Source: an uncultured Pseudomonadota bacterium
GTDB lineage: Bacteria > Pseudomonadota > Gammaproteobacteria > Competibacterales > Competibacteraceae
Reading direction: 5' to 3'
Length of the DNA: 56,564 nucleotides
Assembly (NCBI GenBank): GCA_903844665.1
Contig: CAIMUS010000317.1
Coordinates: 1-56,564, forward strand
Shown: piece after piece, positions 1 through 56,564 of the stretch
Layout of the letters: every line of letters starts with the position of its first letter
Position numbering within the stretch: the stretch's first letter is position 1
Program-made: the position numbers and the translations under genes
Notes under the pieces: model-generated
What the model was told of the DNA's origin: nothing
Database searches by the model: none
The model's input: the letters and a program-made list of their open reading frames with translations, nothing else

Positions 1-158
1 AATCCCTCTAAAAAGGTTCTCTTCGTCTCAGAAAAAACCTGGTGACACTCCATACATTGATACAGTTTTCGGGCTCCATTGCTCTTCGTTTCATAGACGC
101 TATAATCTTCTATATGCTCCGAAAGACAGTGAGGACAACACCGTGAGTTTGGCATCAT
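1..158 (-). CDS. IS transposase, N-terminal zinc-ribbon part (partial)
   Basis: The frame runs off the left edge of the window, so only about 52 N-terminal residues are visible. They carry a zinc ribbon of the kind that starts many small transposases: a CPHC knuckle near residue 8 and a CMEC knuckle near residue 37, then an FSET motif. The start is the ATG at 158, with GGAGG four bases upstream; a second ATG follows directly. The sequence between this start and about position 236 probably is the IS terminus, because the neighbouring thioesterase frame loses its start codon there. The IS family cannot be fixed from this fragment; an IS1-type element is possible. Role: DNA transposition. Confidence 0.6.
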   Translation of the reverse strand, partial: MMPNSRCCPHCLSEHIEDYSVYETKSNGARKLYQCMECHQVFSETKRTFLEG

Positions 159-235
159 GAACCTCCGCACAAAGTTGGCTTTATCATCCGAATAGTTTAA
201 TATATTCAGTTGGTTATCGCAACAATCATACTGAA

Positions 236-659
236 CCAGTACCCACCACGCCGATTGCGGTTAGATTCCGCGACCTGGATGCGATGGGTCATGTGAACAA
301 CGCGGTCTTTTTTACCTATTTTGAAGAAGGAAGAAAAGCCTTCTTTTCTAAAATTTTACCCGTCTCCGATCACTCTATATTTCCCTTTATTCTGGCTCAT
401 AGCCGCTGTGATTATCTGCAACCCATTGCCATGGATACCCCGCTATTGCTACAGCTATGGGTCAAAAAAAATGAGCCGCAAGCGCTTTGATTTAGGCTAC
501 CAATTAGTGAGTGCTTCGGATGAATCCCTGGTCTATGCCAGAGGTGAGTCGGTTCAGGTATGCTTTGATTACGGGCGGAATCAGTCGATGCTCATTCCAG
601 CGGAATTAAAGCAAAAGCTGGCTGCTTATCAACACTTTGACGCTGGAGAGGGAGGCTGA
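236..659 (+). pseudogene. acyl-CoA thioesterase (YbgC/FadM-like hotdog fold), broken
   Basis: The frame reads RFRDLDAMGHVNN, the hallmark of 4-hydroxybenzoyl-CoA thioesterase-like hotdog proteins, with the catalytic Asp in the DLDAMGHVNN motif. Two faults are visible. The open frame upstream of the motif contains no ATG, GTG or TTG back to a stop at 158-160, so the true start was lost, probably to the adjacent IS. Second, the frame shifts inside a run of eight A at about 465-472; the downstream half (KRFDLGYQLVSASDES to the stop at 659) continues in another frame. An indel in the A tract (or a sequencing error there) would explain this. The intact protein would have hydrolysed acyl-CoA esters. 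Confidence is high for the family and moderate for true inactivation. Confidence 0.75.
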
Positions 660-695
660 AGCGCTCGATCGCCGGGATTCAACCCAGCCTGTAAA

Positions 696-780
696 TTGGG
701 GTGAGGAACCAACCCCAACATTTCATGTAGGGGATTACGTTGGGGTTCCTGCGTCACCTCAACCTACGGACCTACGGACC
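696..780. repeat. palindromic intergenic repeat
   Basis: Inverted arms containing AGGAACCAACCCCAAC and GTTGGGGTTCCT lie about 35 bases apart, followed by repeated CCTACGGA. A related sequence recurs at 16014-16046. It fills most of the 222-base gap between the broken thioesterase and the ParS/RES genes; no gene is seen there. Confidence 0.6.
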
Positions 781-881
781 TGAGCAGATGAGGTAACCGA
801 ATCCACAAGCTCTGATCGACGCCCTTGTCCTCTGGGCAACTTGCCCCCATAATAAAGGCATCTTGCCAATGAGACTTTATC

Positions 882-1337
882 ATGGTTGCTACCGCCCAAC
901 TTTCGACCGATACCGGCCAGGCCAATCTCTATGGCCGCATGCAGACGGCGCTGGAGGTCGAAGCCATCGAATCTGAAAAAGATCTGCTACGACTGGTGGA
1001 AGACCGGTTGTCCATTCAGGTGATCGGCGCCCTGGTCAAACACGGTCTGACCGATAACGAAATCTATACCCTCATCATTCCCCGGCGCACGCTGGCGCAT
1101 CGCAAGCTCAAGCGCGAACCGCTGAGTCAGGAAGAATCCGGGCGCGCTGTTCGGGTGGCCAGAATCAGCGCCCTTGCCGAGGCCGTGTTCGGCGATCCGG
1201 CCCAGGCATTGCGCTGGCTGCGCAAGCCCAAGCAACGTTTCGAGGGGCGCACTCCCCTTGAACTGCTGGCCACCGAGACCGGCGCCCGGTTGGTGGAGGA
1301 AATGCTCTATCAGATCGATGAAGGTCTGTTTGCCTGA
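882..1337 (+). CDS. ParS/Xre-MbcA-like antitoxin (DUF2384)
   Basis: A 151-residue protein of the Xre/ParS antitoxin family, the normal partner of RES toxins. The N-terminal half (residues about 30-75) is the helix-turn-helix region, with GLTDNEIYTLIIPRRTLAHRK typical of the family; the C-terminal half carries the DUF2384 region with ARISALAEAVFGDPAQALRWL and TPLELLATETGARLVEEML. In this family the C-terminal segment plugs the toxin active site and the complex represses its own promoter. The stop codon shares one base with the start of the RES toxin at 1337, so the two genes are translationally coupled. The length is normal and the gene looks intact. Confidence 0.9.
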   Translation: MVATAQLSTDTGQANLYGRMQTALEVEAIESEKDLLRLVEDRLSIQVIGALVKHGLTDNEIYTLIIPRRTLAHRKLKREPLSQEESGRAVRVARISALAEAVFGDPAQALRWLRKPKQRFEGRTPLELLATETGARLVEEMLYQIDEGLFA

Positions 1338-1783
1338 TGCGGGTCTGGCGCATCAGCAACTACGCCACCCTGGATGGCAGCGGCGGTTTGCGAGCGTCAG
1401 CCCGCTGGCACAGCAAAGGCCGACTCATCATCTATTGCGCGCCCAACCCGGCGACGGCTTTGCTGGAAATGCTGGTCCACGGCGAGCTTGAGGCTGGCGA
1501 TCTGCCTATCCAGTATCAACTGCTCAAAATCGACATTCCCGACGATATCCCTTACGAGACCGTTGCACTCGATAGCCTGCCCGTCGACTGGCGGCGCAAC
1601 AGCAGCATCACCCGGCAGATCGGAGACGCCTGGCTGGCCGCGGGTCGTACCGCGCTGCTCGTTGTGCCGAGCACCATTGTCCCGGAGACTGATAATATTC
1701 TGATCAATCCGGCTCATCCCGATAGCGGCCGGATTCGCATTATCGGCAGTCAACCCTGTAGGCTCGATGAACGTCTGCTCTAA
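1337..1783 (+). CDS. RES-domain toxin
   Basis: A 148-residue RES family protein. Known RES toxins degrade NAD+ and stop growth. Family features visible are the N-terminal RVWRIS start, the Arg in ARWHSKG (residues about 22-28), the Tyr just after it, the Glu in TALLEMLVHGE (about 40-50), the Ser in LLVVPST and the C-terminal NILINPAHPDSGRIRI segment. The gene overlaps the upstream antitoxin by one base, the usual antitoxin-toxin order. No truncation is seen, so this is probably an active pair. That NAD+ is the substrate is inferred from the family. Confidence 0.9.
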   Translation: MRVWRISNYATLDGSGGLRASARWHSKGRLIIYCAPNPATALLEMLVHGELEAGDLPIQYQLLKIDIPDDIPYETVALDSLPVDWRRNSSITRQIGDAWLAAGRTALLVVPSTIVPETDNILINPAHPDSGRIRIIGSQPCRLDERLL

Positions 1784-1843
1784 ACCTGGACCGGGCTGTG
1801 CTAAAGTTTGCAAATCATTTGCCCGATTCATCAACTGTTAACG

Positions 1844-1875
1844 CCTCCTGCATGGCTGCGGGGCGATGCAGGAGG
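1844..1875. terminator. hairpin downstream of RES toxin
   Basis: A perfect 10-bp stem (CCTCCTGCAT / ATGCAGGAGG) with a 12-base loop follows the RES stop codon by about 60 bases. It could terminate the TA transcript, but no T run follows, so it may instead be a small palindromic repeat. Confidence 0.4.
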
Positions 1876-1912
1876 TTGACCATGATGACCAATCAAGCAG
1901 AGGAGATTTACG

Positions 1913-2236
1913 ATGGACATTTCTGAAATTGCAGCCGCAGTGACGGGTTGTCTTGCACCGGCGTTACCGTATCTGGTCAAGGCAGGCGAGAAAGGCGCCG
2001 AAACCATCGGCGAAAGGCTGGGGAGCGGGACATGGGAAACGGCCAAGGCCTTGTGGCGGCTGCTTAACCCCATCATAGAAGCCAATCCTGTAGTGGCGGC
2101 AGCGGCGCGGGACATGGCGGAGGAACCGGATGATACCGATGCCCAGGCCGCCCTGCGCTTTCAGTTGAAGAAGCTGCTGGCCGCCGATGAGCAGTTGGCG
2201 GCGGCGTTGCAGCAACTGGTGGAGGGGGCTGGTTAA
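1913..2236 (+). CDS. small helical protein of unknown function
   Basis: A 107-residue protein, preceded by AGAGGAG at a suitable distance. It is Ala/Leu/Glu-rich and predicted helical. It has a hydrophobic N-terminus (MDISEIAAAVTGCLAPALPYLVKAG cut into helices), a central WETAKALWRLL segment, and a C-terminal LRFQLKKLLAADEQLAAAL stretch. It resembles, by eye, N-terminal helical modules of NTPase or WD40 conflict proteins in cyanobacteria and proteobacteria, but here it stands alone. It lies between two TA modules and transcribes in the same direction. I do not recognise a named family; a regulatory or adaptor role would be a guess. Confidence 0.6.
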   Translation: MDISEIAAAVTGCLAPALPYLVKAGEKGAETIGERLGSGTWETAKALWRLLNPIIEANPVVAAAARDMAEEPDDTDAQAALRFQLKKLLAADEQLAAALQQLVEGAG

Positions 2237-2332
2237 CCAGCCCGTAGCTTCGTAGGGTGAATTGGCAGCAAAGTCGTTTCGCCGAACCACCGGCCTGGCC
2301 ACCACCCAGGAAGGTGGCAACCGGGAAGCCTT

Positions 2333-2399
2333 GTAGGGTGGGCACGGCCCACCATTCTAACCGGGGTTCAAAGGAAAACGTGGGCTGTGCCCACCCTAC
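2333..2399. repeat. palindromic repeat (GTAGGGTGGGC family)
   Basis: The arms GTAGGGTGGGCACGGCCCAC and GTGGGCTGTGCCCACCCTAC pair across a loop of about 27 bases. A second copy lies at 27711-27776, where it overlaps the start of brnT. This is a REP-like dispersed element. Confidence 0.8.
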
Positions 2400-2455
2400 C
2401 CGGCTACCCGGCTGGAGCAGAAGCTGAAGCCGAAGTTCAACCTGAGTGGTGATCC

Positions 2456-2866
2456 ATGTTTGAGGAAGTGGTAAAGCCGCCAGATACCGTTCTTTCCCAG
2501 GCGGTGGCGTTGTTACAGCAACGCTTCGATCCGGTCGCCATCTTGCTGTATGGCTCTTACGCCCGGCGGCGGGCCCATCCTGGAAGCGATATTGACCTGG
2601 TTATTTTCCAACCCCGCTGCGAGCCCGATATCTTCGAACTGAACCTCGCCAGGATCGATCTGGAAGACCTTTGCAGGCGCCCGATCGATCTGGTGATACT
2701 GGAAGAAGCATCACCGGTGCTCGCCATGCAAATCTTGCGCAATCACCAACTACTCGCTTTGCAGGATCGGCGCCCGTTGGACGCTTTTGTGGTGAAAATT
2801 CTGACCGACTATGCCGATTTAAAAATCGTGCGGCGTCCTATTGAAGAAGCACTACTTAAATCATGA
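2456..2866 (+). CDS. mntA: MntA-type nucleotidyltransferase antitoxin
   Basis: A 136-residue minimal nucleotidyltransferase. The GSYARRR...GSDIDLVIF segment (residues about 35-52) matches the family motif GSx10DxD, with the two Asp that bind metal. In characterised MntA/HepT pairs this protein adenylylates a tyrosine of the HepT RNase and silences it. The gene overlaps the next gene by four bases (ATGA), so the two are coupled. The length is normal. The assignment of antitoxin role rests on the partner and the intact motif. Confidence 0.88.
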   Translation: MFEEVVKPPDTVLSQAVALLQQRFDPVAILLYGSYARRRAHPGSDIDLVIFQPRCEPDIFELNLARIDLEDLCRRPIDLVILEEASPVLAMQILRNHQLLALQDRRPLDAFVVKILTDYADLKIVRRPIEEALLKS

Positions 2867-3279
2867 TCGACGATATTATCCTGGCTAAACTCGCGATTAT
2901 CCGCCGCTGTCTGCAACGCATCCAAAGCAAAACCGGCGGTGATCCTGAAGCGATCGATGATATCGATATTCAGGATATTGTCGTGCTGAATTTACAACGC
3001 GCCATTCAAGCGACTATCGATCTGGCTGCCCAGTTGATAACGATCCATCAATGGGGATTACCGGCCAGCCTCAAGGAGCATTTCACCTTGCTCGCCGGGC
3101 AGGGGTTAATTGATCAGGAATTGAGCCGCCATCTGGAAGCGATGGTGGGATTTAGAAATATCGCCGTGCATGAATATCAAGCCCTCGATGTTGCTATCCT
3201 GAAGCGCGTTTTGCGGGAAAGATTGGAAGACTTTGCCGCCTTTGAAAGCGCAGTGAAACGCTTTCTACACCCGTCTTAA
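2863..3279 (+). CDS. hepT: HepT-like RNase toxin (DUF86)
   Basis: A 138-residue helical DUF86/HEPN protein. The RNase motif Rx4HxY is present as RNIAVHEY at about residues 103-110; its Tyr is the residue modified by MntA in studied systems. The start overlaps the mntA stop. HEPN toxins of this type cut RNA and halt growth when unmodified. All key residues are present, so the pair is probably functional. It sits directly upstream of hisC, which begins 60 bases later in the same direction. Confidence 0.88.
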   Translation: MIDDIILAKLAIIRRCLQRIQSKTGGDPEAIDDIDIQDIVVLNLQRAIQATIDLAAQLITIHQWGLPASLKEHFTLLAGQGLIDQELSRHLEAMVGFRNIAVHEYQALDVAILKRVLRERLEDFAAFESAVKRFLHPS

Positions 3280-3339
3280 CAGTCAGGCTAATTTTAGCCT
3301 TTACCGAAATCATCGAATGACAGCAAGCAGGTAATCTCC

Positions 3340-4455
3340 ATGCACTGCGACTTTATCGAACTGGTGGCGCCCGGCGTGCGGGCGCTGCAACCCTATCAGC
3401 CCGGTAAACCGGACAGCGAAGTCCGCCGGGAATACGGCCTTACCGAAGTCATCAAACTGGCCTCCAATGAGAATCCTCTCGGCCCCAGCCCGAAAGCGCT
3501 GGCGGCAGTGCGCGACTGTCTGGGCGAACTGGCCCGCTACCCGGACGGCAACGGGTTTGAATTGAAAGCCGCCCTGTCGACCCATTTGAACGTCTCTCCC
3601 GACGGTATCACCCTGGGCAATGGTTCCAACGATGTGCTGGAAATCGTCGCCCGTACCTTTCTCACTCCTGACCACGCCAGCGTGTTTGCCCGGCATGCCT
3701 TTGCCGTTTATCCACTGGTAACCCAGGCAATTGGCGCTGAAGCACGAGTCGCTGCAGCCAATCCGCCCGAGCACGCGATGCCTTATGGTCATAATCTGGA
3801 GGCCATGGCCGCCCAGGTCGACGAACAGACCCGCGTGGTGTTCATCGCCAATCCCAACAACCCGACCGGCACCTGGCTGTCCAGCACGGAGTTGGAAGGG
3901 TTTCTGACGGGCCTGCCCAGGAACGTAGTGGTGGTGGTGGATGAAGCCTACGCCGAGTACGTCGAGGCAGCGGATTATCCCGACACCATCCCCTGGGTGG
4001 AGCGGTTCCCGAATCTGGTCGTCACCCGCACCTTTTCCAAAGCCTATGGTCTGGCCGGCTTGCGAGTTGGGTATGCAGTGTCCCATCCACAAGTGGCGAA
4101 TCTGCTCAACCGGGTACGGCAGCCCTTCAACGTCAGTATTCCGGCTCAGGTGGTAGCGGTCGCGGCGCTTAGCGATAGCGAGCATCTGGAGCGTAGCCGG
4201 CAGGTCAATCGGGAAGGGATGGCCTTGATGAAAAGCGCATTGGCTGGGATGGGTCTGCGGTATCTGCCGTCCGTTGGCAATTTCCTGTGCGTCGATATGG
4301 GCCGGCCTGGGTTGGAAATATTCGAGGCGTTGCTGCGCCGGGGCGTGACCGTAAGGCCGGTGGCTAATTACGGATTGCCCAATTTCCTGCGGATTACCAT
4401 TGGTACCGAGCGGGAGAATCGGAAGTTGATTGAGACGCTACGAGAAGTATTGTAG
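3340..4455 (+). CDS. hisC: histidinol-phosphate aminotransferase
   Basis: A 371-residue fold-type I PLP aminotransferase of the HisC family. It catalyses the transfer of an amino group from glutamate to imidazole-acetol phosphate in histidine synthesis. Visible landmarks are LASNENPLGPSP near residue 45, NPNNPTGTW (about 170), VVDEAYAEYV (about 200), and the PLP-lysine motif TFSKAYGLAGLRVGY at about 232-246. The N-terminal VRALQPYQPGKP is typical of HisC. Other his genes are not nearby; stand-alone second copies of hisC are common in proteobacteria, and some act on aromatic amino acids, so the physiological substrate is not certain. Confidence 0.92.
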   Translation: MHCDFIELVAPGVRALQPYQPGKPDSEVRREYGLTEVIKLASNENPLGPSPKALAAVRDCLGELARYPDGNGFELKAALSTHLNVSPDGITLGNGSNDVLEIVARTFLTPDHASVFARHAFAVYPLVTQAIGAEARVAAANPPEHAMPYGHNLEAMAAQVDEQTRVVFIANPNNPTGTWLSSTELEGFLTGLPRNVVVVVDEAYAEYVEAADYPDTIPWVERFPNLVVTRTFSKAYGLAGLRVGYAVSHPQVANLLNRVRQPFNVSIPAQVVAVAALSDSEHLERSRQVNREGMALMKSALAGMGLRYLPSVGNFLCVDMGRPGLEIFEALLRRGVTVRPVANYGLPNFLRITIGTERENRKLIETLREVL

Positions 4456-4711
4456 CGGCGTAGCCTGGATGGAGCGGGAGTAGGGGCGCGATTAATCGCG
4501 CCCCTACTAAAGCTAAAGCCATTGTCTCATGATCGACTTGCTGTAAAGCCTTTTGGATATGATTTACTTCGTTTTCGTCGAAAAGAGCCTCGCCGCATTG
4601 GGTACATACCCAAGCCGGAATTGATTCCCACGTAATATGATATCCGTTCCGATCTACACTAAACGGCGCAGTCCCTCTAATTAACTTACCTTTACAATAA
4701 AGACATTCCAT
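4394..4711 (-). CDS. YgiT-type zinc-finger protein (orphan antitoxin-like), extended tail
   Basis: A 105-residue frame starting with two zinc knuckles, CLYC (residues 3-6) and CTQCGEAL (about 36-43), followed by the family helix EVNHIQKALQQVD. This is the N-terminal domain of MqsA/YgiT-type antitoxins. From about residue 66 onward the frame reads through a perfect palindrome (4479-4508) and then antisense into the 3' end of hisC, so the tail is unlikely to be ancestral and the gene may have lost its original end. No MqsR or DUF4258 toxin is adjacent. It follows a DUF3368 gene on the same strand by about 25 bases. Confidence 0.6.
   Translation of the reverse strand: MECLYCKGKLIRGTAPFSVDRNGYHITWESIPAWVCTQCGEALFDENEVNHIQKALQQVDHETMALALVGARLIAPLLPLHPGYAATILLVASQSTSDSPARYQW
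4479..4508. repeat. perfect palindrome between convergent genes
   Basis: AGTAGGGGCGCG and CGCGCCCCTACT flank ATTAAT, giving a perfect 30-base palindrome just after the hisC stop. It could act as a bidirectional terminator, but it also resembles a dispersed GTAGGGGCG repeat common in bacterial genomes. It encodes part of the tail of the YgiT-type frame. Confidence 0.7.
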
Positions 4712-4736
4712 TGCAACCGCGTGTTAGGCGGTGCCA

Positions 4737-5234
4737 CTATGCTTTTGAAGCAGTTTCACCAGCCAGTGCCAAGATGCGCTCACGGATTTCTTCCGACAGC
4801 CACATCCCAGTTTCACTCAAGCGATTGACGAAAGGCTCAATTCTCACGGTCAAACTTTGCGATTTGGCCTCCAGCAGCACTTTCAACGTTCCCCACACCA
4901 TCAGGCCAGCGGCCTGTGCCGTCCGACGAGCCAGCAGGTCGTCCAGAAGAACTACACGGGTTCTGCTTTCCAGGGCCAAGGCCATCGCGGCCAATTCGCC
5001 CGGTCCCAAGTCCAGGGATAACCACTCTGACGGCGTGGCGCGCGGGTCAACAATCTGAAGCCAACTGTAAATGCTCGGATTGGGGACATCAAACCCTCGC
5101 CGTTGACCTTCCTTAAGTTCTTCCACTACTGCTGTTGGCACCCAAACATTGCTGAATAGCTTGGGAAGCCACTCAATAGCTTGGATGCGATAAAGATAGA
5201 CTAGAGGCGAGGTGTTGCTGATGGCGTCAGGCAT
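4737..5234 (-). CDS. DUF3368 PIN-like toxin
   Basis: A 165-residue DUF3368 protein, a PIN-related putative nuclease that is regularly paired with UPF0175 antitoxins. Visible features are the N-terminal NTSPLVYL motif with its family Asp/Asn-Thr-Ser, the central GPGELAAMALALE helix, and VVLLDDLLARRTAQAAGL carrying the acidic pair expected at the active site. The upstream UPF0175 gene overlaps its start by eight bases. Length is as expected. RNase activity is inferred from the PIN fold. Confidence 0.85.
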   Translation of the reverse strand: MPDAISNTSPLVYLYRIQAIEWLPKLFSNVWVPTAVVEELKEGQRRGFDVPNPSIYSWLQIVDPRATPSEWLSLDLGPGELAAMALALESRTRVVLLDDLLARRTAQAAGLMVWGTLKVLLEAKSQSLTVRIEPFVNRLSETGMWLSEEIRERILALAGETASKA

Positions 5235-5478
5235 GGTGCTGTTCTAGGTCGTTCAGTTCTGCCTGAAACGGAAACACCTTGTAGCGGCCCAAGGCCAATA
5301 AAAACTCGACGCGGGGCATGCCCGCCAACTCCGCCGCCCGACCGGACGATAGTCGCCCCAGTTCATACAGTTTTACCGCGGCCAGGAGGCGCAGTTCGCG
5401 TGCAAAAGAGGCTTCGTCCGTCTTTTCGGCTAAAAGCACCTTATCGGGGATATCGAGGGTGATTTGCCGTGTGGTCAT
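5227..5478 (-). CDS. UPF0175 family antitoxin
   Basis: An 83-residue protein with a ribbon-like N-terminus (ITLDIPDKV) and the family's helix-turn-helix core, ELGRLSSGRAAELAGMPRVEFLLAL, at residues about 38-62. UPF0175 proteins bind DNA and neutralise a DUF3368 partner. It precedes the DUF3368 gene and overlaps it. A ribosome-binding-like AGGAGA lies just upstream of the ATG at 5478. The pair ends about 75 bases from an attC site. Confidence 0.85.
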   Translation of the reverse strand: MTTRQITLDIPDKVLLAEKTDEASFARELRLLAAVKLYELGRLSSGRAAELAGMPRVEFLLALGRYKVFPFQAELNDLEQHHA

Positions 5479-5554
5479 GCTGTCTTCTCCTGTTTCACCC
5501 GATTCTACACGGTTTTGGAATTGAGATGCGGCGATGGTTTCCAGGCGCTCCGCC

Positions 5555-5632
5555 GTCTAACGTTTGACATGAGCGGCGGCTAACGGCGGGCGAAGCCCGC
5601 TGTTAGACGTCCGCTCGATGGAAGGGTTAGGC
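5555..5632 (-). other. attC-like integron recombination site
   Basis: On the plus strand the site begins with GTCTAAC (fits RYYYAAC) and ends with GTTAGGC (fits GTTRRRY). Inside, ATGAGCGG pairs with CCGCTCGAT leaving one extrahelical G, and the centre is a hairpin (CTAAC..CGGGC GAA GCCCG..GTTAG). The extra base lies in the right arm, which orients the site on the minus strand. That fits the gene upstream on that strand, whose TGA stop ends at 5634, directly beside GCCTAAC. This is the architecture of an integron gene cassette. No integrase gene is in the window. Confidence 0.75.
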
Positions 5633-5633
5633 G

Positions 5634-6698
5634 TCATGCCGATGCGAGCAAACAATTTGCGTACGTACCTTCATCAATTGCCGCCTCGTAGAGTAGTTCA
5701 ACACACTCTGCCTGGCCAGTCGCGATTGGGTTCGGATCACGGCGGACCCTCTGAGATGTCAATCGCGGTGGGTCGAGCGAGAACACCCTGTCAGCTCGCG
5801 GGCCAAGCCAGAGCTGGAAGTTGTGGAGCAATGGCCAACTGTCTGGAGGAAGGTTCGAGACACCCTCGATGAAGAGGAACTTCAAGACAAGGCGGAGCCT
5901 CGCGCCTCGAAGGTCTGCGAGATTCCAGTTCATTGGCTGGTGCACGGGGTCAGCAACGAGTTTGAAGACGTGATCGACAAGTACGCTGCTGTCAAGAGCA
6001 AGAACGTCGCCGATTTCGTGGGTTTTGGGAGCGTTGATAAGCCGCACCGACTTGTTCGGTGATGGGCCTCCGTCGGCTTTGGGAAACGTCACCTCGAACT
6101 CAACGCTCGGAACGGCAAGCAAAGGGTGGTTCCTCCCCTTCGCGTCTGCGATGGCGCCTCGCGTGAGGGCGGAGACGGTGTGGCTGACTTCGCGCTGAAA
6201 TGGGTTGTAGCCAGGTTGCTCTTGCTTGAAGAACCCGGCCCGCGCTATGGCGCCGTCTGCGTACTCAATGTAGCCGCTCTGGTGAAAGACTCGACCCTTG
6301 GAAACTCCGGGAGGTAGGCCGACAGGTGGAGGCGGCAGCGGTTTGTCAGGCGAGAAAGCGCGGAAGCCTGCTGCGCTCTCAAAAAGGCTCGCCAAGTCCT
6401 CGTCAGTTGCCTCCATCTTGAGCGACAAGAAGAGCCCACATGGAAATAGAGGAGCGTGGATTGCACGGACATCCCGTTGAATCTCTGTGAGTCCGTCCTC
6501 TACTCGCTGTTGCTTGCGGACTCGGTACCACTGCGCTACCAGCCAACTCATGAAGAAGAATGTCGGACCGAAGACGTTGACGACCTCGCGGACCGTCCAC
6601 TTTGCGAACGGGCGATCAAGAAAGTTGTACGCGGTCCAGGCCACGCCAAGCAGAAGCGGGAGCCAGAACTCGCGAAGCAGCTGGAGGATGACTCTCAT
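5634..6698 (-). CDS. integron-cassette membrane protein of unknown function
   Basis: A 354-residue protein with two N-terminal membrane helices (LLLGVAWTAYNFL about residues 16-28, and VFGPTFFFMSWLVAQWY about 42-58) followed by a large soluble domain rich in Pro and Phe. The domain contains a LPPPPVGLPPG proline stretch near residue 122 and a DVLALDSSVLVDHVFKLV segment. I recognise no family. The stop codon abuts the attC site, and the start ATG is preceded by TTTAGGCGTC, close to a recombined core site. The gene therefore looks like a cassette inserted as a unit. Codon use is less biased than in core neighbours. Function unknown. Confidence 0.75.
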   Translation of the reverse strand: MRVILQLLREFWLPLLLGVAWTAYNFLDRPFAKWTVREVVNVFGPTFFFMSWLVAQWYRVRKQQRVEDGLTEIQRDVRAIHAPLFPCGLFLSLKMEATDEDLASLFESAAGFRAFSPDKPLPPPPVGLPPGVSKGRVFHQSGYIEYADGAIARAGFFKQEQPGYNPFQREVSHTVSALTRGAIADAKGRNHPLLAVPSVEFEVTFPKADGGPSPNKSVRLINAPKTHEIGDVLALDSSVLVDHVFKLVADPVHQPMNWNLADLRGARLRLVLKFLFIEGVSNLPPDSWPLLHNFQLWLGPRADRVFSLDPPRLTSQRVRRDPNPIATGQAECVELLYEAAIDEGTYANCLLASA

Positions 6699-6856
6699 GA
6701 CGCCTAAACAAGTGATTAAATGGCTTCTGTATATCTACGTCTCCCGACCAGGGCACAGCTGGTGCACAGTCTAACGTAGTATTTTAGCATTCTACCGCAC
6801 GCCGAGAGGGAAGCATCCAGGTAACGGGGGAACATTGGACAAGTTGTAGCCTGATC

Positions 6857-8266
6857 TCACCCCGCCGCCTGCGAAAAACTGGTTTCGATCAATTGCGCCA
6901 GCGTTTCCCTGGCGGTCAGCCGGCCGATATCCGATCCCAGCATCTCCGGCGCCGCCCCGTTCAGGCGCGACCAGGCGGGATTGACTTTGGCGTTTTCCAG
7001 CACCGGCGGCAGGCGATAACCGGTCCAGGCTTTATCGAGCGTCTTGGCGTTGAGCCGGATCTTTTCCTGGCTGGCATGGCCGCGCCGGAACAAGGCCCGC
7101 ACCAGTTCGATCTGCCGCACCGCCAGCAGCCGCAGGGTTTCATCGTTGACCCGCAGTTCGGTAAAACCGCGGAAGTAATCCGCCAAGCGCTTGCCGTGAG
7201 TGCGCGAGCCGTCCAGCAGCGCGCCGATGGTCGCGCCGATAGCCGCGCCGGCGCCCAGCGAGGCGCCGCCGACCGCCGCATCGATGGCCAGTCCCGCCAC
7301 CGCCCCGGCAGCCGCTCCCCGACTGGCCCGCACGCCGAACTGCTTCAGCGAGGCCGGATTGAACAGATCGATTCCCCACTGGCCGTCTTTGATCGGCAGG
7401 GTCTCCATAGCATAGTCGTCCAGCCGGAACCGGAACAGCTCCAGCAGGGCGTCCACGCCCTGCTGCTCACGCTCGCGCACCCGCTGCTTGAGCGCCGCCA
7501 TCGCGGCGTTCTTATCGATATCCATCGGCAGGATGATCCGGTACGCCGCCACATCCAGCAGCAACTCGGCCAACACTTCCGCCGAGGTGCGGTTCAAGAT
7601 GGTCCGCTGCCGCTGGCGGTCGTCGATCACCGCTTGCAGCGTGTGGTAGAACTTATCCAGCAGGGTCTGCGTCTTCTCGAACAGCCGCCTCTCGCCGTAT
7701 TCATCGACCACCACCGTATCGAATTCCACCACCGCATGCAGATTGACCTTGGCCAGATGTTCGCGCCACTCGGCCGTTTTCGCCACCGAACTGGCGATGA
7801 AATTCAGCACCGGCACCACCGGCTTGGTGCAGCGGGCCAGAATCTCCAGCTCGTCCCGATGCTTGGCCATGATCCGGTCGCGCGCATCGATCACATACAG
7901 GGCGATATCCGAGGCCAACACCTGCCGCAAAGCCTTGGCTTCCTGTTCGAATTCACCCTTGACCTTCGCCGCCGGACTGGCGAGAAACTGCTCGATCAAT
8001 TCGATGCCATAACGGCGCCGCCCGCCGTTCAGCCTGTCCAGCAATTCCAGCAGACCGATGGAATCCTCCAGTCCGGGCGTATCGTACAGCTCGATCGATG
8101 GCGCGCCGTCCACCAGCAGCGAGACGCCTTCCACATGGCGGGTGGTGGCGGGACGGTTGGAGATGGCGCCGAAACCGGCGTTACGGGTGAGGGTGCGCAG
8201 CAGCGAGGTCTTGCCGGTGTTGGTATGGCCGACCACGGCGACTTTGAGGACAGGCAGGCGTTTCAT
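6857..8266 (-). CDS. DUF3482 GTPase
   Basis: A 469-residue protein that starts with an Era/Obg-type G domain: P-loop GHTNTGKTS at residues 13-21, switch DTPGLED, and LNFIASS where the usual NKxD base-recognition motif would lie. The C-terminal part is DUF3482, with a Gly/Ala-rich hydrophobic hairpin (GAVAGLAIDAAVGGAS) that could insert into a membrane. The ATG at 8266 overlaps the stop of the upstream DUF2868 gene in an ATGA junction, so I reject the longer upstream frame. DUF2868 and DUF3482 genes travel together in proteobacteria. Their biochemical role is not established as far as I know; a membrane-remodelling or stress role is inference. Confidence 0.85.
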   Translation of the reverse strand: MKRLPVLKVAVVGHTNTGKTSLLRTLTRNAGFGAISNRPATTRHVEGVSLLVDGAPSIELYDTPGLEDSIGLLELLDRLNGGRRRYGIELIEQFLASPAAKVKGEFEQEAKALRQVLASDIALYVIDARDRIMAKHRDELEILARCTKPVVPVLNFIASSVAKTAEWREHLAKVNLHAVVEFDTVVVDEYGERRLFEKTQTLLDKFYHTLQAVIDDRQRQRTILNRTSAEVLAELLLDVAAYRIILPMDIDKNAAMAALKQRVREREQQGVDALLELFRFRLDDYAMETLPIKDGQWGIDLFNPASLKQFGVRASRGAAAGAVAGLAIDAAVGGASLGAGAAIGATIGALLDGSRTHGKRLADYFRGFTELRVNDETLRLLAVRQIELVRALFRRGHASQEKIRLNAKTLDKAWTGYRLPPVLENAKVNPAWSRLNGAAPEMLGSDIGRLTARETLAQLIETSFSQAAG

Positions 8267-10443
8267 GGCTGCCCCTCCGCCCGACCGGCTTGATCGAAGC
8301 GTTGGCGCAGTTCTTCCAGCCACTGGCGCACGGCTGCCGCATCGTGCAGTTCCGGCGGGTCGCCATCGCCGGCCACCCGGTCGATGATCCGGGTGATCGC
8401 CGCTTCAGGACGGCCCTGCAATTCCAGCACGATGGCGAACAGCGCCGCGCCCATAACGGTGGTGCTGAAATCGGGCGGCGCCGGATTGGAATCCGCCTTG
8501 GCGGCGGGCTTGGCCAAGGCGCCCACGACCGCGCCGAGTCCGGTCCAGAGAGGCAGGGAAGCGATGGCCGCCGGGGCGACCAGGGTCGCGGCGGCGATGC
8601 AACTCATTGCCCCGGCCACCGCGCCCGCCGTCGCCCAGCGCGGATTGAGCCGCAACCGCGCCGGCAACAGCTCGAGCATCTGCTGGGCGCCGGTTTTGAC
8701 CTGGGCGAGCATATCGCCGTCGGGCTTGAACGGCAGTTTCAGCAGGGAGCGCCAGTCGGGACGGATATGGTCATAAAGCGCCGCGATAGCCTGGTTCAAT
8801 TCGGCCTGTTGCTTGGGATCGGGCGCCTCTTTCCAGCGTCCGGCATGCTCGACGATCAGGGCGAAAGCCCGATCCAGATGGGAAACAGGAGGCGGAGCGG
8901 CGACTTTTCCGCCCAGCAGCGCCGCCAGTCGGGTACGGCTGGTTTCCGTCAAATGTTCCAGGTCGGCATCGATTACCTGATCTCCGGCAATGGCCGCGTC
9001 GGCGGCCATCTGTTGCCAGTCGTTGAAACGCTCCTCCACCTCGTCCAGGGGACCACGTTCCCGCAGGCGTTGGCCGTCGGTCAGCAGGATGACCAGCGGC
9101 GCGCTGGCAGTCTGGCCCAACTCGCTCAAGAAATTGCGGACGCCACGGTCGGGCGTGGTCGTCACCGAGCAGACGATGGCGATCAAGCGCGGCGGGGTAG
9201 GGGCCGAACGGACCTGTTCCAGCACGCGATGACGATCATCGCGGCTGTCCACGAAACCCAGATCCAGCCATTCCACCCCGGTCAGCGGCGGCGGCCAGGG
9301 GGAACCGGGCGGTTCGATCTCGAAGCCCATGATCGCCGTGGGACCGTAAGCCAGGGCGGACACGGGTCGTTGTACCGGCGGGGCCTGGCGGGTTTCGGGC
9401 AGGCCCCGATAGGGATCGACCACACCGATGGCTTGGGAGGCGGGCAACAGGCGGGGATGCAGGCGGGCATAACCGGGCAGGGTGGTGTCCAGCCGGAATT
9501 TTCGGCAGGCCCGGCGGCGGGCGAACACGCACAACGCCAACAGGGCAAGGCGCGGCAGGATGCCGTAGGCGACGATGCTGCCGATCAGCAAACCCGACCA
9601 GGCTTCGCGCGATTCCGCCGGCGGCTGGCCTTGGCCGGTCCAGTGGCTGGCGGCGATCTGCTGATTGTCCGGGGTGGTGAAGCCCAGCGCTTCCGGCGCG
9701 CTGGCGATAGCGCGGGTGAGGGCGACATAGGAGCGATCGGACAGGATGGTCGTTTCCCAGGCGAAGGTATATTGCTTGATGCTGAGAATCCAGATCACCA
9801 GCACCAGACAGCCGCAGAGAAAGGTCAGCCACAGGCCATGGCTGATGGCGCTCAGGGTCCAGCGACCGATAGAGGTATGGGTATAGATCGAGCCGACTGC
9901 CCGCAAGGCCGGCACATGCAGCGGCCCTTTATAAAGCCATTGGGTGACTTTGCGGCCCAGTTGAAAGACGACATTGCCGAGAGAGGCGGTAGGCATCGCC
10001 TTGGGCTTCATGAAAATCAGCGCCAGCCACACCAGCAACATGATGATCTGCAAGCCCAGCAGGCTGCCGAGCACCCAGAAAAAGTTCATGACCGGCCCGT
10101 CGGTGGGCGAGCCCAGCGTCACCTTGGCGGTGGTGGCGCCGGTGAAAAAGATCACGATCAGGCCGATGATCAGGGCGATCCGAAAAGCCGTATGCAGATG
10201 ATGCAGGGCCTGCCACAAATCGGGTGCGATCGGCAAAGCGCAAGCGCGGACGATCAGTCGATGTTCCAGATCGCCATCGGCGGCCACGGCGGCGGCATCG
10301 GCTTGCGGCGAGGTCAGGGGAGCGCCCTGACTGTCTTCGTACAGGCGCACCGTTTCGGTGAGCAGGCGCTGCTCGAAGCCGACGGGCGCTTGGATCAAAT
10401 CGGTGAACGAGGCGGATGGCGCGGTGTGTTTCAGCTTAGGCAT
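8263..10443 (-). CDS. DUF2868 membrane protein
   Basis: A 726-residue protein with an N-terminal soluble part, then about four membrane helices between residues 90 and 310 (IALIIGLIVIFFTG, LLGLQIIMLLVWLALIF, LWLTFLCGCLVLVIWIL, LLIGSIVAYGILPRLALLALCVF). A soluble domain follows, with LDLGFVDSRDD and VTTTPDRGVRNFL motifs, and a late hydrophobic pair near residues 630-670. The start is the ATG at 10443; a TTG just before it is also possible. No Shine-Dalgarno sequence is seen, since a heptanucleotide array begins four bases upstream. It forms a coupled pair with the DUF3482 GTPase. The family has no firm function. Confidence 0.85.
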   Translation of the reverse strand: MPKLKHTAPSASFTDLIQAPVGFEQRLLTETVRLYEDSQGAPLTSPQADAAAVAADGDLEHRLIVRACALPIAPDLWQALHHLHTAFRIALIIGLIVIFFTGATTAKVTLGSPTDGPVMNFFWVLGSLLGLQIIMLLVWLALIFMKPKAMPTASLGNVVFQLGRKVTQWLYKGPLHVPALRAVGSIYTHTSIGRWTLSAISHGLWLTFLCGCLVLVIWILSIKQYTFAWETTILSDRSYVALTRAIASAPEALGFTTPDNQQIAASHWTGQGQPPAESREAWSGLLIGSIVAYGILPRLALLALCVFARRRACRKFRLDTTLPGYARLHPRLLPASQAIGVVDPYRGLPETRQAPPVQRPVSALAYGPTAIMGFEIEPPGSPWPPPLTGVEWLDLGFVDSRDDRHRVLEQVRSAPTPPRLIAIVCSVTTTPDRGVRNFLSELGQTASAPLVILLTDGQRLRERGPLDEVEERFNDWQQMAADAAIAGDQVIDADLEHLTETSRTRLAALLGGKVAAPPPVSHLDRAFALIVEHAGRWKEAPDPKQQAELNQAIAALYDHIRPDWRSLLKLPFKPDGDMLAQVKTGAQQMLELLPARLRLNPRWATAGAVAGAMSCIAAATLVAPAAIASLPLWTGLGAVVGALAKPAAKADSNPAPPDFSTTVMGAALFAIVLELQGRPEAAITRIIDRVAGDGDPPELHDAAAVRQWLEELRQRFDQAGRAEGQP

Positions 10444-10446
10444 CAA

Positions 10447-10660
10447 GGGGTTAGGGGTTAGGGGTTAGGGGTTAGGAGTTAGGAGTTAGGAGTTAGGGGT
10501 TAGGAGTTAGGAGTTAGGAGTTAGGAGTTAGGAGTTAGGAGTTAGGGGTTAGGAGTTAGGAGTTAGGAGTTAGGAGTTAGGAGTTAGGAGTTAGGAGTTA
10601 GGAGTTAGGAGTTAGGAGTTAGGAGTTAGGAGTTAGGAGTTAGGAGTTAGGAGTTAGGGG
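10447..10660. repeat. heptanucleotide tandem array (TTAGGAG/TTAGGGG)
   Basis: About 30 head-to-tail copies of a 7-base unit, mostly TTAGGAG, with TTAGGGG variants clustered at the left end and scattered singly. The array occupies nearly all of the 243 bases between the DUF2868 start and the DUF433 stop, so it is the 5' region of the DUF2868-DUF3482 transcript. The TTAGGGG run has four close G tracts and could form a G-quadruplex. It ends at GGTTAGGAAGC, also seen at the edge of the array at 51449. Confidence 0.95.
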
Positions 10661-10686
10661 CATGGCTCTGGTTAGGAAGCGCCCAA

Positions 10687-10917
<231 letters not shown>

Positions 10918-10995
10918 CTACAAGTCGATGTAAGCATTAGGTTAACATAGCATAGCCATTACCAAACCGGACACAAGAATTCTAAGGAGCTATCC

Positions 10996-13875
10996 ATGAC
11001 ACCAGGGTCGGAACTGCTGCACCTTCATCTATTCCTGTCTTCGCCTGGCGACGTGACCGACGAGCGCGCACCGGCCAGAGAGGTCATCGAACGAATCCAA
11101 AGCGAACGCGCCCATCGTGACCGGCTACGGCTGGAGATCGTCGCCTGGGACAAGCCGGGCGCAGGTACGGCGATGCCGGCCCATCTGGAACCACAAGCGG
11201 CGCTGGATAAGGGACTGCTGAAGCCTTCCGCCTGCGAGATCGTCATCGTCATTTTCGGCTATCGCATGGGTACGCCTCTGTCGGAGAAGTATCACAAGCC
11301 GAATGGCGAACGCTACTGGTCGGGTACGGAATATGAATTTCTGGATGCCTTGACCGCCGCCAGGCAACAAGGAATTCCCGAGGTGCTGGTCTACCGCAAG
11401 CAGGGCGCTCCCGATGTCAACGCCGCCGATTCCCAGCGCAAAGAGAAACTGGAGCAGTGGGATCGGGTGGAAACCTTTTTTGCCGGTTTCAAAAACGCCG
11501 ATGGCTCATTCGGGAGTTACTACAAGACCTACGCCACACTGACTCAGTTCAAGGAGATGCTCGACGAGGATCTCCGCGACATCGTGGCCCGCTATCTGGA
11601 AAAGCAGGCTCCCCCTGCCAATGTACCGCCTCCCGTTGAAGAACCCGTTGAAGAACCCGCTGAAGAACCGGTCTGGCATGAACCACCCTATCCGGGATTG
11701 CGTGCTTTCCGAGTGGACGAAGCGCCTATTTTCTTCGGTCGTGACCGGGAGACGGACGAGTTGGTGGAGAAACTGAGCGATCCGCGTAATCGCCTGATCG
11801 TTGTCGTGGGCGCTTCGGGTTCCGGTAAGTCATCACTGGTGGCGGCAGGTCTGTTGCCGCGTTTGCAGAACAATGCCGTGCCGGGCAGCCAGGACTGGAT
11901 TCTGGATATCCGGTTTACACCGGGCGAGGTGGGCGACAATGCATTGATAGCACTGGTCACCGCGCTAAGAGCCTGTACAAAAACTCCCTCCCCCCTTGTG
12001 GGGGAGGGTTGGGGTGGGGGGTGGAAATCGCCGCGAGAACTGGCGGATGAACTCGCTACGCATCCCGAAGCATTCGGCGAACTGGTCGAGCTTTTACTGA
12101 AGGGTCGGGACGATTGGGCGGAACTGCTGCTGTTTATCGATCAGTTCGAGGAACTGTTCACTCTGGTGGCTCCCCGGCATCAAGGGCCGTTCATCGCACT
12201 GCTGGCGGTGGCTGCGAAGACGCCGAGGGTGCGCATCGTGGCGACGCTGAGGGCAGACTTTTTCGAAGCCAATGTGCAGCGGCCCGAACTGGCGGAACTG
12301 CTGCGCAACGCCACCTTCCCACTGGCGGCTCCAGTTACCTTGGATGAGATGATCACCGGACCGGCGAAGCGGGCCGGACTGACTTTCGAGAAGGGACTGG
12401 TGGCGCAGATTCGGCAAGATACCGGCGCGGAACCCGGCGCTTTGGCGCTGATGGCCTGCGCCTTGGCTGAACTGTATGACCGGCGCCGCGATGGGGTGCT
12501 GACTCAGGCGGCATATCACAGTTTCGATGGCGTGCAAGGTGTGATCCGCAAGCGGGCGGGTGAAACCTACGAGAAACTTGATGATGGCGCTAAATCGGCT
12601 TTCGACCGGGTTTTCAACGAACTGGTGGAAGTGGACCCGGCCAGCGGCACTCCCACGCGCAAGCGGGCGCGGCGCAGCGGTTTCGAGACATCGCCTGCCG
12701 CTTTGAAATTCATCGATGCCTTTACCCAGGCTCGTCTGCTGGTTTGCAGCGAGGATGTGGTGGAGGTGGCCCACGAGAAGCTGTTCACCGCCTGGAAAAC
12801 GCTGAGCGACTGGATCGAAACTCATCGCGAGCAACTTAAGGTGGGACAGGACCTGGAGGAGGCGGCTCAGGAGTGGCAGGCCATCGGCAAACACTGGTCG
12901 GGACTGGCTTCGGGCACGAGGCTCAAGCGTTACTGCCAGGCTATCAACCCTTCCGCTCTGGCTGGCAGTTTTCTTCAGGCCAGCCGGCGGCGCTTGTGGA
13001 CTCAGCGGGGTTTGGCGGGCTTTGCTGCTTCGCTGGCGGTGGCGGTTTTTATCGGGGCGTTCTGGCTTTATGCCAATGGCCTGACCATGAAGCATGGAAC
13101 CTCGATGCTGCTTGCCGCCGTGAGTCTCTACCACGTCGGTGAGCCGGAGATGGTCGAGATTCCTGCCGGTGAGTTCTGGATGGGGTCGGGTGATGACGAT
13201 AAGGAAGCCTACGATAGTGAGAAACCTCGTCATAAAGTCACTATTGCGAAATTTGCCATCGGTAAATACGAGGTTACTTTCGACGAATACGATCAGTTTG
13301 CTTATGCTACGGGACAACCGCTGCCCGGTGATCAGGGTTGGGGGCGGGGTCGGCGTCCGGTGATCAACGTCTCCTGGAAGGATGCCGTGGCCTATGCGGA
13401 ATGGCTCTCCGGGATGACTGGTAAGCGGTATCGATTGCCGACGGAGGCGGAGTGGGAGTATACGGCACGGGCGGGTAGCGAGTCTTCGCGGTTTTGGGGC
13501 GATGATCCGAAGCAGGCTTGTCAGTATGCCAATGTAGCGGATCAAAGTTTCCGTCGTTATGGTTATTCTGGAGATATTCATGAGTGTGATGATAGTCAGC
13601 CTGTCACGGCTGAGGTAGGTCTCTTCAAGGCCAACAGCTTTGGCTTGTATGACATGCTGGGCAATGTCTGGGAATGGGTGCAGGATTCCTGGCATGACAG
13701 TTATAAAGGTGCTCCTGACGATGGTTCAGTTTGGAAGGGAGAGGAGGGCGGTCCCCGGTTGGTGCGGGGCGGCTCGTGGTACGGCGTGCCGCGCGGGGTG
13801 CGCGGGGCTGCGCGCCTCAGTACCCAGCCGCACGGGCGGGACAGCGACCTGGGTTTTCGCCTGGCCAGGACCTAA
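10996..13875 (+). CDS. DUF4062-STAND ATPase-TM-FGE-like protein with DGR-like variable C-terminus
   Basis: A 959-residue multidomain protein. Residues about 7-150 are DUF4062 (LHLFLSSPGDVTDER start). A Pro/Glu linker (about 207-232) leads to an nSTAND1-type ATPase: entry motif YPGLRAF, Walker A GASGSGKSS at 272-280, Walker B LLLFIDQFEE at about 377-386. One membrane helix lies near 672-693. Residues about 717-958 are a formylglycine-generating-enzyme-like (C-type lectin) domain with VSWKDAVAYAEWLS and GNVWEWVQDSW. The two catalytic Cys expected after GGSW are absent, so it probably binds rather than catalyses. AAGGAG precedes the start. STAND proteins act as ligand-triggered signalling switches, often in conflict systems; this role is inferred. 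Confidence 0.9.
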   Translation: MTPGSELLHLHLFLSSPGDVTDERAPAREVIERIQSERAHRDRLRLEIVAWDKPGAGTAMPAHLEPQAALDKGLLKPSACEIVIVIFGYRMGTPLSEKYHKPNGERYWSGTEYEFLDALTAARQQGIPEVLVYRKQGAPDVNAADSQRKEKLEQWDRVETFFAGFKNADGSFGSYYKTYATLTQFKEMLDEDLRDIVARYLEKQAPPANVPPPVEEPVEEPAEEPVWHEPPYPGLRAFRVDEAPIFFGRDRETDELVEKLSDPRNRLIVVVGASGSGKSSLVAAGLLPRLQNNAVPGSQDWILDIRFTPGEVGDNALIALVTALRACTKTPSPLVGEGWGGGWKSPRELADELATHPEAFGELVELLLKGRDDWAELLLFIDQFEELFTLVAPRHQGPFIALLAVAAKTPRVRIVATLRADFFEANVQRPELAELLRNATFPLAAPVTLDEMITGPAKRAGLTFEKGLVAQIRQDTGAEPGALALMACALAELYDRRRDGVLTQAAYHSFDGVQGVIRKRAGETYEKLDDGAKSAFDRVFNELVEVDPASGTPTRKRARRSGFETSPAALKFIDAFTQARLLVCSEDVVEVAHEKLFTAWKTLSDWIETHREQLKVGQDLEEAAQEWQAIGKHWSGLASGTRLKRYCQAINPSALAGSFLQASRRRLWTQRGLAGFAASLAVAVFIGAFWLYANGLTMKHGTSMLLAAVSLYHVGEPEMVEIPAGEFWMGSGDDDKEAYDSEKPRHKVTIAKFAIGKYEVTFDEYDQFAYATGQPLPGDQGWGRGRRPVINVSWKDAVAYAEWLSGMTGKRYRLPTEAEWEYTARAGSESSRFWGDDPKQACQYANVADQSFRRYGYSGDIHECDDSQPVTAEVGLFKANSFGLYDMLGNVWEWVQDSWHDSYKGAPDDGSVWKGEEGGPRLVRGGSWYGVPRGVRGAARLSTQPHGRDSDLGFRLART
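11984..12010. repeat. REP-like hairpin inside the STAND ATPase gene
   Basis: CCCTCCCCCC-TTGT-GGGGGAGGG is the core of a widespread intergenic palindrome, present also at 20823-20847. Here it lies in frame inside the ATPase domain, between Walker A and Walker B, adding about 15 residues that read SPLVGEGWGGGW. Confidence 0.8.
13780..13854 (+). other. putative DGR variable region (VR)
   Basis: The last 25 codons before GFRLART follow RGGSW, exactly where DGR-diversified C-type lectin domains carry their variable region. Eleven of these codons have the form NNC (TAC, GGC, CGC, CTC, ACC, CAC, GAC, AGC), the pattern left when AAC codons of a template repeat are mutated at adenines. No template repeat or reverse transcriptase is in the window. 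Confidence 0.5.
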
Positions 13876-13987
13876 CCCTTTGTTCTATGTTCTTTTTCCC
13901 TTTGCCGGGGGTCCAGGGGGCGGAGCTAACTGGCGATTTTGACAGGATACGCTATTATTGAATGGCATTTTATTTCAGGAGAAACCC

Positions 13988-14224
13988 ATGCAGGCTTTAC
14001 ACCGCATCGAACGTATCATAGGACAGCAGTTGATCCTTAATCTCCCCGCCTCACTGGAGGGCAAGCAAGTCGAAGTCATTGTGCGGGAACTGACGGGTGA
14101 AAATGGGACGGCTTTAATGCATGACCGTCGCCGGAGTCCGCCTCCCGCTCTCACAGGAAAAATGGTGCTTCAAGATGATTTGATTGCCCCGGCGGCGCCA
14201 GAGACGGATTGGGAAGCCTATTAG
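13988..14224 (+). CDS. antitoxin-like protein (DUF2281 type)
   Basis: A 78-residue protein preceding a PIN toxin. The start is the ATG at 13988, with AGGAGA seven bases upstream; an earlier in-frame start lies before the ribosome-binding site and is rejected. The sequence begins ALHRIERIIGQQLILNLPASLEGKQVEVIV, typical of small antitoxins with a beta-rich N-terminus such as DUF2281. The C-terminus ends in an acidic DWEAY that may contact the toxin. Only two bases separate it from the next start, so the genes are co-translated. Confidence 0.72.
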   Translation: MQALHRIERIIGQQLILNLPASLEGKQVEVIVRELTGENGTALMHDRRRSPPPALTGKMVLQDDLIAPAAPETDWEAY

Positions 14225-14226
14225 TC

Positions 14227-14616
14227 ATGGTGCTTGATACGCATATCTGGCTACGATGGCTGGCTGTCAGCAGTCAACCACTGCCGGCTGCAACAGTTGA
14301 CTGTATTGAGCAAACCGAGACCGTCATTATCTCAGCAATTTCCTTTTGGGAAGCGGCGCAACTGCACAAACGCGGGCGGATTAATTTGGGAATGGATTGG
14401 GCGGAGTGGCTACCACTTGCAGTTGCCGGTGCGAATGTCATCGTTTTACCGATTACAGAGACGATTGCAGCACGGGCGGCTTTCTTGCCAGAGCACCATC
14501 GTGACCCTGCCGATCGCCTCATTATTGCGACGGCGGTGGAATACGGGCTACCCCTGCTGAGTTTTGATGAACAGTTTGTGCATTACCGGGAGCTTGATGG
14601 CCTGTTGGTTAAATGA
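14227..14616 (+). CDS. PIN-domain toxin (VapC type)
   Basis: A 129-residue PIN-domain protein. It has the N-terminal active-site Asp in VLDTHIWLRW, a Glu in ISFWEAAQLHKRGRI (about residue 43), and the second acidic site in HHRDPADRLIIATA (about 92-105), followed by LLSFDEQF. PIN toxins of this group cleave RNA in a metal-dependent way. The chosen start follows the antitoxin stop by two bases; a longer frame overlaps the antitoxin. All key acids are present, so the module is probably active. Confidence 0.87.
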   Translation: MVLDTHIWLRWLAVSSQPLPAATVDCIEQTETVIISAISFWEAAQLHKRGRINLGMDWAEWLPLAVAGANVIVLPITETIAARAAFLPEHHRDPADRLIIATAVEYGLPLLSFDEQFVHYRELDGLLVK

Positions 14617-14632
14617 ACGCTGGGTAGTAGTT

Positions 14633-14722
14633 GTAGGCCGGAATAAGCGAAGCTTGCGGAGCGTTTCCGGCATCCCGGAAGCGCCGGAAACGGCCACCGT
14701 TGGTGGCCTTATTCCGGCCTAC
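14633..14722. repeat. palindromic repeat with long arms
   Basis: GTAGGCCGGAATAAG and CTTATTCCGGCCTAC form outer arms, with an inner inverted pair (CGTTTCCGGC / GCCGGAAACG). It separates the PIN toxin from the convergent Uma2 gene and could terminate both. Confidence 0.75.
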
Positions 14723-14731
14723 GGATGCTGC

Positions 14732-15205
14732 TTAGCTCAGAATATAAACCCTAGCGGGAAAACCAGGAACCAGCCTGGATTTTTCAATCCTGCCATTATC
14801 ATCGAAAAAGACCACTGCTCCTTTTTCATCACATACCCAGAACTCCTTAGCGCCAGCCAGAATATACAATTCCCTTTTCTCTTCGATTTCTTCGCCAGTA
14901 TTACTTAAGGATAACACCTCGATACAGATTTCAGGCGCAATCGGGCATTCGGCTTCAGGCGCAATCAATTTAAATCGTTCTTCCGAACACCAGGCGATAT
15001 CCGCAACTTTGGTGCCTTTTTGGGTCCGAATGGCGCATTCAGGCAGTACAATGCCTTTCTCCGGCAACAAACGCGCGATCTTTCCCTGGAATGCGGAATG
15101 ATAGACTTTGACCGGAGACATTAAAATCTGTCCCTTCTCATTAAGTTCAATTTTGAAAGGCAGATTCTGTAAACTTGGATGCTCACAAACTTCTTTCCAT
15201 TCCAT
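14732..15205 (-). CDS. Uma2 family endonuclease-like protein (DUF820), copy 1
   Basis: A 157-residue Uma2/DUF820 protein with a PD-(D/E)xK-type fold. The central segment has KVADIAWCSEERF and PEICIEVLSLSN, carrying the Asp and Glu of the restriction-like active site, and REL..AGAKEFWVCDEKG follows. Members are abundant in cyanobacteria and some proteobacteria, often near mobile DNA, but their substrate is not well known. A close paralogue lies at 23071-23556: both begin MEWKEVC and share QNLPFKIELNE, SPVKVYH and IAPEICIE. It stands alone on the minus strand beside TA genes. Confidence 0.8.
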   Translation of the reverse strand: MEWKEVCEHPSLQNLPFKIELNEKGQILMSPVKVYHSAFQGKIARLLPEKGIVLPECAIRTQKGTKVADIAWCSEERFKLIAPEAECPIAPEICIEVLSLSNTGEEIEEKRELYILAGAKEFWVCDEKGAVVFFDDNGRIEKSRLVPGFPARVYILS

Positions 15206-15289
15206 TTACCAGTCCTCTTAAAGTGTCGGGCAGTATCTGTAGGGTACGCTATGCGTACCGAGCCAGCGATAAAGTACGCGCAGCATATT

Positions 15290-15703
15290 TTACCCGGTTG
15301 ATTGTAGAAAAGCAGCCGGCTTTAGAATAGATATGCCCATGAAGGGATGCAACGCCAGCAAATCGCGGTCGCCTGTAATGATGATTGCTGCCTTACCATT
15401 CACTGCAACTTCCAGAAACTTATCATCCTTGGGGTCGCGGCAGGCTTGAATGCGCTGCAGAATAGCGACTTTCTCGCTGATACAGATCAGTTTTTCAATA
15501 AACGTCTGACGATCTTGCAGAGATACATAAGAATTAAATCGAGGCCGGGCGAGCACTTTAGCCAACTCTTCCAGTGTGGCGTCTGAAACCAGAAGAATCC
15601 CTTGATCGACCGCCAGTCGTATCGCCTGCGCCGGAATGGAATTCGGCAGCAGCAAGCGACTTACTAACGCATTAGTATCGACGACAAGGCGCGTTCGGCG
15701 CAT
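15290..15703 (-). CDS. PIN-domain toxin (COG1569 type)
   Basis: A 137-residue PIN protein. The N-terminal RLVVDTNALVSRLL supplies the first active-site Asp, EELAKVLARPRF the Glu, and CRDPKDDKFLEVA followed by IITGDRDLL the remaining acids. It matches the family annotated as putative toxin component, PIN family. Its ATG shares one base with the stop of the upstream Phd-like antitoxin. Probably a ribonuclease; length and motifs are complete. Confidence 0.86.
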   Translation of the reverse strand: MRRTRLVVDTNALVSRLLLPNSIPAQAIRLAVDQGILLVSDATLEELAKVLARPRFNSYVSLQDRQTFIEKLICISEKVAILQRIQACRDPKDDKFLEVAVNGKAAIIITGDRDLLALHPFMGISILKPAAFLQSTG

Positions 15704-15951
15704 CAGCTATCGGCCAGAAGTTGTTGCAGCTTCTCTTCTGTCAGGCCATGCTCCTGAGCCTTCTTCCCTACCTCATCACAGAAACGCTGAAAGTCAGCGA
15801 TATGGATGGCTATCAGCCGTTCATAGTCCTCCATCGACAGAATCACGGCAATACCGCGATTCTGCTGCTGGATCACGACCGGTTCCTGTTGCGCTGCCTC
15901 GAGTACGTGGTTGAGATTTTGACTGGCTTCGCTAGCTGATATATGACGCAT
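15703..15951 (-). CDS. Phd/YefM-type antitoxin
   Basis: An 82-residue protein of the Phd/YefM family: MRHISASEASQNLNHVLEAA at the N-terminus, then EPVVIQQQNRGIAVILSMEDYERL, the classical beta-sheet core. The C-terminal helix (GKKAQEHGLTEEKLQQLL) would wrap the toxin. The frame is open for 30 codons upstream but the conserved family start is the ATG at 15951. It overlaps the PIN toxin by one base and probably autoregulates the pair. Confidence 0.87.
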   Translation of the reverse strand: MRHISASEASQNLNHVLEAAQQEPVVIQQQNRGIAVILSMEDYERLIAIHIADFQRFCDEVGKKAQEHGLTEEKLQQLLADS

Positions 15952-16013
15952 AGGGCTTATCCTGGGGAGCACGGTGGCTCTAACGTGTATATTCTGTAGG
16001 TCCCGTAGATCCC

Positions 16014-16132
16014 GTAGGTTGGGTTGAGGAACGAACCCCAACCTAAGTGCTACGTGCTGATGTCGGGTTACGGCGCGCCAGCCAAGTCTATACCATTTCC
16101 CCTGGTTCGGTAGCCGGCGCGCCTAACCCGAC
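16014..16132. repeat. two palindromic repeats in a 184-base gap
   Basis: 16014-16046 resembles the repeat at 696-780 (TTGAGGAACGAACCCCAACC). 16062-16132 has arms GTCGGGTTACGGCGCGCC and GGCGCGCCTAACCCGAC and recurs at 18039-18107. These two copies of the second element bracket the mtn operon. Confidence 0.75.
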
Positions 16133-16135
16133 CTA

Positions 16136-16810
16136 CTAAACCGCAATCCCCTCGAAATTCCGCACCTGAGCATGAGCAGCGGCGGGATTCAATTCCCCCT
16201 CCCGCACCAGCCAGACTGTTTGCATGCCGGCGGCGCGGGCCGCATCCAGTTCCTCCACCATGTCGGACAGAAACAGGATTTCCCGAGGCGGCAGGCCGAT
16301 AGCCTGAGTAATGGCCGAATACGCCGCCGGCTCCCGTTTCGAGCCGATGGTGATATCGAAATAACCGGAAAACAACGGCGTCAGGTCGCCGTAGGGAGTA
16401 TGGGCGAACAGCAGCCGCTGGGCGTGCACCGAGCCGGAGGAGAAGACATACAGGGCAATGCCGCGCGCCTGCCAGTCGCGCAGGCAGGACACCGCATCGG
16501 CATAGACATGCCCGCTGAAATCCCCGCGCCGGTAACCATCTTCCCAGATCGAACCCTGCAAGGCCTTGAGCGGGGCGATCTTGCGATCCTCGTCGATCCA
16601 GGCGCAAAGCTGCCCGATCAGCGCTTCCCACTCCAATTCCTTGCCGGCAACCGTGCGCACCTCCTCAAGCAGCGCAGCCACCTTCGGTTCGTCGCCATGC
16701 ACCCGCACGAACTCGCTTAGATGTTCCCGCGCATAGGGGAACAGCACCTCCTTGACGAAAGACAGCGAGGACGTGGTGCCCTCGATGTCGGTGACAATCG
16801 CCCTGATCAT
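16136..16810 (-). CDS. mtnC: enolase-phosphatase E1 (methionine salvage)
   Basis: A 224-residue HAD-superfamily enzyme. It enolises and dephosphorylates 2,3-diketo-5-methylthiopentyl-1-phosphate to the acireductone. Motif I is VTDIEGTTSS at residues 6-15, motif II the FSSGSVHAQ segment (about 123), motif III the Lys in GSKREPAAY, and motif IV LFLSDMVEELDAA near the C-terminus. Length is normal for the bacterial family. It is the last gene of mtnB-mtnD-mtnC; its start follows directly after the mtnD stop. Confidence 0.93.
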   Translation of the reverse strand: MIRAIVTDIEGTTSSLSFVKEVLFPYAREHLSEFVRVHGDEPKVAALLEEVRTVAGKELEWEALIGQLCAWIDEDRKIAPLKALQGSIWEDGYRRGDFSGHVYADAVSCLRDWQARGIALYVFSSGSVHAQRLLFAHTPYGDLTPLFSGYFDITIGSKREPAAYSAITQAIGLPPREILFLSDMVEELDAARAAGMQTVWLVREGELNPAAAHAQVRNFEGIAV

Positions 16811-17353
16811 TCAATTCTCCAGACGCGGAAAACGCTGGGCGATGCGGCTGCCGGTGAAATTGGCCACCCAGCCTTCTGGCGTGGTGAACAGACGGATGCA
16901 CTTGAAGGAGGGATTGGGACCCATATCGAACCAGTGCGGGGTGTTGGCGGGCACGCTGATCAGATCACCCTGCTCGCACCGCACGCTGTACACCTTGTCA
17001 TTCTGATGGATGTAGAACTGCCCCTGACCGTCCACGAAGAAACGCACCTCGAAATCGCTGTGGGTATGCTCGTCCAGGAACTTGGCGCGCAGCACCTCTT
17101 TGTCGGGATGATCGGGACGCAGACTGATCACATCGGCGGATTTAAAGCCGTACCGGGTCATCAGCCGGTCCACCGAGTCCCGATAGGCGGCGATAATCTC
17201 TTCCTGGCTGGCGGTATCGGCCAATTCACGGTCGGCGGTCCAGCGCTCGAACTCCACGCCGGCAGCGTCCAGTTCGCTGGCGATGGCGTCGTGCCCGGTG
17301 TAAATCTGGGCGGCGGTAGGGTCTCGATCGGAATAAATACGCAACTCACTCAT
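16811..17353 (-). CDS. mtnD: acireductone dioxygenase
   Basis: A 180-residue cupin metalloenzyme of methionine salvage. It oxidises the acireductone to the 2-keto acid precursor of methionine and formate (Fe form), or off-pathway products (Ni form). The metal ligands are visible as DEHTHSDFEVRFFVDG (His, His, Glu) near residues 95-110 and the His in NTPHWFDMG (about 139). It overlaps mtnB by four bases and abuts mtnC, so the three are one transcription unit. Confidence 0.93.
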   Translation of the reverse strand: MSELRIYSDRDPTAAQIYTGHDAIASELDAAGVEFERWTADRELADTASQEEIIAAYRDSVDRLMTRYGFKSADVISLRPDHPDKEVLRAKFLDEHTHSDFEVRFFVDGQGQFYIHQNDKVYSVRCEQGDLISVPANTPHWFDMGPNPSFKCIRLFTTPEGWVANFTGSRIAQRFPRLEN

Positions 17354-17964
17354 TGGGTCATTCTCCTCTTGAGCATTTCACACTCGAACAGAAATTCGAA
17401 CGCCTCGACGTGACGGCAGGCGTCCTCCACGGAATTACCCCAGGTGTAGAAACCATGACCGGCGATCAGGTAGCCGTAGCTATCCAGATGATAATCCACA
17501 TAATGTTCGACCGTTGCAGCCAGCCGGTCGATATCCTGGTCATTGGCGAAGATCGGCGCCACGATCTCGTATTCGTGAGTATCGATGCCGGGAAAAGCCT
17601 TCAATACTTCATAATCGCGCAGGGACAATGCATCCTTGAACAGAAGCGACAGGGTGGTGGCGAGCGGCGAGTGGGTATGCAGCACCGCCTGGGTGGAGGG
17701 ATCGCGCCGGTACAGCGACAGGTGCAAAGCGGTCTCGGCGGAAGGTTTCCTGCCGGCGGTGAGGGATTCACCATCCATGTTCACGAGCATGATATCGTCC
17801 GGGGTGAGCTTGCCCTTGTGGCGTCCGGAAACGGTAATGGCCACCCGTTCATCATCGACGCGGGCGGAGAAGTTGCCACTGGTGGCGGGCACCCAGCCAC
17901 GGGAGTAAAAGGCATGGCCGGCTTCAATCAGGGCGCGGACTTGAGCGGCGTAGTCCATGGGCAT
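17350..17964 (-). CDS. mtnB: methylthioribulose-1-phosphate dehydratase
   Basis: A 204-residue class II aldolase-fold enzyme. It dehydrates 5-methylthioribulose 1-phosphate to the diketo compound used by MtnC. Landmarks are ATSGNFSARVD (residues about 26-36), the zinc ligands in HTHSPLA (about 97-103) and GHGFYTWG near residue 170. It is first in the operon. The start is taken as the ATG at 17964; a second ATG two codons later is equally possible. mtnA and mtnK are not in the window. Confidence 0.92.
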   Translation of the reverse strand: MPMDYAAQVRALIEAGHAFYSRGWVPATSGNFSARVDDERVAITVSGRHKGKLTPDDIMLVNMDGESLTAGRKPSAETALHLSLYRRDPSTQAVLHTHSPLATTLSLLFKDALSLRDYEVLKAFPGIDTHEYEIVAPIFANDQDIDRLAATVEHYVDYHLDSYGYLIAGHGFYTWGNSVEDACRHVEAFEFLFECEMLKRRMTQ

Positions 17965-18038
17965 GGCGGTCGATTCTGTGGGGATGGCAAAGGGCGGATT
18001 ATGTTAAGGCTTTCGGGGGATATCGTCCAGCCTCGTAG

Positions 18039-18145
18039 GTCGGGTTAGGCGCGCCCTCTGCCAAACCTGGAGGTGGCAGGGATTCAGCGGGCGCGCCGTA
18101 ACCCGACATCTGGTTGCCGGCGGGGACGCCGGCGCTCCCAGGGAC
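18039..18145. repeat. palindromic repeats upstream of mtnB
   Basis: 18039-18107 is a second copy of the GTCGGGTTA...GGCGCGCC palindrome of 16062-16132. 18116-18145 is one copy, inverted, of the CCTGGGAGCGCCGGCG repeat found in tandem at 37632-37777 and at the right edge of the window. Confidence 0.75.
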
Positions 18146-18156
18146 GCACGGCGGCT

Positions 18157-18984
18157 TCACACTTTCCAATTACACCCCAATCGACCCGCGAAATCCCGCA
18201 AATACTCCAGCCCGGCAATCGCCCGGCTGCCATACCAGGACGTCATCTCCCCATCGATAACCAGCAGCCGCTCGGCCGGATAGGCATGGCGTCGGGCGAA
18301 TTCGGCCAGATGCCCGGGTTTGAAGGGATAGGGTTCGCTGCTGAACAGCACCCGATCGATCCCGGCCGGCAATGCCTGCTCGATCTCCAGCGTGGGATAG
18401 CGCTCCGCGCTTGCCTCGGGCCAGGTTTCCCAGTTCACCAGCTTAAGGGTGCGGGAGATATAGGTATCGCGGCTGACCGTCATCCAGGGTTTGCGCCAGA
18501 TCAAATACAGCACCTGACGACGGGGCCAGTCGCGCGCTGTTTCCCGCAACGTAGCGAGAGCCTGTTCGAACCGCTGACACAGTATTTCCGCCTCGGTCTC
18601 TCGTCGGAAGATACCGCCCAGCAGCCGATACAGCGGCGGATTATCCTCGGGTTTTAACGGATGGGTGACGATGATGTGAGGCACGAAGCCGGCGATCTGC
18701 TCCACCAGTTCACGGGGATTTTCGTCGATATTGACGACCAGATGGGTCGGTTGCAATGCTTTGAGCAGGGCCAGCTTGAGCTTCTTGGCGCCACCGACGC
18801 TGGCTATCGCCTGAACGCGCCCGGCAGGATGGATGCAATAGCGGGTGCGGCCGACGATCTGCTCCTCCAGACCCAGGTCGAACAGCAACTCGGTGATGCT
18901 GGGCACCAGGCAGACGATGCGGGCCGGACCGGTGACAGGACTGTGCCGGACGCCGATAGCGTCGCTTAAACTCGACTGTGACAT
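18157..18984 (-). CDS. BtuF-like periplasmic-binding-fold protein
   Basis: A helical-backbone metal-receptor protein (about 275 residues from the ATG at 18984; an ATG at 19011 is possible). The start of the fold reads RIVCLVPSITELLFDLGLEE, followed by VGRTRYC, which is typical of BtuF-like cobalamin or iron-chelate binding proteins. LYLIWRKPWMTVSRDTYI and SWYGSRAIAGLEYL are also characteristic. No signal peptide is seen, so the protein may be cytoplasmic, as in several proteobacterial relatives annotated as cobalamin-binding. No ABC transporter genes are adjacent. Ligand unknown; vitamin B12 is plausible, as IcmF needs it, but that is inference. Confidence 0.75.
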   Translation of the reverse strand: MSQSSLSDAIGVRHSPVTGPARIVCLVPSITELLFDLGLEEQIVGRTRYCIHPAGRVQAIASVGGAKKLKLALLKALQPTHLVVNIDENPRELVEQIAGFVPHIIVTHPLKPEDNPPLYRLLGGIFRRETEAEILCQRFEQALATLRETARDWPRRQVLYLIWRKPWMTVSRDTYISRTLKLVNWETWPEASAERYPTLEIEQALPAGIDRVLFSSEPYPFKPGHLAEFARRHAYPAERLLVIDGEMTSWYGSRAIAGLEYLRDFAGRLGCNWKV

Positions 18985-19109
18985 GAGACGTTCAGGTGCG
19001 TGCTGGTTCATCGAAAAAATTTTCAGGCGTGACCCTCGGGTGGGCGTTATCATAATCACCCCTAACCGCCAGGTCGGTTAATCATCACCATACCAAAGAG
19101 GACCATTAC

Positions 19110-20807
19110 ATGACAGCTTTACAAGCCTTTTTACAGGCCCGCGATTTTCTCTTCGAATACCGGGAAGACTATGACACCGCCTATCGGGAGTTTCGCTGGC
19201 CCCAGCTCGACCAGTTCAATTGGGCGCTCGATTACTTCGACGTCATGGCCAAAGGCAACGACAATACCGCCCTCTGGGTGGTGAACGAGGACGGCAGCGA
19301 AGCCAAGCTCTCCTTCGCCGAATTATCGGAGCGTTCCAACCGCATCGCCAATCACCTGCACAGCCTGGGCGTCGAGCGCGGCGACGCCATTCTGCTGATG
19401 CTCAACAACGTGGTTCCCCTGTGGGATACCATGCTGGCGGCCATCAAACTCGGGGCGGTGATCATCCCGGCCACCACCCTGCTGGCGCCGGACGATCTGG
19501 CCGACCGGCTGGAGCGCGGCAAGGTGCGGCATGTGGTCGTGGGCGTCCAGGAAACCGGTAAGTTCGCCGATCTGGCCGGAGATTACACCCGCATCGGCGT
19601 GGGCGGGGCGGTAGCCGGCTGGACCGCGCTGGAAGACGGCTACCGGGCGCCAGCGGAATTCGTCCCCGACGGTCCGACCCAGGCCACCGATCCGGTGCTG
19701 CTGTATTTCACCTCCGGCACCACCTCCAAGCCCAAGCTGGTGGAGCACACCCAGCAGAGCTATCCGGTCGGCCACCTGTCCACCATGTACTGGATCGGCC
19801 TGAAGCCGGGCGATATCCACTGGAATATCAGCTCCCCCGGTTGGGCCAAACATGCCTGGAGTTGCTTCTTTTCACCCTGGGACGCCGGCGCCACCGTGTT
19901 TGTCTATAACTACGCCCGCTTCGACGCCAAAGCCGTGCTGGATACGCTGATCCGTTATCAGGTCACCACCCTGTGCGCTCCGCCCACGGTCTGGCGGATG
20001 CTGATCCAGGAAGACCTGCGCAACTTCCCGGTGAAGGTGCGCGAGCTGTGCAGCGCCGGCGAGCCGCTGAATCCGGAAGTGATCGAACAGGTGCAGAAAG
20101 CCTGGGGCATCACCATCCGCGATGGTTACGGCCAGACCGAGACCACCGCCGAATTGGGGAATACGCCCGGACAGCCCGTCAAGCTGGGTTCCATGGGCCG
20201 GCCGCTGCCGGGTTATGGCATCGTCCTGCTGGATCTGGAAGATAAGGAAGTCCAGGAAGGCGAGATCGGCTTCAGTCTCGAGCCGCGGCCGCTGGGCCTG
20301 ATGGTCTCGTACAAGGACTCGCCGCAGAAGACCGCCGATGTGATGCGTAATGGTTACTACCATACCGGCGATGTGGCGATGATCGACGCCGACGGTTATT
20401 ACACCTACGTCGGTCGCGCCGACGATGTGTTCAAGGCATCCGATTACCGCATCAGTCCGTTCGAACTGGAAAGCGTGCTGATCGAGCACGAAGCGGTGGC
20501 CGAGGCGGCGGTGGTGCCGAGTCCGGACCCGTTACGGCTGGCGGTGCCCAAGGCGTTCGTGCTGCTGCGGGTGGACCATCAGCCGAGCGCGGAACTGGCC
20601 AAATCCATCCTGCGCTATGTGCGCGAGCACGTCGCGCCCTACAAGCGCATCCGCCGGCTGGAATTCGCCGATCTGCCCAAGACCATCTCCGGCAAGATTC
20701 GGCGGGTGGAACTGCGCAAGATGGAAAATGAGCGGTCGGCTCAGACGGACGAACCCCGGCGGAAGATGGAATTCTGGGAAGAGGATTTTCCGGATCTGAA
20801 AGGATAA
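19110..20807 (+). CDS. acyl-CoA synthetase (AMP-forming)
   Basis: A 565-residue ANL-superfamily enzyme. It activates a carboxylic acid via an acyl-AMP to the CoA thioester. Motifs: P-loop-like LLYFTSGTTSKPKLVEH (about residues 197-213), DGYGQTETTAELGN (about 338-351), YHTGDVAMID (about 417) with YTYVGRADDVFKASDYRIS following, and the catalytic Lys in KTISGKIRRVEL near 530. Length and the SPGWAKHAW segment are like medium-chain/acetate-type synthetases (ACSM-like). The exact substrate cannot be read from the sequence. GAGGAC lies upstream of the ATG. It is divergent from the BtuF-like gene. Confidence 0.88.
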   Translation: MTALQAFLQARDFLFEYREDYDTAYREFRWPQLDQFNWALDYFDVMAKGNDNTALWVVNEDGSEAKLSFAELSERSNRIANHLHSLGVERGDAILLMLNNVVPLWDTMLAAIKLGAVIIPATTLLAPDDLADRLERGKVRHVVVGVQETGKFADLAGDYTRIGVGGAVAGWTALEDGYRAPAEFVPDGPTQATDPVLLYFTSGTTSKPKLVEHTQQSYPVGHLSTMYWIGLKPGDIHWNISSPGWAKHAWSCFFSPWDAGATVFVYNYARFDAKAVLDTLIRYQVTTLCAPPTVWRMLIQEDLRNFPVKVRELCSAGEPLNPEVIEQVQKAWGITIRDGYGQTETTAELGNTPGQPVKLGSMGRPLPGYGIVLLDLEDKEVQEGEIGFSLEPRPLGLMVSYKDSPQKTADVMRNGYYHTGDVAMIDADGYYTYVGRADDVFKASDYRISPFELESVLIEHEAVAEAAVVPSPDPLRLAVPKAFVLLRVDHQPSAELAKSILRYVREHVAPYKRIRRLEFADLPKTISGKIRRVELRKMENERSAQTDEPRRKMEFWEEDFPDLKG

Positions 20808-20822
20808 ATATTGTCTGCGATA

Positions 20823-20847
20823 CCCTCCTCCCTTGTGGGGGAGGGTT
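20823..20847. repeat. REP-like hairpin
   Basis: CCCTCCTCCC-TTGT-GGGGGAGGG, the same core as the element inside the STAND ATPase gene. It lies between the acyl-CoA synthetase stop and the NYN gene and could act as a weak terminator. Confidence 0.7.
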
Positions 20848-20869
20848 AAAAATAAATAAGGAAGATTTT

Positions 20870-21613
20870 ATGTTAAGCTCGACCCCAACCATAACGAATC
20901 GTAAAATTGCAGTGCTGATTGATGGCGATAATGCTCAGCCATCATTACTTGAAAAGATTCTGGCGGAAACAAGCAAATATGGGATGATTACTGTTCGAAG
21001 GATTTATGGAGATTGGACGACCCCGAATATGGGAAGATGGAAAGATACTCTCCATACACATGCCATACAGCCTATACAGCAATTTCGCTATACTGTAGGT
21101 AAAAATGCCACAGATAGTGCAATGATTATCGACGCAATGGATATTATGTACGAAGGTGGAGTCGATGGATTTTGCATAGTGTCGAGCGATAGTGACTATA
21201 CACGCCTGGCAACTCGGATCCGAGAAAAAGGATTCTTTGTCATGGGTGTAGGCAAGAAAGGTACTCCTCGCGCTTTTGTCAATGCGTGCGAAGTTTTCGT
21301 TATTACTGAAAATCTGTCTCCTGAAATGGAGTTGATCAAATCAGAGGAAACTCGAAAAACAGTTGATAGTTCCAAAACGATGGCTCCTGATCCGCTTTCT
21401 TTATTGAAAGAAGCTTTTGAGGTGAGTGTTCAGGAAGATGGTTGGGCGCCTTTAACTGCGATAGGACAAGCTTTACGCCAACGTGATCCAGCATTTGATT
21501 CCAGAACCTACGGTTATAAACAGCTTTCATTGCTTATTCAGGCATATCAGAAGGTGTTTACAGTAAAAAAGAATGCAAAAGGACTTCAAGTCAAGCTAAC
21601 GGCTAACTCATAG
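20870..21613 (+). CDS. NYN-domain ribonuclease-like protein with C-terminal OST-HTH/LOTUS domain
   Basis: A 247-residue protein. The N-terminal NYN (LabA/DUF88, PIN-like) domain shows the acidic residues expected at the active site: VLIDGDNAQ (about 16-24), ATDSAMIIDAMDIMY (about 83-97) and FCIVSSDSDYTRLA (about 104-117). After a linker, residues about 178-245 look like an OST-HTH/LOTUS RNA-binding domain (LLKEAFEV...DGWAPLTAIGQAL...YGYKQLSLLI). This pairing suggests an RNA-directed nuclease. The base composition is noticeably more AT-rich than neighbours, a sign of transfer. AAGGAAG precedes the ATG. The biological role is unknown. Confidence 0.85.
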   Translation: MLSSTPTITNRKIAVLIDGDNAQPSLLEKILAETSKYGMITVRRIYGDWTTPNMGRWKDTLHTHAIQPIQQFRYTVGKNATDSAMIIDAMDIMYEGGVDGFCIVSSDSDYTRLATRIREKGFFVMGVGKKGTPRAFVNACEVFVITENLSPEMELIKSEETRKTVDSSKTMAPDPLSLLKEAFEVSVQEDGWAPLTAIGQALRQRDPAFDSRTYGYKQLSLLIQAYQKVFTVKKNAKGLQVKLTANS

Positions 21614-21666
21614 TCCATTCTCTCGAGGCAAGGAGCATGGGAGCATGTACATTATGCAGTTGGCAG

Positions 21667-21795
21667 GTCGGGTTAGCGCGAGTAGGACGCACTAGCGTTA
21701 GCGGATTGCGCCGTATGCGCACGGGGGGAACCTGGATTGCGCTCCGCCAGCTTCGCTCCAGCCAGGCTACACTGGCTACACTGGCTGCGCCAACT
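21667..21795. repeat. composite of dispersed repeats
   Basis: It contains a partial GTCGGGTTAGCGCG element and a degenerate copy of the CCGGATTGCGCTCCGC repeat seen at 44682-44769 and 45391-45480, then a 9-base direct repeat (TACACTGGC twice). No gene is seen between the NYN gene and the PIN gene. Confidence 0.55.
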
Positions 21796-21807
21796 GCTCG
21801 TTCAGCC

Positions 21808-22215
21808 TTATCCCTTTTTGTAGGGAAGATGGAGTTGCGGCAAATCGATGGCTTCGAATTCGGGGTCCTTGTGAACCAGTTCTGCCCGCTCCAGGAGTGC
21901 CGCGGCGGCAATCCAGGCATCGGCCAGCGACATTGGATACCGCGCTTTGATCTCAGCCGCTTTTTCCAGCAAGGCCGGCGTTTCATGGACCCAGGTCATG
22001 GGAAGCGATTGGCATTGCTGATAGGCCAGCCGGCCAGCCGGTTCATCTTCATCCTTCCAGACCCGGTAGAACACCTCCATCAGGGAGATAAAACAGCCAT
22101 AGCAGTGAACTTCCCCCTGCTGGGCTTTCGTCAAGAGCGCCGCAACTTCATCCACCCCCGGTTCATCGTCCCGCAGGGTGAGCAAGGCGGAAGTATCCAG
22201 CAAGAACGCCTTCAT
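21808..22215 (-). CDS. PIN-domain toxin (VapC type)
   Basis: A 135-residue PIN protein. The active-site acids are in FLLDTSALLTLRDDE (residues about 4-18), ISLMEVFYRVW (about 43-53) and MSLADAWIAAAALLE (about 94-108), and KDPEF follows. It is encoded after an AbrB-type antitoxin, overlapping it by four bases. Members cleave tRNA or other RNA. No defects seen. Confidence 0.87.
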   Translation of the reverse strand: MKAFLLDTSALLTLRDDEPGVDEVAALLTKAQQGEVHCYGCFISLMEVFYRVWKDEDEPAGRLAYQQCQSLPMTWVHETPALLEKAAEIKARYPMSLADAWIAAAALLERAELVHKDPEFEAIDLPQLHLPYKKG

Positions 22216-22436
22216 TCCCGCTCCTCATCCTGTTTCCGGTTCGCCAACAAGCGCTCGGTAGCTCCACCTTTACCCTGGCCACGAAAGGCGGCAATCGGGT
22301 TGGCGCGGACGGGAACGACCCGAATGGAGCCATCTTCGACCAGCCACTCCAGACAATCGGACGGGTTCAGGTGGAGCTGGCGCCGAATAGCTGCGGGGAT
22401 AACAGTCTGGCCCCGTGAGGTGATTGTGCTTCTCAT
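22212..22436 (-). CDS. AbrB-type antitoxin (SpoVT/AbrB fold)
   Basis: A 74-residue protein whose N-terminus, RSTITSRGQTVIPAAIRRQL, is the swapped-hairpin AbrB DNA-binding domain. The C-terminal half (VPVRANPIAAFRGQGKGGATERLL) is the toxin-binding tail. I take the ATG at 22436, which fits the family; the frame is open further upstream to 22502. It overlaps the PIN toxin gene by four bases. Confidence 0.87.
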   Translation of the reverse strand: MRSTITSRGQTVIPAAIRRQLHLNPSDCLEWLVEDGSIRVVPVRANPIAAFRGQGKGGATERLLANRKQDEERE

Positions 22437-22494
22437 TGCTGCACTCCATAAATTACTTTTATTCAAAAATAATAATTCGTCGGTGCTCGCTGCT

Positions 22495-22890
22495 CTAGCC
22501 AATATGTTTCAGATCTGCTTTTCTTACATGAATCAGACGATGCCCCAACATATCAACTGCCGCCTGCACCTGTTCTAACACTATATAGCCAATTAAGGGT
22601 TCGTAGATTCCATCCTCCGGCTTCATATTCAGAAAAAGCACTTCCCCATAAATTGGATCGAAACCCTCAATCTTTACTTCCACAGGCCCACATACCTCAC
22701 CTTTTACTATTTCTTGAGTAGCTGTCTCACAATCGATTTGTCGAATTAGATTAAGTTTACCCAGCCTGTTCTTCCAAGCCTGGGGAAGAACCATATAGGC
22801 GGCTCCTGTATCAACCAGAGCATCGAAATTTAGAATTTTGTCCTGCTCAAAAAGATTTTTGACTGATACGTTGGCAACAATTCTTCCCAT
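22495..22890 (-). CDS. retropepsin-like aspartic protease family protein
   Basis: About 131 residues with a single aspartic-protease motif, ALVDTGAAYMVLP, near residue 25 from the chosen ATG and a second hydrophobic ...EPLIGYIVLEQ segment near the C-terminus that resembles the family's ALIGxxxL. Such clan AA proteins dimerise to form one active site. The frame extends upstream to 22986, but that part is not conserved-looking. It lies upstream of the AbrB-PIN pair on the same strand with a 58-base gap. AT-rich. Function unknown. Confidence 0.7.
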   Translation of the reverse strand: MGRIVANVSVKNLFEQDKILNFDALVDTGAAYMVLPQAWKNRLGKLNLIRQIDCETATQEIVKGEVCGPVEVKIEGFDPIYGEVLFLNMKPEDGIYEPLIGYIVLEQVQAAVDMLGHRLIHVRKADLKHIG

Positions 22891-23070
22891 ATTACTATCT
22901 CTATATTGTGGGTCTTGGGTTAGTACTGGCCGCACCCCTGCGACTTGGCCGCCTTGCGGCGCCAGCCAATCCTGTGGAATGAACATCGAACGGAGCGACC
23001 AAGCTTATTGCTCGCGGCGAAAGATTCAAAAGCATAAGCGAGCGTAGAGTGGGTTCCACGCACCAAACCA

Positions 23071-23556
23071 CTAGGTGAGCGAGGTATCTATCTTGATGGG
23101 AAATCCGGGAGCCAGTCTGGATTTCTCCATCGGTTGGCCACTACTGAAAAAACGAATATTACCACTATTATCGCAGAACCATACCTCTTGGGCGCCTTTA
23201 TTAAAATATAATCTCTTCTTTTCATTCATCTCTCTCGCAGTATTACTGGAAGAAGTGATTTCGATGCAGATTTCTGGAGCGATAGAACATTCATCCTCGC
23301 CAGCGATAATATTCAGCCTTTCTTTAGAAGCCCATACCACATCGGCAACTCGGGTTCCTTTATCAGTGGTGATGGCGCATTCCGGGAATGCCTCACCTCC
23401 AGGCAACAAATTATTCAATTGTCTTACGATTTTTCCTTGCAAGACAGCATGGTAAACTTTAACGGGACTCATTATAATCTTACCATCCTCGTTAAGCTCT
23501 ATCTTGAAAGGCAGATTTTGTAGATGTGGATCGCTACAGACTTCTTTCCATTCCAT
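23071..23556 (-). CDS. Uma2 family endonuclease-like protein (DUF820), copy 2
   Basis: A 161-residue paralogue of the protein at 14732-15205, sharing the start MEWKEVC, QNLPFKIELNE, SPVKVYH and IAPEICIE. Active-site candidates are the Asp in RVADVVWASKERL and the Glu in EICIEITSSSN. The C-terminal QEVWFCDNSGNIRFF corresponds to the paralogue's EFWVCDEKG. Both copies lie on the minus strand next to TA genes and near a palindrome with GTACGC or GGATACGC arms. Substrate unknown. Confidence 0.8.
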   Translation of the reverse strand: MEWKEVCSDPHLQNLPFKIELNEDGKIIMSPVKVYHAVLQGKIVRQLNNLLPGGEAFPECAITTDKGTRVADVVWASKERLNIIAGEDECSIAPEICIEITSSSNTAREMNEKKRLYFNKGAQEVWFCDNSGNIRFFSSGQPMEKSRLAPGFPIKIDTSLT

Positions 23557-23673
23557 ACACAGTTGCCTCGATGAATTGAGTCAGCGTTTATTCAGTCAGC
23601 CAGGATACGCCATGCTTATTCCATCTCTGTTTCGGTATGCACAGCGTATCCTATATTACCACTCGGTGTCACC

Positions 23674-23955
23674 CTATATTCCCTTCACAATAGCCGTAAA
23701 ATCCGACCATTGCTCAATGCGAAACGCTCGAATATCGCGCACCGCCTTGGGAAACCACAATTGCGCTTTCAAGCTCTGGATGGCGAGAAACAGGTTCGCC
23801 ATATCTTCGTTATCGGTGACATACAGGCTACCTTGCACGCGCCGGAGGCCATGTCCATTCAGGATCGAACCGATCTCAGTATAAGCCTGAGACACACCTT
23901 TAGGATGATGCTGCTCGGTATCGGCGACAACTAAATCGAAGGCGATAGCGTACAT
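23674..23955 (-). CDS. vapD: VapD-like endoribonuclease
   Basis: A 93-residue protein of the VapD family, which has a ferredoxin-like fold related to Cas2. MYAIAFDLVVAD gives the first strand with the conserved Asp, YTEIGSILNGHGLRRVQGSLYV is the family's central segment, and FRIEQWSDFTAIVKG is typical of the C-terminus. Studied VapD proteins are RNases. It is encoded after a 67-residue protein whose stop shares one base with its start, suggesting a toxin-antitoxin relation. No Cas genes or repeats are near, so it is not a Cas2 gene of a CRISPR system. Confidence 0.85.
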   Translation of the reverse strand: MYAIAFDLVVADTEQHHPKGVSQAYTEIGSILNGHGLRRVQGSLYVTDNEDMANLFLAIQSLKAQLWFPKAVRDIRAFRIEQWSDFTAIVKGI

Positions 23956-24158
23956 TAAAGCGCTTCCGGGTCATTCTGGAGCTTTGAGTAACGATACTCG
24001 GATTGCTCGCCGGTTTCGACCAGCGTAATCCTCACCAGCCAATCGCCGTCATCAAGCTGGCGCACAGGTTCGCCAACTTCGTACTTCGGTCCGAACACAC
24101 CGAAGGTTTTGATTTTCCCACGCGGAAGCACTGGACCGGGGGCGGTAGTGGTTTGCAT
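23955..24158 (-). CDS. small partner of VapD (putative antitoxin)
   Basis: A 67-residue protein, start taken at the ATG at 24158 (the frame is open to 24215). It reads KIKTFGVFGPKYEVGEPVRQ, then DWLVRITLVETGEQSEYRYS, a small beta-rich fold with a FGPxYEV motif, possibly the DUF5397 family. It overlaps the vapD start by one base. The antitoxin role is inferred from position only. Confidence 0.65.
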   Translation of the reverse strand: MQTTTAPGPVLPRGKIKTFGVFGPKYEVGEPVRQLDDGDWLVRITLVETGEQSEYRYSKLQNDPEAL

Positions 24159-24314
24159 GGCGCTTTCCTTTGATTCGATAATGCCAATATTAGGTAATAC
24201 ACTGCCACAGGACAATCGATAAATACGGTTTTACGGTTGCGTTACACCCGCCGCGCCAAAACGTGGGCAAACCAGAGGCTTGCCCACGCTATGAATATCA
24301 CCCAACCCGACAGT

Positions 24315-27300
24315 TCACATATTCCGCCGATACTGCCCGCCGACCTCGAACAGAGTATTGGTGATCTGCCCGAGCGAGCAGCAGCGCACCGCCTCCACCA
24401 GCACGGCGAAGATATTCTCGTTGTTCATCGCCGCCTGCTTCAGCCGCTCCAGCATCGGTCCGCTGGTGGCTTTATTGCGCTCCTGGAAGTCCCGCAGCCG
24501 TTTAAGCTGACCTTGCTTCTCCTCCTCCGTCGAACGGGCCAGCGGGATTTTCACGTCTTCATGCACGAGGTTGGGATTGCGGAAGGTGTTAACGCCGATG
24601 ATCGGCAGGGAGCCGTCGTGCTTCTTCATCTCGTAGTACAGCGATTCCTCCTGAATCTTGCCGCGCTGATAGCCGGTCTCCATCGCCCCCAGCACGCCGC
24701 CGCGTTCGGCGATGCGCTCGAACTCCTGCAATACCGCCTCTTCCACCAGATCGGTCAGTTCCTCGATGATAAAGGCGCCCTGGTTGGGATTCTCGTTCTT
24801 GGCCAGACCCCATTCGTTATTGATGATCATCTGGATGGCCAGCGCCCGCCGTACCGACTCCTCGGTGGGCGTGGTCACCGCCTCGTCATAAGCATTGGTG
24901 TGCAGGCTGTTGCAGTTGTCGTAGATGGCGATCAGACCCTGCAAGGTGGTGCGGATATCGTTGAAATCCATTTCCTGGGCATGCAGCGAGCGGCCCGAAG
25001 TCTGAATGTGATACTTCAGCTTCTGGCTGCGCTCGTTGGCGCCGTACTTGAAGCGCAGGGCGGTCGACCAGATCCGCCGCGCCACCCGGCCCATCACCGT
25101 GTATTCCGGGTCCATGCCGTTGGAGAAGAAGTACGACAGATTATGGGCGAAGTCGTCCACGTGCATGCCGCGCGCCAGATAGGTTTCCACGTAGGTAAAG
25201 CCGTTGGCCAGGGTAAAGGCGAGCTGCGAGATCGGATTGGCGCCGGCTTCGGCGATGTGATAGCCGGAGATGGAGACGGAATAGAAATTGCGCACCTGGT
25301 TGTGCACGAAATATTCCTGAATATCCGCCATCATCTTCAGGGCGAACTCGGTGGAGAAGATACAGGTATTCTGGCCCTGATCCTCTTTCAGAATATCCGC
25401 CTGCACCGTACCGCGCACGTTCTCCCGCACCCATTGGCGGATCTTCTCGATCTCGTCGTCGGTAGGCCAGCGGTTGTTATCCTTCTCGAACTTCTGCAAT
25501 TGCTGCTCGATGGCGGTATTGAAGAACATCGCCAGGAGGGTCGGCGCCGGACCGTTGATGGTCATGGACACCGAGGTGGTGGGACTGCACAGGTCGAAGC
25601 CGCTGTACAGCACCTTCATATCGTCCAGAGTGGCGATGGATACCCCGGAATTGCCGATCTTGCCGTAGATATCCGGTCGCTCGTCGGGATCGCAGCCGTA
25701 AAGAGTCACCGAGTCGAAGGCAGTGGACAGGCGCTTGGCCGGAGACTCCTTGGACAGATAATGAAACCGCTTGTTGGTGCGGAAGGCGTCACCCTCACCG
25801 GCGAACATGCGCGCCGGATCCTCGCCTTCGCGCTTGAAGGCGAACACGCCGGCAGTAAAGGGAAACGTGCCCGGCACATTTTCCTTCAACAACCATTTCA
25901 GGATTTCGCCGTGATCCTCATAGTTCGGCAGGACCACCTTGGGAATCCGGGTTCCGGACAGGGAGCGATGGACCAGGTTGGTGCGGATCTCCTTACCGCG
26001 GATTTTCACCACGTATTCATCGGCCGCATAGCGTTCCTGCATCGTCGGCCACATCTCGATGAGCTTGCGGGCGGGCGGGTCGATTCTGGCGTCGGTCTTC
26101 TCCAGCAGGATATCCAGATCGTCGGTCGGTTTATCCTCTGCTGCCAGCAAGTCCTTGACCGCCTGCAATTGCTGGCGGCGCCGCACCAACCCGGCCTGGT
26201 CTCTGGACATCTTATGATAATCACGGACGGTGGCGGCGATTTCGGCCAGATAGCGACTGCGGGCCGGTGGGACGATGACCGCTTTGCTGGACGAGGCCCG
26301 GGTCATCACAGGAGCCAGCCTGCCGGTGGTCGTCCGCAGGCCCTTGCCGGCCAGGTGCCGCGACAGTTCCTGATACAGGGCCGTCACGCCATCGTCGTTG
26401 AATTTGGAGGCGATGGTGCCGAAGACCGGCATTTCCTCCAGCGGGGTGGTGAAGGCGGCGCGGTTACGCTGGTACTGCTTGCGCACATCGCGCAGGGCGT
26501 CATCGGCGCCCTTGCGGTCGCATTTGTTGATCGCCACCACATTGGCGAAATCCAGCATGTCGATCTTTTCCAACTGGCTGGCGGCGCCGAACTCCGGGGT
26601 CATTACGTACAGCGACAGGTCCACGAAAGGCACGATGCCGGCATCGCCCTGGCCGATGCCAGGCGTTTCCACCACGACCAGATCGAAGCCGGCCACCTTG
26701 CAGGCGGCGATGATATCGGCCACGCTTTCCGGCAGTTTGCTGCCAGCGGCGCGGGTAGCCAGGGAGCGCATGTAAATGCGGGGACTGTCGATGGAATTCA
26801 TCCGGATGCGGTCGCCCAGCAGGGCGCCGCCGCTCTTCCGACGGGAAGGGTCGATCGCGATGATGGCGATGTTCAACTGATCGTCCTGGTCCAGCCGGAA
26901 GCGGCGGATCAGTTCATCCGTCAGCGAGGATTTGCCGGCTCCGCCGGTGCCGGTGATGCCCAGCGTCGGCACGGTCCTGGCCTTGGCCTCGTCCACAATG
27001 GCTTGGCGCAGTTCCTTGGGCAGGGCGCCGCTCTCCAGCGCGGTGATAATCCGGGCCAGCTCGCGCCGGTCGCCGGCCCGCAATCCCTCTAGATTGGCAG
27101 GGGCGTATTTGGACAGATCCTCGTCGCAGGCCGCGATCATATACTCGATCATCCCTTGCAAGCCCATCCGCTGGCCGTCCTCGGGCGAAAAGATGCGGGT
27201 GACGCCGTAATCGTGCAGCTCGCGGATTTCCTCCGGGACGATCACCCCGCCGCCGCCGCCGAACACCTTGATGTTCTCGCCGCCCCGTTCCCGCAGCAGA

Positions 27301-27590
27301 TCGATGGCGTATTTGAAGAATTCGATATGGCCGCCCTGGTAGGAGCTGATGGCGATCCCCTGCACATCTTCCTGCAAGGCGGCGGTAACGATATCGTGCA
27401 CCGAACGGTTATGTCCCAGATGAACGACCTCGGCGCCGCCGGCCTGGAGAATGCGGCGCATGATGTTGATCGAAGCGTCGTGACCGTCGAACAGGCTGGT
27501 GGCGGTGACGAAGCGCACCTTGTATTTGGTCTTGCTGGTAGCCGGAATTTCTTCCTGGTAATTCTTGAGTGGCGTGACAACAGCGGACAT
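24315..27590 (-). CDS. icmF: fused isobutyryl-CoA mutase IcmF
   Basis: A 1091-residue fusion enzyme, the normal length for IcmF. The N-terminal B12-binding domain (residues about 25-150) has [16 protein letters not shown] with the cobalt-ligating His. A MeaI-type GTPase chaperone domain follows, with P-loop [16 protein letters not shown] near residue 212 and the [11 protein letters not shown] switch. The C-terminal mutase domain starts near residue 560 ([16 protein letters not shown]). The enzyme interconverts isobutyryl-CoA and butyryl-CoA with adenosylcobalamin; some also accept pivalyl-CoA. It links branched-chain amino acid breakdown to straight-chain acyl-CoA. A palindromic operator lies 74 bases upstream. 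Confidence 0.95.
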
Positions 27591-27663
27591 GGCTCAATTC
27601 CCCCTCGCTAGGCCGCCCCTCGCGGGCGCGGCGGATGATATGACTCGAACAACATTATCATTC

Positions 27664-27681
27664 CGTTTACGTAAACGTCAA
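27664..27681. promoter_or_regulatory. palindromic operator, LiuR-like
   Basis: CGTTTACGTAAACG is a perfect 14-base palindrome, extended on one side to GTCAA. It resembles the operator of LiuR, the MerR-type regulator of branched-chain amino acid and fatty acid catabolism in proteobacteria. Its place 74-91 bases upstream of the icmF start fits that function. The regulator itself is not in the window. Confidence 0.55.
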
Positions 27682-27710
27682 TCTGACGGCCGGATTGCCC
27701 CTATGGACAT

Positions 27711-27776
27711 GTAAGGTGGGCACGGCCCACTATTCTAACCGGGTTTCTTAGGAAATGTGGGCCATACCCACCCTAC
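27711..27776. repeat. palindromic repeat (GTAGGGTGGGC family), copy 2
   Basis: The arms GTAAGGTGGGCACGGCCCAC and GTGGGCCATACCCACCCTAC match the copy at 2333-2399, including the middle TATTCTAACCGGG. Its right arm supplies the GTG start and the first codons of the brnT frame. Confidence 0.85.
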
Positions 27777-28041
27777 CCGGCTTCCGAGGAAGTCAGGTAA
27801 CATCGAACGCCGCGGTATCGCCTTTGAAGATGCCAAGCGGATTTTTGAGGGACCGACCCTCGAACGAATTGACGACCGTTTCGACTATGGTGAAATCCGC
27901 GCGTATGCGATTGGCTTGGTCAACGGGATAGAAATTACGGTGATTTACACTGACCGAGGCCCCAACGAACGCCGTATTATTTCGGCATGGAGATCAGAAC
28001 CCCATGAACGACGCGCTTACTGGAAAAACTTCAAAGTCTGA
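27757..28041 (+). CDS. brnT: BrnT-like toxin with altered N-terminus
   Basis: A 94-residue BrnT family frame. From residue about 14 it fits: GNIERRGIAFEDAKRIFEGP, RAYAIGLVNGIEITVIYTDRG, and the C-terminal RRIISAWRSEPHERRAYW, which holds the Arg and His/Glu used by BrnT RNases. The first 12 or so residues, MGHTHPTRLPRK, do not match; they are encoded by the palindromic repeat at 27711-27776, which replaced the usual N-terminal WDPAKAxxN segment. The only start is a GTG inside the repeat, and no ribosome-binding site is seen. The toxin is therefore probably expressed poorly or inactive. Confidence 0.72.
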   Translation: MGHTHPTRLPRKSGNIERRGIAFEDAKRIFEGPTLERIDDRFDYGEIRAYAIGLVNGIEITVIYTDRGPNERRIISAWRSEPHERRAYWKNFKV

Positions 28042-28206
28042 ACCCGGCACCGATTGGGACAAGCTGCAACGCTTGACTCCTGCCGACATCCGCGCGGCCA
28101 TTAACGACGACCCGGATGCGCACCCGACCGACGCCGCTTTTTGGCAGACCGCAAAAATTGTCATGCCCTGCCCCAAATCCACGATCGCCATTCGACTTGA
28201 TAAAGA
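28004..28206 (+). pseudogene. brnA: BrnA-like antitoxin, truncated
   Basis: The first 67 codons fit BrnA: DWDKLQRLTPADIRAAI, DAAFWQTAKIVMPCPKSTIAIRLDKD. The family continues into a ribbon-helix-helix DNA-binding domain (typically DVLxWFKxQGKGYQT), but here an inverted-repeat element starts at 28207 and the frame ends in repeat-derived residues at 28264. The gene overlaps brnT by 38 bases. Without its C-terminal domain the protein should not bind DNA as a BrnA does. Confidence 0.75.
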
Positions 28207-28343
28207 TGGTAACCGTTTAGCCCCCACCCCATCTTTGTCCCCTCTCCCTCTGGAAGAGAATTAGGGCAAGGGTTAGAAACCAACGACTTAACCCCTCGCC
28301 CCCACCCGTTTCCCCGCTTGCGGGGGAGGCTAAACGGTTACCA
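28207..28343. mobile_element. 137-bp palindromic MITE-like element
   Basis: Perfect 16-base terminal inverted repeats, TGGTAACCGTTTAGCC at 28207-28222 and its complement at 28328-28343, bound a C-rich interior. The interior includes a CCCCGCTTGCGGGG hairpin and a CCCCTCTCCCTCTGGAAG run. It has no coding capacity. It truncates brnA on its left and a minus-strand gene on its right. No clear target-site duplication is seen. Confidence 0.7.
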
Positions 28344-28426
28344 CGCAATTCGTGCTCGATGCAGTCTTGGCCACCACGTAGCATCCGCAGGTGCTCAAGA
28401 ATCAGGTTTTCAACATTGTCGGTCAT
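28344..28426 (-). pseudogene. truncated small coiled-coil protein
   Basis: The start reads MTDNVENLILEHLRMLRG, the highly conserved beginning of a family of small coiled-coil proteins of about 85 residues found next to TA and transposon genes. After about 28 codons the frame enters the 137-bp palindromic element and ends in repeat-derived sequence. So this gene also lost its 3' end to the element. Confidence in the family is moderate. Confidence 0.55.
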
Positions 28427-28644
28427 AATCGGTTCTCCCGTGGGGCGTTGTCGAAGAGTGTACCACAGGCCGACGATTACCGAATGATTGGTTCAGGTGG
28501 GCGGTGTCCTCACCTTACCAAGCTACCGGGCAAGGCCCGGAAAAGGTACGCAATGCGGTGCCCTACCTGTGGCTCCCTCTGAGAGCGCCGGCAGTCCTCC
28601 CAGTGACAGTTATATTACTCCCCTTGCCGAGGGGGGCGCTTTTC

Positions 28645-29094
28645 TTAGATCCCGATACTGCGCTTGGCGCACAGCAGTTCGGCGGCAGCGACGACATTCC
28701 CTTCTACGCGGGCTTCCCCCAGAAAGCGGCCGACATCGCGTCTCATCCGCTCCAGCGAGACTTGCAGGATCAATTGATCGCCGGGCTGTACCGGCTGCTT
28801 GAAGCGCGCCTTGTCGATACCCACCAGGTAATACATGGAGTTGGCGTCGGGCAACTCTTGGGCGGTCTTGAAGGCCAGAACGCCGGTGGCCTGGGCCAGC
28901 GCTTCCAGAATCAGCACGCCAGGCATGATGGGACGTTGCGGAAAATGCCCTGGAAAGAACGGTTCGTTATAAGTGACATTTTTTAATGCGGTTAACGCCT
29001 GTCCCGGAGTAAAGCTCAACACGCGATCCAGTAGCAGAAAAGGATAACGGTGAGGCAGATATTGCAAGATTTCTATAATATCGGACGGATTCAA
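28645..29094 (-). CDS. fabZ: 3-hydroxyacyl-[acyl-carrier-protein] dehydratase
   Basis: A 149-residue hotdog-fold enzyme that dehydrates beta-hydroxyacyl-ACP in fatty acid synthesis. The signature [12 protein letters not shown] lies at residues 14-25, and the catalytic His and Glu are in [19 protein letters not shown] (about 47-65). Normal length. In most gammaproteobacteria lpxD lies between skp and fabZ, and lpxA follows; here skp precedes fabZ by about 50 bases and the lpx genes are absent. Confidence 0.95.
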
Positions 29095-29146
29095 GGTGAT
29101 TGCCCTCTATTAGGAATTGCATGGTGGTGCTCCCGGCAGCAATGCG

Positions 29147-29656
29147 TCATTTACCGCCTGCAAGTTTTCTGAGGACTTTATCCGTGATATCGATGGATTG
29201 GCTGGCGTAGATCACGGCGCCTTCGTTTAAGATCAGGTCGAAGTTTTCTTCCTTGGCCAAAGCATTGACAGCTTGCAGGACCTGCTGCTGAAATTTGCCG
29301 AGTTCTTCATTGCGGCGAATATTGAAGTCGTCGCGAAATTCCGTCGCCGCCCGCTGAAAATCCCGACTTTGGGTTCTGATATCACGCTCCAGGTTACGCC
29401 GCTGGCTGTCGTTCATCACCGCGCTGTCCTTATCCAGGCGTTGTTGCATGGCGCGCAGCGAGTTTTCCGTATCTTGCAGGGCTTTTTGGCGCGGCTCGAA
29501 TTCCTTTTGCAGACGCTTGTTGGCCTGCTCGGCCTGCGGGGCCTGACTGAGGATTTTAGCGATACTCACGGCGCCTATCTTCAGTTCCGCCGCCTGGACA
29601 GTAGTGACTGACAGCAGGATCAACCCTGCCAACGCAAACAGATGTATACCTTTCAA
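29147..29656 (-). CDS. skp: OmpH/Skp periplasmic chaperone
   Basis: A 169-residue Skp-family chaperone for outer-membrane proteins. I take the TTG at 29656 as start: it is preceded by GGGAGAA and followed by a signal peptide (GIHLFALAGLILLSVTTVQA) that ends at AELK. The rest is a long coiled coil (about residues 45-125), with EQANKRLQKEFEPRQKALQ and RRNLERDIRTQSRDFQR, which forms the tentacles of the trimer. A start further upstream would add non-hydrophobic sequence overlapping bamA. It follows bamA in the usual order. Confidence 0.88.
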   Translation of the reverse strand: MKGIHLFALAGLILLSVTTVQAAELKIGAVSIAKILSQAPQAEQANKRLQKEFEPRQKALQDTENSLRAMQQRLDKDSAVMNDSQRRNLERDIRTQSRDFQRAATEFRDDFNIRRNEELGKFQQQVLQAVNALAKEENFDLILNEGAVIYASQSIDITDKVLRKLAGGK

Positions 29657-29703
29657 GGCAAATTCTCCCGCTAACAGTGAAAGTCTATAACCAGTTATGA
29701 TCA

Positions 29704-31992
29704 TCAGAATGGAACACCCAACAGAAACTGGAAAGGTTGCGCTTTGGCTTGCCCTTTGTTCAGGGGTACGCCATAACTGACGGTAAAGGGTCCGATCGGG
29801 GTAAACCACTGGAATCCGGCGCCGGTCGAAAAATGTAACAGAATATTATCGGATTCAAGGTCTTGGCCAGAATTTAAACTAAATACATTACCTGCATCGA
29901 AGAAAGTATACAAGCGCACATTGCTGGAATTTTCCAGGAAAGGAGCCGGAAAACTAAGTTCCGCATTACCTACGGTCTTAAAATCACCGCCGCTGGGATC
30001 ATTGTCGCTCTTATAGAGCGGGCCGAGGGTATTGGCCTTGTAGCCACGGACGCTGCTGATACCGCCGGCGTAGAAGTTCTCGAAGAAAGGCAGATCGTTG
30101 GTATTGCCGTAACCGTTGCCATAGCCGATATCGCCGCCTATGTTAAAAATCAGTTTACTGGTGATTGGAAAATAGGTGTGGTGGGTGTAAGTCAGCTTGT
30201 AAAAATCGAGGTCGCTCGGGGGAACGGCTGTCTCGCCGGCCAGCCGGTTCAGGCTGCCGCGATCGGGGAAAATGATGCGGTTGCGGCTGTCGCGGGTCCA
30301 ACTCATCTTCCACTTGAGTTCGTTGTAGGCACTGCCCTGGTCTTGCAGATACTTGACGATCTCTTCGGGCGTGTCGCTGTTCTTATTGACATTGATATGT
30401 TCCGGTCCCAGAGAGGTATAGAGGGTATCATATTCATTTAGAGGAAAGCCGAAATTGATCTCACCGCCATAACCGTCGAGCGTGTACCTGGCAAGATTCG
30501 CTTCGCTGGCATTTATCTTTGTATAGTATAATCTATAACCCCGACTGATGCCGTCTATCGTATAGTAAGGATCATTGAAAGAAAGCGAATAATTGGTGCT
30601 GATTTTGCTGTTGTTGAAATTCAGGTTGAAGGTATTGCCGGTGCCCAGGAAGTTATCCTGGTTCAGACTGGCGTTCAGCAGCACGCCAGCGCCCTGGCCG
30701 TAACCGACGCCGAAGATCAGACTGCCCGAAGGACGCTCGACAACGGTATAGTTGACGTCGACCTGATCGTTGGCGCCCGGTACCCGGGGGGTTTCCGACT
30801 CCACGCTTTCGACATAGCGCAGCCGTTGCAGCCGTTCCTTGGAGCGTTTCAAGTCCTTGGTAGAGTAGGATGCGCCTTCCATTTGTCGCAACTCCCGCCG
30901 CAGCACTTCATCCTGAGTCTTACTGTTACCCTTGAAGGTAATACGCCTGACATAAACCCGGTTGCCAGGGTCGACATTGAAGACCAACCCGACCTGATTA
31001 TGGGCGTCGTCCAGTTCCGGCGCCGTGTTGACATTGGCGAAAGCATAACCCTCTTCACCCAGACGATCGCTGATTTTCTGAGCGGCTTGGGTGATGTTCT
31101 TGCGGGAGAAGGTATCGCCGGGTTTGATTTTGATCAGTTTGCGCAACTCTTCCTGTGGGATGATCGTTTTGCCGGTCAGGCGAATATCCTTGATGGTATA
31201 GGGCTTGCCCTCGCTGATATTGATGGTAATGTAAATGTCCTGTTTATCCGGGGTAATGGAAACCTGGGTGGATTCGACATTGAATTTCAAATAACCCCGA
31301 TCGAGATAGTAAGAGCGCAAGGTTTCGATATCGGCGGTCAGTTTTTGCTTGGAATATTGATCGTCTTTGGTGATAAAGGAAAACCAGCCACTGGTGGAGA
31401 GCTTGAAATTTTTTAACAGTTCCGCTTCGGTGAAAGCCTCGTTGCCGACGATGTTGATTTGCTTTATCCGCGCCGCCTTACCCTCGGAAATATCCAGATC
31501 GATAGCGACCCGGTTACGTTCCAGTGGCCTGACCTGGGTAGTGATTTTAATGGCGTATTTACCCCGACTGTAGTATTGCGCCAATAACTCCTGCTGTACC
31601 TTGTCGAGTAAGGCGCGGTCGAACACCTGACCTTCCGCAAAGCCGATTTCCTTGAGCTTTTTCTTGAGATCGTCGGTATTGATATCCTTGTTGCCGCTGA
31701 TATTGATCTCGGCAATCGCCGGCCGCTCGACCACCGTGATCACCAGCGTATTGCCGTCCCGCTCCAGATTGACGTCGGTAAAGAAGCCGGTTTTGAACAA
31801 GGACCGGATAATTTCAGGATAATCCTGTTCCTTGAGCGTCGAGCCGACGCTGACCGGCAGGTAGTTGAATACGGTGCCGGCGGAAATTCGCTGCAAGCCC
31901 TCGACCCGGATATCTTCGATGACGAAATCGGCGTAAGCCCAGGAGGAGGCGAGCAGCAGACACAGTAGCAGCAAGGGGCGGTTTCTAGTCAT
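29704..31992 (-). CDS. bamA: outer-membrane assembly factor BamA
   Basis: A 762-residue Omp85 protein with a signal peptide (LLLLCLLLASSWAYA), five POTRA domains (about residues 22-420) and a 16-strand barrel from about 425 to the end. The first POTRA begins FVIEDIRVEGLQRISAGTVF. The barrel contains the VRGY motif of Omp85 proteins (ISSVRGYKANTLGP, about residue 645) and ends with a terminal Phe. It inserts barrel proteins into the outer membrane. Located between rseP and skp as usual. Confidence 0.96.
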   Translation of the reverse strand: MTRNRPLLLLCLLLASSWAYADFVIEDIRVEGLQRISAGTVFNYLPVSVGSTLKEQDYPEIIRSLFKTGFFTDVNLERDGNTLVITVVERPAIAEINISGNKDINTDDLKKKLKEIGFAEGQVFDRALLDKVQQELLAQYYSRGKYAIKITTQVRPLERNRVAIDLDISEGKAARIKQINIVGNEAFTEAELLKNFKLSTSGWFSFITKDDQYSKQKLTADIETLRSYYLDRGYLKFNVESTQVSITPDKQDIYITINISEGKPYTIKDIRLTGKTIIPQEELRKLIKIKPGDTFSRKNITQAAQKISDRLGEEGYAFANVNTAPELDDAHNQVGLVFNVDPGNRVYVRRITFKGNSKTQDEVLRRELRQMEGASYSTKDLKRSKERLQRLRYVESVESETPRVPGANDQVDVNYTVVERPSGSLIFGVGYGQGAGVLLNASLNQDNFLGTGNTFNLNFNNSKISTNYSLSFNDPYYTIDGISRGYRLYYTKINASEANLARYTLDGYGGEINFGFPLNEYDTLYTSLGPEHINVNKNSDTPEEIVKYLQDQGSAYNELKWKMSWTRDSRNRIIFPDRGSLNRLAGETAVPPSDLDFYKLTYTHHTYFPITSKLIFNIGGDIGYGNGYGNTNDLPFFENFYAGGISSVRGYKANTLGPLYKSDNDPSGGDFKTVGNAELSFPAPFLENSSNVRLYTFFDAGNVFSLNSGQDLESDNILLHFSTGAGFQWFTPIGPFTVSYGVPLNKGQAKAQPFQFLLGVPF

Positions 31993-32068
31993 GTGCGTTA
32001 TTATAAACCCGGACTCGCGGGTCTCGGCGGAAATATCTCCGCGTTAAAGCGATTTCCAGTCATGTGTT

Positions 32069-33442
32069 TTATCCCAGCAGGCGGCTTAAGTCGTTAAACA
32101 GAGCAAGTCCCATCAGCATCACCAGCAGCACCAGACCCAGCCGCTGGCCCAGTTCCTGAGCCACGTCGGAAAGAGGACTGCCCTTGATCAGTTCGATCAG
32201 GTAATACAGGAGATGGCCGCCATCCAGTATCGGCACCGGCAGCAGGTTCAAGACCCCCAAGCTGATGCTGACCAGCGCCAGGAAGGATAAAAACGCAGCC
32301 AGACCGACGCTGGCGGCCTGGCCGGCAAACTTGGCGATGGTGATAGGCCCGCTGATATTGCTCAAGGAAACCTTGCCGATCAGCATCCGCCCCAGCATGC
32401 GCAGGGTAAACCACGAAGTGTCCCAGGTCTTGGCGATTCCCTCCATAATGGCCCTGAATGGTCCGTAGCGCACCACGACTTGCAGCCGGGCGGCGACCTC
32501 CTCCGGTACCTGGCCGCCGATGCCGATTTTACCGACCTTGCCCTGGGCGCCGTCCTCGGCCGCTTCCGGGATCACCCGCAGGGTTTTGGGTTGCCCGCCG
32601 CGTTCAATGGCTACCGTCAGAGTCTGGCCGGGGCGGGTCTGTACGTAGGCGACCAGTTGTCGCCAGTCTTTGATGGTGTGTCCGTCGATAGACAGAATAC
32701 GGTCACCCGGCAGGAAGCCGGCGCGCTGGCCGGGTTTGCCCTCCAGGACCTGACCGACAGTGGCGGGCACCGACCAGGGAGCAAGCCCAAACTGATTCAA
32801 TACATCGTCGTCTCCCGTCAGGGGCTTTTGCTGCTGCAGATCCAGGATACGCAGGCGCAACTGCCCGGCCTCATCCTGTACCTGCACCGGGATGCGCTCC
32901 CGCTCCAGACTTTGTTCCAGCAGGGCCATGCCGACGGCCTGCAGCGTCGGGGTAGACTGACCGGCCACAGCGGTGATCAGATCGCCCGGTTCGAAGCCGG
33001 CGCGGGCGGCGGCGGAATCCGGCAGCGGCGCATCCAGCAGGGGACGAATGCCGCCGACCCCGGTCATGAACAGCAGACTGTAGGCCAGGACAGCGAACAG
33101 CAGGTTGAATAGCGGTCCTGCCACCACGATTGCAATCCGGTTGCCGACCGGCTGCCGGTTGAAGGCCCGCGGCAGTTCCGCCGCTGCTACCGGTCCTTCC
33201 CGCTCGTCCAGCATCCGCACATAGCCGCCCAGGGGAATGGCGGTAATTGCAAACTCGGTGCCGTCCACCCCGCTGCGGCGCAACCACAGAGGAGCACCGA
33301 AGCCGATGGAGAAGCGCAATACTTTAACGCCCAGGCGACGGGCCACCCAGAAATGGCCGAACTCATGGACAGTGATCAATACCCCCAGCGTCAGGATAAA
33401 GGGCAGCAGGTACGACGCCGATGACCATAACGACTGACTCAT
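32069..33442 (-). CDS. rseP: site-2 protease RseP
   Basis: A 457-residue inner-membrane zinc metalloprotease. The active site HEFGH is in VLITVHEFGHFWVARRLG near residue 26, and the second metal site is in LNLLPVPILDGGH near residue 395. Two PDZ domains lie between (GFEPGDLITAVAG and GFLPGDRILSIDG). The enzyme cuts the anti-sigma factor RseA in the sigma-E envelope stress response. Between dxr (2-base gap) and bamA. Confidence 0.95.
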   Translation of the reverse strand: MSQSLWSSASYLLPFILTLGVLITVHEFGHFWVARRLGVKVLRFSIGFGAPLWLRRSGVDGTEFAITAIPLGGYVRMLDEREGPVAAAELPRAFNRQPVGNRIAIVVAGPLFNLLFAVLAYSLLFMTGVGGIRPLLDAPLPDSAAARAGFEPGDLITAVAGQSTPTLQAVGMALLEQSLERERIPVQVQDEAGQLRLRILDLQQQKPLTGDDDVLNQFGLAPWSVPATVGQVLEGKPGQRAGFLPGDRILSIDGHTIKDWRQLVAYVQTRPGQTLTVAIERGGQPKTLRVIPEAAEDGAQGKVGKIGIGGQVPEEVAARLQVVVRYGPFRAIMEGIAKTWDTSWFTLRMLGRMLIGKVSLSNISGPITIAKFAGQAASVGLAAFLSFLALVSISLGVLNLLPVPILDGGHLLYYLIELIKGSPLSDVAQELGQRLGLVLLVMLMGLALFNDLSRLLG

Positions 33443-33444
33443 GC

Positions 33445-34626
33445 TTAATTCCTCAGCTTACCAATCCACTCCTGGGCGATGCGGCGCGCTTGCGTATCGC
33501 TGGCCAGGATAACCGCCAGCGAGACCGGGTCGCAGGGCGTTACTCTTTCCAAAGTATATTCGATCACCGGTGGAATATCGGTAAAACGGATCCGCCGTTC
33601 GAGAAAGGCCTGCACCGCCACTTCGTTGGCCGCGTTGAGCGCCGCCGGCGCGGTTCCCCCGGCCGCCATGGCGGCCAGGGCCAGGCGCAGGCAGGGAAAG
33701 CGGTTGTAATCCGGCGCTTGAAAATCCAGCCGGCCCACCTGCACCAGATCCAACGCGGCGACGCCGGCGGCCATCCGCTGTGGCCAAGCCAGGGCATGCG
33801 CGATCGGGGTGCGCATATCGGGATTGCCTAACTGGGCCAGCACCGAGCCATCGGCGTATTCCACCAGGGAATGGATGACGCTCTGCGGATGGATCACCAC
33901 CTGGATTTGTTCCAGGGTGGCGTTGAACAGCCAGCAGGCTTCGATCACTTCCAGTCCCTTGTTCATCATGGTGGCGGAGTCGACCGAGATTTTCCGGCCC
34001 ATCTCCCAGTTAGGATGGGCGCAGGCCTGTTCCGGCGTCATCAGCGGCAATTGCGCCAGGGGAGTCTCGCGGAACGGTCCGCCGGAACCGGTCAGGAGAA
34101 TACGGGTCACACCGCGCTCGGCGAGCGTGCCGCTACGATCGGCCGGCATGCACTGGAACAGGGCGTTATGCTCGCTGTCGATAGGCAACAACCCGGCGCC
34201 GTGGCGGCGTACCTCGTCCATGAAAATACGTCCCGCCATGACCAGGGATTCTTTATTGGCCAGCAACACGCGCTTGCCGGCCCGGGCCGCCGCCAGGGTG
34301 GGGGCGAGACCGGCGGCCCCGACGATGGCCGCCATGACATAGTCGGTCTCCGGCAGACGGACCACTTCTTCCAGGGCGGCGGCGCCGCTCAAGACCCGCG
34401 TGTTCGACCCGGCCGACCGCAGTTGCCGGGACAGTCGCCCGGCGGCGGCGGCATCGACCAGTACCGCGTAAGCCGGTCGCCATTGCAGGCACTGACGGTA
34501 GAGACCGTCCACATCCCGGTTGCCCGTCAACGCCACCACGGTAAAACGCCCCGGATGCAGGCTGAGCACATCCAGGGTGTTGATCCCGATGGAGCCGGTG
34601 GCTCCCAAGATAGTGACGCCGATCAT
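33445..34626 (-). CDS. dxr: 1-deoxy-D-xylulose-5-phosphate reductoisomerase
   Basis: A 393-residue enzyme of the MEP isoprenoid pathway. It converts DXP to MEP with [19 protein letters not shown] near the start binds the cofactor, NKESLVMAG (about 125-133) and DSEHNALFQ (about 148-156) are the metal- and substrate-binding motifs, and [13 protein letters not shown] (about 220) is typical. Normal length. It lies 2 bases upstream of rseP and 19 bases downstream of cdsA. Confidence 0.96.
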
Positions 34627-34645
34627 CTGGTCGCCTCGAGCTTTT

Positions 34646-35449
34646 TCAGGGTAGCAATCCGGACAGGCCTGCCAGGAAGACCGGCGCGGCGGCAGTCAAA
34701 CTGTCCATCCGGTCCAACAGACCGCCATGACCCGGCAGGAGAACACCGCTGTCTTTGGCCGTATGCTGCCGTTTGAGCATACTCTCGAACAGGTCGCCGA
34801 TAATCGAAAATACGGTGGTGACAAGGCAGATCAGCAGGAATGGCAGCCAGGCGCCGATGCCTAGCAAGGCGGCGCCCGCAGGGGCGACCACCAAGGTGGC
34901 GACCAGCGCGCCGAGAGCGCCTTCGCGGGTTTTCCCCGGACTCAGCCGGGGGGCGAGCTTATGGCGGCCCCAGCGCCTGCCGGCGAAGTAGGCGCTGCTA
35001 TCGGCGACGGCGACCAGCACCAGCAGGAAGAGCACATACGCCGGACCCAGACCGGTCGAGCTATGCAGATCCATCAGGATCACCCAGAGCGGCAGCAGGG
35101 TCATCAGCCCGGCCATCGCCCACGCCAGGGTGGAACTGGTGTACGGATCGAGCGCGTAACGCCACAGGCAGAGCAGCACATAAATCCAGAACAGGCAGGC
35201 GCCTAGCGTAGTCGAGCGGATAAAGACAGTGTAGTCGAGAAAACGCCAGGCCATGCCGATGAGTCCGACGATGAGCAGACAATAAGCGCTCTGCCCGGCG
35301 GGTCTGAACAGCAGTCCACCCCACTCCCAGGCGCCCAACAGGATGAACAGCAGCAGGACACCGCCAAACCAGGCGCTGGGCAGCAGCAGGACACTGGTTA
35401 CCACCAGCGTTGCCAGAATCAAGGCGGTGAGCAGGCGCTGCTTAAGCAC
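34646..35449 (-). CDS. cdsA: phosphatidate cytidylyltransferase
   Basis: A 267-residue inner-membrane enzyme that makes CDP-diacylglycerol from phosphatidate and CTP. It has about eight membrane helices and the C-terminal family signature [13 protein letters not shown] ... KDSG near residues 212-232. The start is a GTG at 35449, eight bases inside the uppS gene; it gives [17 protein letters not shown], the usual hydrophobic N-terminus. The frame is open further upstream, but that part lies in uppS and is rejected. Confidence 0.93.
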
Positions 35450-36215
35450 TGCGCCCCCGCTCCACCTGTTCGACCTGTTCGACCTGTTCCCCCGTTTGTC
35501 CAAACCGGCGTTGCCGTTGGGCAAAAGCGGCACAGGCCCGATCCAGGTCGGCGGCGTCGAAATCGGGCCAGAGACGGTCGGTAAAATACAATTCCGTGTA
35601 GGCCAGTTGCCAGAGGAGGAAGTTACTGATGCGTTGCTCACTGCCGGTGCGAATGAACAGGTCCGGTTCGGGCAGATCGTGCAGCGACAGGCGCCGGTCG
35701 AACTGCTCGGCGGTAATCTGCTCGGGCGTCAGCAAGCCCTGCTGTACTTCTCGGGCCAACTGGCGGGCTGCCTGGACTATATCCCAGCGACCGCCGTAAT
35801 TGGCCGCGATCACCAGGGTGATGGCGGTATTGTTTGCGGTTGCGGTCTCCGCTGCGTGGATCGCCGCTTGCAACGAGTCGGCAAAGGCGCTGCGCTCGCC
35901 GATGAAACGGATGCGCACTTTATTCTGTTGCAGCGCGCTGATTTCCCTGCGTAGCGAAATCAGAAACAACTTCATCAGCAGGTTGACTTCCCAGGCCGGA
36001 CGCCGCCAGTTTTCGCTGCTGAAGGCAAACAGCGTCAGGATCTCGATACCGCGGTCGACACAGGCGTTAACCACCCGCCGCACGGCCTTGACCCCTTCCC
36101 GATGGCCGAAGGGACGGGGCAGAAAGCGCTGCCGGGCCCAGCGCCCGTTGCCATCCATGATGATAGCCAGATGGCGGGGCATTGCAGCCGCCGGCGGGTT
36201 GCTGGTGGCGGCCAT
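35442..36215 (-). CDS. uppS: undecaprenyl diphosphate synthase
   Basis: A 257-residue cis-prenyltransferase. The substrate-binding motif IIMDGNGRWARQR lies at residues 18-30, with GHREGVKAVRR following; AFSSENWRRP and the RTGSEQRISNFLLWQLAYTE region are typical. It makes the C55 lipid carrier for cell-wall synthesis. The C-terminal tail carries a 9-base tandem repeat giving EQVEQVEQVE, which is not part of the conserved fold. The gene overlaps cdsA by 8 bases. Confidence 0.94.
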   Translation of the reverse strand: MAATSNPPAAAMPRHLAIIMDGNGRWARQRFLPRPFGHREGVKAVRRVVNACVDRGIEILTLFAFSSENWRRPAWEVNLLMKLFLISLRREISALQQNKVRIRFIGERSAFADSLQAAIHAAETATANNTAITLVIAANYGGRWDIVQAARQLAREVQQGLLTPEQITAEQFDRRLSLHDLPEPDLFIRTGSEQRISNFLLWQLAYTELYFTDRLWPDFDAADLDRACAAFAQRQRRFGQTGEQVEQVEQVERGRSA

Positions 36216-36261
36216 CAGACCCTGGACTCGGGTGACAGCGATAGCAAGCGGAAGAGCGCCA

Positions 36262-36819
36262 CTAGATTTCCAGCAGTTCGGCTTCTTTGGCGGCCACCAC
36301 TTTATCCACTTCGCCGGTATATTTATCGGTCAGTTTTTGGACCGCTTCCTGAGCGCGACGCTCTTCATCCTCGGTGATGTCCTTTTCTTTAAGCAATTCT
36401 TTCAGATCGGCGTTCGCCTCCCGGCGGATATTGCGCACCGCCACCCGGCTGTTTTCACCTTCCTGCCGCACCAGCTTGATCAGATCGCGCCGCCGCTCCT
36501 CGGTCAGGGGGGGCAGAGGGATGCGGATGACAGTACCGGCGGTGGCCGGATTGAGTCCCAGATCGGACGCCAGAATCGCTTTCTCGATCGCCGGCACCAG
36601 GTTCTTTTCCCAGGGCGTTACCACCAGCGTGCGGGCATCGCCGATAGTAATCGAAGCCACTTGATTGAGCGGCGTCTCGGAGCCGTAATAGCTTACCGTG
36701 ACATGATCGAGCAGGCTGGTGTGGGCGCGGCCGGTGCGCAACTTGACCAGATCATGTTTAAGACTGTCGATGCTTTTCGCCATCCGTGCGGCGGCGTCTT
36801 TCTTGATGTCTTCGATCAT
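36262..36819 (-). CDS. frr: ribosome recycling factor
   Basis: A 185-residue RRF. Typical segments: [21 protein letters not shown] at the N-terminus, [19 protein letters not shown], and the C-terminal helix [25 protein letters not shown] cut by a short linker. It splits ribosomes with EF-G after termination. It follows pyrH by 3 bases. Confidence 0.96.
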
Positions 36820-36822
36820 TGC

Positions 36823-37545
36823 TTAACCCCGTACTGTTGTGCCCACGTCTTCTCCGCCTACGACCCGCGCCAACTCGCCCGGATGGTTGATATTGAATAC
36901 TTTGAACGGAATGTCATAATCCCGGCACAGCACGATGGCGGTGGTATCCATGACGGCGAGTTTGCGTTGCAGAGCTTCGTCGTAGGTCAATTGCCGGTAA
37001 CGCTGCGCGCCCGGCACTTTGACCGGATCGGCGGAATAAATACCGTCCACCTTGGTGCCTTTGAGCATAATATCGGCGCTGATTTCGATCGCTCTGAGAC
37101 TGGCGGCGGAGTCGGTGGTAAAAAAAGGATTACCGGTACCGGCCGCGAACAGCACCACTCTGCCCTTTTCCAGATGACGGATAGCGCGCCGCCGGATGTA
37201 ATCTTCGCAGACTTCGTTGATGCGGATGGCGGACATCACCCGCGCATACACACCCACCCGCTCCAGTGCATCCTGCATGGCGAGGGAGTTCATGACGGTG
37301 GCCAGCATGCCCATCTGATCGGCGGTGACCCGATCCATCCCCGCCTCCGCCAGCCCTGCCCCACGGAACAGGTTGCCCCCGCCGATCACGAGCCCGATCT
37401 GAACCCCTGACCGATTGAGTTGACTCACTTCCTCGGCCAGCCGGTTGATTACCCGGGGATCGATGCCGAATTTCTCCTCACCCATCAGAACTTCGCCACT
37501 GAGTTTTAAGAGAATCCTTTTAAATATCGGTTTTAAATCCTGCAT
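36823..37545 (-). CDS. pyrH: UMP kinase
   Basis: About 240 residues from the ATG at 37545; a TTG four codons earlier could also be used. It phosphorylates UMP to [17 protein letters not shown] near the start is the family signature, and [13 protein letters not shown] and [13 protein letters not shown] are the nucleotide sites. It is allosterically regulated by GTP and UTP in bacteria. Separated from tsf by a 240-base gap filled with tandem repeats. Confidence 0.94.
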
Positions 37546-37631
37546 GCGGGCTTGCAAACCTTGGTTGATCAGCGAGACAGAAATTATAAAGGCTTAAGCG
37601 CCTGGAGTCAGCCCTGCATTCTCCCGCAGGT

Positions 37632-37777
37632 CCCTGGGAGCGCCGGCGTCCTCGCCGGCCAACAACCGCCAGGTCAGTCCCTGGGAGCGCCGGCGTCCTC
37701 GCCGGCCAACAGTCCCTGGGAGCGCCGGCGCCCTCGCCGGCCAACAGTCCCTGGGAGCGCCGGCATCCTCGCCGGCA
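37632..37777. repeat. four tandem copies of a palindromic repeat
   Basis: The 29-base unit starting CCCTGGGAGCGCCGGC occurs at 37632, 37679, 37714 and 37749; the last two steps are 35 bases. Each copy carries a GCCGGCG..CGCCGGC hairpin. Single copies lie at 18116-18145 (inverted) and 56536-56562. The array is between tsf and pyrH and could weaken or process their shared transcript. Confidence 0.9.
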
Positions 37778-37787
37778 TCTAACCCGC

Positions 37788-38684
37788 TTAATCACCCCGT
37801 ACCTGCGACATGACCTCGGCTACGAAGTCACCGGACTTTTTTTCGATGCCCTCGCCCAGTTCGAAGCGCTGGAACCCGAGCATCCGGGCATTGGCGCGTT
37901 TAAGGATCTGCTCGACGGGTTGCTTGTCGTCCTTGACGAACGGCTGGCTCAGCAGAGTGATTTCCTCGATAAACTTGCGCAAGCGGCCGTCGACCTTTTT
38001 TTCGATGATGTGGGCGGGCTTGGGCTTGTCCTTGTCCTCCATCTCCGCCTGGGCGGCATAAATCTCGCGTTCCTTGGCCAGCAACTCGGCGGGCACCTGA
38101 TCGGCGCTCACGTACAGCGGCTTGCTGGCGGCCACGTGCATGGCGATGTCCCTGGCGAGTTCGGGCTTGCCGCCGGCAAGCTCCACCACCACGCCGATGC
38201 GGCCGCCATGCAGATAGCCGCCCAACAGGCCGGTGGCGCTGCCGACCCGGGCAAAGCGCCGGATATTGATATTCTCGCCCACTTTGGCGACCAGTTCCCG
38301 CCGCACCTGGTCGACGCTTTTATCCCGTTCCAGGGGCAGCGCCAGGAGTGCGTCCAGATCCTTGGGATCGGCTTCGAGCACCCGCTCGGCGACCTGTCCA
38401 GCGAAGCGTTGAAAGTCTTCACCCTTGGCGACGAAATCGGTTTCGGAGTTGACCTCCACCAGGGCGATGGCTTTGCCGTCAGTGGCGGTGCGCAGGACGA
38501 TGGCGCCCTCGGCGGCAATGCGGCCGGCCTTCTTGTCGGCCTTGGCGAGGCCGGCCTTGCGCATCAGTTCGACGGCGGCTTCGATGTCGCCGCCGCTCTC
38601 CTGCAGGGCCTTTTTGCATTCCATCATGCCGGAACCGGTGCGTTCCCGCAGTTGTTTCACCAGGGTGGCGCTAATCTGTGCCAT
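37788..38684 (-). CDS. tsf: elongation factor Ts
   Basis: A 298-residue EF-Ts, which exchanges GDP for GTP on EF-Tu. Starts [20 protein letters not shown], with the family signature [14 protein letters not shown], and has [13 protein letters not shown] (about residues 72-84), the second signature. The ATG at 38684 fits the family start, six codons inside a longer frame. Downstream of rpsB by about 90 bases, as usual. Confidence 0.96.
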
Positions 38685-38775
38685 AAACTGTACCTCATGC
38701 AATCAGTTGCGTGGAGCGACGAGCGCCGCCGGCCGGGGTTGTCGGGCCGGCTGGTGGCGCTGGTCGGCGCGGTGT

Positions 38776-39546
38776 TCAAACGGCGGGCTCGGCCGCGCTC
38801 GGGGGGGCGGGAGCGGCCTCGCGCACTTCGACGAATTCCTCCTCGTCCCCGCCCAGGTTGCCGATGGCGGTCTGGCCTTCCAGCACCGCTTCGGCGGCGC
38901 CGTCTACATACAGTTGGATGGCGCGAATGGCGTCGTCGTTGCCGGGGATCACATAATCCACGCCATCCGGGGAATTATTGGTATCGACCACGCCGACGAC
39001 GGGAATATTGAGCTTGCGAGCCTCCTGCACCGCAATTTTTTCATGGCCGACATCGATGATGAACAGGGCGTCCGGCAGGCCACCCATGTTTTTGATGCCG
39101 CCCAGGCTGCGCTCCAGTTTCTCCAGTTCCCGCCTGAGCAGGATGACCTCTTTCTTGGCCAGGCGCTCGAAAGTACCGTCCTGAGCCATGGTTTCCAGGT
39201 CTTTGAGGCGCTTGATGGACTGCCGCACCGTTTTGAAGTTGGTCAGCATCCCGCCCAGCCAGCGGTAATTGACATAAGGCATGACGCAATGGCTGGCCGC
39301 CGCCGCGGTGGCTTCCCGGGCGGCCCGCTTGGTGCCGACGAACAGAATTTTGCCCCCTCTGGAAGTCAGTTTGCCGATGAAGTTCATGGCGTCGTTGTAA
39401 AGGGGCAGGGTTTTTTCCAGATTCACGATATGAATCTTGCTGCGCTCCCCGAAAATATAAGGGGCCATTTTGGGATTCCAGTAGCGCGTCTGGTGGCCGA
39501 AGTGCACGCCGGCCTCGAGCATTTGGCGCATGGATACAGTCGCCAT
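38776..39546 (-). CDS. rpsB: 30S ribosomal protein S2
   Basis: A 256-residue S2. Typical segments are [20 protein letters not shown] near the start, [32 protein letters not shown], and [15 protein letters not shown] near the end. An acidic/Ala-Pro tail follows. It binds the 30S head with S1. A structured leader and a promoter-like sequence precede it. Confidence 0.97.
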
Positions 39547-39582
39547 CGTTCAATCTCCACAATATCTAAGGGTTAAGCCTCC

Positions 39583-39635
39583 ATGCGTCCCAGGCAGTGA
39601 CCCCGAAGGGCACCCCGCCGCCTGTGCCGACGCAT
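39583..39635 (-). promoter_or_regulatory. structured rpsB leader (candidate S2 autoregulatory site)
   Basis: In the minus-strand leader, ATGCGTC pairs with GACGCAT, then CAGGC with GCCTG, around an inner hairpin with a CCTTCGGGG loop. A structured 5' leader before rpsB, bound by S2, is known in gammaproteobacteria. Identity with that RNA family is inferred. Confidence 0.5.
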
Positions 39636-39671
39636 GTGCGAAGTGAATAAATTTGCTTGTTGGGCGCGCGC

Positions 39672-39701
39672 TTTATAACATGAATCACTTGGTTACCACA
39701 A
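39672..39701 (-). promoter_or_regulatory. predicted sigma-70 promoter for rpsB-tsf
   Basis: On the minus strand TTGTGG (39696-39701) and TATAAA (39672-39677) are separated by 18 bases, followed by a GC-rich stretch like the discriminator of stringently controlled promoters. It faces away from map and lies about 125 bases before the rpsB start. Confidence 0.6.
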
Positions 39702-39779
39702 ATGAACCGCGTTGCCGAGGTACTGTCTCCGATGTACGTTGTAAGACCGTCTGTAGCCTCCCCCAAGCAAACCCTGCCG

Positions 39780-40547
39780 ATGAGCGTCCACGTTAAGACA
39801 GCCGCGGAAATCGAAAAGATGCGTATCGCCGGTCAATTGGCTGCCGCTGTTCTGGATATGATCCGCCCCTATGTGCAGGAGGGTATTACGACCGAGGAAC
39901 TGGACCGGATCTGTCACGATTACATCGTCCATATCCAGAAGGCGATTCCGGCCCCATTGAATTATCGGGGCTTTCCCAAATCCATCTGCACCTCGGTGAA
40001 TCACGTGGTATGCCATGGCATTCCCGGCAAGCGGCAGTTGAAGCGGGGCGATGTGGTCAATATCGACGTTACGGTGATCAAAAACGGCTATCACGGCGAT
40101 ACCAGCAAGATGTTCTTCGTCGGCGAGCCGCCGGTAATCGCCAAACGGGTCTGCAAAATTGCGTACGAGTGTCTGCTCATCGGCATCGGGCAGGTGCGGC
40201 CGGGCGGGCGGCTGGGAGACATCGGTCATGCCATCCAACGGCATGCCGAAGCCAATAACTTCACCGTGGTGCGCGAATACTGCGGGCACGGGATCGGGCG
40301 GCAGTTTCATGAAGAACCGCAGGTGCTGCACTATGGCAAGCCGGGCGAAGGGGTGCAACTCCTGCCGGGTATGACCTTTACCATCGAGCCGATGATCAAT
40401 TCGGGCAAGCGCTACGTCAAGCTGCTCCCCGATGGTTGGACCGTGGTGACCAAGGATCACAGCGTCTCCGCGCAATGGGAGCATACGCTATTGGTGACCG
40501 AAACCGGGCATGAAGTATTGACCTGCCGTCATGGTGATACTCTATGA
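39780..40547 (+). CDS. map: methionine aminopeptidase type I
   Basis: A 255-residue enzyme that removes N-terminal Met. The metal ligands are visible: Asp in NIDVTVIKNGYHGDTSKMF, His in YCGHGIGRQFH, Glu in FTIEPMI and Glu in QWEHTLLVTE. The His in NHVVCHGIP positions the substrate. I take the ATG at 39780, which gives SVHVKTAAEIEKM; the frame is open for 26 codons upstream. It is divergent from rpsB, and overlaps glnD by four bases. Confidence 0.94.
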   Translation: MSVHVKTAAEIEKMRIAGQLAAAVLDMIRPYVQEGITTEELDRICHDYIVHIQKAIPAPLNYRGFPKSICTSVNHVVCHGIPGKRQLKRGDVVNIDVTVIKNGYHGDTSKMFFVGEPPVIAKRVCKIAYECLLIGIGQVRPGGRLGDIGHAIQRHAEANNFTVVREYCGHGIGRQFHEEPQVLHYGKPGEGVQLLPGMTFTIEPMINSGKRYVKLLPDGWTVVTKDHSVSAQWEHTLLVTETGHEVLTCRHGDTL

Positions 40548-43258
40548 GCGCCGTTCTGAATCAGGATATGTTTATGGCCAAACCAAATCTTGCGCAGCGC
40601 TTTACCGATCTGGATGTCTTCGACGGCGTCGCCTTCGGGCGGGAGTTGGCCGGTTGCGATCATCCCCTGAAGCGGTTTCGGGAGGCGCTCAAGCGCGGTA
40701 GCGAGACCCTTAAGGCATTGTTTTACGATGAGGTGCCGGCCTGTGAACTGGTGCCGGCCAGATCCCGCCTGATCGACCGCCTGCTGCAACGGGCCTGGGC
40801 GCAGTTCTTTGCGCCGGACGAGCCGAATCTGGCGCTGTTGGCGGTGGGCGGTTATGGCCGTGGCGAGCTGCATCCCGGTTCCGATGTGGACATTATGATT
40901 CTGTTGGGGCTCGTCGATATCGACAGTTACCAGGAAGCGCTGTCGGGGTTTCTGACCTTCGTCTGGGATATGGGCCTGGAACTGGGCCACAGCGTGCGTA
41001 CTCTGCAGGATTGCGTGCGCGAGGGCGCGACGGATATCAGCGTGGCCACCTGTCTGATGGAAGCCCGGTTGTTGAGCGGTCCGCAGCAGTTGTTCGAGCA
41101 GATGCGGGAATTGACCGGACCCGAGCATATCTGGCCGGGGCGGGCCTTTTTCGAGGCCAAGACCGAGGAGCAACGCTGTCGCTATCACAAATTCGACGAC
41201 ACGGCCTATAACCTGGAGCCCAACATTAAAGAGGGACCCGGTGGGTTGCGGGACTTGCAGATGATCGGCTGGGTGGCCAAGCGGCATTTCGGCGCGACTA
41301 CGCTGCACGATCTGGTCGGACATGGTTTCCTCTCCGAGGGAGAATATAAGCAGTTGATCGATTGCCAGAATTATCTCTGGCAGATTCGCTTCGCCCTGCA
41401 TGCTCTGACCGGTCGCCGCGAGGACCGGCTGTTGTTCGACTATCAGCGGCAGATCGCCGCTCAGTTCGGCTATCGGGATCACGATTACAATCTGGCCGTC
41501 GAGCAGTTCATGCAGAGCTACTATCGGACCATGATGACGCTCAATCGCCTCAACGAGATGCTGCTGCAACTGTTCGAGGAGGCGATCCTACTGGCCGACG
41601 AACCTGGCGAGCCGGTACCGATCAGTCGCCGCTTCCAGGCCCGGAAAGGCTACCTGGAGGTGACCCGCGAGGATGTCTTCAAGCGTTATCCCTTTGCCCT
41701 GCTCGAGTTGTTTCTGCTGTTGCAGCAGCATCCGGAACTGAAGGGCATTCGCGCCAGCACCATTCGCCTGATCCGGTCCCATTGCTATTTGATCAACCAG
41801 TCTTTTCGCGACGATATCCGCGCCCAGAGCCTGTTCATGAAGATCATACGGCAGCCACGAAACGTCACCCGGCAGTTGCGGCAGATGAATCAGTATGGCG
41901 TGCTGGAGGCCTATCTGCCGGAATTCGACCGGATCGTCGGGCGGATGCAATACGATCTGTTTCACGTCTATACGGTGGATCAGCATATTCTGTTCGTGGT
42001 GCGCAACCTGCGGCGCTTTTACGTGCCGGAATATGCCCATGAATTTCCCCAGTGCAGCGGCATCATTCGCCGCCTGCCCAAGCCGTGGCTGCTGTATATC
42101 GCCGCCGTCTATCACGATATCGCCAAAGGCAGGAACGGCGATCATTCCCTGCTGGGCGCTCTGGACGCCAAGAAATTCTGCCGGCGGCATGGACTGAGCA
42201 AGGTGGACACCAATCTGGTGGCCTGGCTGGTGGATCACCATCTGGTGATGTCTTTGACGGCCCAGAAGAAGGATATCGACGATCCCGAGGTGATCCAGGA
42301 GTTCGCCCGCCAGATGGGTGACGAGCGCCATCTGGACTGTCTGTACCTGCTGACCGTGGCGGATATCCGCTCGACCAATCCCAAGCTGTGGAATAGCTGG
42401 CGGGCCTCGCTGCTGTGGAAGCTCTATCAGTCCACCCGCCGGCTGCTGCGGCGGGGGCTGGGCCAGACTATCGACAAGGAGGAGCGCATCAAGGAAGCGC
42501 AGGCCCAGGCGATGGCGCAGTTGTGCAAATGTAAGCAGGGCATCGACGAGCGGCGTCTGGAGGCGGTATGGGGCGGTTTCAGCGACGATTACTTTTTACG
42601 TTATTCTCCCGAGGAAATCGCCTGGCACAGCCGGGCCGTGCTCAAGCAGGAGAAAGAGGATCGCGCACTGGTGCTGGCGCGGGACGATCCGATCCGGGGC
42701 GGCGCCGAGATTTTCATCTATGCCCGCGACCGGGAAGGGGTGTTCGCCGATATGGTCACCATCATGGACCGGCTGGGTCTGTCGGTGCTGGACGCCCGAG
42801 TGATCACCAGCCGCTACGGTTATACCCTGGACAGCTACACGGTGGTGGAGGCCGACGGAGAAACGATCACCGACCGCCTGCGGATCAAGGAGATCGTCAC
42901 CACCCTGAAGCGGGAGTTGGACAATCCGGCCGGCAAGCTGCACAGCCCGAACCGGCGCACGCCGCGGGTGCTCAAGCATTTTCCCACCCCGACCCAGGTG
43001 GTTTTCAGCGAAGACGAGACCAACGGCCGCACCGTGCTGGAACTGATCACGGCCGATCGCCCTGGCTTGCTGTCACGGGTGGGACAGGCCTTCGTGGAAT
43101 GCGGCGTGCAGTTGCAAAACGCCAAGATCGCCACGATCGGCGCTCGTGTCGAGGACGTGTTCTTCATCACCGACCGGGATAAGCACCCGCTGGGCGATGA
43201 GCAGAAATATGCGACGGTGCGGGAGTCGCTGATTCGCCATTTGGAGGGGGCGGCGTGA
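40544..43258 (+). CDS. glnD: PII uridylyltransferase/uridylyl-removing enzyme
   Basis: A 904-residue nitrogen sensor. Its nucleotidyltransferase domain shows VGGYGRGELHPGSDVDIMI (about residues 100-118), the HD hydrolase domain has YHDIAKGRNGDHS (about 523-535), and two ACT domains end the protein (IFIYARDREGVFADMV and LELITADRPGLLSRVG). It adds UMP to PII when glutamine is low and removes it when glutamine is high. The start overlaps the map stop; the two are coupled. Confidence 0.96.
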   Translation: MSAVLNQDMFMAKPNLAQRFTDLDVFDGVAFGRELAGCDHPLKRFREALKRGSETLKALFYDEVPACELVPARSRLIDRLLQRAWAQFFAPDEPNLALLAVGGYGRGELHPGSDVDIMILLGLVDIDSYQEALSGFLTFVWDMGLELGHSVRTLQDCVREGATDISVATCLMEARLLSGPQQLFEQMRELTGPEHIWPGRAFFEAKTEEQRCRYHKFDDTAYNLEPNIKEGPGGLRDLQMIGWVAKRHFGATTLHDLVGHGFLSEGEYKQLIDCQNYLWQIRFALHALTGRREDRLLFDYQRQIAAQFGYRDHDYNLAVEQFMQSYYRTMMTLNRLNEMLLQLFEEAILLADEPGEPVPISRRFQARKGYLEVTREDVFKRYPFALLELFLLLQQHPELKGIRASTIRLIRSHCYLINQSFRDDIRAQSLFMKIIRQPRNVTRQLRQMNQYGVLEAYLPEFDRIVGRMQYDLFHVYTVDQHILFVVRNLRRFYVPEYAHEFPQCSGIIRRLPKPWLLYIAAVYHDIAKGRNGDHSLLGALDAKKFCRRHGLSKVDTNLVAWLVDHHLVMSLTAQKKDIDDPEVIQEFARQMGDERHLDCLYLLTVADIRSTNPKLWNSWRASLLWKLYQSTRRLLRRGLGQTIDKEERIKEAQAQAMAQLCKCKQGIDERRLEAVWGGFSDDYFLRYSPEEIAWHSRAVLKQEKEDRALVLARDDPIRGGAEIFIYARDREGVFADMVTIMDRLGLSVLDARVITSRYGYTLDSYTVVEADGETITDRLRIKEIVTTLKRELDNPAGKLHSPNRRTPRVLKHFPTPTQVVFSEDETNGRTVLELITADRPGLLSRVGQAFVECGVQLQNAKIATIGARVEDVFFITDRDKHPLGDEQKYATVRESLIRHLEGAA

Positions 43259-43298
43259 TGGGTGTAAACGCCGCTCGCCCCAGAAGGAGGGACTGATT

Positions 43299-44417
43299 GT
43301 GAAGCTGTTGCAACTGGATATCGAGGGTTTCCGCTCACTCTTTAAAGTGACATGGAAGCCCGGTGATCTCAATGTAGTGATAGGTCCTAACGCCAGCGGC
43401 AAATCCAATCTGCTCAAAGTGCTGGAAATGCTTTCGACGGCGGCACGGGGAGGGCTAGGTAAGTACATTCAGCGCGAAGGTGGAATGGAACCCCTGCTTT
43501 GGGATGGCAGAACAGAAGAAATTTTGTTCCGGCTTAAAACTGCCCCAGTTGAGGAGAACCGTGACCTTGAGCGGGAGAGTCTGACTTACGGCCTTGATCT
43601 GGTTCGTCTGGGCATAACCAGTAGTACCTATCGGATCGAATATGAAATTTTAGGCAATTATCATCGTGTCGAAAAGGGAGAGAAGGATCAGCCCTTCAAG
43701 CTGCTTGAGCGAAATTTGTACAATGCGGTCATTTTCGATGAGACTGAAAAGGAATTGACGGCGTCTCCGGACTCGATTTCAGAACAGGAGACACTGCTAT
43801 CGATGGCTGCCGGTCCGTTCACGATCAATAGGCTAATTGCCGCCTATCAAACCAATTTGTCGAATTGGCGCATCTATCAGGATTTTCAAACCCATCGAGA
43901 GGCAGCCATCCGTCAGCCGACTCTCGTCCAGACTGAAACCTCGGTAGCGGCGGATGGACAGAACCTTATTGCCGTACTGCATACTCTCTATACCGGCAGC
44001 CGCGAATTCAAACAGGATTTGAATAAAGCCATGGCTGCCGCCTTCGGTGATGACTTCGAAGAATTGGTGTTTCCGCCTGCCGCCGACCAGCGGATTCAAC
44101 TGCGTGTCCGTTGGAAAAGCCTGCAACGTGAGCAACCGGCGGCTGATCTGTCCGATGGCACACTGCGTTTTCTTTTTCTCATCGCCGTACTGGCCAATCC
44201 CAAGCCACCACCTTTGATTGCTATCGACGAACCGGAGACAGGATTACACCCTTCCATGCTGCCTATCGTGGCAGAGTATGCCGCGGAAGCGTCCCGGCGT
44301 TCGCAGGTTATTTTCACGACCCATTCCGCCGAATTTCTGGATGCCTTCGGCGATACAGTGCCCACCACTACGGTGGTGCATCGGGAAGACGGCAAGACTT
44401 GTTTGCGGATTGCCTGA
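43299..44417 (+). CDS. AAA ATPase of OLD/RecF-like type, 3' end altered
   Basis: A 372-residue ABC-type ATPase with a GTG start, preceded by a strong AGAAGGAGG. Walker A is GPNASGKSN (about residues 28-36), the signature is LSDGTLRFLFLIA near 283, Walker B is PPLIAIDEPETGLHP near 304, and TTHSAEFLDAF follows. Such ATPases often precede a DUF4276 gene in two-gene modules thought to be defensive. Here the frame ends at CLRIA, short of the usual C-terminus, and the next frame resembles the end of a DUF4276 protein. A deletion probably joined the two genes. Weaker codon bias than glnD. Confidence 0.78.
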   Translation: MKLLQLDIEGFRSLFKVTWKPGDLNVVIGPNASGKSNLLKVLEMLSTAARGGLGKYIQREGGMEPLLWDGRTEEILFRLKTAPVEENRDLERESLTYGLDLVRLGITSSTYRIEYEILGNYHRVEKGEKDQPFKLLERNLYNAVIFDETEKELTASPDSISEQETLLSMAAGPFTINRLIAAYQTNLSNWRIYQDFQTHREAAIRQPTLVQTETSVAADGQNLIAVLHTLYTGSREFKQDLNKAMAAAFGDDFEELVFPPAADQRIQLRVRWKSLQREQPAADLSDGTLRFLFLIAVLANPKPPPLIAIDEPETGLHPSMLPIVAEYAAEASRRSQVIFTTHSAEFLDAFGDTVPTTTVVHREDGKTCLRIA

Positions 44418-44670
44418 TCTCTTTCCTAGAGAGGTACGCCAGGTATTTCCTGGTAAGATTCAGAAACCGGAAACCGTGAACTTTGAGGAGCCACCTGCAA
44501 AGCTTTTGGAACGATTGTATCAGGATAGATTGAAGAAAAAATATAAAAAGGTTACAGATGGCAGCACTTTGTTCAGCAAACTCAATCCGGAGGATGTTTA
44601 TAAAAAATGTCCATGTTTTAAAGACATGCTGGATGAAATGCTGATTTTGGCGAAGAAAACAGGTTTGTGA
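44418..44670 (+). pseudogene. remnant of a DUF4276-like partner gene
   Basis: A frame different from the ATPase reads EVRQVFPGKIQKPETVNFEE, then PPAKLLERLY and a C-terminal CPCFKDMLDEMLI. The pattern DPPS+L...CPHFxxWL is typical of the end of DUF4276 proteins. About 150 N-terminal residues and a start codon are missing. So this is the 3' remnant of the usual partner of the upstream ATPase. AT-rich. Confidence 0.55.
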
Positions 44671-44681
44671 ATTCAGCAAAT

Positions 44682-44769
44682 AACCCGGATGCAGGCCGAA
44701 GGCCGGAATCCGGGGTTTGAGGGAGGAACCCGGATTGCGCTCCGCACGCTCCGCTCCATCCGGGCTACG
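44682..44769. repeat. dispersed repeat, left inverted copy
   Basis: About 88 bases holding ACCCGGATGCAGGCC, AACCCGGATTGCGCTCCGC and CTCCATCCGGGCTACG. An inverted copy lies at 45391-45480. The repeat supplies the stop codon region of the gene at 44765-45196. A degenerate third copy is near 21730. Confidence 0.85.
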
Positions 44770-45196
44770 CAGGCTGCAAATACACAGCACCAACGTCGAA
44801 TGCTTCCTCGGGTGTGCCGTGGTCCGCGCCAGTGTCGAAAAAGCACGGTTCATACTTTTCATTACTGTAGGTGTAGAAGGCCATCGACCATCTGTTCTCA
44901 TCGCCGAAGTAACGCAAGCGACACAGGTGCGTAGGCGTATTCCGCCGCCGCTCGCGATATTCCTCTACAGATTCTCCGAGCACCTGGGGGTCGAAAGTCG
45001 GGGAAACATAGGGTTCTTTGTACGCATCGATGTAGCAGAGTTGCCCATGGAAGCGAACATCGATCCGGGTGTATTTACCTGCATAATGCTTTTTGGCATG
45101 AGCTAAAATCCGGTCTTTAGTCCTTGCGCGGACAGGTTCCGGTATCTTCACCCCGCCCGAATGGGGATCATAAACCCACATTCTTCTCGTCGCCAT
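44765..45196 (-). CDS. conserved hypothetical protein
   Basis: A 143-residue soluble protein: MWVYDPHSGGVKIPEPV near the start, then a helix (ARTKDRILAHAKKHY), RIDVRFHGQLCYIDAY, and FGDENRWSMAFYTYSNEKYEP in the C-terminal half, a mixed alpha/beta fold. I recall similar uncharacterised proteins in cyanobacteria and proteobacteria but know no function. It is flanked by inverted copies of an 88-base repeat, and the last codons and stop lie in one of them. Confidence 0.65.
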   Translation of the reverse strand: MATRRMWVYDPHSGGVKIPEPVRARTKDRILAHAKKHYAGKYTRIDVRFHGQLCYIDAYKEPYVSPTFDPQVLGESVEEYRERRRNTPTHLCRLRYFGDENRWSMAFYTYSNEKYEPCFFDTGADHGTPEEAFDVGAVYLQPA

Positions 45197-45390
45197 TTCT
45201 TACCTCGCACGATGTGCAAAACCACCACCGGCCATTATACTCGCTTGCTCCGAACGATCACCCCAGGCACGACCATTCCCGAGATCGCTTGGCTCGGAAC
45301 CTTGTTCCGAGCGTAGAGTAGTTGCGCCAATCGTCAGCCACAGAGCTAAGCCGGAACCTAAGTCAGTCTCAGGCAGCCAGCGTAGCCAGC
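45197..45390. other. intergenic region without a gene
   Basis: Together with the repeat at 45391-45480 and the attC-like site this fills a 465-base gap. It holds a GCTCGGAACCTTGTTCCGAGC palindrome at about 45292-45312 and a related TTGCTCCGAACGATC; I see no coding sequence on either strand. Confidence 0.5.
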
Positions 45391-45480
45391 GTAGCCCGGA
45401 TGGAGCGGAGCTTGCGGAGCGCAATCCGGGTTCCACTCCTGAACCCCGGATTCTGGCCTCTGGCCTGCATCCGGGCTACA
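45391..45480. repeat. dispersed repeat, right inverted copy
   Basis: The reverse complement of the 44682-44769 repeat, with the same blocks (GGAGCGCAATCCGGG, CCTGCATCCGGGCTAC) and a few differences. The two copies bracket one gene. Confidence 0.85.
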
Positions 45481-45584
45481 ATTTAGCCCGGTAGGGTGGA
45501 CATTGCTCACTTTTCTTCTCGTTTCTCGTTCCCATGCGTTGTGTGGGCCGCCGTTCGGCTGGCAGAATGATCCAGCCCCCAAAC

Positions 45585-45642
45585 CCCTAACTAAACGCTC
45601 CAGCCGACCGGCTGACGTCGGCGGCTGAGCTTGAAGCGGTAC
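45585..45642 (+). other. degenerate attC-like site
   Basis: CCCTAAC starts the site. GCTC-C-AGCCG pairs with CGGCTGAGC leaving one extrahelical C, around a central CCG/CGG stem. The right core should be GTTRRRY after GAGCTTGAA, but GCGGTAC is found. The inner CAGCCGACC...CGGCGGCTGAGCTTGAA is characteristic of attC sites. So this is probably a decayed attC. Confidence 0.45.
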
Positions 45643-45661
45643 ATCTTTCCAGAGGAAAGCT

Positions 45662-45733
45662 ATGAAAGAATCCAGCCAACCGAAGTGGCGCATTTTCACA
45701 GGCGATGATACGCCAGTAACGTGGTGTCTCTGA
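45662..45733 (+). CDS. short open frame, possible gene remnant
   Basis: A 23-codon frame with GAGGAAAG upstream of ATG, reading KWRIFTGDDTP. This looks like the N-terminus of MoxR-type AAA ATPases (WxIFxGxGxPHDGI), but stops soon after. It could be a remnant or chance. No further evidence. Confidence 0.25.
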   Translation: MKESSQPKWRIFTGDDTPVTWCL

Positions 45734-45811
45734 TGCAATCACTCCGGCCACCATTCATGCCACTTCTCGACAGCAGATCAAATTCCGCTTGAACAGCGGG
45801 AGGTTTACGAA

Positions 45812-46051
45812 ATGAGCAAAACTCAGATGATGTATTTTGAAAGCGAAGATGTTCTACATCTATCTGTATCGGAAGAACCTGAATCGGGAAGCATCGAGCT
45901 AAGTCCCAATATTACAGCCGAATTGAATGATAAGGGAGAACTGATTGGTATCGAAATAATCAATGCAAGTTCTTATATAAGAGACTCTATCTTGGAATCA
46001 GTGCAGGGTAAATTATTGAATTTGTCAACTAAAAAAGCAGTTGCGAAATGA
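45812..46051 (+). CDS. DUF2283 family protein
   Basis: A 79-residue DUF2283 protein. The start MMYFESEDVLHLSVSEEP and the core ELSPNITAELNDKGELIGIEIINAS are typical. Family members are small beta-rich proteins often beside DUF4258 genes and suspected antitoxins. GGGAGG lies upstream of the ATG. No DUF4258 partner is present. More AT-rich than surrounding core genes. Confidence 0.8.
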   Translation: MSKTQMMYFESEDVLHLSVSEEPESGSIELSPNITAELNDKGELIGIEIINASSYIRDSILESVQGKLLNLSTKKAVAK

Positions 46052-46217
46052 TCGGGTTGGAAACTTCTGTGAGCCCGATAAAATACACTGTACGGTACCA
46101 TAACCGTTCAGTCCCCTACCAAGGCCAAGCAGGTGTCAAGCGGCGGCAGGCAACGGTGATAAGGAAAGGGGGCAGTGAAAGGAAAGGGGGCAGCGCGTAG
46201 GGCGAATGACCGAAGGG

Positions 46218-46292
46218 TTCGAATTCGCGAGGGATACGAATCGCTTGGTTGCGACCGTTGCGAAATAAAGAAACGTGGCGCTCTTCGATCAT
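46218..46292 (-). pseudogene. VapB-type antitoxin, N-terminal fragment
   Basis: The first 25 codons read RHVSLFRNGRNQAIRIPREFE, cut here to its key part RNGRNQAIRIP, which is the start of VapB antitoxins with an AbrB fold. After that the frame runs into G/A-rich repeats and ends without the C-terminal toxin-binding part. No VapC gene follows. Confidence 0.7.
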
Positions 46293-46620
46293 GATAATTT
46301 CCGCAGTGAATGACATATGCCGCAACATATGCCTTAGCGTCGTTCCTGTCAAGACCGAAGCCGAGTAGCGGGGTGGGCAAACGGCTGTATCGTTTGCCCA
46401 CGCGGAATCCGGCATGTATCGGTGGGCAACAAAAAGGCGTTGCCCACCCTTGACTCTGGAAACGGTACCGTAACTAAATGCTTGGAAAAATCTCGAAAAT
46501 CTTAGATTTTCTTAGACATCTTCACGTCGTCAACGCCGTTGCCAATGGTCTTACACGACTCTTACGTGCGTTTAAGGTCTCCCGGTTACGGGTGGCGACC
46601 GTTTGAAAAGCAAAGTTTAT
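46293..46620. repeat. gene-free stretch with two hairpin repeats
   Basis: 46373-46401 (GTGGGCAAAC...CGTTTGCCCAC) and 46422-46447 (GTGGGCAAC...GTTGCCCAC) are two related palindromes. A near-palindrome AAAATCTTAGATTTT lies at about 46493. I see no coding sequence in the rest of this 328-base stretch. Confidence 0.6.
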
Positions 46621-46731
46621 CTAAGATAGGCGTAGATTACAAGCCACAGTTGTTAACCCCAGGAAGCGGGTATTGTTGGCGAAATAGATGATCGCGTTGA
46701 TCAGTTTTTCGCGTTCATGGCTGATGAGCAT
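46621..46731 (-). pseudogene. Panacea/SocA-like antitoxin (DUF4065), N-terminal fragment
   Basis: A 36-codon frame reads HEREKLINAIIYFANNTRF, which fits the N-terminus of DUF4065 (Panacea) domains, where KLINAIxYFxxNT is typical and LGxxKLxKLLY should follow. Here the frame instead ends soon after LGLTT. It is therefore a remnant. Another open stretch on the same strand (about 46736-46920) ends at this start but has no obvious start or match. Confidence 0.5.
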
Positions 46732-46923
46732 ATTTCTCCAGAACTGATAGAACCTCTGCACGCTCAACAATGCGAGCGGCACAATCGCTAATCATACTCA
46801 GGGTCTGACGCACCTTCTGCAATATGCCATAGGGGACTATGTCTATCAGCGTATTGCGAGACGCAGCCGGGGGTGTATCCGGTGCGGTGGTAAGATTGGA
46901 TTGTATGGTGTTACCCGGCGGAT

Positions 46924-47160
46924 TTAAAGCAGTTTCACTAGGGTCGCCACGGCGCCGATAGCAACTACCAGCATGGCGCCAAGCTTGATAGTGAGTCGCA
47001 GTTCCAGTTCTCTAAGATCGGCTTTGGTCGCGAGTTCGCCCGCGCTCTGCCGTAACGCATCGGCCAGGGCTGCCGCTTGTGCTTCGGCCTGTGGTTCAGG
47101 TACGCCAGCCTCCCGCAGCCGCTTGGCATAGGCCAGCGTGTCGAAGGTGGTGGTAGTCAT
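46924..47160 (-). CDS. small coiled-coil membrane protein (DUF1640/CCDC90-like)
   Basis: A 78-residue protein: FDTLAYAKRLREAGVPEPQAEA at the start, a coiled coil (ALADALRQSAGELATKADL, then RELELRL), and one C-terminal membrane helix (GAMLVVAIGAVATLVKLL). This is the bacterial DUF1640 pattern, related in layout to mitochondrial CCDC90/MCUR1. Often found near TA genes. Role unknown. The following 272 bases to tRNA-Thr contain nothing I recognise. Confidence 0.75.
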   Translation of the reverse strand: MTTTTFDTLAYAKRLREAGVPEPQAEAQAAALADALRQSAGELATKADLRELELRLTIKLGAMLVVAIGAVATLVKLL

Positions 47161-47432
47161 AGGGTGGTCTCTTCTTGCATGCCCTTCAAGATAGGGGCCA
47201 AGCCAACCGGTGAAGGGGGCCGGCTTTCGGGAGCTATCCTAGACTTGGCCGAAACAGTTTAAACGGATTTGGCAAAGGGGACTACGTTACCCGCGGGTTG
47301 CCCCGTCGCAGCCACTGAGAAGTAGTAGGAACAAGAACGGGATTAGGTAGACAAGCGGGCATGTAAGATGAACCCCCAGAGGAACCCCGGAACCTGGCAG
47401 ACTTCGAGCAATTTTGTAAGCCATTGATTTTA

Positions 47433-47508
47433 TGGAGCTGGCGGAGGGATTTGACCCCCCGACCGGCTGATTACAAATCAGTTGCTCTATCGACTGAGCT
47501 ACGCCAGC
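47433..47508 (-). tRNA. tRNA-Thr (anticodon TGT)
   Basis: 76 bases including the encoded CCA. Acceptor stem GCTGGCG/CGCCAGC, D arm GCTCAGTCGATAGAGC, anticodon loop TTTGTAA with TGT. Two unusual features: an A-C mismatch at the top of the anticodon stem (27-43) and G instead of T at position 54 of the T loop (GTCAAAT rather than TTCAAAT). Position downstream of coaX fits gammaproteobacterial order. Confidence 0.9.
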
Positions 47509-47600
47509 GTTGTAGGTGGGAAACACACGCAGTTTACTGTATATCCAGGTGGCCGGCAAATCGTATCCTGACTCCGAGCGGGACATCCTTATAGCACTGG

Positions 47601-48338
47601 CTACTGCCCGGCAATCACCAGCAGTCCCTGGAAGATCAGTTCGGGTTCCAGCCGGTACCGACCCCGCAGGTAGGGCAACAACAAGCCGGCGTCACCCCCT
47701 GTCAACAGCCGCTGCGTTTCGCCCGGCAGCCTTTCCTCCATCCGTTCGGCAATGCCGTCGATGGCCGCCGCCACCGCGTAGGTCGTGCCGCCCCAGACGC
47801 AGTCGCGGGTGCTCTGGCCGAATACCGTGGCCTGCCCTCGATCCTCGGCGGGAATCTGCCGGGTGTCCCGATACAGCGCTTCCCGCATCAGCCGAACACC
47901 CGGAAAGATCACCCCACCCAGATGCTTACCCTCGACAGTCAAGGCGTCCACCGTCACCGCCGTGCCGCAATCCACGATGCAGCAGGACTGGCCCAGCCTG
48001 GCCCTGGCTCCGACCATCGCCACCCAGCGGTCGACGCCCATCTGCGCCGGTACGGTATAGGCGTTGCTGATACCGAAGCCGGTGGCCGCCGTCACGGCGA
48101 ACCGGGGTTCCAGTCGCCAGACTTGTTGTATCCAGGACCGCAAGGCGGCCGCCATCTCGGCCCCGGCCACATTGGCAATCACCACCTGGGAAGGACGCTC
48201 CAGCCCGCTCCAGAGCCGCTCACCCAATCCCGCCGGCGCCAGTCCCTTATGCAACAGGCTGCCGCCCGGCCCGGCCCGGCCCTGTCGCCACAGCAGCCAC
48301 TTGATCCGGGTGTTGCCTACATCGACGAGCAGAATCAT
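47601..48338 (-). CDS. coaX: type III pantothenate kinase
   Basis: A 245-residue CoaX, which phosphorylates pantothenate in the first step of CoA synthesis. ILLVDVGNTRIKW at the N-terminus is the phosphate-binding motif, MGVDRWVAMVGA (about residue 100) and CIVDCGTAVTVDAL (about 122) are further signatures. It is insensitive to CoA feedback in the family. The start overlaps the birA stop by 4 bases, a common pairing. Confidence 0.95.
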   Translation of the reverse strand: MILLVDVGNTRIKWLLWRQGRAGPGGSLLHKGLAPAGLGERLWSGLERPSQVVIANVAGAEMAAALRSWIQQVWRLEPRFAVTAATGFGISNAYTVPAQMGVDRWVAMVGARARLGQSCCIVDCGTAVTVDALTVEGKHLGGVIFPGVRLMREALYRDTRQIPAEDRGQATVFGQSTRDCVWGGTTYAVAAAIDGIAERMEERLPGETQRLLTGGDAGLLLPYLRGRYRLEPELIFQGLLVIAGQ

Positions 48339-49318
48339 GAGCTCAGGCGCAGGCTGATTTCGCCACCCAGGAAAGGGCGGATACCCGCGGCAGTTTCCAG
48401 CAGGAGGGCGCCGGTTGCATCGACGCCACGGGCAATCCCGCTGAGGGTCGTCGTCGGCAGGCTCAGGGTGACCGGCTGATCCCGGGCCAGATCATAACGG
48501 CTCCAGTCCTCCCGAAAAGTCGCAAAGCCAGCCTGCTCGAACTGGACGAAGGCGGCGACCAGTTCGCTGATCAGCCGCCCCGCCAGGCGATTGCGGGATA
48601 GCCGGCCCGGTCCCACGATACTGCGCAGATCCACCCAGGGTTGGTCGATGGCAGGCTCGGCATGGCGAGGCATAGTCACGTTCAAGCCGATGCCGGCGAC
48701 GATATGGTAGGGCCCGGACGATTCACCGCCGAACTCCAGCAGGACGCCGGCCAGTTTGCGCCGGCGCCACAGCACATCATTCGGCCACTTCAGACCCAGT
48801 TCGGGAATACCCAAGCCGTTTAAAGCGCGGATCAACGCCACCCCGACAGCCAGGCTGAGGCCACTCAACAGGGTGGCTTCCAGAGAAAAGCGCCATAACA
48901 GCGATAAATAAAGATTGGAGGCGAACGGCGACACCCAGGACCTGCCGCGACGCCCCCGCCCGGCGGATTGATATTCGGCCAGACACACCCATCCGCCGGG
49001 CAACTCGTCTTTGGCCCGATTCAACAGATAGGTGTTGGTGGAATCGAGCCGCTCATGCACTTCGATGCCGGTTACCCAGGGGTGAGCGGCAGCCGTAAGC
49101 GCCGCCCGTATCCGGTCCGCCAGCAGTAACTCCATCGGCTCCGCCAGGCGATAGCCCCGCCCCCGCACCGCGTGGATTTCCAGGCCGAAGGTTTGCAGGA
49201 CCCGAATCCCTTTCCAGACCGCGGCCCGACTCACTCCACCGAGTTGCGCCGCCAGGATTTCGCCGGAGTGAAAGCGACCATCGCTGAGAATGTCCAGCAG
49301 TTGACGTTCTTGCCCCAT
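48335..49318 (-). CDS. birA: biotin-protein ligase/biotin repressor
   Basis: A 327-residue bifunctional BirA. The N-terminal winged helix (residues about 5-60) has FHSGEILAAQLGGVSRAAVWK. The catalytic domain shows YQSAGRGRRGRSWVSP (about 115-130), the biotin-binding loop, and GLKWPNDVLW (about 177-186). It attaches biotin to carboxylases and represses biotin genes. Translationally coupled to coaX. Confidence 0.95.
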   Translation of the reverse strand: MGQERQLLDILSDGRFHSGEILAAQLGGVSRAAVWKGIRVLQTFGLEIHAVRGRGYRLAEPMELLLADRIRAALTAAAHPWVTGIEVHERLDSTNTYLLNRAKDELPGGWVCLAEYQSAGRGRRGRSWVSPFASNLYLSLLWRFSLEATLLSGLSLAVGVALIRALNGLGIPELGLKWPNDVLWRRRKLAGVLLEFGGESSGPYHIVAGIGLNVTMPRHAEPAIDQPWVDLRSIVGPGRLSRNRLAGRLISELVAAFVQFEQAGFATFREDWSRYDLARDQPVTLSLPTTTLSGIARGVDATGALLLETAAGIRPFLGGEISLRLSS

Positions 49319-49384
49319 CGCTGCGTCCGGCGGCCCGCCTGTAAACGATTTCTGGAACGGCCACCCGCCAGGTTGGATCAGGGT

Positions 49385-49471
49385 TTACAGGATGACCGAA
49401 AAAAAGCTGAGCAAGCCCATAGCCACCAACACCATAATGATGACGAGCGGAAAGTTTTGAAAAGTGAACAT
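49385..49471 (-). CDS. 28-residue single-helix membrane peptide
   Basis: The frame reads MFTFQNFPLVIIMVLVAMG then LLSFFSVIL, almost entirely one hydrophobic helix, with GGGGGC a few bases before the ATG. It lies between birA and ccoS on the same strand. A real small protein is plausible, but only conservation could prove it. Confidence 0.4.
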   Translation of the reverse strand: MFTFQNFPLVIIMVLVAMGLLSFFSVIL

Positions 49472-49512
49472 AGAGCCCCCTGACGCATAGCCAAATTTAA
49501 TAGCAGTTTACT

Positions 49513-49716
49513 TTATGGGTCCCGTGCCTGCGAACCGTCGATATCCCGCCGGCCCGGCGGCCGCGGAATGCGCGGATCGTCGTCGTCCATCAGGATCCGG
49601 TAGGCCGGACCTTCGAGGTCGTCGAACTGGCCGGTCTTGACAGCCCAGATGAAGGCGCCGGCGGCGACCAGGATGACGAACAGAGTGATGGGTATGAGAA
49701 AATACAGGATATCCAT
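49513..49716 (-). CDS. ccoS: cbb3-type cytochrome oxidase assembly protein CcoS
   Basis: A 67-residue CcoS-like protein: one membrane helix (ILYFLIPITLFVILVAAGAF) then WAVKTGQFDDLEGPAYRIL, the conserved family core that ends in a DDD acidic run. It is needed to insert cofactors into cbb3 oxidases. I take the ATG at 49716, which gives the usual N-terminus. Other cco genes are not in the window, so the gene is detached from its usual ccoNOQP-GHIS context. The C-terminal tail is Arg/Pro-rich. Confidence 0.88.
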   Translation of the reverse strand: MDILYFLIPITLFVILVAAGAFIWAVKTGQFDDLEGPAYRILMDDDDPRIPRPPGRRDIDGSQARDP

Positions 49717-49927
49717 GACAGTTCTGCCAGCAGGGCGGATTTCACCCGCAAAGACAAACTTCATTATACCTGTATCGAAGCGTTCGTGCGGGGTTGACGG
49801 CAAACAGGCTTTAGGAAGCCTGTTTATTATCCCCCGATATTGTTAGCATTAATCGGGTTATGTGTGTTAGGCAGGCTTGGTTATGGTTTAATTTATCTAT
49901 TGTCTCTCTATTATCTATCTATTCGCT

Positions 49928-51448
49928 ATGTCGATATGCTCCCGTCGTATTTCCAGTGCACTGGCTTTGCTGCTGAGTTGCTCCCTTGCCCTGCCAGCCC
50001 GGGCCCAGTCCCTCGTCTTGCCGGATATCGGCGATCCCTCGTTACAGTACCTCAGCGGTAGTGATCAACATTACCTGGGCCAGGGAGCGCTACGCGAAAT
50101 CCGCGATCATGGCCTGGTGGTGGACGACGTCCAGGTCAATGAATACCTGGCTTCGGTGGGTCAGACTATCGCCGCCTACGCGCAAAACGACGGTAGACCT
50201 TTTACCTTCTTTTGGATCAACAGCCCCGATATCAATGCGTTCGCGGCGCCGGGTGGATTTATCGGGTTCAATTCCGGTCTGTTGCTGGCCACCGAAGATG
50301 AGAGCGAACTGGCCGGCGTGATGGCCCACGAAATTGCCCATGTGTCGCAACACCATATCGCTCGCAGCGTGGCCGATGCATCCAATATGAACATCCCACT
50401 GACGGCGGCCCTGCTCGCGGCGGTAGTCCTGGCAGCCGCCTCCAGAAGCCAGGTCGGACCGGCAGCCATGGTGGGCGCTATTGCCGCGGGAGCACAGCAT
50501 CAGATCAACTTTACCCGCGGCAATGAAGAGGAGGCCGACCGGGTCGGTTCCCACCTGTTGGCTCAATCCGGTTTCGATCCGAACGGACTGTCCCGGTTTT
50601 TTGCCCGCCTGGAGCGCCAGCCCGGTGGCCTGGAAGCGCAGATTCCGGAATTCCTGCGGGATCATCCGATGGCTCGCGAGCGTATCGCTCAGACCCAGGA
50701 TCGGTTTACGCAAAAGCCCGGCTCCCGCCTGCAGCGGGACAGCTTCCAATATCAACTGGCCAAGGTCAGAATGCAGGTGTTGACGACCGGCAACACCACC
50801 GACCTGATCCGTCGCTTCGAAACCACCCTGACCAAGGGTGATTACGCCAACGAGACGGCGGAACGCTATGGTTATGCCCTGGCGCTGAAGCGTGCGGGCC
50901 GTTACGACGAGGCCCAGCAGCAAATCGCCCGGCTGCGCAAGATAAAACCCGATAACCTGGCGTTTCGCCTGGAAGAGGCGGAGATCGCCCTGGCCAAAGG
51001 CGATAAGACCCAGGCTTGGCAGCTATTCGACGATGCCGGCCGCCTGTATCCGGACGACTACGTCCTGGCCATGCATTATGGTTATGCGCTGACCACCCAG
51101 GGTGATCCCCGCAAAGCCATGCAGGTGCTGCAGCCCTTCCTGCGCCGCCGTGCCAGCGATCTGTCACTCTATTCGACCTATGCCCAGGCGGCGCAACGCG
51201 CCAACGATATGGCCACGACCTATGCCACGCTGGCCGAATACTATTATCTGAATGGACAGTTGCCGGAGGCGATCGAACAGGCGGAACTCGGTTTGCGGGC
51301 AGGAGGGGCCACGCCCTATCAGCAGGCGCAGTTGCAGGCCAGGTTGCGGCAGTTCAAGGGAGAATTGGCCACCTGGTGCAACCAGGTAAAACGGGTGTCG
51401 GATCAGACTTCGGAGACGATCTGGAGTCTTTGCCGGAATCAGAAGTGA
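49928..51448 (+). CDS. bepA: BepA-like periplasmic metalloprotease/chaperone
   Basis: A 506-residue M48 protease with a signal peptide (SALALLLSCSLALPARA). The zinc motif HEIAHVSQHH lies near residue 137 and the third ligand is in NEEEADRVGSHLL near residue 199. From about residue 300 tetratricopeptide repeats follow (ERYGYALALKRAGRYDEA, PEAIEQAELGL). BepA (YfgC) degrades stalled outer-membrane proteins and assists LptD assembly. No clear ribosome-binding site is seen at this ATG. A heptanucleotide array begins right after the stop. Confidence 0.92.
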   Translation: MSICSRRISSALALLLSCSLALPARAQSLVLPDIGDPSLQYLSGSDQHYLGQGALREIRDHGLVVDDVQVNEYLASVGQTIAAYAQNDGRPFTFFWINSPDINAFAAPGGFIGFNSGLLLATEDESELAGVMAHEIAHVSQHHIARSVADASNMNIPLTAALLAAVVLAAASRSQVGPAAMVGAIAAGAQHQINFTRGNEEEADRVGSHLLAQSGFDPNGLSRFFARLERQPGGLEAQIPEFLRDHPMARERIAQTQDRFTQKPGSRLQRDSFQYQLAKVRMQVLTTGNTTDLIRRFETTLTKGDYANETAERYGYALALKRAGRYDEAQQQIARLRKIKPDNLAFRLEEAEIALAKGDKTQAWQLFDDAGRLYPDDYVLAMHYGYALTTQGDPRKAMQVLQPFLRRRASDLSLYSTYAQAAQRANDMATTYATLAEYYYLNGQLPEAIEQAELGLRAGGATPYQQAQLQARLRQFKGELATWCNQVKRVSDQTSETIWSLCRNQK

Positions 51449-51497
51449 GTGGTTAGTGGTTAGTGGTTAGTGGTTAGTGGTTAGTGGTTAGTGGTTA
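51449..51497. repeat. heptanucleotide tandem array (TTAGTGG)
   Basis: About seven copies of TTAGTGG directly after the bepA stop codon. The array ends in GGTTAGGAAGC like the one at 10447. On both sides lies a similar 23-base sequence (CTTTGCCGGAATCAGAAGTGAG and CTTTGCCGAAATCAGCAGTGAG), so the end of bepA is duplicated around it. Confidence 0.92.
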
Positions 51498-51542
51498 GGA
51501 AGCTTTGCCGAAATCAGCAGTGAGCGGTGTTGATGGGCGACA

Positions 51543-52052
51543 TCAGGTTTTATCGTTTTCCGCTGTGTCCGGTTTATCCTGCGGTTTCGGTTTTTCCTGG
51601 TTCTCGCCGCCGGAGAGTTTAAACAGGCGTTCGTCGAGCATCGACTGCCACAGGGCAAGATTGCGTTCCGCCAGTTCGGACATCATGGTCAGGGGGTTCT
51701 TGCCCATGAAATTGCGCATCTGTTCCCTGACCAGTTGCTGCTGATCGATGAAGGCTTGCAGGCTCTTCTCCAGGTAGTTGCCCATCATGCCTTGCAGGGT
51801 ATCCCCGTAGAAGCGGATGATGTGAGCCAGCACCTCGGTAGTAAAAATCGGATTGCCCCGTTCCTCCTGCTCGCTGATGATCTGCAACAGAATGCTGCGG
51901 GTAATATCGGCGTTGGAGCGGGCATCGACCACCCGAAAAGGGGTACGCTCTATCACCAGACGCTGGACATCCCCCAGCGTGATGTAGCTGCTGATGACGG
52001 TATCGTACAGGCGCCGGTTCGGATATTTCTTGATAATCCGCGGTTCGCTCAT
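51543..52052 (-). CDS. phaR: polyhydroxyalkanoate synthesis regulator PhaR
   Basis: A 169-residue PhaR. The N-terminal DNA-binding domain reads RIIKKYPNRRLYDTVISSYI (residues 5-24), with VRLVI.RTPFRVVDA-like core, followed by ILLQIISEQEERGNPIF, the PHB accumulation regulatory domain. It senses PHA granules and derepresses phasin and pha genes. It is the last gene of phaA-phaB-phaR. The C-terminus is charged and low in complexity. Confidence 0.93.
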   Translation of the reverse strand: MSEPRIIKKYPNRRLYDTVISSYITLGDVQRLVIERTPFRVVDARSNADITRSILLQIISEQEERGNPIFTTEVLAHIIRFYGDTLQGMMGNYLEKSLQAFIDQQQLVREQMRNFMGKNPLTMMSELAERNLALWQSMLDERLFKLSGGENQEKPKPQDKPDTAENDKT

Positions 52053-52109
52053 GGCTTGAACCGTAACCGGGTCCGCGGCGCCCGCAGAGATGGCGCCGCG
52101 GGCGGGTAG

Positions 52110-52850
52110 CTAATGGAAATAAGAACCCCCATTGATAGCCAGATTGGCCCCCGTGATATAGCCGGCTTCCTCGGCGGTGAGAAACGCGACGGCGCGGGCG
52201 ACATCCTCCGGCGTACCCAGCCGTCCCACCGGAATCGTGGCGATAATCTTGTTGAGTACGTCCTCCGGCATGGCCCGCACCATATCGGTGCCGATATAGC
52301 CGGGCGAAACGGTATTGACCGTTACGCCGTAACGGGCGCCCTCGGCGGCTATCGACAGGGTAAACCCATGGATGCCGGCCTTGGCGGCGGCATAGTTGGC
52401 CTGACCGTACTGTCCCTTCTGCCCGTTCATGGAGGAGATATTGACGATCCGCCCCCATTTTCTTTCCAGCATCTGGCCGAACACCTGTCGGGTCAGGTTA
52501 AACACGCTGCTCAGATTGGTGGCGATGACGATATCCCACTGCTCCTTCTCCATCCGTTTCAACACGGCGTCGCGGGTGATCCCGGCGTTGTTGACCAGGA
52601 TCTCCACCGCGCCGACCTCGGCCTCCACCTGGGCGGTCAGTTCCGCACAGGACTCGAAATCGGCGACATCCACGGCGTAAATGTGGATGGCCAAACCCTC
52701 GGCCTGGCGGGATTCCCGCCATTCCCTGGCCAGTTCTTCCTGGGAAGGATAATAAGTCGCCACCACGGTTCGGCCCTGCGCCAGCAGCGCCTTGCACATG
52801 GCGGCGCCCAGTCCGCCGATGCCGCCGGTCACTACCGCCACTCTGGCCAT
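52110..52850 (-). CDS. phaB: acetoacetyl-CoA reductase
   Basis: A 246-residue short-chain dehydrogenase. It reduces acetoacetyl-CoA to (R)-3-hydroxybutyryl-CoA with NADPH for PHB synthesis. Cofactor motif VTGGIGGLGAAMCKAL (about residues 7-22), NNAGITRDAVLKRM, Ser in VNISSMNGQKGQYGQ and catalytic YAAAKAG (about 153-159). It follows phaA by 30 bases. Confidence 0.94.
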   Translation of the reverse strand: MARVAVVTGGIGGLGAAMCKALLAQGRTVVATYYPSQEELAREWRESRQAEGLAIHIYAVDVADFESCAELTAQVEAEVGAVEILVNNAGITRDAVLKRMEKEQWDIVIATNLSSVFNLTRQVFGQMLERKWGRIVNISSMNGQKGQYGQANYAAAKAGIHGFTLSIAAEGARYGVTVNTVSPGYIGTDMVRAMPEDVLNKIIATIPVGRLGTPEDVARAVAFLTAEEAGYITGANLAINGGSYFH

Positions 52851-52880
52851 CGCCGTGTTGCTGTCACCGGCCGCCGGCGG

Positions 52881-54062
52881 TCAATCCCGCTCCACGGTCA
52901 GCGACACCCCCAGACCGCCGCCGATGCACAGCGTCGCCAGACCTTTCTTGGCGTCGCGCCGGATCATCTCGTGCAGCAGGGAGACCAGGATACGGCAGCC
53001 GGAGGCGCCGATCGGATGGCCCAGCGCGATCGCTCCGCCGTTGACATTCACCTTGCCGGTATCCCATTCCATCTCCCGGTTGACCGAAATCGCCTGCGAA
53101 GCGAAGGCTTCATTGGCCTCGATCAGATTCAGGTCGGCGACCGTCCAGCCCGACTTCTTGAGGCACAGTTTGGAGGCAGGAATCGGACCGGTACCCATGA
53201 TCTTGGGATCGACTCCGGCCTTGGCGTAAGCGACGATCCGGGCCATGGGCTTCAGGCCCAGTTCCTGCGCCTTGCGGGCGGACATCAGCAGCACCACCGC
53301 GGCGCCGTCGTTGATCCCGGAGGCATTGCCGGCGGTCACGGAGCCGTCATGTTTGAAGGCCGGACGCAGCTTGGCCAGGGCCTCCACGGTCGTGCCCTTG
53401 CGGGGGAATTCGTCGGTATCGAAAATCAGCGGGTCCCCCTTGCGGCGGGGGATTTCGACGGGCACGATCTCTTCCTTGAATCTGCCGGACTCGATGGCGG
53501 CCACGGCCTTCTGCTGGGAAGCGGCGGCGAAGGCATCCTGCTCCTCGCGGGAAATGCCATATTTTTCCACGATATTTTCGGCGGTGATCCCCATATGATA
53601 ATGATTCATGGCGCAGTGCAGGCCCTCGCTGAGCATCGAATCCAGCATCTTCCATTCACCCATCACGGTGCCTTTACGGGAATTGAGCACGAGGTGAGGT
53701 GACATGCTCATGCTTTCCTGGCCGCCGGCGATGACGATCTGATTGTCACCGTCGCGAATGGACTGGAATCCCAGATGGGCCGCTTTCAGGCCGCTGCCGC
53801 AGACCTTGTTGATGGTAATGGCTGGCACTTCATTGCTTAAACCGGCGGCGAGCGCCGCGGAGCGGGCCGGGTTCTGGCCGGCGCCGGCGGTGAGCACATG
53901 CCCCAGGATGACTTCGTCGACCTGGTCGGGCTTGACCCCGGCGCGCTCCAGTACAGCTTGAATCACCTTGGCTCCCAGCGCATTCGCCGGAATATTGGCC
54001 AGGGCCCCCATAAAATTACCGATGGCCGTTCTGGCGGCGGCGACAATGACGACATCTTCCAT
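52881..54062 (-). CDS. phaA: acetyl-CoA acetyltransferase (beta-ketothiolase)
   Basis: A 393-residue thiolase. It condenses two acetyl-CoA to acetoacetyl-CoA. The acyl-accepting Cys is in [11 protein letters not shown] (about residue 88), the active-site His in [11 protein letters not shown] (about 349), and the second Cys in [17 protein letters not shown] (about 379). First gene of the pha operon. The synthase phaC is not in the window. Confidence 0.95.
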
Positions 54063-54199
54063 ATAGACCTCCGAACCTAGGCTTGTAGTGTGTCAGATGG
54101 TGTTGCACCGCAGCCGTAGTCGAGTGCAGTGCAGCAGGAATCGGTAAAGCATCGCATCGATGGCCGGGCTTGACAAGCATGCCCATTTTTTGTGGTGGG

Positions 54200-54228
54200 A
54201 TACTGACCGCTGGCGCCCACCTTGTCAA
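54200..54228 (-). promoter_or_regulatory. possible promoter of phaA-phaB-phaR
   Basis: On the minus strand a perfect TTGACA (54223-54228) is followed after 17 bases by CAGTAT (54200-54205), a weak -10. It lies about 140 bases before the phaA start. An 8-base inverted repeat (TTGACAAG near 54169, CTTGTCAA at 54221) might be an operator. No gene is seen between 54063 and 54300. Confidence 0.4.
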
Positions 54229-54300
54229 CCAAAATTTTGCATTCGCACAATCGCGCCATCCCAAGCCGGGCGACGGGTGGTAACGGGCGGCGCCGGGCTG

Positions 54301-55335
54301 CTACCAAGGCCGTTCTCCAGGTAATGGCAGCAGTTCGAAATAAACCAGCAACGTGCTCTGCAAGGGGTTGGTGTTATCGTCGCTGACCATAAAAAAGCGA
54401 TGGTCCCGATGCCGGGTCAGGCCCTCGAAATTATCCAGCAGCCAGCCATCGCTGGTATCGAAAACGGCGACATTTTCCACCTGCAACAGGGTTTGCTCCG
54501 CCGGCAGCCGGGTGCGCCGCAGGCTGATAACGAAAGGCCGGGTCAGGGAGACAAAGGCCCGTTCCAGCGTCAGCAAAGAGCCATCCGGCAGCGCCTCCAT
54601 GGCGACCAGCGAGCTGGCCGGAGCGGAATGCAGCGGATACAGCCAGTGACGGCCGTTCTGGGCATAGATCGGCACATAGCCGGGCGCCTCTCCGCGCAGG
54701 GGTTGTTCGGGTCCGGTCAACAGTCCCCACTGCGGATCGATGGTGACTGATTCCAGGGCCAGATTGGGGTTGGCGTAAGCGCTGCTATCCCGCAGCGGCG
54801 CCGGCAGTGGTTCATCGCCCAACCAGCGGCCGTCGGGACTGTAGCGCGCTATCCGTACCCTCTCCTCGAAGGAAATGACGAGCTGGCTATCGTTCGGGAC
54901 GCCGTTATCCCCATCGATGATAGCCAACCCTTCGGCATCGATGAAGGCGCCGCGTAAGGGCCTGCCGTCGGAGTCCCGGAGCGGATAGGCGGTTACGATC
55001 TGGACATCGCTGAGCCGGTCGTCGCTAAAGACGGGACGCAGATGGAACAGCATGCCTTTATCGGAGACGGCATACAGTAGACCGGCATCCTCGTCCCAGG
55101 CCAGCCCCGACAGTTCCCTGAGTGGCAGGCCGTTGACGGGGACCCTGGGCAGGCGCAACACGCCCAACAGCCTGATGCCCATATAGCGGTCGCCCACCGC
55201 CACCTGCTGCGACAGCGGCACGGCGACGGCCTGAACGCTCGAGCCGGCGCAAGCGCTGGTGCTTAGACCGCCTAGCAGCAGCATGAAGAAGAAAATACGT
55301 GCAAAACAAGAGGGCATCGCCGCGCTTTGACTCAA
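54301..55335 (-). CDS. esterase-like activity of phytase family protein
   Basis: A 344-residue secreted protein with an N-terminal signal peptide (RIFFFMLLLGGLSTSACAG). The mature part looks like a beta-propeller of the phytase-like family: LRELSGLAWDEDAGLLYAVSDKG (cut at SDKG), FIDAEGLAIIDGDNG, ALESVTIDPQWG, DNFEGLTRHRDHRFFMVSDDN. The acidic clusters could bind calcium. Substrate unknown. It overlaps the upstream gene by 4 bases. Confidence 0.85.
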   Translation of the reverse strand: MSQSAAMPSCFARIFFFMLLLGGLSTSACAGSSVQAVAVPLSQQVAVGDRYMGIRLLGVLRLPRVPVNGLPLRELSGLAWDEDAGLLYAVSDKGMLFHLRPVFSDDRLSDVQIVTAYPLRDSDGRPLRGAFIDAEGLAIIDGDNGVPNDSQLVISFEERVRIARYSPDGRWLGDEPLPAPLRDSSAYANPNLALESVTIDPQWGLLTGPEQPLRGEAPGYVPIYAQNGRHWLYPLHSAPASSLVAMEALPDGSLLTLERAFVSLTRPFVISLRRTRLPAEQTLLQVENVAVFDTSDGWLLDNFEGLTRHRDHRFFMVSDDNTNPLQSTLLVYFELLPLPGERPW

Positions 55336-56288
55336 TGGAGGTAGGGTGGACGGTAAGGCGTTGGTTCACCCAATTGGATATCCTCGATGCCGGCCTGATC
55401 GAGCGCGGCGCTGATGCTGGCGACGATGACCTGGGGATCGTCCCAGGGGGCAAGCTGCCAGGGGTAATGCAGTACCTGTATCTCTCTCTCCTTATGAGTG
55501 AGAATAAGGGTCAGCACCGGTCGGTGCAACTGCCTTTCCACCTCCCTGGCGAAGGCGCCGGCCCAGCCGGCGATACGCTCCAGGTGACTGTCTTCGGTTT
55601 CCGCCACCTCCGCGAAGGGTTGCCGATCTGCCGGGGCCTGCAACACCAGACCCACGATAAACCGCAGCAGCAGCTGGGTTTCGCCGGGCGGCAGCGCGAC
55701 GTGCTCATAGTGCTGAAACAGATTGGCCGGGCGGGAACTGCCGAAGGTCTTCAGCAGGCGCTGCGGCAGCCGATAGCGCTTGCTGTAAGGCAGCGGCTCC
55801 AGTTCGGCGAACGAGTAAAGATAATTGTACAGCAGTACGGTGGGCGCCCGCCCTACCAGACCATGTTGACGAAAACTTTTTGCCAGGGGATCGACCATCG
55901 GCAAGGTCCAGGGAATCGCCATCTTGTTATCCTTGGCATAGAGGATCAGGTGTAAGGGAACGGCGAAGAGAATCAGATCGACCGGCTCCGCATTTTCGCC
56001 GCTGATCGTCTGCCATTCGATGCAGTTGAGCACATCGTTGACGATTTCATCGTAAACCCTGAAGTCGGGCGCGCGCTCCAGGGCGCGCTGGATGACGCGA
56101 TCCTCACCGGCCGCCAGGTATTTTTCGATCAGGTCGGAAAGTTGGCTGAATTGCCGGTCGTTCCCTTCGGGATCCCGTACCAACCGGCTGGCCAAGTCTA
56201 CCATACGCCGGGAAGCGCGCTCCACAAAGGCGGTCCTCGACGGTGGGGAATGCGGGCCTGTTCCGTCGTCGGACGTGTTTTTAACCAT
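55332..56288 (-). CDS. conserved hypothetical protein
   Basis: A 318-residue soluble protein without signal peptide. Hydrophobic and conserved-looking stretches include PVDLILFAVPLHLILYAKD (about residues 102-120), PTVLLYNYLYSFAELEPL (about 149-166) and QLLLRFIVGLVLQAP, and the C-terminus has ERQLHRPVLTLILTHKEREI. I do not recognise the family; a DUF2863-like protein is one possibility but is not supported by a motif. It is coupled to the phytase-like gene by a 4-base overlap, so they may share a process in the envelope. Confidence 0.65.
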   Translation of the reverse strand: MVKNTSDDGTGPHSPPSRTAFVERASRRMVDLASRLVRDPEGNDRQFSQLSDLIEKYLAAGEDRVIQRALERAPDFRVYDEIVNDVLNCIEWQTISGENAEPVDLILFAVPLHLILYAKDNKMAIPWTLPMVDPLAKSFRQHGLVGRAPTVLLYNYLYSFAELEPLPYSKRYRLPQRLLKTFGSSRPANLFQHYEHVALPPGETQLLLRFIVGLVLQAPADRQPFAEVAETEDSHLERIAGWAGAFAREVERQLHRPVLTLILTHKEREIQVLHYPWQLAPWDDPQVIVASISAALDQAGIEDIQLGEPTPYRPPYLH

Positions 56289-56535
56289 GACGGCCTCCCA
56301 AAGGCCTGGTGGGGTTGACTGGAGCCATGCTGGTGGCAGAGACCACCCGAGCGGCGGCTGGCCGTTGGAGGGTGGTGTCGCCGGCAGGATGCGACAGGCT
56401 TGCTTGCAAGATAAATTTTATCCCTTTTGCAGGGCCGAAAGAATTGGCGATGGGGGTGTCGGGTTGATTATTTCAGGCGGTGCCGCCGCGATCGGGTGGG
56501 GATACAATTAAAACTGTGAGGTATCGTTGCCCGTT

Positions 56536-56562
56536 CCTGGGAGCGCCGGCGTCCCCGCCGGC
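56536..56562. repeat. single copy of the CCTGGGAGCGCCGGCG repeat
   Basis: The same hairpin unit as in the tandem array at 37632-37777. It lies at the right edge; the 240 bases between it and the preceding gene show no coding sequence I can support. Confidence 0.8.
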
Positions 56563-56564
56563 AT

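Follow-up and report, generated by a model that had tools for sequence, protein, structure and literature searches.

A predicted membrane-anchored nSTAND1 protein with a DUF4062-like head and a DGR-type variable FGE domain in an uncultured Competibacteraceae bacterium

The window analyzed here, a stretch of 56,564 nt from an uncultured member of the Competibacteraceae, carries a gene for a 959-aa receptor-like protein whose C-terminal end resembles the variable region (VR) of a DGR target, which raises the questions of whether this end was rewritten from a template repeat (TR) located elsewhere in the genome and what kind of receptor such a variable domain would serve. The gene, its domains, and its 3′ flank comprise the following features (window coordinates, strand):

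10996..13875, +: gene for the 959-aa receptor-like protein (open reading frame; Pfam nSTAND1 and FGE)
11017..11610, +: DUF4062-like TIR-fold domain, aa 8-205 (Pfam sub-threshold; 29-sequence alignment; AF2 pLDDT 87; TIR Z about 10)
11686..12891, +: nSTAND1 NTPase, aa 231-632, with P-loop GASGSGKSS at aa 272-280 (Pfam, 348 bits)
11991..12020, +: copy of a genome-wide repeat, in frame inside nSTAND1 (PSPLVGEGWGGG; repeat search of the genome)
13012..13071, +: transmembrane helix, about aa 673-692 (hydropathy; predicted orientation)
13141..13869, +: FGE/C-type-lectin-fold domain, non-catalytic, aa 716-958 (Pfam, 202 bits; AF2 model)
13765..13868, +: VR core with the constant 3′ end GGGTTTTCGCCTGGCCAG (alignment to the TR, C333:10284-10397)
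13869..13910, +: pyrimidine-rich 3′ element overlapping the stop codon, common to VRs and absent after the TR
13913..13933, +: degenerate inverted repeat (found as CCAGGGGGC-GAA-GCCCCCTGG behind some sister VRs)

The first-pass annotation of this DNA had joined DUF4062, a STAND ATPase, a membrane helix, and an FGE-like domain on one chain, and this layout was supported by the open reading frame and the Pfam nSTAND1 and FGE profiles, with DUF4062 sub-threshold and backed by alignment and fold. The nSTAND1 profile was matched together with its P-loop at 348 bits (cut-off 27.1), and the FGE-sulfatase profile covered aa 716-958 with 202 bits. The hydrophobic helix at aa 673-691 bears an Arg-rich flank on its N-side, and hydropathy combined with the positive-inside rule suggests that the STAND part is cytosolic and the FGE part lies outside. 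The proposal of a membrane-anchored STAND switch is well supported at the sequence level. The repeat within nSTAND1, present in 134 genome copies at up to 3 mismatches and missing from the paralogue on contig C239, might harm the domain, though the frame is open. No whole-protein orthologue was found in 38 family relatives at E 1e-100. Among 40 relatives, no other species of the genus turned up, and the VRs were compared within a single assembly.

Regarding the N-terminal head, it is named DUF4062-like because the window copy (12 bits, E 0.24) does not reach the Pfam DUF4062 cut-off of 24.7; the score is 24.5 bits in the C239 paralogue, which is 54% identical to the window protein over aa 5-660, and 64 bits in a relative from Nitrosomonas communis. 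When the AF2 model of aa 1-215 (pLDDT 87) was compared by VIA-align, plant and bacterial TIR domains ranked at the top (Z 10.0-10.4, rmsd 3.2-4.0, 127-141 aligned); of these, RPPT, AbTir, and RUN1 gave Z 10.2-10.4 and rmsd 3.5-4.0 with 133-141 aligned. Nucleoside deoxyribosyltransferases and the CMP N-glycosidase MilB came about 1 Z unit below the TIR domains. E114, in the motif SGTEYEFLDAL, is nearly invariant in the 29-sequence alignment and is a candidate catalytic Glu, putatively equivalent to KpSwz E97, so that both a TIR fold and a conserved Glu are found in the head. According to a 2026 preprint (PMC13174449), DUF4062 is a TIR-like NADase that has a catalytic Glu and shields E. coli from phages via abortive infection. 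The window head is a probable NADase effector, this activity being a predicted one.

The FGE fold of the C-terminal domain was recovered both by Pfam and by structure matching of an AF2 model (pLDDT 74, pTM 0.80, with the VR itself at low confidence), which matched PvdO, FGE enzymes, and TvpA (2y3c), a DGR variable protein of Treponema denticola. TvpA shares the FGE-type CLec fold with the window protein but is a surface lipoprotein without STAND or effector; its VR presumably lies at the same place as the window VR. The segment following RGGSW is YGVPRGVRGAAR. The catalytic Cys pair of FGE is absent, as had been claimed, there being no Cys at all in the C-terminal segment after RGGSW (RGGSWYGVPRGVRGAARLSTQPHGRDSDLGFRLART). 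The last 25 codons had also been called dominated by NNC codons; these make up 11 of the 25, so the wording was slightly strong. The underlying idea, adenine mutagenesis of AAC codons, agrees with the TR, whose codons at variable sites are mostly AAC, AGG, and GAC.

Evidence for a template was obtained from the genome (G000; 4.88 Mb, 348 contigs), in which a profile search gave RVT_1 matches at seven places. Four DGRs with an RT and distinct TRs occur in this one genome, on contigs C10, C96, C114, and C333 (loci L001, L002, L005, and L045). In the C10, C96, and C114 systems, 11-19 of the 21-27 TR adenines are altered in the VRs, as against 0-1 of the 77-85 remaining sites. The C333 locus is composed of a NACHT-FGE target (5984-8773), followed by bAvd (8792-9223; Pfam 1e-14), an RT with the motif IGNLTSQ (9207-10439), and the TR (10284-10397), which overlaps the 3′ end of the RT frame. 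The DGR RTs expected by the first-pass annotation were therefore present, together with a TR, that of C333, on the same scaffold as window 13765-13868. The TR inside the RT frame gives the C333 RT a C-terminal extension of ~58 aa, which the Thiohalocapsa RT described below does not have. The RTs on C195, C36, and C248 were rejected as DGRs, as they resemble group II intron-type RT pieces at contig ends; beside the fragment on C195, a TIR-like protein with a NACHT-like P-loop ATPase region, read by eye, is encoded at L003 3-1061 (− strand).

Over 104 aligned bases, the window VR differs from the C333 TR at 17 of 25 adenines and at 8 of 79 other sites (Fisher p=4e-8), and the changes are thus concentrated at template adenines, as the annotation had anticipated. 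All 8 non-A differences fall within the 24 non-A sites of adenine-bearing codons; the 48 sites in codons without a TR adenine are all unchanged. This confinement disfavors drift and would fit a sister TR whose codons differ at the variable sites. The exact non-adenine match that a cognate, current template would give was not seen with the C333 TR (8/79 differ). A strict A-to-N pattern derived from the window VR, run over the whole assembly with up to 3 mismatches, matched only itself and gave no exact cognate TR, while a scaffold search of the assembly returned the C333 TR as the sole TR, plus two VRs. Since the 8 non-A differences are confined to adenine-bearing codons and the assembly contains no better TR, the window VR was probably last copied from a sister of the C333 TR, one missing from the assembly. 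The window gene is a DGR-type target, though the present C333 TR is not its exact template. In the earlier description of a sensor "rapidly diversified in trans", diversification in trans is supported by the DGR RTs and the same-scaffold TR elsewhere in the genome and by the adenine-centered changes; current activity would be no more than a possibility, given the non-A differences and the degenerate 3′ inverted repeat.

The scaffold of the window VR recurs in seven other VRs of the genome. Compared with the C333 TR, six are near and the C239 copy is more diverged (changed adenines; changed non-A sites; head of the target, where read):

C107 VR: 19/25 A; 0/79 non-A
C333 cis VR: 16/25 A; 1/79 non-A; NACHT
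C132 VR: 14/25 A; 1/79 non-A; no recognized identity
C319 VR: 17/25 A; 3/79 non-A; caspase, Peptidase_C14
C156 VR: 15/25 A; 4/79 non-A; TIR and hydrophobic stretch
C59 VR: 17/25 A; 4/79 non-A; NACHT-like, partly read, by eye
C239 VR: 14/25 A; 16/79 non-A; DUF4062-nSTAND1

The adenine bias of these sister VRs ranges from p=2e-8 to 6e-16, with p=1e-3 for the older C239 copy. One additional base near a G run in the C333 cis VR and a frame break upstream in the C107 target may each be assembly errors. The window and C239 proteins carry the same DUF4062-nSTAND1 module with different FGE types, indicating that sensor and effector modules have been shuffled.

The VRs also share what follows them. A 42-nt pyrimidine-rich element is situated directly 3′ of the VRs in the window (13869-13910), on C107, C156, C239, and C333, and in genomes G014, G016, and G021, whereas the TR lacks it and is followed by other sequence. 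Among the VRs of this genome, the mean identity of the element is 0.70 against 0.55 when shuffled, and the likeness extends to the VRs of three related genomes; the coding DNA upstream of the VRs is less alike (0.62 against 0.56), and the likeness is lost by +85. Its 19-mer core, CTTTGATCTTTTTCCCTTT, occurs only four times in the genome at up to 2 mismatches, in every case directly behind a VR (C107, C156, C239, and the window). The element could act in cis as a retrohoming signal, or it could be left over from cassette shuffling. In BPP-1, a stem-loop after the IMH aids retrohoming (PMC12875486). A hairpin likewise stands behind some of the VRs here, its window form being degenerate (-5.1 kcal/mol vs. 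-12.5 at C333); a tie between hairpin loss and more non-A changes was considered and dropped, as the most changed VR, that of C239, is followed by a perfect hairpin. Our literature search found no paper joining DGRs with a polypyrimidine element. We tentatively entertain, as a conjecture with the balance against it, that one TR supplies a set of seven or more receptors at unlinked loci whose death effectors differ (NADase-like, TIR, caspase, and NACHT) and that the 42-nt element is a portable address tag recruiting any FGE gene as a trans target.

Among relatives elsewhere, 29 ORFs from the 80 best loci of GTDB genomes show the DUF4062-nSTAND1-FGE architecture. In Thiohalocapsa ALSabin.124 (L073), the same architecture forms a complete cis DGR with target, bAvd, RT, and TR; its RT is 63% identical to the C333 RT, and its repeat is changed at 6/23 A and 0/94 non-A. 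Adenine-biased repeats were also located near an Anaerolineae locus (L108; 22/35 A, 10/89 other) and a Nitrosomonas locus (L113; 20/35 A, 12/100 other), and no TR was detected within the fetched DNA near most other relatives. Among known systems, Dore et al. (2024) described DGR-varied nSTAND1/NACHT-CLec proteins as putative antigen sensors in Thiohalocapsa and other aggregating bacteria, with trans targets and several DGRs per genome (PMC10907252). The DGRs of Thiohalocapsa PB-PSB1 and clade 5D from that work are the closest known: they share with the window system a central nSTAND1/NACHT, a C-terminal FGE/CLec domain bearing the VR, the set of bAvd, RT, and TR, several DGRs per genome, trans targets, and, in some targets, a TM segment. 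In contrast, PB-PSB1 DGR 6 has an EAD8 adapter and a separate trypsin where the window protein carries its effector, a DUF4062 NADase-like head, within the one chain, and, unlike in PB-PSB1, one TR here matches at least seven targets with differing heads. Swarozyc (PMC13174449, 2026 preprint) resembles the window protein in its DUF4062-like TIR-fold head and conserved Glu motif; it senses the phage portal by an HTH/winged auxiliary domain and, as described, has no STAND, membrane helix, or DGR. Avs and bacterial NACHT proteins follow the same order of effector, STAND NTPase, and sensor, but the sensors described for Avs are repeat domains, such as TPR, by which conserved phage proteins are bound, as opposed to an FGE domain that is predicted outside and diversified by retrohoming. 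No paper joining a DGR with DUF4062 was found in the literature search; the effector-sensor pairing and the 42-nt pyrimidine-rich element after the VRs are what is new here.

We consider it likely, on balance, that the gene encodes a single-chain, membrane NLR-like receptor with a DGR-varied FGE sensor, an nSTAND1 switch, and an NADase effector. The FGE-fold domain would sit outside the inner membrane as the sensor, and its ligand-facing tip would have been rewritten by a C333-family DGR at another locus, through error-prone cDNA of the TR, random bases at adenines, and retrohoming into the VR. Binding of a ligand, possibly from phage or non-kin, may then release the nSTAND1 NTPase to oligomerize, which would cluster the N-terminal TIR-like DUF4062 domains and lead to NAD+ hydrolysis, with NAD+ loss arresting or killing the cell. 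The immune role proposed in the first-pass annotation draws on family knowledge and is retained in that sense as a presumed role. Such a protein unites two recent findings, the DUF4062 phage-sensing NADase and the DGR-varied STAND sensors. If active, the system could provide a near-adaptive set of receptors, with a single hypermutation template readjusting sensors that are connected to several kinds of cell-death effector, and the common 3′ element offers a concrete, testable candidate cis-signal by which DGRs find remote targets.

The alternatives to this receptor differ mainly in how the VR arose and in what the sensor is for. That the tail merely looks like a VR, as FGE C-termini vary, and reflects ordinary FGE/CLec family variation without a DGR would accord with the variable FGE tails of many lineages and with the relatives that have no TR in their fetched DNA; it is nevertheless refuted in the main, since the window VR shows a strong bias to the adenines of a genuine TR that lies next to an RT in this genome and six sister VRs are changed almost exclusively at A, and we regard it as very improbable. 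A retired target, diversified long ago by a C333-type DGR, since drifted, and now a fixed receptor or a decaying gene, deserves more weight while still being the less probable history, at perhaps one chance in a handful or slightly better. The window's 8/79 non-A differences exceed those of six of the seven sister VRs (0-4/79), its 3′ inverted repeat is the weakened form, and a repeat is inserted in the NTPase domain, all of which speak for retirement. Plain drift, however, would spread its changes, and all eight lie within adenine-bearing codons; the constant 5′ and 3′ ends are also perfect against the TR, and the ORF is open.

Somewhat less probable again is a signaling or adhesion receptor for kin or surface recognition, whose sensor would adjust a regulated response, with DUF4062 having no killing role. 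The predicted position of the sensor outside the cell would suit such a role, and work cited in PMC10907252 has argued that DGR targets of cyanobacteria are signaling proteins. The sister targets of the same TR, however, bear caspase, TIR, and NACHT heads, all of them defense or cell-death domains, and DUF4062 acts against phage in another setting (PMC13174449).

As for the genomic surroundings of the gene for this proposed receptor, no neighboring defense island was identified. On the opposite strand, an uncharacterized pair of adjoining genes for a DUF3482 GTPase and a DUF2868 protein is located at window 6857-10446 (−). Downstream, at window 13988-15703, lie a small ORF and a PIN-domain gene forming a toxin-antitoxin-like pair, as well as a Uma2 gene and another PIN gene, the latter accompanied by an antitoxin-like ORF.
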